Virus record (IMG/VR): IMGVR_UViG_3300050821_005980 | Coordinates: 1-24,829 of that record | Reading direction: 5' to 3' (one strand) | DNA from: a virus | Length of the DNA: 24,829 bases | Part shown: positions 1 through 24,829 of the stretch, piece after piece | Layout of the letters: every line of letters starts with the position of its first letter | How positions within the stretch are numbered: the first letter of the stretch is position 1 | The notes under the pieces: model-generated | The model's input: only the letters and a program-made list of their open reading frames with translations | The model's database searches: none | Told to the model about the DNA's origin: nothing | Program-made: the position numbers and the translations under genes

Positions 1-392
1 ACTCCAAATTTCCAATCAATCGTGATGGCTCCCTTGAGGCTGGGGCTGATAATCACGAGATCGGCTGTTCCGTTGGTGCCTCCGAGAAATGCCATGTTGA
101 ATTTATGCTCGATCAAAATAATGAGATCATCGCCCGGAGGCATGAGCGCCAGGGCCTCGTTGTAGCAAAATTCGAGTTGCGGGATATCCTCGGGCTTGAC
201 CTCGGGATTTTTCTTGATGGCAGCCCATGCCTTGACTCCAACACTAAAAAGGAGCGCCATTTGATCGTGAAGCATGCGCCCGTGTCGGGAATGGGCGTTA
301 TCCTCCCAAGGGAATGGAGCCTCGGCGGCGGGCGAGCCTGGGCATAAAAGAGCTCGATTGAAATTGGATGGACTGATTCTGATTTCCGGCAT
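1..392 (-). CDS. Cas4/RecB-like PD-(D/E)XK nuclease, DUF2800 type (C-terminus off window)
   Basis: This is a partial gene. Its ATG is at 390..392 and it stays open for 130 codons to the window edge. A GAAAGG-like ribosome binding site lies upstream. The N-terminus reads ISPSNFNRALLCPGSPAAEA, close to the 'SPSS..RWL.CPGS..AE' opening of DUF2800 phage proteins. A later segment, GGTNGTADLVIIS followed by ITIDWKFG, gives the expected acidic and D-x-K active-site residues (Asp111, Asp126, Lys128, possibly Glu95). Proteins of this family are Cas4/RecB-related exonucleases that phages often encode beside a RecT-type annealing protein. Here the RecT-like gene ends only 24 bases upstream in the same operon. 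Inference: it resects double-stranded ends for single-strand annealing recombination. The remaining C-terminal motifs, including any Fe-S cysteines, lie outside the window. Confidence 0.8.
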   Translation of the reverse strand, partial: MPEIRISPSNFNRALLCPGSPAAEAPFPWEDNAHSRHGRMLHDQMALLFSVGVKAWAAIKKNPEVKPEDIPQLEFCYNEALALMPPGDDLIILIEHKFNMAFLGGTNGTADLVIISPSLKGAITIDWKFG

Positions 393-416
393 GATGGGTT
401 GCCTTTCTAGTTTGGG

Positions 417-1367
417 TTAAGAGATTTCCGAAAGTCGCTTGTTGTAAACTTCATATCCGTGGAGGATCGTTTCCGCCGTCGCCTTCTTTTCGTTTTGCTG
501 ACTTCTCCATGCGCTGTAACTCATTTCCACAGTGTTGACTTTATCCGTGAGGCTCAAAGCCTGGACAAGCTCCAAAATGGCGTCTTGATCGATGGGGTCC
601 GCCTCTTCCTTGACTTCCTCGGCCACGTCGATCGACGATTTTTCTGCCTCTGCCGAGCTCTGTCTCGTGTCAATGATCTCATCTTTGACCTCTGGCTTGG
701 GCGCTGCGTTCCTACGTGGCATAGGTCCCGGCTTGGCTGGCTCGCCTTCTTTGGCCTGTGATTGACCTCCGCCCGCCTCAACTACGGCTTGGGCGTCTTT
801 GGCTTCCCAAAGTTCCTCGGGTGTATAGGCAGAAGTTAGAATATCCGAAAACTTGCGGCGGATCATTCGGGTGGCGCAACGGGCAAACAACATATCTGGC
901 TCATGGTTGATCCAGTTTGCTTTCGGTTTCATCTCACCCAAGCCCGTGAAATAAAATGGGGGTACTTCCTCATGGGTATAGCTGAAAATTTCCGGCTCAA
1001 GATCACCGTCCTCAACACGCCAAGCCGAGATTCGGCAAGCTTTTTCGTTTTGCTCAATGATGCGGATTTTTGCGGTCTTGCACCTGGCCCGGACTAGGGC
1101 AAGCTGCATATTGGCGTCAAGGGCGGGGATGCCCTCGATAACATGGATGTGCTTCAAGGACTCATTGAAGGTGAGACCAAGCTCACGGCCCATACTGGCT
1201 GCAACGATGATTTGAAGAGGATTTTGGAAACGCTTGGGTGCCAAGCCGCTGGTAAAGAAGTTTTGGGCCTGGGTCTTGAGCCGATTGAGCGTTTGCTCGC
1301 TCCAAAGGCCCAGCTTATCGTCTTGGCCATCATCTGTGATGAGGGCCGTTGATTCATTCTCTGACAT
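417..1367 (-). CDS. RecT-like single-strand DNA annealing protein
   Basis: A 316-aa protein. Residues about 48-190 match the phage RecT family pattern. There is a helical NPLQIIVAASMGRELGL segment, then HIHVIEGIPALDANMQLALV, a beta-rich middle, and a NWINHEPDMLFARCATRMIR segment ending in a Tyr-Thr-Pro-Glu-Glu-Leu motif. Known family members coat single-stranded DNA and anneal it to complementary strands during recombination and replication. Residues about 195-255 are a charged, Pro/Ala/Glu-rich linker, and the last 60 residues form a separate helical tail. The start at 1365..1367 has AGAGG about ten bases upstream. It is followed by the DUF2800-like nuclease, giving the usual nuclease plus annealase pair. 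The family assignment is by motif reading; RecT versus a close relative such as Bet/Erf is not decided here. Confidence 0.82.
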   Translation of the reverse strand: MSENESTALITDDGQDDKLGLWSEQTLNRLKTQAQNFFTSGLAPKRFQNPLQIIVAASMGRELGLTFNESLKHIHVIEGIPALDANMQLALVRARCKTAKIRIIEQNEKACRISAWRVEDGDLEPEIFSYTHEEVPPFYFTGLGEMKPKANWINHEPDMLFARCATRMIRRKFSDILTSAYTPEELWEAKDAQAVVEAGGGQSQAKEGEPAKPGPMPRRNAAPKPEVKDEIIDTRQSSAEAEKSSIDVAEEVKEEADPIDQDAILELVQALSLTDKVNTVEMSYSAWRSQQNEKKATAETILHGYEVYNKRLSEIS

Positions 1368-1382
1368 GATGGGTTTGCCTCT

Positions 1383-1649
1383 CTAGCTTAGGTGGATTTT
1401 AATTGCCATCCAGATCACGCACAAAATGCCCGCAAGGATCACGCCCACCGTAAAGAGCGGCCAGTAAACTTTCTTTTGAGCTGGCCATACTGGCTTGAGG
1501 GGTGACTTGCCGTACCATTTCATGGTGTATCCTGAATAGAAGGGAAGTTCAAATATATTGCTTGTTGCCTTTTTATGCAATCTTTCTCTTTCCTCCGGCC
1601 ATCGCCATTGAAGCGGGCCGCATTTCATGACCAAGGATCCGATCATCAT
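1383..1649 (-). CDS. Small single-pass membrane protein, unknown function
   Basis: An 88-aa reading frame whose ATG overlaps the stop of the upstream gene in an ATGA arrangement. The C-terminal part holds one clear transmembrane segment at about residues 62-84 (WPLFTVGVILAGILCVIW), preceded by basic residues and ending in a short tail. The first 42 residues are Trp- and Arg-rich and do not look like a known domain. A second ATG at 1521..1523 has a better ribosome binding site, AGGA six bases upstream. It would give a 46-aa protein that is essentially just the membrane segment, so the real start is uncertain. I do not recognise a family. It sits between recombination and small early genes. Confidence 0.5.
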   Translation of the reverse strand: MMIGSLVMKCGPLQWRWPEERERLHKKATSNIFELPFYSGYTMKWYGKSPLKPVWPAQKKVYWPLFTVGVILAGILCVIWMAIKIHLS

Positions 1650-1936
1650 TGGCGATATCCCGAGGCTTCCCTTGCCCCTCCGGCGTCCTCACGATAAGCG
1701 GGCGTCCGAGTGCCATCTGGATTGAGCGTGGCCTCCGGTGCTGCCGCTGGGCGTGGTCTACGGGGATCGTTTTTGTGCGCCTCAACAAAGGCCTGAATTT
1801 TTTCATAAGCCGCCAGGGCCTTCTTTGCCTTGCCGATGCTCAGAGCAAGCGGGTATTTGTCGGCTTGATTTCCTTCCCACTCCACCTTTAGCATTGGATA
1901 TCCATTGTAAATGTATTCAGTTGCCTTAATTCCCAT
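1646..1936 (-). CDS. Hypothetical early protein, 96 aa
   Basis: I do not recognise this protein. The chosen start (ATG at 1934..1936, giving MGIKATEYIYNGYPMLKVEW) has AAGGA about ten bases upstream and lies 25 bases after the MazG-like gene stop. A longer frame from position 1981 would overlap that gene and is less likely. The N-terminal half looks like a small beta sheet. The middle is helical and Lys/Ala-rich. The last 35 residues are Pro/Arg/Ala-rich and probably disordered. Its stop overlaps the start of the downstream membrane protein gene, which suggests coupled translation within the early operon. Confidence 0.6.
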   Translation of the reverse strand: MGIKATEYIYNGYPMLKVEWEGNQADKYPLALSIGKAKKALAAYEKIQAFVEAHKNDPRRPRPAAAPEATLNPDGTRTPAYREDAGGAREASGYRQ

Positions 1937-1961
1937 GGTCCGAATTCCTTTCAAGAAAGAG

Positions 1962-2363
1962 TTAGAGCTTTTTCCCGCCATGCCGATGGGGCCGAGTGGC
2001 GTTGTATGCCAGTTTAGCCTCGATCACGGCGTTGAGATCCCAGCCATTGCGGCCAAAAATATCCGCAATCCTTATCACCGCATCCGCCAGCTCCACGGCC
2101 TCGCCCTCTGGCTTGCCTATGTGGCCTTCAAGGATGCGCTCTAAAGCCTTCAATCCCTCGGTTGAGGGCTCACATCCTGGGGTTGCCCCGCCAGGGCCGC
2201 TCAAATAAAAGGCTCGGCGGTTATTTCGCACTTCTTCGCTTGCCTCGGCAATCTCCGTGACAATGAGCATGTGCTTTTCAAGGGCAGAGGGTCCACCCGC
2301 ATCGTACCATCCTTTTTCCTTTGCCATGCCATAGGCCATGGCTGAGAGTGCGTTGATTTCCAT
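1962..2363 (-). CDS. MazG-like nucleotide pyrophosphohydrolase
   Basis: A 133-aa all-helical protein with the MazG/dUTPase-superfamily metal-binding pattern. ExxE is at Glu37/Glu40 (VTEIAEASEEVR) and ExxD at Glu91/Asp94 (AVELADAVIRIADIF). It has the family C-terminal ending with Lys, Tyr-Asn, Arg-Pro and a His-Gly-Gly-Lys motif (YNATRPHRHGGKKL). These enzymes hydrolyse nucleoside triphosphates to monophosphates and pyrophosphate. Phage copies are thought to adjust nucleotide pools or the host alarmone response, but the substrate here cannot be read from the sequence. The insertion between the two motifs (Gly/Pro-rich, about residues 54-70) is typical of the single-domain phage form. The start has GGTGG upstream and the gene sits in the early operon. 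Confidence 0.85.
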   Translation of the reverse strand: MEINALSAMAYGMAKEKGWYDAGGPSALEKHMLIVTEIAEASEEVRNNRRAFYLSGPGGATPGCEPSTEGLKALERILEGHIGKPEGEAVELADAVIRIADIFGRNGWDLNAVIEAKLAYNATRPHRHGGKKL

Positions 2364-2399
2364 TTAGATCACCACCTTTCATTTTGGGCGAAATGCCCG

Positions 2400-2663
2400 T
2401 TAGTTAAGTGCCCTTGGTTGGGCACTGATTGGCCGAGCCTCAATTATTTTCTGAATCTTGATGGCTGTTTCGAGGCAAAGGATAATCCGTTCCAAATCTG
2501 GAATATCTGCCTTATCAGCGATCATCATTTGTTGGCGAATTAGGATCACCTTGATTTTGAGCGTGTCCGCATCCGAGCCTTGGGTATTCTTGACAAATTG
2601 AGCGTTTTCAATGTCAATCCTCAAAGCTTGTGAGCCCTCATAAATTGCGCGTTCATTTTCCAT
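2400..2663 (-). CDS. Hypothetical helical early protein, 87 aa
   Basis: I do not recognise this protein. The chosen start (ATG at 2661..2663, MENERAIYEGSQ) has GAGG six bases upstream. A longer frame from 2708 adds 15 residues without a good ribosome binding site. The protein is predicted by eye to be mostly helical, with Ile/Leu/Lys heptad-like spacing through residues 25-75, and could form a coiled-coil dimer. It starts inside the end of a 24-codon mini-ORF, so its translation is probably coupled to that ORF. Confidence 0.6.
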   Translation of the reverse strand: MENERAIYEGSQALRIDIENAQFVKNTQGSDADTLKIKVILIRQQMMIADKADIPDLERIILCLETAIKIQKIIEARPISAQPRALN

Positions 2664-2727
2664 TTTTTTCCTCGATAGAATTAGTTTTGATAATATCTGC
2701 GTCAACAAGTATAGAAAAATTCTTCAT
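2653..2727 (-). CDS. 24-codon mini-ORF, possible coupling leader
   Basis: A short frame encoding MKNFSILVDADIIKTNSIEE plus four residues. Its ATG overlaps the TGA of the upstream gene (ATGA). It has a strong GGAGG seven bases before the start, better than that of the following 87-aa gene. Its own stop lies just inside the start of that gene. It may be a real microprotein or a device that hands ribosomes to the next start codon. It is too short to assign a family. Confidence 0.4.
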   Translation of the reverse strand: MKNFSILVDADIIKTNSIEEKNGK

Positions 2728-3074
2728 GCCTTTCCCTCCGCCAAGGCAACCGCCCGATTTAAAGCCTCTTGAAATTCGGCATTGACCTTGAGCCCGCAAC
2801 GGTCGATCAAGTCTTGCATCCCATTGCAAACGTCCAGCATGGCATCATGGGAATTACAGGCACGCAAAATGAAATCGGCATTGGCGGATACTTGTGGTTG
2901 AATTTCATTGATATTCATTTCCTCATCCCAATTCGTTACGAATGCCACGCATTTGTTGGCCCCTGTAATTAAAAGGCCTGGAACTGCATCTCCTTCATGG
3001 GTGATGCCTGCGTTTATCCATGGTGTGGGTGTATGTTGGATTTCTTGCGGTTGATTTTCTTCGATTGCAAACAT
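2724..3074 (-). CDS. HTP.PW-type phage early protein, unknown function
   Basis: A 116-aa protein that is the first gene after the strong early promoter. The start at 3072..3074 (MFAIEENQPQ) is chosen because GGAG lies seven bases upstream. Longer frames would begin upstream of the promoter and are rejected. The N-terminal HTPTPWINAGIT and the C-terminal NADFILRACNSHDAML followed by ALNRAVALAEGKA recall the very common phage proteins of the form 'HTPGPW...NARLIAAAPELLEAL'. Their function is not known. In those proteins a short beta domain is followed by a helical tail, which fits what is visible here. Its stop overlaps the downstream mini-ORF start. Confidence 0.7.
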   Translation of the reverse strand: MFAIEENQPQEIQHTPTPWINAGITHEGDAVPGLLITGANKCVAFVTNWDEEMNINEIQPQVSANADFILRACNSHDAMLDVCNGMQDLIDRCGLKVNAEFQEALNRAVALAEGKA

Positions 3075-3126
3075 TGGCGGGCTCCTTTGTTGCGGCGCTG
3101 GATAGTGCGCCTCGGTTGTGGAAATG

Positions 3127-3154
3127 AATATAGCATAATTGTGCAATGTGTCAA
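3127..3154 (-). promoter_or_regulatory. Near-consensus sigma70-type early promoter
   Basis: On the minus strand TTGACA (3149..3154) is separated by 16 bases from TATATT (3127..3132). Transcription would start near 3120 and lead about 45 bases later into the ribosome binding site of the HTP.PW gene. The spacer contains a short inverted repeat, ATTG-CA-CAAT, that could be an operator half, but this is speculative. It is the best promoter match I see in the window and marks the late-to-early boundary. Confidence 0.75.
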
Positions 3155-3156
3155 CT

Positions 3157-3220
3157 AAAAAAATGCAGAGAAAAGACGCCTTGAACCCATCGAACAAAAC
3201 GCCTAAATTCCCTGCATTTT
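3157..3220 (-). terminator. Possible long-loop terminator of the lysis operon
   Basis: On the minus strand AAAATGCAG (3212..3220) can pair with CTGCATTTT (3160..3168), with further T residues after the second arm. It lies 27 bases after the patatin stop and directly before the early promoter -35 box, where a terminator is expected. The 43-base loop and A/T-rich outer pairs make it weaker than the other terminators here. Confidence 0.4.
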
Positions 3221-3246
3221 CTTATTCGCCCTTACGGACAAATCTT

Positions 3247-4158
3247 TTACCATCCTAATTTTGCCGCATCAATGGCCGCCAGCTCGGCGGCATTTGCTCC
3301 AAGATCCCAGCGGCCTTGTTTGCTGAAATCCAAGATGGAACCTGGCACCGAAACTCGGCTGTAACACTCCACCACTTTTCCTCCCGCCTTTTCAAATTTT
3401 TCAAGGCGGGCCTCGGTCATGGCCTCATTGATCGTGGTGATATTGGAAAGCACACCGAGACAAACTTGCACGCCTGTTTTCATTGCAGCCGGAGGTGTGA
3501 AATCATCCAGCCAAAAGGCCTCATCGTTTGGCCTTGGGCTTTCCGCTCCGCAATAGACTACAAGTATCTCATCCGCTCCGGCGTCGATCGCATCTCCAGC
3601 TGGGTTATTTTCCACGGGTCCGCCATCGCTAAAGCCAAGATGTGGAGGAAAGGCTCCCTCAATGGCCGAAGAGCAAAGGGCCATGTGACGAAGCATGCCA
3701 GCCAATATTCGCCTCTGCCCTTCCTCGTTGTGATAGGCCCGAGCCCGGTAAATGATCCCAAGTTTTTCCTCAATTTCCTTGGTCGAAGTATCACCCATAT
3801 ATTTCTTAACCAAGGCTTGAAGCGGCGAATTGTCAAAGGCAGATTGCCCGTTGATTAGACCGTGGCAAATTTGCGCTTCCGAGATCGGATGAGCCCATGG
3901 ATGCAGCGCCACCGCGGTAAATCCTGGAGTGTAAACGTCCTCATCCTTTGTGATCGCATCCCACGCCTCTTTGAGTAACGAGGCGTTGCCACGATCCAAG
4001 AGGCTCTTGAGCAAAATGCCGGCATTAAGGGAGCCCGCACTATTGGCGTAGACATGCGTGATCCCTTTTAAGAGGCCATGCAATTCAAGATTGAAAAGAG
4101 CTCCAGCCTGGACCTCTCCCCAAGAGCCTCCGCCCGGAAGTATGAGAGCCCGTTTCAT
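3247..4158 (-). CDS. Patatin-like phospholipase
   Basis: A 303-aa protein with the patatin fold signature. A Gly-rich oxyanion loop PGGGSWGEVQAG lies at residues 8-19, the nucleophile Ser40 is in the elbow ANSAGSLNAG, and the catalytic Asp178 is in FSDGGPVENNP, where the second Asp/Asn and Pro are also conserved. The usual Gly two residues before the nucleophile is Ala38 here. The elbow is otherwise intact, so the enzyme is probably active. Patatins cleave acyl chains from phospholipids, acting at membranes. There is no signal peptide. Its ATG overlaps the stop of the holin candidate (ATGA), so the two are made together. Inference: it attacks the membrane during lysis, perhaps once the holin has opened the inner membrane. 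A role in virion entry, or one unrelated to lysis, cannot be excluded. Confidence 0.85.
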   Translation of the reverse strand: MKRALILPGGGSWGEVQAGALFNLELHGLLKGITHVYANSAGSLNAGILLKSLLDRGNASLLKEAWDAITKDEDVYTPGFTAVALHPWAHPISEAQICHGLINGQSAFDNSPLQALVKKYMGDTSTKEIEEKLGIIYRARAYHNEEGQRRILAGMLRHMALCSSAIEGAFPPHLGFSDGGPVENNPAGDAIDAGADEILVVYCGAESPRPNDEAFWLDDFTPPAAMKTGVQVCLGVLSNITTINEAMTEARLEKFEKAGGKVVECYSRVSVPGSILDFSKQGRWDLGANAAELAAIDAAKLGW

Positions 4159-4502
4159 TCGCCTGGCTTGATGAAGGCGGCGGCCTGTGAAGCTTGCTCA
4201 GGGCTTAAGGGCTTGGGCGCAGCGGATGTTGGCAATGTAGCCGCTCCGGGCACTGATTGGCCCGGCACAGCAATGTCACGCTTGGATAAGGCGGCGATCA
4301 AAGTTACCGCCATACCACCAAGCGCAATGGAAATGTTTTGCACTACGGCGGGCGTGAGGATCATGGCGCAAGCTGAGCAAGCTCCGGCGATCTGGACGGC
4401 GATGATTCCAACGGTTGAAATGACGCCAGCCTTGACACGATCCGAATTGGCCGCGGCGTCGCCCACAAGAAATGCCATTGCTTTGGTATAGAGCTTATTC
4501 AT
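4155..4502 (-). CDS. Holin candidate (two transmembrane segments)
   Basis: A 115-aa protein with two hydrophobic segments at about residues 25-48 (small, Cys/Ala/Ile-rich) and 52-71, a short polar N-terminus, and a Pro/Ala/Ser-rich C-terminal tail. Size, topology and position directly after the endolysin gene fit a phage holin, which forms holes in the inner membrane to release or activate the endolysin. No specific holin family is recognised. The start has an excellent GGAGG six bases upstream. The gene overlaps the patatin gene by four bases. Confidence 0.65.
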   Translation of the reverse strand: MNKLYTKAMAFLVGDAAANSDRVKAGVISTVGIIAVQIAGACSACAMILTPAVVQNISIALGGMAVTLIAALSKRDIAVPGQSVPGAATLPTSAAPKPLSPEQASQAAAFIKPGE

Positions 4503-4521
4503 TGACTGCCTCCGTGATGGG

Positions 4522-5205
4522 TTAGGCTGGAGGAATTCCAGCCTTGAAATTTTCGTGTTGCTGATTCAAAAAGGCCAAAGTTGAGGGCCCAGGGGTCCAG
4601 GTGAGATCCGCCAAGGATGCGGCATTGATACATCGATTGAGCCAGCCATCCGCAAACTCTCTCTGATCGTGTGGCTTTTCCAAATCATCATGAGCACCTA
4701 GCCAGGCGTGAAAGGCGCTATTCGATGCCCGGATGATTTCCACGTAAAGGGAAAGTTGGGAATTCAAAAGTAAAAGGCAGGCTTTTTGAAATCCAAAGTT
4801 GGCGCACTTTGTGACGGTCTCGCCATTCTCGCTTATCTGCCCATCCGCCTTGGCGCCGACAATTTTTTGAAGCTCTTTGACGGCAAAGGAAGGGTATTTG
4901 TTGACGGCGAATTGATAAAGAATGAAATCTAATGGAGCTTGAAGGAAAGCGCATCCAGCACGATCAAAATATAATTCCCGAAAGATGGCTCGGCGGATTG
5001 GCTCGGTTATTTTTTCAATGAGGCTTGGGGCTAGGCCGTGAATTTTATTGTATTCGTCAAGATCGCTTTGAATGCAGCCCGTGACCGTGTATCCGCCATT
5101 GTCGTTAGTATCTTTTCCCTTCCCGCCCTCAAGCCGATCCGTCAATGGCAAACAACGTCCAAAGGCTAAATCGGCTGGAGAGGGCAAGGATGGGTCTTGG
5201 CTCAT
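4522..5205 (-). CDS. Endolysin, GH108-type peptidoglycan hydrolase
   Basis: A 227-aa protein. The N-terminal LTDRLEGGKGKDTNDNGGYT corresponds to the GH108 catalytic motif 'EGGy..dp.D.GG.T', putting the catalytic acid at Glu26. The following YNKIHGL and the central FAVNKYPSFAVKELQKIVGA plus ADGQIS match the helical region and the Asp-Gly peptidoglycan-binding-3 motif seen in this family. These enzymes cut the glycan strands of murein. There is no signal peptide, so release would rely on the adjacent holin candidate. No clear ribosome binding site precedes the ATG. Translation may be coupled to the secreted-protein gene that ends 11 bases upstream. An extra C-terminal stretch of about 60 residues could bind cell wall. 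Confidence 0.8.
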   Translation of the reverse strand: MSQDPSLPSPADLAFGRCLPLTDRLEGGKGKDTNDNGGYTVTGCIQSDLDEYNKIHGLAPSLIEKITEPIRRAIFRELYFDRAGCAFLQAPLDFILYQFAVNKYPSFAVKELQKIVGAKADGQISENGETVTKCANFGFQKACLLLLNSQLSLYVEIIRASNSAFHAWLGAHDDLEKPHDQREFADGWLNRCINAASLADLTWTPGPSTLAFLNQQHENFKAGIPPA

Positions 5206-5216
5206 GGTCTAAATTT

Positions 5217-5735
5217 TTAGAAAGTGCAGATTGAAACGCCAGCGGTATCAGTGATCGCTGTGAGGCTTCGCAAATGCAAAGTAATGCCATCCCTTTGGCC
5301 CATGTTCACAATTGCGCTTGCTCCGGCTGGAATGGCGATGCCACCCGTTTGGGTAACTCCGGTGCTGATCGCCGTGGGGGTCATGCTCACCCATGCCACC
5401 ATCGTATAAAGGCCATTGTTGACAATTTGGGCTTGGTAATTTCCAGCATATTTGCTGTTTGTTTGATCCAAGCCAGCCACAGAGGTAACGTTGATCGGCG
5501 TGCTCGTTCCCGAAAGAAATTGATAGTTCACGCCAAAACTGCAATCCACCACTTCACGGGTAATGCGGCCTTCAAACCTCAAATTGCTTGCGGCATCCGA
5601 GGTTGGACGGCCAGCGGGACCACCATAGGGAGCCGTGACGTTGAGAGTTGTGGTATTGGCATGCACTGGCATCGACGGTTGCATGAGCACAAACGCCAGC
5701 ATTGCCGCGCTGAAAAGCAAAATCCTTTTAATCAT
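5217..5735 (-). CDS. Small secreted protein with Sec signal peptide
   Basis: A 172-aa protein. The start at 5733..5735 (MIKRILLFSAAMLAF) is chosen because GGAGG lies six bases upstream; an ATG two codons earlier abuts that site. Residues 1-26 form a typical Sec signal peptide ending in PVHA, with likely cleavage before Asn-Thr. The mature part is Thr/Ser/Ala-rich, predicted beta-rich, with two cysteines far apart (VDCSFG and the C-terminal SICTF) that could form a disulfide after export. No family is recognised. It lies between a membrane protein and the endolysin. It could be a surface or periplasmic factor such as an exclusion or lysis accessory, but there is no direct evidence. Confidence 0.65.
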   Translation of the reverse strand: MIKRILLFSAAMLAFVLMQPSMPVHANTTTLNVTAPYGGPAGRPTSDAASNLRFEGRITREVVDCSFGVNYQFLSGTSTPINVTSVAGLDQTNSKYAGNYQAQIVNNGLYTMVAWVSMTPTAISTGVTQTGGIAIPAGASAIVNMGQRDGITLHLRSLTAITDTAGVSICTF

Positions 5736-5827
5736 GACCATCCTCCATTTGCAGCCTTGGCCGCTGGTTTAATTCCTAATGAGCTTGAATCTTAACGGAC
5801 GAATTCAACACCCGCAATAATCTTGTT

Positions 5828-6199
5828 TCAGGGTCCACGAGCATCCACTTGATTTGTTTTGAAGGCTGTAACAAGACCGTCAACTTTTCCTTCCAGCCTG
5901 GCAAACTCCAAAGCCCAATGCTGATCGCTGATCTCAATGGCCCGCTGCGCTGCCTCAGTGGATGCCTTTTTGGCGATTTCGGTTGAAATCTTTTCAACTT
6001 GAGCCTGAGTTATTCCCGTTCCTGCCAAGGTTAAATCTGGCAATAAAATTTCCTTGGCTTGCCTCCATCCAACTAAGGCAATGAGCAACGCCACAAGAAT
6101 CATTTTTGGATCCTTGATAAAAAAATCAATAAGGGCCCGGACAAAATGCCCGATCTTTCTATCCTTTCGCGCTTCTTCTTGCTCGTGTTCTTCGGGCAT
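5828..6199 (-). CDS. Single-pass membrane protein with C-terminal coiled coil
   Basis: A 123-aa protein. ATG at 6197..6199 is preferred over a GTG two codons upstream because AGGAG lies five bases before it. A charged N-terminus (about 15 residues) is followed by an amphipathic stretch and one transmembrane segment around residues 31-46 (KMILVALLIALVGW). Residues about 60-120 are helical with heptad-like spacing (ISTEIAKKASTEAAQRAIEI). The topology resembles some phage spanin-like or holin-associated proteins, but no family is recognised. It precedes the lysis genes on the same strand, with 92 bases before the next gene. Confidence 0.6.
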   Translation of the reverse strand: MPEEHEQEEARKDRKIGHFVRALIDFFIKDPKMILVALLIALVGWRQAKEILLPDLTLAGTGITQAQVEKISTEIAKKASTEAAQRAIEISDQHWALEFARLEGKVDGLVTAFKTNQVDARGP

Positions 6200-6207
6200 G
6201 GCCACTC

Positions 6208-8091
6208 CTATTTGAAATACCTTGGTACTAGCTCAAGGTAATTGACATAAAGCGTGGAATTGTTCACAAAACTATTTTCCTGTGCTGTGTAAGTGATAGT
6301 GATAGGGCCTGGGGAGGTTGTTTGGTGATCATCAAGACGCATATCCCTGCCAGAGCTATTGAAACTAGCCCGGGTACTCACAGGCACTCCCGTAACAAAA
6401 GAATAGGAATTATTATTCAAATTTGTTGCCGCAAAACATCCCGTGAGAAAACTAGCTGGCTGTCCAGTATAAAAGGTTCCTGCCAGGACCACAGGGCTGG
6501 TTCCGGCTAGAAACGCATTTATGCCACTTAAATTGGTGATTGATTCCACATTTGAATAACTGATCACGCCTACAACAACATCGCTCACACCTGAATTATA
6601 ATTGACCACTAAATTTGCCGTACCCGGATATGGCCTAAGTTTATAGAAAGTGCTCAGAGTGCCTCGTACAGCAAAGTTCCCGCCAGGATCAGAATTATTG
6701 TTTACCTCGGCCTTAACTAAAGCCTGATTGTTGAAGGTAACAGATTTCACATAGTTGCTACCTGAGATCGCCGAATTCACATGCACGATTAGAACGGCAT
6801 AATTTGAACAGCTCACGTTATAGGACATTGTAAAAGATTGAGGCAAACCTCCCGTGAATCGGTGAATTGTAGAATTGCAAAGGACCACGCCTGGCGTAAA
6901 GGATGGTGTTGCCGTTGATGTTGGTGTAGCAAAAAATGTCTGAGTTGGCGTTGTGGTCGGCGTGCCACTGGGCGTGGCCGTGGGCGACCAGGTTGGAGTT
7001 CCCGTGGGTGTCCCTGTAGGGCTTGCCGTTGGACTCCATGTTGGCGATGCCGTAGGGGAAGCCGATGGAGTTGCCGTAAATGTAGGGGTTGCCGTTGGGG
7101 TAACAGTAAAAGTCGGTGAGGCTGTGGGCGTGGCGGTAAATGTTGGCGTGCCTGTGGGTGAAGCGGTATATGTCGGGGTCCAGGTCGGCGTCGGCGTGCT
7201 AGTTAAGGTGATGGTAAAAGTTGGCGTCCAGGTTCCTGTGACCGTGAATGTTGAAGTATCCGTTGGGGTCACGGTCCATGTCGGAGTCACAGTGAACGTT
7301 CCTGTAAAAGTATTGGTGATCGTATAGGTCGGCGTGACGGTTGGACTGTAGGTGAATGATGGCGTCGCAGTCGGGCTATAAGTAAACGTCTGTGTTACCG
7401 TAGGCGTCACGGTGGGCGTATTGGTCGGCGTGGGCGTGGGAGCTGAAAGCAGTTCTTGACCAATGGCCGCACCGCCGGTTGTCGTTTGAGTCACAGACCA
7501 AAGTCCGGAATTCACCGGGCCCATGTATCCGCCATAGCCTTCCGTGTTGGCATTGAAAAGCGTTGTGAGCTGGCCATCTGGCGAAAAGCCGCTATTCGGA
7601 TTCGAGTTCGTAACAACAAATTCACTTTTGTTGGTCGCACTAGCCGTTAAGTTAAAGGTCGAATTATTGGCGCCGTTTTTATCCGATCCCTGTCCAAGTC
7701 CTGACACGCCATACCATTCAATCACGCCTAATCCCGCCTGGGTGCTTAGGCCCGTCGGTACATTGAAATTGATTGTGCTGAGTCCGGTACTGCTCGGTGC
7801 CCAAGTCAATAAGTCAGCCTGGCTTCCTGCCGCACCTGCCTGGGTTGTTTCAGAAACCAAAGTGAAGGTTCCATTGGTGGATGTGGCACTCACAGCTCCA
7901 AGGGTTGTCTGGTTTTGATGCGCTGTGAACATCACCGTAAAAAAATTATTTTTATTCACTACGGTGTAAGTAAGGCTATGAAATGTGGTCGAAGTAGTAT
8001 CAATTTTACTATTCGATCCAATCAAAATAGGATCGGCACGTAGACCAAAGGCTGCCATTGTTAGAAATAAAGTTGTCAAAAACTTTTTCAA
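6208..8091 (-). CDS. Large secreted two-domain protein with long Thr-Pro linker
   Basis: A 627-aa protein starting with TTG at 8089..8091, with AGGG six bases upstream. A signal peptide (KKFLTTLFLTMAAFGLRA) is probably cut before Asp-Pro. Residues about 20-215 form an N-terminal beta domain. Residues about 217-400 are a Thr/Pro/Ser-rich linker with few charges. Residues about 400-627 form a second beta domain ending in LELVPRYFK. Both domains resemble the secreted repeat family with 'VTYGG..L' and 'YYLL.P..GTANVVV' strands, for example VKSVTFNNQAL and STFYKLRPYPGTANLVV. The architecture is the same as the upstream 491-aa gene, so the pair probably arose by duplication. Such linkers usually extend adhesins from the cell surface. 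Whether this is a virion protein or is exported by the infected host is unknown. Confidence 0.75.
   Translation of the reverse strand: MKKFLTTLFLTMAAFGLRADPILIGSNSKIDTTSTTFHSLTYTVVNKNNFFTVMFTAHQNQTTLGAVSATSTNGTFTLVSETTQAGAAGSQADLLTWAPSSTGLSTINFNVPTGLSTQAGLGVIEWYGVSGLGQGSDKNGANNSTFNLTASATNKSEFVVTNSNPNSGFSPDGQLTTLFNANTEGYGGYMGPVNSGLWSVTQTTTGGAAIGQELLSAPTPTPTNTPTVTPTVTQTFTYSPTATPSFTYSPTVTPTYTITNTFTGTFTVTPTWTVTPTDTSTFTVTGTWTPTFTITLTSTPTPTWTPTYTASPTGTPTFTATPTASPTFTVTPTATPTFTATPSASPTASPTWSPTASPTGTPTGTPTWSPTATPSGTPTTTPTQTFFATPTSTATPSFTPGVVLCNSTIHRFTGGLPQSFTMSYNVSCSNYAVLIVHVNSAISGSNYVKSVTFNNQALVKAEVNNNSDPGGNFAVRGTLSTFYKLRPYPGTANLVVNYNSGVSDVVVGVISYSNVESITNLSGINAFLAGTSPVVLAGTFYTGQPASFLTGCFAATNLNNNSYSFVTGVPVSTRASFNSSGRDMRLDDHQTTSPGPITITYTAQENSFVNNSTLYVNYLELVPRYFK
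6893..7443 (-). repeat. Degenerate Thr-Pro-coding repeat tract
   Basis: About 550 bases of imperfect short repeats within the 627-aa secreted protein gene, encoding units such as TPTATPTFTATP and SPTASPTGTPTGTP. On the plus strand it reads as recurring GTNGGNGT-like units. The units are not identical copies, so the tract looks maintained at the protein level rather than as a recent expansion. It could still support slippage and length variation. Confidence 0.85.
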
Positions 8092-8101
8092 AGCGGACCC
8101 T

Positions 8102-8134
8102 AAAAAATAGGGGCACTATGCTAGCCGCCCCTAT
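8102..8134 (-). terminator. Rho-independent terminator after the 491-aa secreted protein gene
   Basis: On the minus strand ATAGGGGC (8127..8134) pairs with GCCCCTAT (8107..8114) around a 12-base loop, followed by a T tract. It lies 11 bases after the stop of the 491-aa gene. The T tract runs straight into the AGGG ribosome binding site of the downstream TTG-start gene, so reaching that gene requires read-through or a promoter I do not see. Confidence 0.8.
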
Positions 8135-8145
8135 GGATTATTTCT

Positions 8146-9621
8146 TTATCGCGGCACGAGCTCCGTATATTGCATCATCAATGGATCAGGATTGGCTCCG
8201 TAGACCTTCCAGAAAATCGGCACGGAGTTTGGATTGTAATTTCTCACATCATCCAAGGACATATAGACATTTTCTGATCCACCAACCGAATAAATGGCTC
8301 GATTGGTGACAAAGGGACTAATGTTGATTGTGGTAATTCCAGCCGAATCAAAAGCCGCAAAACATCCCGTGAGCGTGCCGTTGGCCGCACCCGTGAAATA
8401 GGTTTGCGACAAGGCATTTATCATCGGTGCATTGATGGCGGACATATTGGCTACGTACCAGACATTAAACCAACTCTCAGCGCTAACTACCGTTTCGCTT
8501 GCTTCGGTAACGCTTTGAGTGACAACGATGTTATTTGATCCCGTTGGCGGCACGAGCAAGTAATAAGTTTTCAAAGAATATGGATGGCCGCTAACTGTAC
8601 CGATACGGTTGGCCACCATGGAAACCATTGGAATTCCACCATAAGTTACGCTCTTGGTGTAATCCGTTTGACTTCCAAGTGGCATAAATACATGGACAAG
8701 CAACGCCGTGCTGGGCCCAGTGCCAACCGTGTAAGGCATGATCCATCCATTTGAGCCGGCTGTCATGGTGAGGATTGAGGCATTATCAAAGGTCACAGTG
8801 TGCGGCGTCTGAGTCGGGTTAGGCGTGGCCGTGTTCACGTAAGTCATGGTGAAAGATGGTGAAGCCGTAGGCGTGGCCGTCGAAGTAGGTGTGACCGTGC
8901 TCGTTGGTGTCGTGGTCGGCGTAATTGTGGATGTTGGTGAATTGTAGGCCAAAACTTCTAAAGAACCCTGCCACATGCCACCACTAACCGATGCTGTCAC
9001 GGCCAAAGGATAAACACCCGCAGCGGCTTCTTGTGCGTCCCACTCTTCGGCTGTCATTGTGTTTCCAGAAACCGAAGTTGCCGTTAACAATAAACTTCCC
9101 GACACAGTGAAAGGGGAAGCAGCGTATTTGTTTGCGGCCAAAAAAGAAAGAATCAAACTAGAAGGTGCCGTTGTGGTGAAATTTGAAAATAAATTAGCTG
9201 ATGCCCCGGTATTGGTTGCTGCGGAAGCGCTCACTCCCACTACACCGGTAAAACTAGCAATGCCCACACACGGATTAACATTGCCACCCCAATTCAATTG
9301 GACGTTTGCAGTACCAGTGGCCGGATTCAATAGATACCATGCCTGCTCATTATTAAAAGCGGTACTAATTTGACCAAGGGTTAAAGAAACCCCGCCATAC
9401 GTGACAACGGATGGGTTGTTTCCCACGCCGTTGCTATAAGACATATACACCACCAAAATTCCGTTCGAGTTGGTGCCTGTACAGGTAAAAGGCAGCGTCA
9501 AAGATGTGATGGAGCCGCTTGTGCAACTTGAGCCTGTTGCATCTAACACAGGTGTGGCCTGGGCACGTCCTGTAAAACAGGTCACCATTGCCCCCAGCAA
9601 AATCAGAATCACTTTTTTCAT
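8146..9621 (-). CDS. Secreted two-domain protein with Thr-Pro linker (paralogue of downstream gene)
   Basis: A 491-aa protein with a signal peptide at residues 1-22 (KKVILILLGAMVTCFTGRAQA), likely cut after Ala-Gln-Ala. Residues about 23-225 form a beta domain with ILVVYMSYSNG, VVTYGGVSLTL and WYLLNPATGTANVQL. A short Thr-Pro linker spans about 225-273. Residues 274-491 repeat the same plan, with LLVHVFMPLG, SVTYGGIPMV and YYLLVPPTGSNNIVV, and end in TELVPR. The paired strands match a domain that recurs in bacterial cell-surface proteins; its ligand is not known to me. The ribosome binding site AAGGAAGG is strong. The gene directly follows the glycine-rich tail protein gene and is closed by a terminator, so it is probably expressed late. 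Confidence 0.75.
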   Translation of the reverse strand: MKKVILILLGAMVTCFTGRAQATPVLDATGSSCTSGSITSLTLPFTCTGTNSNGILVVYMSYSNGVGNNPSVVTYGGVSLTLGQISTAFNNEQAWYLLNPATGTANVQLNWGGNVNPCVGIASFTGVVGVSASAATNTGASANLFSNFTTTAPSSLILSFLAANKYAASPFTVSGSLLLTATSVSGNTMTAEEWDAQEAAAGVYPLAVTASVSGGMWQGSLEVLAYNSPTSTITPTTTPTSTVTPTSTATPTASPSFTMTYVNTATPNPTQTPHTVTFDNASILTMTAGSNGWIMPYTVGTGPSTALLVHVFMPLGSQTDYTKSVTYGGIPMVSMVANRIGTVSGHPYSLKTYYLLVPPTGSNNIVVTQSVTEASETVVSAESWFNVWYVANMSAINAPMINALSQTYFTGAANGTLTGCFAAFDSAGITTINISPFVTNRAIYSVGGSENVYMSLDDVRNYNPNSVPIFWKVYGANPDPLMMQYTELVPR

Positions 9622-9667
9622 GGCTTGACCTTCCTTTAAAATGCCGGGCCCAATGCCAGGCGTTGAA

Positions 9668-10921
9668 TTATCCTATTTCCTGTATTATGGCAAATCCATC
9701 CGCGCCTGCGCCAGCATTTCCACCGCCACCGCCCGAGCCTGTGCCGCCAGCTCCGCCAGCTCCGACAACCACAGTAATCGGAATTTGAATTCCGTTCAAG
9801 TCGATCACCCATTCGGCATATTCTCCAGCGGAGCCGCCCCCGCCCCCGCCCCCGCCTCCCGCACCATTGCCGCCGCCGCCGCCGCATCCAGGTTTTGGGC
9901 CAACATTGCCAGCGGTCCCTCCAGCAATTCCCATCCAATTGGCTCCGCCATTTCCTCCGGCCCCGCCCCCACCTCCAGAAGCTCCCGCCGTAGCCGCCGT
10001 TTGAGAGTTTGCGTATTGAAGCCCCAAAGGATTCCCTGTGGTCATGAGTGGCGTTGAAACTTGGACTCCCGCAGCTCCGCCGGCTCCCGTTGAAATTCCA
10101 ACGCCTCCCGCAGCTCCGCCCCTGGCCAATTTGCCAACATCAATAATATAAGTACTGCCTCCCGCACCGCCCGCATTGCCATTGAATGTTGCACCGCCAC
10201 CGCCACCGCCAGCACCGGCCCCGTAAAGCCGCCCAAGAACCTTTGTGCCGCCCTTCCTCGGGAAATAAAGATAGGTCCCGGCTCCCTGAAAAACCGAGGC
10301 ATCGGTTGCGTTGCGTGGCTCGGCCACGATCCCATCAATGAAGCTCGTGCCCGCCGTGGTGCTATTCACTAAGACAAATTGAAGCTTAAAGAATCTCGCC
10401 GTGGTCGGTGCCGAGGCCTCAAAGCCGTAATGCGCCCATGCTGTGGGATTTCCAGCGGATAAATTGTACAGCGTTGTGGTGCTCACCAAATTTTGGGCGT
10501 AATCGTACCAAATGATGTAGGCCTGATTTGTGGTTGTGGCCACCGAAGTTTTAAACCACCACTCAATAAAAACGCGGTCCAGCTCGCCGAGGGCGTAGAA
10601 ATCGCCCGTGGTAAGGGTAACGCCTCCAACGTTTGCCCCTGGATTTGTGCCGCTGAATGCCTGTCCGCCATGATGGACATTGGCCGCCGTATTCTCAAGC
10701 TGGCATGAATTTCCTGATCCAAGATTGAGAACCCAATTGGAAGGGGCAACATTAGAATTTGGAGCCGCATCAATTTCAAATGATCCATTGATGATGCCCG
10801 TGCCCTTGGCAATCTGGAGCAAGGCAAAGAGGTAATTTAGATCGCCGATCATGGCCAGATAAAGCGCCAAGCGAGTTGGATCGCCGAGATTCGGATTTGT
10901 GAGATTTACCCAATTAGGCAT
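9668..10921 (-). CDS. Glycine-rich tail protein, receptor-binding candidate
   Basis: A 417-aa protein. ATG at 10919..10921 is chosen because GAGGTG lies six bases upstream and it overlaps the hub gene stop (TAATG); a GTG three codons earlier lies inside that site. Residues about 45-205 look like a jelly-roll carbohydrate-binding domain (GIINGSFEIDAAPNSNVAPS, later FFKLQFVLVNST, TSFIDGI), similar in outline to CBM4/9 modules. From about residue 230 it is dominated by Gly-rich loops broken by short beta strands, and it ends in GADGFAIIQEIG. Gly-rich sandwiches like this are seen in phage adhesins such as T-even gp38 and in many tail fibre tips. Inference: it binds the host receptor at the tail tip. 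Confidence 0.7.
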   Translation of the reverse strand: MPNWVNLTNPNLGDPTRLALYLAMIGDLNYLFALLQIAKGTGIINGSFEIDAAPNSNVAPSNWVLNLGSGNSCQLENTAANVHHGGQAFSGTNPGANVGGVTLTTGDFYALGELDRVFIEWWFKTSVATTTNQAYIIWYDYAQNLVSTTTLYNLSAGNPTAWAHYGFEASAPTTARFFKLQFVLVNSTTAGTSFIDGIVAEPRNATDASVFQGAGTYLYFPRKGGTKVLGRLYGAGAGGGGGGATFNGNAGGAGGSTYIIDVGKLARGGAAGGVGISTGAGGAAGVQVSTPLMTTGNPLGLQYANSQTAATAGASGGGGGAGGNGGANWMGIAGGTAGNVGPKPGCGGGGGNGAGGGGGGGGGSAGEYAEWVIDLNGIQIPITVVVGAGGAGGTGSGGGGGNAGAGADGFAIIQEIG

Positions 10922-12933
10922 TATTGCCACCTCGAAACGGCGTGATCTAAGTCACTTGGTTTTGTTGCTGTGGCCACTGGCAAAACAAAATCATCGGCGC
11001 CATGCCAATGGCCGGCCTGGTGCCGCCTGTATTGTGTCTCGCTCGGATCGGAAAGTTGCCCGTTTTGCGGCCAGACTAAAGAGGCCCCGCTTGGCGTAGT
11101 ATCTGCATCCGCCACCCAAAAACCGCTCGCCTCTTCAAATCCCCTCAAATTGTTCATCACAATATCGACTTGATGTTTTGTGAGGTCGATAGTTATTTGG
11201 ATAATCTCACAAACAACGTCGATATTGTGCCTAGCTGAAACAACGTGAACGTGCTGGCCTGGCCGCCATTGGAATGCAGCCCATTTCACAGAACATGAAT
11301 AAATATAGGGATCAATGCGATACTCATTGACCAAAGCTTGGGCCAAGTACATTGCATCTTGCACATTGGTGAAAAATGAATTAACGATGCTGGGAACATG
11401 CACGCCCAAATTACGAGTGTAGAGATTCGTGGTGCTATTAAATGTCACGGTTTGTTGGGTATTTTCATCCGCCTTGATATCGAAATTCACTTGAGCTTGG
11501 GTAATTTTCGATCCGGCTTGTACCCTGAAATTTGAGGTTCCAGAGCCATCTATCATGAAACCTTTGGGCTCCAAAACATTATTGTCGCTCAAGAGCGGCA
11601 AGGTTGAAACTTGATAGCACCTAAAAGGGATCATGGTAAATTGGCCCAAATTATTGGCCGTCAAGTAGGCCCGGACCTCAGACATAACCTCATTGAGCGT
11701 GGTAATCAATTTGGCTTGAGCATCCAGATAAAGGCTTGGGCTTAGGACGCACACGCGATTTTTGGCAAGCGTGTTGTCATATCCAATATCATACCAAGCC
11801 GCAGCGGTTGCAAATCCGGTGGCATCAATTGGCTGGCCAAATTGTGTCAACACATCGGCAACGATATCAGCGGGATTGTTCATCAATTGCCCATTTGCTT
11901 TTTTCTTTCCAGAGATATCCACAACTATTTTCCCACCGATGGCGTAGTCGCCTGGGCTCATCGTGAATTGAGCCGTGGCCGTATTGGTACTCAAAAAGTT
12001 TTTGACTTCCCAAATTCCAGTTGTCTTGTTGAGCACTCGGACACCATCAAAACTAAAGATGGGATGCCCAGCCACTTGGAAAACAAGATTCACTTGATCA
12101 ATTAGGATCGGTGCAATGCCATGGAGCACGTTGTAGGCATAAGGCACCGGCTTGCCGATGGCGTTGGGGTCGATGTTGGGATATTGAATGTTGTTGTAGA
12201 CCACTGGAGGAAAAAGGGCATCGAGCAAAACCTTTGCCTCTTGGATGTTGAGGATAAAGTTTTTATCGTCCAGGGCCGCGCTTGAAGGGGTCCAGGTGGC
12301 CAAGGTTTGGAATTGAGCCCAAGAAAGTCCAGAGGCTCCCATATAGAGAACGCAAGAGCCCGCATCCCAATTGTGATGCAGCCTTGAATCAAAGTAATGG
12401 GCTCCGCTGGCCATCAACTCGTTTTGGATGGTCATTTTGCCGCCACCAATCTGAGTGATCCCGTTGAAATCCGTGGTAACTCTGTTTTGAAGGGATGGCA
12501 TGCCGATCAGCCATGGCCTCCACTTCTTGCCGTTGATATCCGTTTGAACATCACTAATTCGGTACATCGCCAGCAATTCCACGGTTGTGCCCGCAATCTT
12601 TGGATCCACGGAGCCAGGCGCAATCATGGCCACCCGTGTGTTGTTGAAATCCCACATCCAAGAGCCTGGCACCAAAGCGCCAAGGGTGAAAACCTGCGTT
12701 AATTTTGTGCCATTGAAGTAAACCGCCACAATCTCATCAACCGAATCATTGAAAATTCCAGTGCCATCGCCGAGGGCGTATGTATAGTAACCTCCGCCGT
12801 TGAGCATCCAAGTGAATGCCTGAATGCCCGCCGTTATCTCAAGGCAAAATATCGGATAAGCCACCGAGCGGGCAACCGCAGCGGAAAGGGATGCCGGAGG
12901 ATTTGGGTCAATTGGCTGGCCTGGCAAAGTCAT
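10921..12933 (-). CDS. Tail tip/hub protein
   Basis: A 670-aa protein starting MTLPGQPIDPNPPASL. ATG at 12931..12933 overlaps the previous stop (ATGA) and has AGAG upstream. A longer frame starting at 12966 would intrude 36 bases into the previous gene. The position after the tape measure and distal-tail-like genes, plus the size, suggests a hub or tip protein (gp27/Tal-like role). A region rich in aromatic and beta residues (FTWMLNGGGYYTYALGDGTG) lies near the N-terminus, and VDIVMNNLRGFEEASGFWVA lies near the end. No peptidase or lysozyme domain is evident. The function is assigned mainly from gene order. Confidence 0.6.
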   Translation of the reverse strand: MTLPGQPIDPNPPASLSAAVARSVAYPIFCLEITAGIQAFTWMLNGGGYYTYALGDGTGIFNDSVDEIVAVYFNGTKLTQVFTLGALVPGSWMWDFNNTRVAMIAPGSVDPKIAGTTVELLAMYRISDVQTDINGKKWRPWLIGMPSLQNRVTTDFNGITQIGGGKMTIQNELMASGAHYFDSRLHHNWDAGSCVLYMGASGLSWAQFQTLATWTPSSAALDDKNFILNIQEAKVLLDALFPPVVYNNIQYPNIDPNAIGKPVPYAYNVLHGIAPILIDQVNLVFQVAGHPIFSFDGVRVLNKTTGIWEVKNFLSTNTATAQFTMSPGDYAIGGKIVVDISGKKKANGQLMNNPADIVADVLTQFGQPIDATGFATAAAWYDIGYDNTLAKNRVCVLSPSLYLDAQAKLITTLNEVMSEVRAYLTANNLGQFTMIPFRCYQVSTLPLLSDNNVLEPKGFMIDGSGTSNFRVQAGSKITQAQVNFDIKADENTQQTVTFNSTTNLYTRNLGVHVPSIVNSFFTNVQDAMYLAQALVNEYRIDPYIYSCSVKWAAFQWRPGQHVHVVSARHNIDVVCEIIQITIDLTKHQVDIVMNNLRGFEEASGFWVADADTTPSGASLVWPQNGQLSDPSETQYRRHQAGHWHGADDFVLPVATATKPSDLDHAVSRWQ

Positions 12934-13727
12934 AGTTGCTCTTCGAGCATGAGGCTCAATTTCCAATAATATCCAAGCTCACCATAGAAAACGAAACTCT
13001 CCTTTGCCACTGTGGAAAGCGTGACATATCTCACTTGAGCTAATTGATCGGATGCCAATGCCTCCGGGCCGAGGCCATTGTTGGCGTAATTGTCCACCAT
13101 GATGAAAAATGGTTGGAACGTGCCCACCGTCTGGAGCCATGGCCTGACAGTATCGTGCATCACCTGATCGGGGATGTATGGGATATCAATTGATCCATGC
13201 CAGGATTGGTAACGTCCCTCGGAGAATTTCTGGCCGGCAATGCTGTAATCCTTGTTGATGCCCTCATAAAACTCGTGGTGATATCCGTTCTTGTCTGGCT
13301 CATCCACCGGCGCATTGTCAAAACCGTTTCCAATGAAAATCTTTCCCACTTGCACATAGTTGGCGGCCATATCCTTGGTGAAGGTGAGTACCAAGGTGTT
13401 TTCGTTGATCGCCGGGACCGCAATCACCGTGACAAAGGCCACTCCGTTCGTATATCCCACAATCGGGACGGCTCCTAAGGCTCCGAGCTGATAGGTCAAG
13501 GCGGTAACATGGGTGAAATCAAAGCCGTGTAAGACAAGGTAAAGTGTTTCGTTGTTGTAGTTGCGATCAAGCGTGATGGTCAAGGTTTCCGTCGCCAGGG
13601 TTGCCCCTGAGCGCCAAACGTCACTTGCCAAATTGCTCAAAATGTTTGAGGCTGGGAAATAGACATTTTGCGAGCTCGCCACCACCGAGCCACCTAATTC
13701 CAATGCGTTTTTATACATGATCAGCAT
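12930..13727 (-). CDS. Distal tail protein-like (Dit position)
   Basis: A 265-aa protein whose ATG directly abuts the tape measure stop (TAA-ATG). A second ATG three codons in is a possible alternative. It is beta-rich throughout, with strands such as ETLTITLDRNYNNETLYLVL and a His/Trp-containing core (QSWHGSIDIPYIPDQV). Gene order places it as the distal tail protein that forms the ring between tail tube and hub. The length matches Dit proteins, but I see no diagnostic motif. It overlaps the next gene by four bases. Confidence 0.55.
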   Translation of the reverse strand: MLIMYKNALELGGSVVASSQNVYFPASNILSNLASDVWRSGATLATETLTITLDRNYNNETLYLVLHGFDFTHVTALTYQLGALGAVPIVGYTNGVAFVTVIAVPAINENTLVLTFTKDMAANYVQVGKIFIGNGFDNAPVDEPDKNGYHHEFYEGINKDYSIAGQKFSEGRYQSWHGSIDIPYIPDQVMHDTVRPWLQTVGTFQPFFIMVDNYANNGLGPEALASDQLAQVRYVTLSTVAKESFVFYGELGYYWKLSLMLEEQL

Positions 13728-15422
13728 TTAAGGCACCAAACATTTCATAGAAATGGACATTTGGCCGTTGTAGCTCATTTGATTGATCGCCTTGGCGATT
13801 ATTGAGCTATCCAAAAGTATCGTAAGATTGAGCACGCCTGGACCTGTCCCGCCACCCCCAGCGCCAGAGGCCGCCGTTGCCGCCGCCTGAGCCGCTGTGG
13901 AGCTTGTGGGTGTGGCTGTGGTGCTCGTTGTGCTAGCCGTTGCAGAGCTTGAGGTGCTGGCGGATGATGAGCTTGTGCCGCTCACAGCACTTGAAAGAGC
14001 TCCGCCAACGGCTCCAACTCCCGCCGCCAATCCAGAATACCAAGCCAGGACTCCCGCCGCCTCAGCGGCACCAACATAAATATTGGGGGCTTGTTGAAAG
14101 GCCTGGGCCGCCGCCTCAAGGCCCTTAATTTCGATCATCTTGGCGGCCTCATCCGCTGCCGTCTTGATCATGGCTCCCGCCGCCGCCCGGGTGGCATCCT
14201 CAAGATCGTGGGTTTGCTGGAGCGTCTTGGCGAAAGCCTGAGCCCCTGCCTGGCTCACGGATTCAATATTCTTGAGCATCGCATCCGTTTCGGCATCGTC
14301 AATGCGCTGTTTCTTTGAGGACGTATCCGCCTTAAGCAAAATCTCCTTTGAGGCCGTGGCTTGCTCGAGCACAAAAACTTGATTGTTGTATTGAGAAATA
14401 GTGATCATCTTGGCGGCCAGCTTGGCCTTGAGGACTTGCAACTCCAAATCCTCATTTTTCTTTAGAGTCTCTAGCTGGAAATCTCCCTCATCTTGGTAAA
14501 GAGCCTTGATCTGAGCATTGCTGAGGTACTTGTTTTTAAGGTGCTCCGCATCCTGAGCCATACGGATTTTGAGCAGATCGTTGTTATGGGCGATTTCATC
14601 TTTTACCCGCAAAGCCAGTTCACCCTCTTGCTCTTTCGTATATTTCTTGCTCGTGTTGTAAAGCCCATCATAGGCATCCTTAAAGCCTTGCTCCACGCTC
14701 TTGAAGCCTTTTATGTACTGATCGCCAACGCCCTTAAAATCGGCAATCGCATCGGCATTGTGGCTTTTGATATCCTTGATCGCCTTGCCATAATTTCCCG
14801 TAACCACATCGCCAATTGCCAGCAAAAGGCCGGTGACTTCGTTTGCGGCTCCTTTTACCACGGCAATGACAAGCTCGAAATTTCCTTTTACCACTGGCCC
14901 AATGGAAGCCGAAACCGTGAGGATTGCTGTGAGTGCCTTAGCCACGATGGTGAGGGCTGGTCCAAGGGCGTCGATCGCGCTTTCCGAAAGATCGCTGAAT
15001 GATGCCTTTAATTGCTGGAAAGATTCATTGGTTTTTACAACCTCTTCAAATCCCTTAAGCACCAATTGAACGAGGAAGAGTGTTACCATCATTTTTTCAA
15101 GATGATGGGTTACCTTTTCAGCGGCGGCGGCGGCAAATTCTCCTGCAACGCTAGCCTCTTCGCCAAAGACAACTTGTTGCTGTCCTGCCGCAGCTGTAGC
15201 CATCTGTAGAGCTTCTACTTCGGCAATGGAAGCCGCCATTTCTTCTTGCGTGATGGTTCCGGCTGCCAGGGCGGCATCGCCCATTTCGGCAAAGCCTCCA
15301 GCGGCCACGGCCCCAGCTTCCGCCCCAGCAACCCCAACGCCCTCAATCTCTTGTTGAGCTTGAATGAGGCCGCCAGTTTCGGCGCCAAAGGTAAGAAGCC
15401 AATTTAAAGTTTGCTCATCCAT
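13728..15422 (-). CDS. Tail tape measure protein
   Basis: A 564-aa, Ala/Ser/Lys-rich helical protein. It has hydrophobic stretches at about residues 110-130 (MMVTLFLVQLVLKGF) and 150-210 (LTIVAKALTAILTVSASIGP), a charged coiled-coil region at about 240-390, and a low-complexity Ser/Thr/Ala segment near 480-525. This is the usual tape measure layout, which sets tail length and helps DNA pass the inner membrane. By the known rule of about 1.5 angstrom per residue, the tail would be near 85 nm, short for a siphovirus. The ATG overlaps the preceding 76-aa gene by eight bases. Confidence 0.8.
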   Translation of the reverse strand: MDEQTLNWLLTFGAETGGLIQAQQEIEGVGVAGAEAGAVAAGGFAEMGDAALAAGTITQEEMAASIAEVEALQMATAAAGQQQVVFGEEASVAGEFAAAAAEKVTHHLEKMMVTLFLVQLVLKGFEEVVKTNESFQQLKASFSDLSESAIDALGPALTIVAKALTAILTVSASIGPVVKGNFELVIAVVKGAANEVTGLLLAIGDVVTGNYGKAIKDIKSHNADAIADFKGVGDQYIKGFKSVEQGFKDAYDGLYNTSKKYTKEQEGELALRVKDEIAHNNDLLKIRMAQDAEHLKNKYLSNAQIKALYQDEGDFQLETLKKNEDLELQVLKAKLAAKMITISQYNNQVFVLEQATASKEILLKADTSSKKQRIDDAETDAMLKNIESVSQAGAQAFAKTLQQTHDLEDATRAAAGAMIKTAADEAAKMIEIKGLEAAAQAFQQAPNIYVGAAEAAGVLAWYSGLAAGVGAVGGALSSAVSGTSSSSASTSSSATASTTSTTATPTSSTAAQAAATAASGAGGGGTGPGVLNLTILLDSSIIAKAINQMSYNGQMSISMKCLVP

Positions 15423-15645
15423 TGGAGAATTTCACTTTGAAGTTTACTTTGAATTTATCTAATTCAGGCGTGCAGGCCATTTGGAGGGCTTGTTGTTTAG
15501 TCATGCCAGATGCCAAAGCACCCATCTGGATCACGCCACGGAGCACTAGGACGTTATCCACGGGTTGGCCTAGGCGTACTTTATCCAGCATTTTGATAGT
15601 TTCGTCCTTATCTGGAATTAAGTTTTGAATGGGTTTTTTATTCAC
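15415..15645 (-). CDS. Small protein in the tail assembly chaperone position
   Basis: A 76-aa protein starting with GTG at 15643..15645. It overlaps both the upstream gp10-like gene and the downstream tape measure gene by eight bases. It is mainly helical, with MTKQQALQMACTPELDKFKV near the end. Its place just before the tape measure gene is where tail assembly chaperones (lambda G/GT type) sit. I see no second overlapping frame that would give the usual frameshifted extension. The role is inferred from position only. Confidence 0.55.
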   Translation of the reverse strand: MNKKPIQNLIPDKDETIKMLDKVRLGQPVDNVLVLRGVIQMGALASGMTKQQALQMACTPELDKFKVNFKVKFSNG

Positions 15646-16153
15646 CGGCTTTTCCCATGAGCAAATCGTTTACTGCGGCATTTAGATCCGCCTCGAGCTC
15701 CGGCTCACGCCCAAGCATCACGGTCTTGAAAACGTATTTTCCGCCTGTGCCCGGGTGATGCACAACCTTGGCGAATACCACGCCCGCCTTTGCCTTTGTC
15801 TTGGCGCTCACTTTGACCGCCGAGAATGGCCCACGCCCTGGCATCCAGGCCAAAACGCCTCCGGGTTTTGTGGGCCGGATCAAATGCGGCTTGGTTGGAA
15901 ATTCGATAAACTTGGCTTTGCCAAAACTATTGGTTACTTGGATTCCGTCCGGCGTGGGCTGGGCAAGCCAGCCTTTTGAAAATGGGCCGCTTCCTGCCAT
16001 GGCTTGGGATTGATCAACGAGCCATCGGGTGAGCTTGGGAGCGAATACCGGGCCCATCCTGGCCGCCACTTGCCTAGCCTGGAAGGTTGAAAGCCGAGCG
16101 ATCAGGGCTTCAACCTCCGGGCTAGGTGTGAGGGTTATGACTTCGCCGGTCAT
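15638..16153 (-). CDS. HK97 gp10-like minor virion protein
   Basis: A 171-aa protein. The motif KVVHHPGTGGKYVF, followed by a helical C-terminus, is typical of HK97 gp10-like and Mu gpG-like minor virion proteins, which act in neck or tail completion. The N-terminal half is helical (EALIARLSTFQARQVAARMG), then beta-rich. In many siphophages this gene comes before the tail tube gene; here it comes after it. The ribosome binding site is a modest AAGGCGG. Confidence 0.65.
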   Translation of the reverse strand: MTGEVITLTPSPEVEALIARLSTFQARQVAARMGPVFAPKLTRWLVDQSQAMAGSGPFSKGWLAQPTPDGIQVTNSFGKAKFIEFPTKPHLIRPTKPGGVLAWMPGRGPFSAVKVSAKTKAKAGVVFAKVVHHPGTGGKYVFKTVMLGREPELEADLNAAVNDLLMGKAGE

Positions 16154-16162
16154 GAGACCGCC

Positions 16163-17149
16163 TTAGAACGATTGCTGGACGCTGTTCAAGAGGGAGATTT
16201 GCACCGCCTCGTCGATGTTGTTGATGCCGCCATTGCCTGAGCGATAGGCCGTGAAAGGCAACTTGATCATGATTTCATTGAGATTCCCGATGGTGGGCGG
16301 GTTTCCCGTGAATTGTGCCGTGGGCATCTCGATCTTGAGTTGTCGAGTGCTCGTGCCCAAGGCTGTGCCCAAGAAATTCAGGGTAATATCCACGTCCACA
16401 GCATTCAGGAATTGATTCACCTGATTCATGTTGTCGAAGTAAATATCAAGCTCGCCTTGAATCTTGTACATGCCTGGTTGCATTTGCTGTACAAACTGAC
16501 TTCCGAGTTGGCCGCGGCCTTCGATCAAGCCCGTGTCAATGTCCATCTTGAAGGATTTCACGGGCACCGAAACTCCCGATACTGTAACCGTGCCTTGATG
16601 ATAAACCAAAGGATTCTGCGTGGTGTAGGCTGGAGCCAAAAGCCCAGCGCCAGGCGTGCCCTTTTGCAAGCTGATATCCGCCGTCATTTTGAGCAATTGC
16701 CCTTCGGCGGCGGCAAAGCTCAATTTCTTCATACGCCCGCCAACATAATCCCAAACATTGGTCGCATCGGCGATAGTATCCCGGTTGATCCTAAAGCACA
16801 TGCTCGGCGGCAATTGGAGATCACCAACCGTGAAAACGTGGAGGCCGCCATTGCCGGGCCCAAGGTTGGTGAATTGCTCAAGCGGCAAGGTATTCTTGAG
16901 CATGATGCCAATGCCATCCTCAACATCCGCTTCCCAAGCCAAAGTTCCGTGAGCTTTTACAGCGCCCTGGACCTTGCGGCGGGTGACACGCTCCGCCCGG
17001 ACGCCTTCTGGCCAAATATAGGCAGGAATGCTCGTGAAGTTTTCCGAGGTGAAGGCGATGAATTCCCGGCCAATAGCATTGGGTACGTTGTTTGCAAAAG
17101 CTGTTTCGCCGGCCAATGCCAGCCATCCTCTGTGGCCTAATCCGGGCAT
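16163..17149 (-). CDS. Major tail tube protein
   Basis: A 328-aa beta-rich protein opening with MPGLGHRGWLALAGETAFAN and ending with strands such as IGNLNEIMIKLPFTAYRSGN. This opening (small, Gly-rich, then 'E..fg' and residues describing a two-part beta fold) is common in phage tail tube proteins of the PF18906-like type. Repeats of it stack as hexameric rings to form the tail tube. It follows the tail-terminator candidate and precedes the tape measure module by two genes. It has a strong purine run, AGGGGGG, four bases before the ATG. Confidence 0.7.
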   Translation of the reverse strand: MPGLGHRGWLALAGETAFANNVPNAIGREFIAFTSENFTSIPAYIWPEGVRAERVTRRKVQGAVKAHGTLAWEADVEDGIGIMLKNTLPLEQFTNLGPGNGGLHVFTVGDLQLPPSMCFRINRDTIADATNVWDYVGGRMKKLSFAAAEGQLLKMTADISLQKGTPGAGLLAPAYTTQNPLVYHQGTVTVSGVSVPVKSFKMDIDTGLIEGRGQLGSQFVQQMQPGMYKIQGELDIYFDNMNQVNQFLNAVDVDITLNFLGTALGTSTRQLKIEMPTAQFTGNPPTIGNLNEIMIKLPFTAYRSGNGGINNIDEAVQISLLNSVQQSF

Positions 17150-17173
17150 GACGCCCCCCTAAAAGTTGAAGAG

Positions 17174-17338
17174 TTATTCGGCAAGCTTGAAATTGTTTGG
17201 AGCCAGCAAAAGCAGATCCCCAAGCTCTTTGACCACGAGCACCGGCTCGCCACGTTTAAAGATGATGGATTTCCCCTCGTATGAAACGCTGCGTTCCTCA
17301 AGGCTGCTAGTCTCGCCAGGATCAAAAACTATTTTCAT
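17174..17338 (-). CDS. Hypothetical 54-aa virion-module protein
   Basis: A small protein, MKIVFDPGETSSLEERSVSY followed by a short beta-like segment with FKRGEPVLVV and a Leu-rich stretch. AAGGAGAG lies just upstream of the ATG. The gene fits the gap between the tail-terminator candidate and the tail tube gene with no overlap. I do not recognise it. Its beta character and position are compatible with a small neck or tail component. Confidence 0.65.
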   Translation of the reverse strand: MKIVFDPGETSSLEERSVSYEGKSIIFKRGEPVLVVKELGDLLLLAPNNFKLAE

Positions 17339-17347
17339 GGTCTCTCC

Positions 17348-17827
17348 TTAACGCCCACCCATTGGGAAGCGGACGGCAAAATTTATGGTTATCGTCGCGC
17401 TGGCAATGCTCACATCCTCGCTCACGTAAAATGTTGTGGTGAGTTGGTAATCCACCATCTGAGGACAAGCCGCTCTAAAGGTATTGAAATCATTTTCCAA
17501 AGCGTTTTTCACATCCGCCGTCAAAGTCAAGATGCCCGGGTGAGTGGCATCTCCATAAGGGTGCGATCCGTCCGAGGAAAGATTGGCGATCACACCCACT
17601 TCAACAATGAAAATTGCGTTGCGTTTGTTGCTCGAGGCCGCCCATGATCCCGTATCGTATGGCCCTTGTGGAAACCTCACGGCCAAGGTTGGGTTTTGGG
17701 CGTTCATGTCTGGCACGTTGGCTTGAAACACCCTAGCAGGATCCACAGGGATGCTCATGGCGGGCCCGGCGGCCCTGAGTGTATCCACCACCTGAGCGAA
17801 GAGCTGCGCCTCGTAACCTACTGTCAT
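17348..17827 (-). CDS. Probable tail terminator/completion protein
   Basis: A 159-aa protein overlapping the connector gene by four bases (ATGA). It has an N-terminal helix (AQLFAQVVDTLRAAGP), then a strand region with KRNAIFIVEVGVIANLS, a helix (LTADVKNALENDFNTF) and a final strand with ASATITINFAVRFPMG. This order of one helix, strands, one helix, strands is that of tail terminators (lambda gpU/HK97 gp10 neighbours), which cap the tail tube and join it to the head. The assignment rests on fold outline and gene order. Confidence 0.6.
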   Translation of the reverse strand: MTVGYEAQLFAQVVDTLRAAGPAMSIPVDPARVFQANVPDMNAQNPTLAVRFPQGPYDTGSWAASSNKRNAIFIVEVGVIANLSSDGSHPYGDATHPGILTLTADVKNALENDFNTFRAACPQMVDYQLTTTFYVSEDVSIASATITINFAVRFPMGGR

Positions 17828-18471
17828 GCCAGGGCCGTAAGGATGAAAACTTGCTCATCCAAGTGGCTCGTGCGCCAATTCTTAAGGCCTCGGAGCCACC
17901 AATATGGCACGCCCAAATCCATTGCCGCTTTTGAAACCCCATCCGCCTTGGTAAAGGTGAAGGTGATCCATCCCAAGAGGCGGGCCGCCAACCAGGCAGT
18001 CATTTTAACGATCTCAGGCGGCACCACGGCGTAACCGAATTGGCCAGAGATAGAAACGGCTTGCTGGTTGTTTGTCCAAAAAGATGGAAATTGCTGGAAG
18101 TCATACGGAAAGACCGATGGCACAACCTTTTCAATCCAGCCGGGCCCCTTGGGGTTTGCCTGCCCGTCCATCGGCTGATAAAGCAAAAAATCCGATCCTT
18201 GCACTAGCACTGTACCGTTTTCAGTCACGCCGTTGGCGTCCAGACTAATGCAAGGATATGGGAGAAATAGCTTTACCTGTCTTTGGTGCATGGATTCGGT
18301 GATCACTTGCAAATGCTTTTGGTAGAAAAAGGCGCTTGTCATAGTTTCGATCTGCCCTTGCGCCTGGCCTATTGCATCCGTGGCCCGTGTGGTTTCTTCC
18401 GCCGTCAAGGCTTGAAACTTGGCGGCGGCCCTGGCCACATCGGTGACGGTGCAATAGGCGGGAATTGGCAT
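17824..18471 (-). CDS. Head-tail connector (gp6/adaptor-like)
   Basis: A 215-aa protein. The start MPIPAYCTVTDVARAAAKFQ, a helix containing ATDAIGQAQGQIETMTSAFF, then a beta section and a helical end (EIVKMTAWLAARLLGW) match the layout of phage gp6-like head-tail connector proteins. These form the ring below the portal. It follows the capsid operon and precedes the tail terminator candidate, which is the standard place for this protein. Confidence 0.65.
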   Translation of the reverse strand: MPIPAYCTVTDVARAAAKFQALTAEETTRATDAIGQAQGQIETMTSAFFYQKHLQVITESMHQRQVKLFLPYPCISLDANGVTENGTVLVQGSDFLLYQPMDGQANPKGPGWIEKVVPSVFPYDFQQFPSFWTNNQQAVSISGQFGYAVVPPEIVKMTAWLAARLLGWITFTFTKADGVSKAAMDLGVPYWWLRGLKNWRTSHLDEQVFILTALA

Positions 18472-18473
18472 GA

Positions 18474-18965
18474 TTAGTCCGCTTGCTCGAGCTTAACCTT
18501 TTCATCGGCCAGAATGGCGGCGATAACAATTTCCAGGTTATCGCCCAACTCTTTGAGCCCGCGCTTGTCCGCCTCGGCCTGGAGCACGTCCTTTGTCATG
18601 CCACGGAGCATCTTGTCCAGTTTTCCGAGCTTTTCCTTTCGGCCCAAGATGATTTTCTTGGCCTTTTCGCGCAACTCATCCATTGCCAAATCAACGGCAA
18701 CCTTATCCTCGTTCTCGGAAGTAACCTTTTCGGCTTCGGTTGGAAGGTTGGAAAGGAAAACGAGTGGCGGCTGGATCTCGAGCAACTGAGCCACCCGCAA
18801 AGGGGCTGGATGATCAAAGACCTCTCCGGCCTTAAAAGATTTCAGGGTGCCATTGATCAACTCGCGGAGATCGGCGCCCTTGGGATTGACTTGCAGGCGG
18901 GTTACTTTTCCAGCGGCGTGAATGCGGTTGTGCTCCTTAAACCTCGCTTCTTGCACTTCGTTCAT
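18474..18965 (-). CDS. Hypothetical protein between capsid and connector genes, 163 aa
   Basis: I do not recognise this protein. Residues 1-75 look like a small mixed domain (LRELINGTLKSFKAGEVFDH, then LLEIQPPLVFLSNLP). Residues 80-163 are strongly charged and helical, with Lys/Glu/Leu heptads, resembling a coiled coil. The ribosome binding site GGAGGAAG directly follows a rho-independent terminator hairpin, so expression depends on read-through or an unseen promoter. Its place suggests a head completion or neck role. Confidence 0.6.
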   Translation of the reverse strand: MNEVQEARFKEHNRIHAAGKVTRLQVNPKGADLRELINGTLKSFKAGEVFDHPAPLRVAQLLEIQPPLVFLSNLPTEAEKVTSENEDKVAVDLAMDELREKAKKIILGRKEKLGKLDKMLRGMTKDVLQAEADKRGLKELGDNLEIVIAAILADEKVKLEQAD

Positions 18966-18982
18966 ACTTCCTCCGTGGGTTC

Positions 18983-19028
18983 AAAAAAAGGGGCGAGACC
19001 GTGACCCACTTGGGCCGGGCCTCGCCCC
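18983..19028 (-). terminator. Rho-independent terminator after the capsid operon
   Basis: On the minus strand GGGGCGAG (19021..19028) pairs with CTCGCCCC (18990..18997) across a GC-rich loop of 23 bases, followed by seven T residues. It lies 29 bases after the decoration protein stop. It is the strongest terminator in the window and closes the protease-capsid-decoration unit. Confidence 0.85.
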
Positions 19029-19057
19029 TAATTCCGTGAGCTTTACGCTCGAGTGAC

Positions 19058-19567
19058 TTAGTAATCTTTCGTGGGCAAGGTGTCATAGGCACCCAGCTTC
19101 ACATCCATGGCCAGCGTTGAGCTCGTGCCAGCCGCCAGAGTGAAGGCCCAGCGGATCCACTTCTTGGCTTGGCGCAAATCAACGGACTGGAAATAATCCG
19201 TGTTGGCCGCCGAGATGGCACCCGCTGCGCTTGCTGGGCTGGCAACATAGCCCTCATCCGTTTTGACAAAGCCTTGTGATCCAGCCGGAAAGGCGGTATA
19301 GGGATCGGTCACGCCATCATCGTTTGAATGCTGGCAAGTGAGCGTCCAAGTTGCGCCTGCGACAATGGCACCGTTCATCACGCGAGCAATGGCCGCATTG
19401 GCTCCAAGCCGCAAGATGCCGCCAGTGTTGAAGCTGGCATTCTGGCTTGCCGGAGAAAGCACCGGAGTGCCAGCGGCAGGCTCAGTGCCCGCCACGGTTG
19501 AGGCTCCGGCATTCTTGATTTGCTCGGGGAAGCTTCCGCCGCCCGCCACTCCTGTTAAATTTCCCAT
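19058..19567 (-). CDS. Probable head decoration/minor capsid protein
   Basis: A 169-aa, Ala/Gly/Thr-rich, beta-type protein starting MGNLTGVAGGGSFPEQIKNA. It directly follows the major capsid gene, ends before a strong terminator, and would be made at high level. This is the usual place and character for a decoration or capsid-stabilising protein. The central part (GATWTLTCQHSNDDGVTDPY) and the C-terminal strands (KKWIRWAFTLAAGTSSTLAM) suggest a beta sandwich. No named family is recognised. Confidence 0.6.
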   Translation of the reverse strand: MGNLTGVAGGGSFPEQIKNAGASTVAGTEPAAGTPVLSPASQNASFNTGGILRLGANAAIARVMNGAIVAGATWTLTCQHSNDDGVTDPYTAFPAGSQGFVKTDEGYVASPASAAGAISAANTDYFQSVDLRQAKKWIRWAFTLAAGTSSTLAMDVKLGAYDTLPTKDY

Positions 19568-19606
19568 GGTCTAACTCCAGTGCTGAGGTTGAGGGTTACG
19601 GGCGCT

Positions 19607-20878
19607 TTACTTTACGCCCGTGAGGATCGCCGTGGCTTCGGGGATGGCTGGCTTGCCATCGAAGAAGTCGATGGCCCGGGTATAGAGGCCATCGTTGATG
19701 AAGGCGTCAAAGGCCTGATCCGAGGTCTTGACTTCCATGCTCTGGCCCTTGAAGGCGTAGTAACCGCGCATCAAGTTCGAGAATACCACCAAGCTTGAGG
19801 CGGTCACGGGGCCTTCGGTCACAGGTCCCGGCGTGTAAGGATTCTCCAATACCGGATAGCCTTCAATGAATCCAATGGTTTGCGGCGGGATCGTGGGCCC
19901 GGCGATTCCCGAGGGGCCGCGGTCTTGGAATATCGGGCGGTTTTGATCGTCCGAAAGCTGGCCCGCCAAGGAGATCGTGTTGTTGTTCATCATCCAGATG
20001 CAATTGCCTTTCTCAACACGGTACTGGCTCTTGATCGCATGCTTTGCTTTGACGAAATCCTGCCAGGCCAGGGAGGCTCCGCCAATGGTCAGCGTGTTCA
20101 TGCCGCTTTGGTTGGTGAGCAAGCCCATGGGCTGTTGTGAGCCTGAGCCGTTGAGATAATAGTTGTCCTCGGTCTTTTGGAATTGCTCGGCAAACATCGT
20201 GGCCAGCAAGTTGAGCACGTCGATGCCAGAGAATTTCCAAAGCTCTTGGGGAAGGTTGGTCAAGGCCATGCGCTTTTGCAGGGCCCATGTGATCTGGCCG
20301 AGAGCAAATTGGGTGTTGGCGGGAGTCACCAATTCTCCGGCGATAGTCACTGAGACTGTGCCAGTTTCACGGGGCATCTTGCCGATCATCTCCACACCGC
20401 TCCAGACTCGGCATGATCCAAGGAAAGTGGAAATATGCACGAGCTTGCGGGCAACCTCGGCAACGAATTCCTCGGGCAAGGTGTATCCGCCCGATGAGCC
20501 AGTGGCCACACTCAAGGCCTTTGCTCCTTTGCCACGGAACATTTCCTCACGGTGGGCAGCGGGTGTCAGGGTGTACATGATATCCCTGGCCATCTCATCC
20601 GCTTGCTTGTCGCTCAGGCTCCGCAATCCCGTTTCGGAATTGTGATCCTTGCCTTTGGCTTTTTCAAAGACTGAGGCTTGGGGAATGCGCTGGAGCACAT
20701 CCTTATAAAGCGCTTCGCTCAGAGCTTTGAAGCCAGGGGCACCCGTGCCAAGCGCATCGGCGATCAGGGAAGGCACCAAGGCCTTGAGCTCCTTGACGGT
20801 CTCAACTTTGGATTTGGCGAGGTTGCGCTTAACCTCATCCGCCGTGAGCATCGCAACTTGATCTAATGAAAGGGCCAT
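19607..20878 (-). CDS. HK97-type major capsid protein
   Basis: A 423-aa protein. Residues 1-115 are helical and charged, like the delta/scaffolding domain that the prohead protease removes. The HK97 fold then begins near ALSVATGSSGGYTLPEEFVA. It contains the N-arm, a P-loop/E-loop-like region (VWSGVEMIGKMPRETGTVSV) and a long spine helix near DVLNLLATMFAEQFQKTEDN followed by NGSGSQQPMGLL. That last motif is typical of Phage_capsid family members. It is followed by a decoration protein and preceded by the protease, the standard order. GGAG lies about ten bases before the ATG. Confidence 0.9.
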   Translation of the reverse strand: MALSLDQVAMLTADEVKRNLAKSKVETVKELKALVPSLIADALGTGAPGFKALSEALYKDVLQRIPQASVFEKAKGKDHNSETGLRSLSDKQADEMARDIMYTLTPAAHREEMFRGKGAKALSVATGSSGGYTLPEEFVAEVARKLVHISTFLGSCRVWSGVEMIGKMPRETGTVSVTIAGELVTPANTQFALGQITWALQKRMALTNLPQELWKFSGIDVLNLLATMFAEQFQKTEDNYYLNGSGSQQPMGLLTNQSGMNTLTIGGASLAWQDFVKAKHAIKSQYRVEKGNCIWMMNNNTISLAGQLSDDQNRPIFQDRGPSGIAGPTIPPQTIGFIEGYPVLENPYTPGPVTEGPVTASSLVVFSNLMRGYYAFKGQSMEVKTSDQAFDAFINDGLYTRAIDFFDGKPAIPEATAILTGVK

Positions 20879-20931
20879 GACTTTATTCTCCGTGGTTTGA
20901 GGCTCGATGGGCGGCCTCGGTCAATGAAAGT

Positions 20932-21369
20932 TTACTTTTTCGCTGAGAAACCTTGACGCATCCTCAAAACAAAAGCCTTTGCCTCGGGATCGGTGGGAAG
21001 CGGGGCCGATCCATCGCCGCCATCGTCCGCATCCCCATCGGCACCGCCAGCGGCTCCCTCATCCTTTTTCGGATCGGTTCCGTCTGTTGCTGGCTCGGTC
21101 TCATCCTCAAGATCCTGATTTGTGACGGCCTTGTGCATGCTCTTGATGGACTCGCCTAATTTTTCGTGGGATTCCATCGCCTTGGTGAATGCAGCATGAC
21201 ATTTGGTACACATTGCGCCATGGTCCGCCTCTTCGCCTTCGCCGCTGGCCGCCAGCTCTTCCAAATGGGTGGCAATGCCGCCGAGGGCTTTCACATGCTC
21301 TTCATAGGCGCTCCGGGCTCCGTCGATCGCCTTGCGTGCATCGCTTGTCAAAATGGATTTGTTGCCCAT
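20932..21369 (-). CDS. Possible internal scaffold protein from an in-frame start
   Basis: An in-frame ATG at 21367..21369 (Met202 of the protease, MGNKSILTSDARK) is preceded by GGAG eight bases upstream. It would release a 145-aa acidic, helical C-terminal fragment with a coiled-coil-like first part and an Asp/Gly/Ala-rich end. This resembles the nested C/Nu3 arrangement of lambda, where a scaffold is started inside the protease gene. It also carries an isolated CTKCH motif of unclear meaning. The start is only suggested by the sequence. Confidence 0.35.
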   Translation of the reverse strand: MGNKSILTSDARKAIDGARSAYEEHVKALGGIATHLEELAASGEGEEADHGAMCTKCHAAFTKAMESHEKLGESIKSMHKAVTNQDLEDETEPATDGTDPKKDEGAAGGADGDADDGGDGSAPLPTDPEAKAFVLRMRQGFSAKK

Positions 21370-21972
21370 GGCTCGTGCTCCAAAAGAGAAAGGCTTAGAA
21401 AGTTTTTTCGGCTGCATCAACTTGGTATTGAGGCTCTTTGCTGAGGTGGCCAGACTGCCCGCATTCACTGGCACTACCGCGCATGCAATCTCAATCAGCT
21501 CAAGTCTCGTGATCACTCGTTGCACGCCAGGAAACTTGGCAACCTCATCCGCCGTAGGGGCCCGGCTTTCCAGGCTGTCACCGTAAGGCAGAAAGTGAAT
21601 CGAGAAAGCCCGCATATCGCCGTCTTTATAAAGTTGGCGTACCTTCTGGGCATCGGCTGTGCCAGCCCAGCGAGCTCGAAACACTGTGTTGCCACTTCCG
21701 TCTTGCGTGATGTTTAAGACCGTGCCAGCGGGGAGAGTTCCCTCAACTGGATTTCCGTCGATGCCGTGGCCGAAACTGAGCACCGGATTCCGCATGTACT
21801 TGTCAACCGCTGCGCCCAGGGCCTCGGGCAAAACCAAATCTCCGTAACGATCAACTTCAAAAGCGTTTGCCACTCCCTCAACCCAGCCATAGGGCGCATC
21901 CGTTGCAACCTCTCCAACCGCCTTTACATGGGCGCCGATAAATCTTTTGGTTGGATCCAACGTTGCGGGCAT
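20932..21972 (-). CDS. HK97-type prohead protease
   Basis: A 346-aa protein. Residues 20-180 show the prohead protease pattern: GWVEGVANAFEVDRYGDLVL, catalytic His69 in LSFGHGIDGNP, and catalytic Ser124 in MRAFSIHFLPYGD. This serine protease cuts scaffold domains from the capsid subunits inside the maturing prohead. Residues about 200-346 form an extra helical and very acidic tail. It may act as an internal scaffold, or be made separately from an internal start. A terminator-like hairpin sits only about ten bases upstream, with the weak ribosome binding site AGGCC straight after its T tract. Confidence 0.88.
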   Translation of the reverse strand: MPATLDPTKRFIGAHVKAVGEVATDAPYGWVEGVANAFEVDRYGDLVLPEALGAAVDKYMRNPVLSFGHGIDGNPVEGTLPAGTVLNITQDGSGNTVFRARWAGTADAQKVRQLYKDGDMRAFSIHFLPYGDSLESRAPTADEVAKFPGVQRVITRLELIEIACAVVPVNAGSLATSAKSLNTKLMQPKKLSKPFSFGARAMGNKSILTSDARKAIDGARSAYEEHVKALGGIATHLEELAASGEGEEADHGAMCTKCHAAFTKAMESHEKLGESIKSMHKAVTNQDLEDETEPATDGTDPKKDEGAAGGADGDADDGGDGSAPLPTDPEAKAFVLRMRQGFSAKK

Positions 21973-21981
21973 TTGTGGCCT

Positions 21982-22016
21982 AAAAAAGAAAGAGCCGCCA
22001 GAATTTCCAGCGGCTC
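21982..22016 (-). terminator. Terminator or attenuator just before the prohead protease
   Basis: On the minus strand GAGCCGC (22010..22016) pairs with GCGGCTC (21992..21998) around an 11-base loop, followed by TTTCTTTTTT. It sits between the zinc-ribbon gene and the protease gene. A second hairpin (CCTCGT/ACGAGG, 22019..22037) is directly upstream on the transcript. Transcripts from the packaging genes would end here. If transcription starts from the nearby promoter candidate, it would act as an attenuator. Confidence 0.7.
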
Positions 22017-22039
22017 AACCTCGTCCGCTCAACGAGGTG

Positions 22040-22069
22040 ATTTAATCACAGGTTCTCAACATCGGTCAA
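22040..22069 (-). promoter_or_regulatory. Weak promoter candidate for the head operon
   Basis: On the minus strand TTGACC (22064..22069) is followed after 18 bases by TTAAAT (22040..22045). Both boxes are imperfect and the spacer is one base longer than ideal. The position fits a promoter for the protease-capsid unit, giving a leader that contains the two hairpins at 21982..22037. It lies about 40 bases downstream of the parS palindrome. Confidence 0.3.
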
Positions 22070-22078
22070 AAAGTTGTT

Positions 22079-22243
22079 TCAGGCTTTCTTATTCTTGTCC
22101 TTTTGGGATTGTTCCACGTGGAACACTTTGGCCTCTTGCTGCTTTTTATAATAGTGCCTCCGCTGGGCTTCGGCTTGACAGGCAAGGCAATATCTTTGCC
22201 CAAGTCTTCTTACAGGATTTGGACATTTGCAGCACAACTCCAT
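22079..22243 (-). CDS. 54-aa zinc-ribbon protein carrying parS in its gene
   Basis: A small protein with C4-x-x-C7 (CCKCPNP) and C19-x-x-C22 (RYCLACQAEAQRRHYYKK), a typical four-cysteine zinc knuckle or ribbon, followed by a basic helix and a Lys/Gln-rich tail. GGAGG lies six bases before the ATG, and the portal stop lies between them, so the start is firm. The segment KVFHVEQSQ near the end is encoded by the exact parS palindrome, so this stretch may be kept for its DNA rather than its protein. The zinc ribbon and basic tail could bind nucleic acid; the actual function is unknown. It is the last gene of the packaging operon, before a terminator. Confidence 0.8.
   Translation of the reverse strand: MELCCKCPNPVRRLGQRYCLACQAEAQRRHYYKKQQEAKVFHVEQSQKDKNKKA
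22110..22125. other. Canonical parS site (ParB/Spo0J-binding palindrome)
   Basis: The sequence TGTTCCACGTGGAACA is a perfect 16-bp palindrome with no mismatch. It is identical to one of the standard bacterial chromosomal parS sequences (consensus TGTTNCACGTGNAACA). Chromosomal ParB loads at such a site as a CTP-dependent clamp and slides over the flanking DNA. The site lies inside the zinc-ribbon gene and is the only CACGTG-centred palindrome I found in the window. No parA or parB gene is present here, so the binding protein would come from the host or from elsewhere in this genome. The match is certain; function in the phage is inference. Confidence 0.85.
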
Positions 22244-22245
22244 GG

Positions 22246-24537
22246 TTAATCCTCCAATGGGATGTTTTCGCCCGTGGAATAATCAATCGTTGGGAGCTTT
22301 TCCTCTTTGCCGGCTTGAGGCACCACCGCTCCGTTGTGGTTTGGATGAAAGTTTATTGGTAAGGCTGACACTGGCACATCTTGAGAATTGCAGCCGTAAA
22401 TCTCACCATCCATGATAACGAAATCTTCGCATCCAATCACATCGCACATCGTTATTCCCATTTTCTTGTACGCCTCGGTATTGATGGCGTCTTGGAGGTG
22501 GGCCACTTCGGTGCGAGCTATCAGCTGGGCATGCTCCTTGGCGATGCCTTCAAAAGTCTTGGTGATTCCAGTAAAGGAGCCATCCGCCGTTCCATTGGCG
22601 ATCTCATAAGGGCTTAAGCCGAGCTGGCCACCTTCCTCGATCAAGGCCGCCAATTTATCTTTCAATGTCTGATCCATCCACTTCACGCGCTGCGCCAAGC
22701 TCAAGGCCACGTCCGCAACTTCGGGGCTGTCCTCGGTGAATGCGCTCATGTCGATTTCAAATATTGAACTGGCATCCTGGGCCGCCGTGGCTATCTGGAC
22801 AAGATAGGCGTCTTGGGCATCGCTTTGGATTCCTGCCGTGGTCCCGCTATCATCATAGGCCTTGAGCATCGAGCCGATCAAAGGATGGATGCTCTTCTTA
22901 CCGATGGCTTTGCCTTTGTGCCTAGCGAGCATCGCCGTGGCGGCCTTGGATCCAAAAGCCTTGATGTGTTTCTCAAAAATCGGAGCAATTTCCTTTTCGA
23001 TCTTTGGCCGGGCGGCTTTCAGGGCATCTAAGATCCGGCGTTGCTTCTTAGTGCCTTTGGGAAAAGAGCTGACGCTCTTCTTGGTGAGTGCTGGAGGTTT
23101 TGAAAGTTTTCCAGGCGGAGGCGCTGGAATGTGCGGTTGCGGCGAAGTGTTGGCAACGGCATCGGCTGGCTTCGGTGCTCCAGGTGCGGCGGGTGCTGGC
23201 TTGGGTTGCTCTGCCTGAATTGATGCCGCCAATTTTGTTTGAGCAATCGCTCCAACGCCTTCCTCGATCACGCTTTGCATGCCATAAACATAATGCTTGT
23301 CCATCGCCGGATCTTTAACGCGAGTCATTTGGAGGAATTTCTCCCGAGCATCATTGGGAGAGAGTGCTCCGCCTTCCAATCCATTCTTCATCATAACGGC
23401 CATGGTCTCAGGGTCCATCACATCGACGCGAGGCCACACGAAAGTAAATTCAGGATTGAAGAGCTTAACAATGTCGTTCATGGCCGGAGTAAGGCGCTGC
23501 ATCATCGGCCAGATGGCGTTCTTGAGGAAAAGTTGTTGCTGGACCGTGGCCGTGGCTCGGTTCACATCTCCGAGTATCCCCATGATCATCGGAGGCACGC
23601 CCATCATGCCGCCAATGTTTCGGCTCACGCTTTCGCGGGTGACTTTATAATCTGCTTCCTTTGGCTGGGAGCCGTTGGCCTGTGTGTTGAGCTTGGCGTT
23701 TCCTGTAAGCAACAAAACTCGGTGGGCATTCTCGCTGCCCATGTGGGATTCGATGATTTTGTTTTTCATCTCCTTGAGCTTATCGGCATCCTCATCAAGT
23801 CCCTCGAGCACCGTGGAAAGGCGGCCACCCTGGCGAAACATTTGGATGTTTGATTCCATCGAGCGGAAATCCATCTCAAGGCTTTGCTGTAGGAGTTGGA
23901 CCATGCCCAAGCCTTGGTAATCGGTGTAGGCGTTCGGCAACTTAATATGGATAACCCGATCAGGGGGAAAGACATATCGGCGGCCATCCTCGGCATAATG
24001 CAAATACCCTTGGATCGGTGCCGTTGGGAAATCATCGCGGATTGGCTGGGTGCGGTCACTTCGGAGGATCCATAAGGCCATAGGTGTTCCTGCCATCGAC
24101 AAGGGATCTTTCAGGATGTAGAGATTGCCGGTGGGTAACAAAATCCAGATGGCCGTTTCGATCCAGCTTTGCCAAGAATGGAGTCCGTTGGGACGGTTAA
24201 GCAAAACATTTACGGGTGCATCCACATCATCAATTATTTTTGGCTCAAGCGTCTTGTCCGCATTCAATTCAACTTTCCAATCCGATGCCCCAACTTCCCG
24301 GCTGATCGCATTCACGGCAATTGCAAACTCTTCGGCTTGCTCAATAGTCCGCAGCGCCTCATATCTAGCACCATAGCGCCCGCCGTCAACCTGAAATCTT
24401 TGCTTATTGGGCAGAAAATAATCTGTGGTGTAAATCCAGAATGAGTTTGCAGCTTGGCCAAAGCTCCCGCTCGTGGCATAAGAGCTTGCGGCCTTTTGAA
24501 AGCCGCCCTTGATGCCGTCCCAAAAACTTTTGGCCAT
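22246..24537 (-). CDS. Portal protein fused to Mu gpF-like head morphogenesis domain
   Basis: A 763-aa protein. Residues 1-420 match HK97-type portals: an N-terminal helical part, then LNRPNGLHSWQSWIETAIWI, VIHIKLPNAYTDYQGLGMVQ and NIGGMMGVPPMIMGILGDVN. The portal forms the twelve-fold ring through which DNA enters the head. Residues about 425-500 are a Pro/Ala/Lys linker. Residues about 590-745 carry a Mu gpF-like domain with LIARTEVAHLQDAINTEAYK and a late FHPNHNGAVVP segment that corresponds to the usual 'HPNCRC' ending. The final Cys of that motif is replaced here. The two functions are normally encoded by separate genes, although portal-gpF fusions are known in some phages. AAGGAG precedes the ATG. 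Confidence 0.88.
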   Translation of the reverse strand: MAKSFWDGIKGGFQKAASSYATSGSFGQAANSFWIYTTDYFLPNKQRFQVDGGRYGARYEALRTIEQAEEFAIAVNAISREVGASDWKVELNADKTLEPKIIDDVDAPVNVLLNRPNGLHSWQSWIETAIWILLPTGNLYILKDPLSMAGTPMALWILRSDRTQPIRDDFPTAPIQGYLHYAEDGRRYVFPPDRVIHIKLPNAYTDYQGLGMVQLLQQSLEMDFRSMESNIQMFRQGGRLSTVLEGLDEDADKLKEMKNKIIESHMGSENAHRVLLLTGNAKLNTQANGSQPKEADYKVTRESVSRNIGGMMGVPPMIMGILGDVNRATATVQQQLFLKNAIWPMMQRLTPAMNDIVKLFNPEFTFVWPRVDVMDPETMAVMMKNGLEGGALSPNDAREKFLQMTRVKDPAMDKHYVYGMQSVIEEGVGAIAQTKLAASIQAEQPKPAPAAPGAPKPADAVANTSPQPHIPAPPPGKLSKPPALTKKSVSSFPKGTKKQRRILDALKAARPKIEKEIAPIFEKHIKAFGSKAATAMLARHKGKAIGKKSIHPLIGSMLKAYDDSGTTAGIQSDAQDAYLVQIATAAQDASSIFEIDMSAFTEDSPEVADVALSLAQRVKWMDQTLKDKLAALIEEGGQLGLSPYEIANGTADGSFTGITKTFEGIAKEHAQLIARTEVAHLQDAINTEAYKKMGITMCDVIGCEDFVIMDGEIYGCNSQDVPVSALPINFHPNHNGAVVPQAGKEEKLPTIDYSTGENIPLED

Positions 24538-24546
24538 GATGGCTCC

Positions 24547-24723
24547 TTAGAGAGTTTTCTTAAACTCGCCCATAATGTTGGCCATGGCAAAAGCGATCAC
24601 CATGGCTTTTTGAATCTTTGAAATATTCGGATGGTCTCTAAAGAATTCTTCTTGGGCCTTTACAAAATCATCGCTCAAAAGTTTTCCGAGCTTTTTCTCA
24701 ACTTCAAAATCAGGTGGCGGCAT
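24547..24723 (-). CDS. Hypothetical 58-aa protein between terminase and portal genes
   Basis: A small helical protein, MPPPDFEVEKKLGKLLSDDF followed by a basic and then hydrophobic helix (KAMVIAFAMANIMGEF). GGAG lies six bases before the ATG. The gene exactly fills the gap between the terminase and portal genes. I do not recognise it. The hydrophobic stretch at residues 40-52 is too short and polar-flanked to be a confident membrane segment. Confidence 0.7.
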   Translation of the reverse strand: MPPPDFEVEKKLGKLLSDDFVKAQEEFFRDHPNISKIQKAMVIAFAMANIMGEFKKTL

Positions 24724-24732
24724 CTTAGCTCC

Positions 24733-24829
24733 TTAAACGTGAGCACCCGAGACAACGCTGGGCTCCATGTCCTCAATGATCGACCAAACCAGGGCATCGA
24801 CGCGATTTGGGCTTTGCGAGCTGACATCC
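24733..24829 (-). CDS. Terminase large subunit, C-terminal end only
   Basis: Only the last 31 codons are in the window; the gene runs off the right edge. The frame reads SSQSPNRVDALVWSIIEDME and ends ten bases before the next gene. The 'SPNR.DALVW.L' pattern is the typical C-terminal end of phage large terminases, where the nuclease domain ends. This subunit cuts and pumps DNA into the prohead through the portal. The position directly upstream of the portal agrees with this. Walker motifs and nuclease residues are outside the window. Confidence 0.75.
   Translation of the reverse strand, partial: DVSSQSPNRVDALVWSIIEDMEPSVVSGAHV

Follow-up and report, generated by a model that had tools for sequence, protein, structure and literature searches.

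The phage proteins that disrupt the outer membrane at lysis include spanins, which are membrane-fusing lipoprotein or transmembrane proteins, and the amphipathic peptides known as disruptins (PMC12819732). According to the figure given in that article, which cites Kongari et al. 2018, identifiable spanins are missing in about 13% of the tailed phages with Gram-negative hosts, and it is presented there as an open question whether phages without spanins rely on disruptins or on some other means of breaching the outer membrane (PMC12819732). Lipid-cutting enzymes enter this picture from two sides. A lytic cassette consisting of a patatin and a holin-like protein was proposed in 2022 for the Wolbachia phage WO (PMC9203015), and LysB of mycobacteriophage Ms6 has been proven experimentally to be a lipolytic enzyme of the third step of lysis (PMC5707550). 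For virion-packaged phage patatins, or phage phospholipases in lysis, the literature search returned only phage WO and virome papers. The locus described here appears to be a variant of the patatin/holin cassette already proposed, with a patatin of another subfamily and with a GH108 endolysin added. New are the terminator and promoter boundary of its operon, a census of patatins across IMG/VR, and a count of endolysin adjacency. With its known active site, a patatin inside a putative holin/endolysin operon is a concrete candidate for such a disruptor, and one that lends itself to testing.

The source of the locus is an IMG/VR record of 24,829 bases from an unclassified tailed phage, the whole of which is called the window below. 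Because recognised end repeats are absent, the record is probably a fragment. Its main genes all lie on the minus strand and run from the portal, the major head protein, head-tail and tail-tube proteins and tail proteins to the patatin/lysis region, beyond which small DNA-metabolism genes (pyrophosphatase, RecT-like, exonuclease) are found. In order of transcription the patatin/lysis region consists of a one-TM protein, a 174-aa protein, the endolysin, a holin-like protein and the patatin (see the table). A 627-aa protein at 6208-8091 carries long Thr-Pro-rich repeats (TPTxTxT) and is probably a tail or appendage linker. The record holds no tRNA genes that could serve as a clue to the host, and searches of IMG/VR with the patatin, the 681-aa tail protein and the tail-tube protein gave no close relatives.

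Table. Features of the patatin/lysis region and its downstream boundary, in order of transcription (window positions).
Feature	Positions	Strand	Description
One-TM protein	5828..6205	(-)	125 aa (123 aa from ATG 6199); charged, likely helical C-terminal part
Signal-peptide-like protein	5217..5741	(-)	174 aa; N-terminal signal-peptide-like segment, no lipobox
GH108 endolysin	4522..5205	(-)	227 aa; PF05838, E 1.3e-9; phrog_315 endolysin, E 8e-17
Holin-like protein	4155..4502	(-)	115 aa; two adjacent hydrophobic segments; RBS GGAGG
Patatin-like phospholipase	3247..4158	(-)	303 aa; ATG start; Pfam PF01734
Intrinsic-terminator-like hairpin with U run	3157..3223	(-)	begins 24 bases past the patatin stop
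Sigma-70-like promoter	3127..3154	(-)	TTGACA-N16-TATATT; TG before the -10

An earlier note on this DNA had claimed an intact Ser40/Asp178 patatin, and the gene does look real and intact. Its product matches Pfam Patatin with E 4.4e-16 and 60 bits (cut-off 27.7), covering the full profile (1-191), and has neither a signal peptide nor a TM segment; the GC content of the gene matches that of its neighbours. The oxyanion loop (G9-G10-G11-S-W-G14) is of the Gly-rich GGGxxG type, and the catalytic dyad is formed by S40, in a nucleophile elbow where Ala replaces the first Gly of GxSxG (A38-N39-S40-A41-G42), and D178, followed by two glycines in agreement with DG[GA]. Across an alignment of 63 patatin sequences G9, G10, G19, S40, G42, S163 and D178 are invariant, and G11 and G14 are nearly so. 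With this alignment as input, AlphaFold2 gave a model of pLDDT 84 and pTM 0.85, which replaced a poor earlier one built from seven sequences (pLDDT 50). Compared with solved patatins the model scores Z 24-27, including Z 26.4 for PlpD (5fya; rmsd 2.7 over 246 residues) and Z 24.8 for patatin-17, and in a profile search the nearest solved structure is PlpD (E 5.9e-29), ahead of CapV (3e-15). No PHROG matches the window patatin, and none of 50,697 phage records gives a good match; one weak match there (E 0.01) was set aside as an unverified 6.3-kb record with bacterial-looking genes, and the plasmid matches proved to be either common bacterial patatins or hydrolases unrelated to them.

The patatin directly follows the lysis genes, much as the earlier note had described it. 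The GH108 endolysin, which is 31-39% identical to annotated phage lysozymes and endolysins, has no signal peptide and carries a catalytic-type E-G-G motif at residue 26; its stop lies 19 bases before the holin-like gene, and the latter in turn overlaps the patatin start by the four bases ATGA. This overlap, claimed from the outset, is confirmed by the reading frames, but it is ordinary, as it also occurs at other gene junctions in the window, and taken by itself says little about function. Hydropathy places the two hydrophobic segments of the 115-aa protein at residues 31-49 and 53-71. Since this protein has no family match, and no homologue in the 50,697 phage records, the holin label rests on topology and position; from these we infer a holin, predicted to permeabilise the membrane.

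The hairpin that follows the patatin gene folds at -41.4 kcal/mol within a 111-nt segment (z -6.64), and none of 200 shuffles was as stable. The promoter next to it has 11 of 12 consensus matches, is the best in a scan of the first 10 kb, and is placed for the next gene (ATG 3074, RBS AAGGAG). As hairpin and promoter succeed each other right after the patatin stop, the patatin reads as the gene that closes the tail/lysis operon.

Cargo genes are often found where a module ends, and the patatin could be such an accessory gene, serving lysogenic conversion, superinfection exclusion or anti-CBASS-type interference with defence. Two observations speak for this: the fold also matches the CBASS effectors CapV and CapE (Z about 25, with 16-20% identity in the structural alignment), and patatins inserted on the opposite strand in three other viral contigs (L056, L061 and L063, see below) look cargo-like. 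The window patatin, however, lies within the lysis operon, with no promoter of its own seen in the 10-kb scan, and PlpD outranks CapV in the profile search, which leaves a cargo role distinctly unlikely. Moreover, PADLOC gave no match for the patatin, and no nucleotide cyclase (CD-NTase) was found among the window genes scanned with Pfam and PHROGs. With both of these absent, the patatin was rejected as a CBASS effector, and the suggestion in the earlier note that it counters or imitates host phospholipase-based defence comes down to a shared fold.

A scan of the whole window for lipobox ORFs that could encode an o-spanin or a u-spanin returned none at strict settings, and relaxed settings added only implausible ones, which lie antisense to other genes or within them in another frame. 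Of the control proteins, lambda Rz1 and Bor were recovered and P2 LysC was not, which shows that the scan is not exhaustive. The lack of a clear spanin pair noted earlier is thus borne out, and in a record that is a 24.8-kb fragment it is suggestive of spanin absence. The one-TM protein has its TM segment near residues 28-50 and, in its 123-aa form, i-spanin topology; it matches the Rz-like spanin family phrog_1327 very weakly (E 0.086) and has no homologue among the phage records. It could be an inner-membrane spanin, or is a candidate second holin or antiholin. The 174-aa protein, which lies between it and the endolysin and has no significant family or PDB match, is itself a candidate for envelope disruption. 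It is possible that the patatin stands in place of spanins, if the host has an outer membrane that must be disrupted at all.

What the sequences show is a gene with an intact active site, a bounded position in the operon and, in unrelated phages, a recurring adjacency to endolysins or holins; the enzymatic activity of the patatin, its substrate and timing, the compartment in which it acts and any part that it has in lysis are predictions. The patatin may be a late cytosolic enzyme that acts in lysis as an accessory, cutting envelope phospholipids, a tentative reading to which we give somewhat less than an even chance. Encoded at the end of the tail/lysis operon, the patatin would be translated late, and since neither it nor the GH108 endolysin has an export signal, both would be expected to wait in the cytosol, where the patatin would accumulate in parallel with the endolysin. 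The holin-like protein would then permeabilise the inner membrane, and the endolysin would reach the wall. Once the holin had opened, the patatin could use Ser40/Asp178 catalysis to deacylate phospholipids in the inner membrane as well as in the inner leaflet of the outer membrane, and the lysophospholipids and fatty acids so released would weaken the membranes further. In this way deacylation would contribute to the collapse of the inner membrane and, in a diderm host, to that of the outer membrane as well.

A cytosolic phospholipase might also remodel host membrane lipids late in infection, by supplying fatty acids, changing curvature or adjusting the timing of the holin, and not be needed for envelope disruption at all. 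The predicted cytosolic location, without a signal peptide, speaks for this, as does the wide spread of patatins in phages in many contexts; studies of marine and Arctic viromes, moreover, count phage or viral patatins among the auxiliary metabolic genes (PMC9469726, PMC9723777). Against it stand the operon-terminal position right behind the holin-like gene and the repeated adjacency to endolysins in unrelated phages, and we regard remodelling as an unlikely explanation for this gene.

The wider distribution of phage patatins was surveyed by profile-type scans of IMG/VR with growing alignments, which yielded about 93 viral contigs with patatins. Most of these patatins are not beside lysis genes and many follow tail genes, and the notion that phage patatins are generally members of lysis cassettes was rejected. 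The commonest context is directly behind a recurrent tail-gene family (41 loci, near duplicates still counted), and patatins are also found among structural genes in contigs L058, L070 and L078. On this evidence the window patatin might be tail-associated or packaged in the virion, working on the host envelope during entry or while the tail matures, and its place after the lysis genes would then reflect the mere adjoining of tail and lysis modules. Four lysis-region genes, however, separate it from the nearest tail-like gene, and the window genes match no neighbours of other phage patatins; a tail or virion role thus seems rather improbable here. Patatins are frequent in large tailed-phage contigs (L042-L146), most often right behind the recurrent tail-gene family just mentioned, which encodes short proteins of the YTYSISxDFPNxKV type, and no description of this tail-linked patatin family was found in the literature. 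Frequent as patatins are in tailed-phage contigs, that of the window matches no PHROG and finds no good counterpart among the cultured-phage records searched, which makes the family under-described.

A minority of patatins adjoins endolysins, and this counts in favour of the lysis reading. A scan of 125 proteins encoded next to patatins showed Amidase_2 to be the commonest Pfam family, with three members. For a count of adjacency, records that had been found by patatin alone, the window itself being left out, were searched for Amidase_2, GH108, Phage_lysozyme and Peptidase_M15_4. A recognisable endolysin domain was present in 13 records and lay no more than 150 bases from the patatin in four of them (L048, the amidase of which scores slightly under the Pfam cut-off, L056, L061 and L063); in the other nine the distance was 10-112 kb, a range that holds for the Phage_lysozyme and Peptidase_M15 endolysins. 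Uniform placement would lead one to expect about 0.18 adjacent records against the four observed, which represent three lineages, and without the sister contig L061 three of 12 are adjacent (P for at least three about 4e-4); this null overstates significance, as late genes cluster, and the excess is taken as an indication only.

The arrangements differ among these contigs. In L048 the patatin and amidase genes overlap on the same strand, whereas they are convergent in L056 and L061 and divergent in L063, so that in the last three, with the genes on opposite strands, co-expression is not implied. The amidases of L056 and L061 are 41% identical, that of L063 is distant, and that of L048 has no BLAST match to the others. 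A tree divides the endolysin-adjacent patatins into three or more separate groups, namely L056/L061, L048, and the window with L063, the last with a support of 0.80 and a very long window branch. Adjacency to an endolysin or holin has thus apparently arisen on more than one occasion, though it is a minority arrangement. The exact cassette of endolysin, holin-like gene and patatin, for which the earlier note had recommended a search in other phages, has no homologue that we could find, and GH108 beside a patatin was not found in 73 other records searched; related endolysin or holin adjacency occurs in a few contigs. The lysis role proposed in that note is partly supported on balance: membership of a lysis operon is supported by the terminator/promoter boundary and the independent endolysin-adjacent patatins, while the interpretation built on it stays tentative.

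Some further patatins deserve mention. In L161 (7704-9558) a patatin with an extra N-terminal region fused in front closes a tail operon, and a GTA_holin_3TM-like gene (E 2e-4, under the cut-off) comes next. In L067 (5483-6912) a distant patatin shares its start region with an overlapping 172-aa lipoprotein-like ORF, a possible o-spanin-like neighbour, and TM genes flank the locus. An Asn just before the catalytic Ser (NSxG) is seen in the window (4039-4047), in L056 (2640-3485) and in L161 (7704-8873), and all three of these patatins adjoin lysis genes, while tail-linked patatins carry GTSVG or GVSVG; the numbers are small.

A more general form of the lysis reading would hold that one class of tailed phages uses a phospholipase as the third component of lysis, an enzymatic counterpart of membrane fusion by spanins that was recruited several times beside unrelated endolysins. 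We consider this doubtful at present; if true, it would explain some of the phages that have no recognisable spanins.

This returns us to the known systems. The late region of phage WO likewise has a patatin next to the gene for a small holin-like membrane protein, and a role in lysis has been proposed (PMC9203015; see also PMC3173496). The patatin of WOVitA1 (L158) nevertheless belongs to another subfamily, with a DGGGIRG loop, and is 24% identical to that of the window over 232 aa (E 0.004). WO has no endolysin, whereas the window encodes one, and the WO holin-like protein has one N-terminal TM segment and a coiled coil (71 aa in WOVitA1), whereas that of the window has two TM segments. The one-TM protein that the window does encode is not adjacent to the patatin but sits upstream of the 174-aa protein and the endolysin. 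In the undaviruses, GH108-bearing relatives of WO, the holin-like gene is paired with GH108. As two defining features of the WO cassette, the lack of an endolysin and the one-TM holin, are not shared, the window parallels that cassette without belonging to it, although it may work in a similar way.

PlpD of Pseudomonas aeruginosa, which is among the top fold matches, has the same Ser/Asp dyad. It is a secreted protein of autotransporter type, whereas the window patatin is a lone domain without an export signal. LysB, a mycolyl-arabinogalactan esterase, is likewise a lipolytic enzyme encoded in a lysis cassette, and its host has an outer membrane (PMC5707550); its family and substrate differ from those of the patatin, no homology is implied, and its function is proven where that of the patatin is predicted. 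Spanins and disruptins, finally, act at the same step that is proposed for the patatin, the disruption of the outer membrane, but the patatin would do so as an enzyme.
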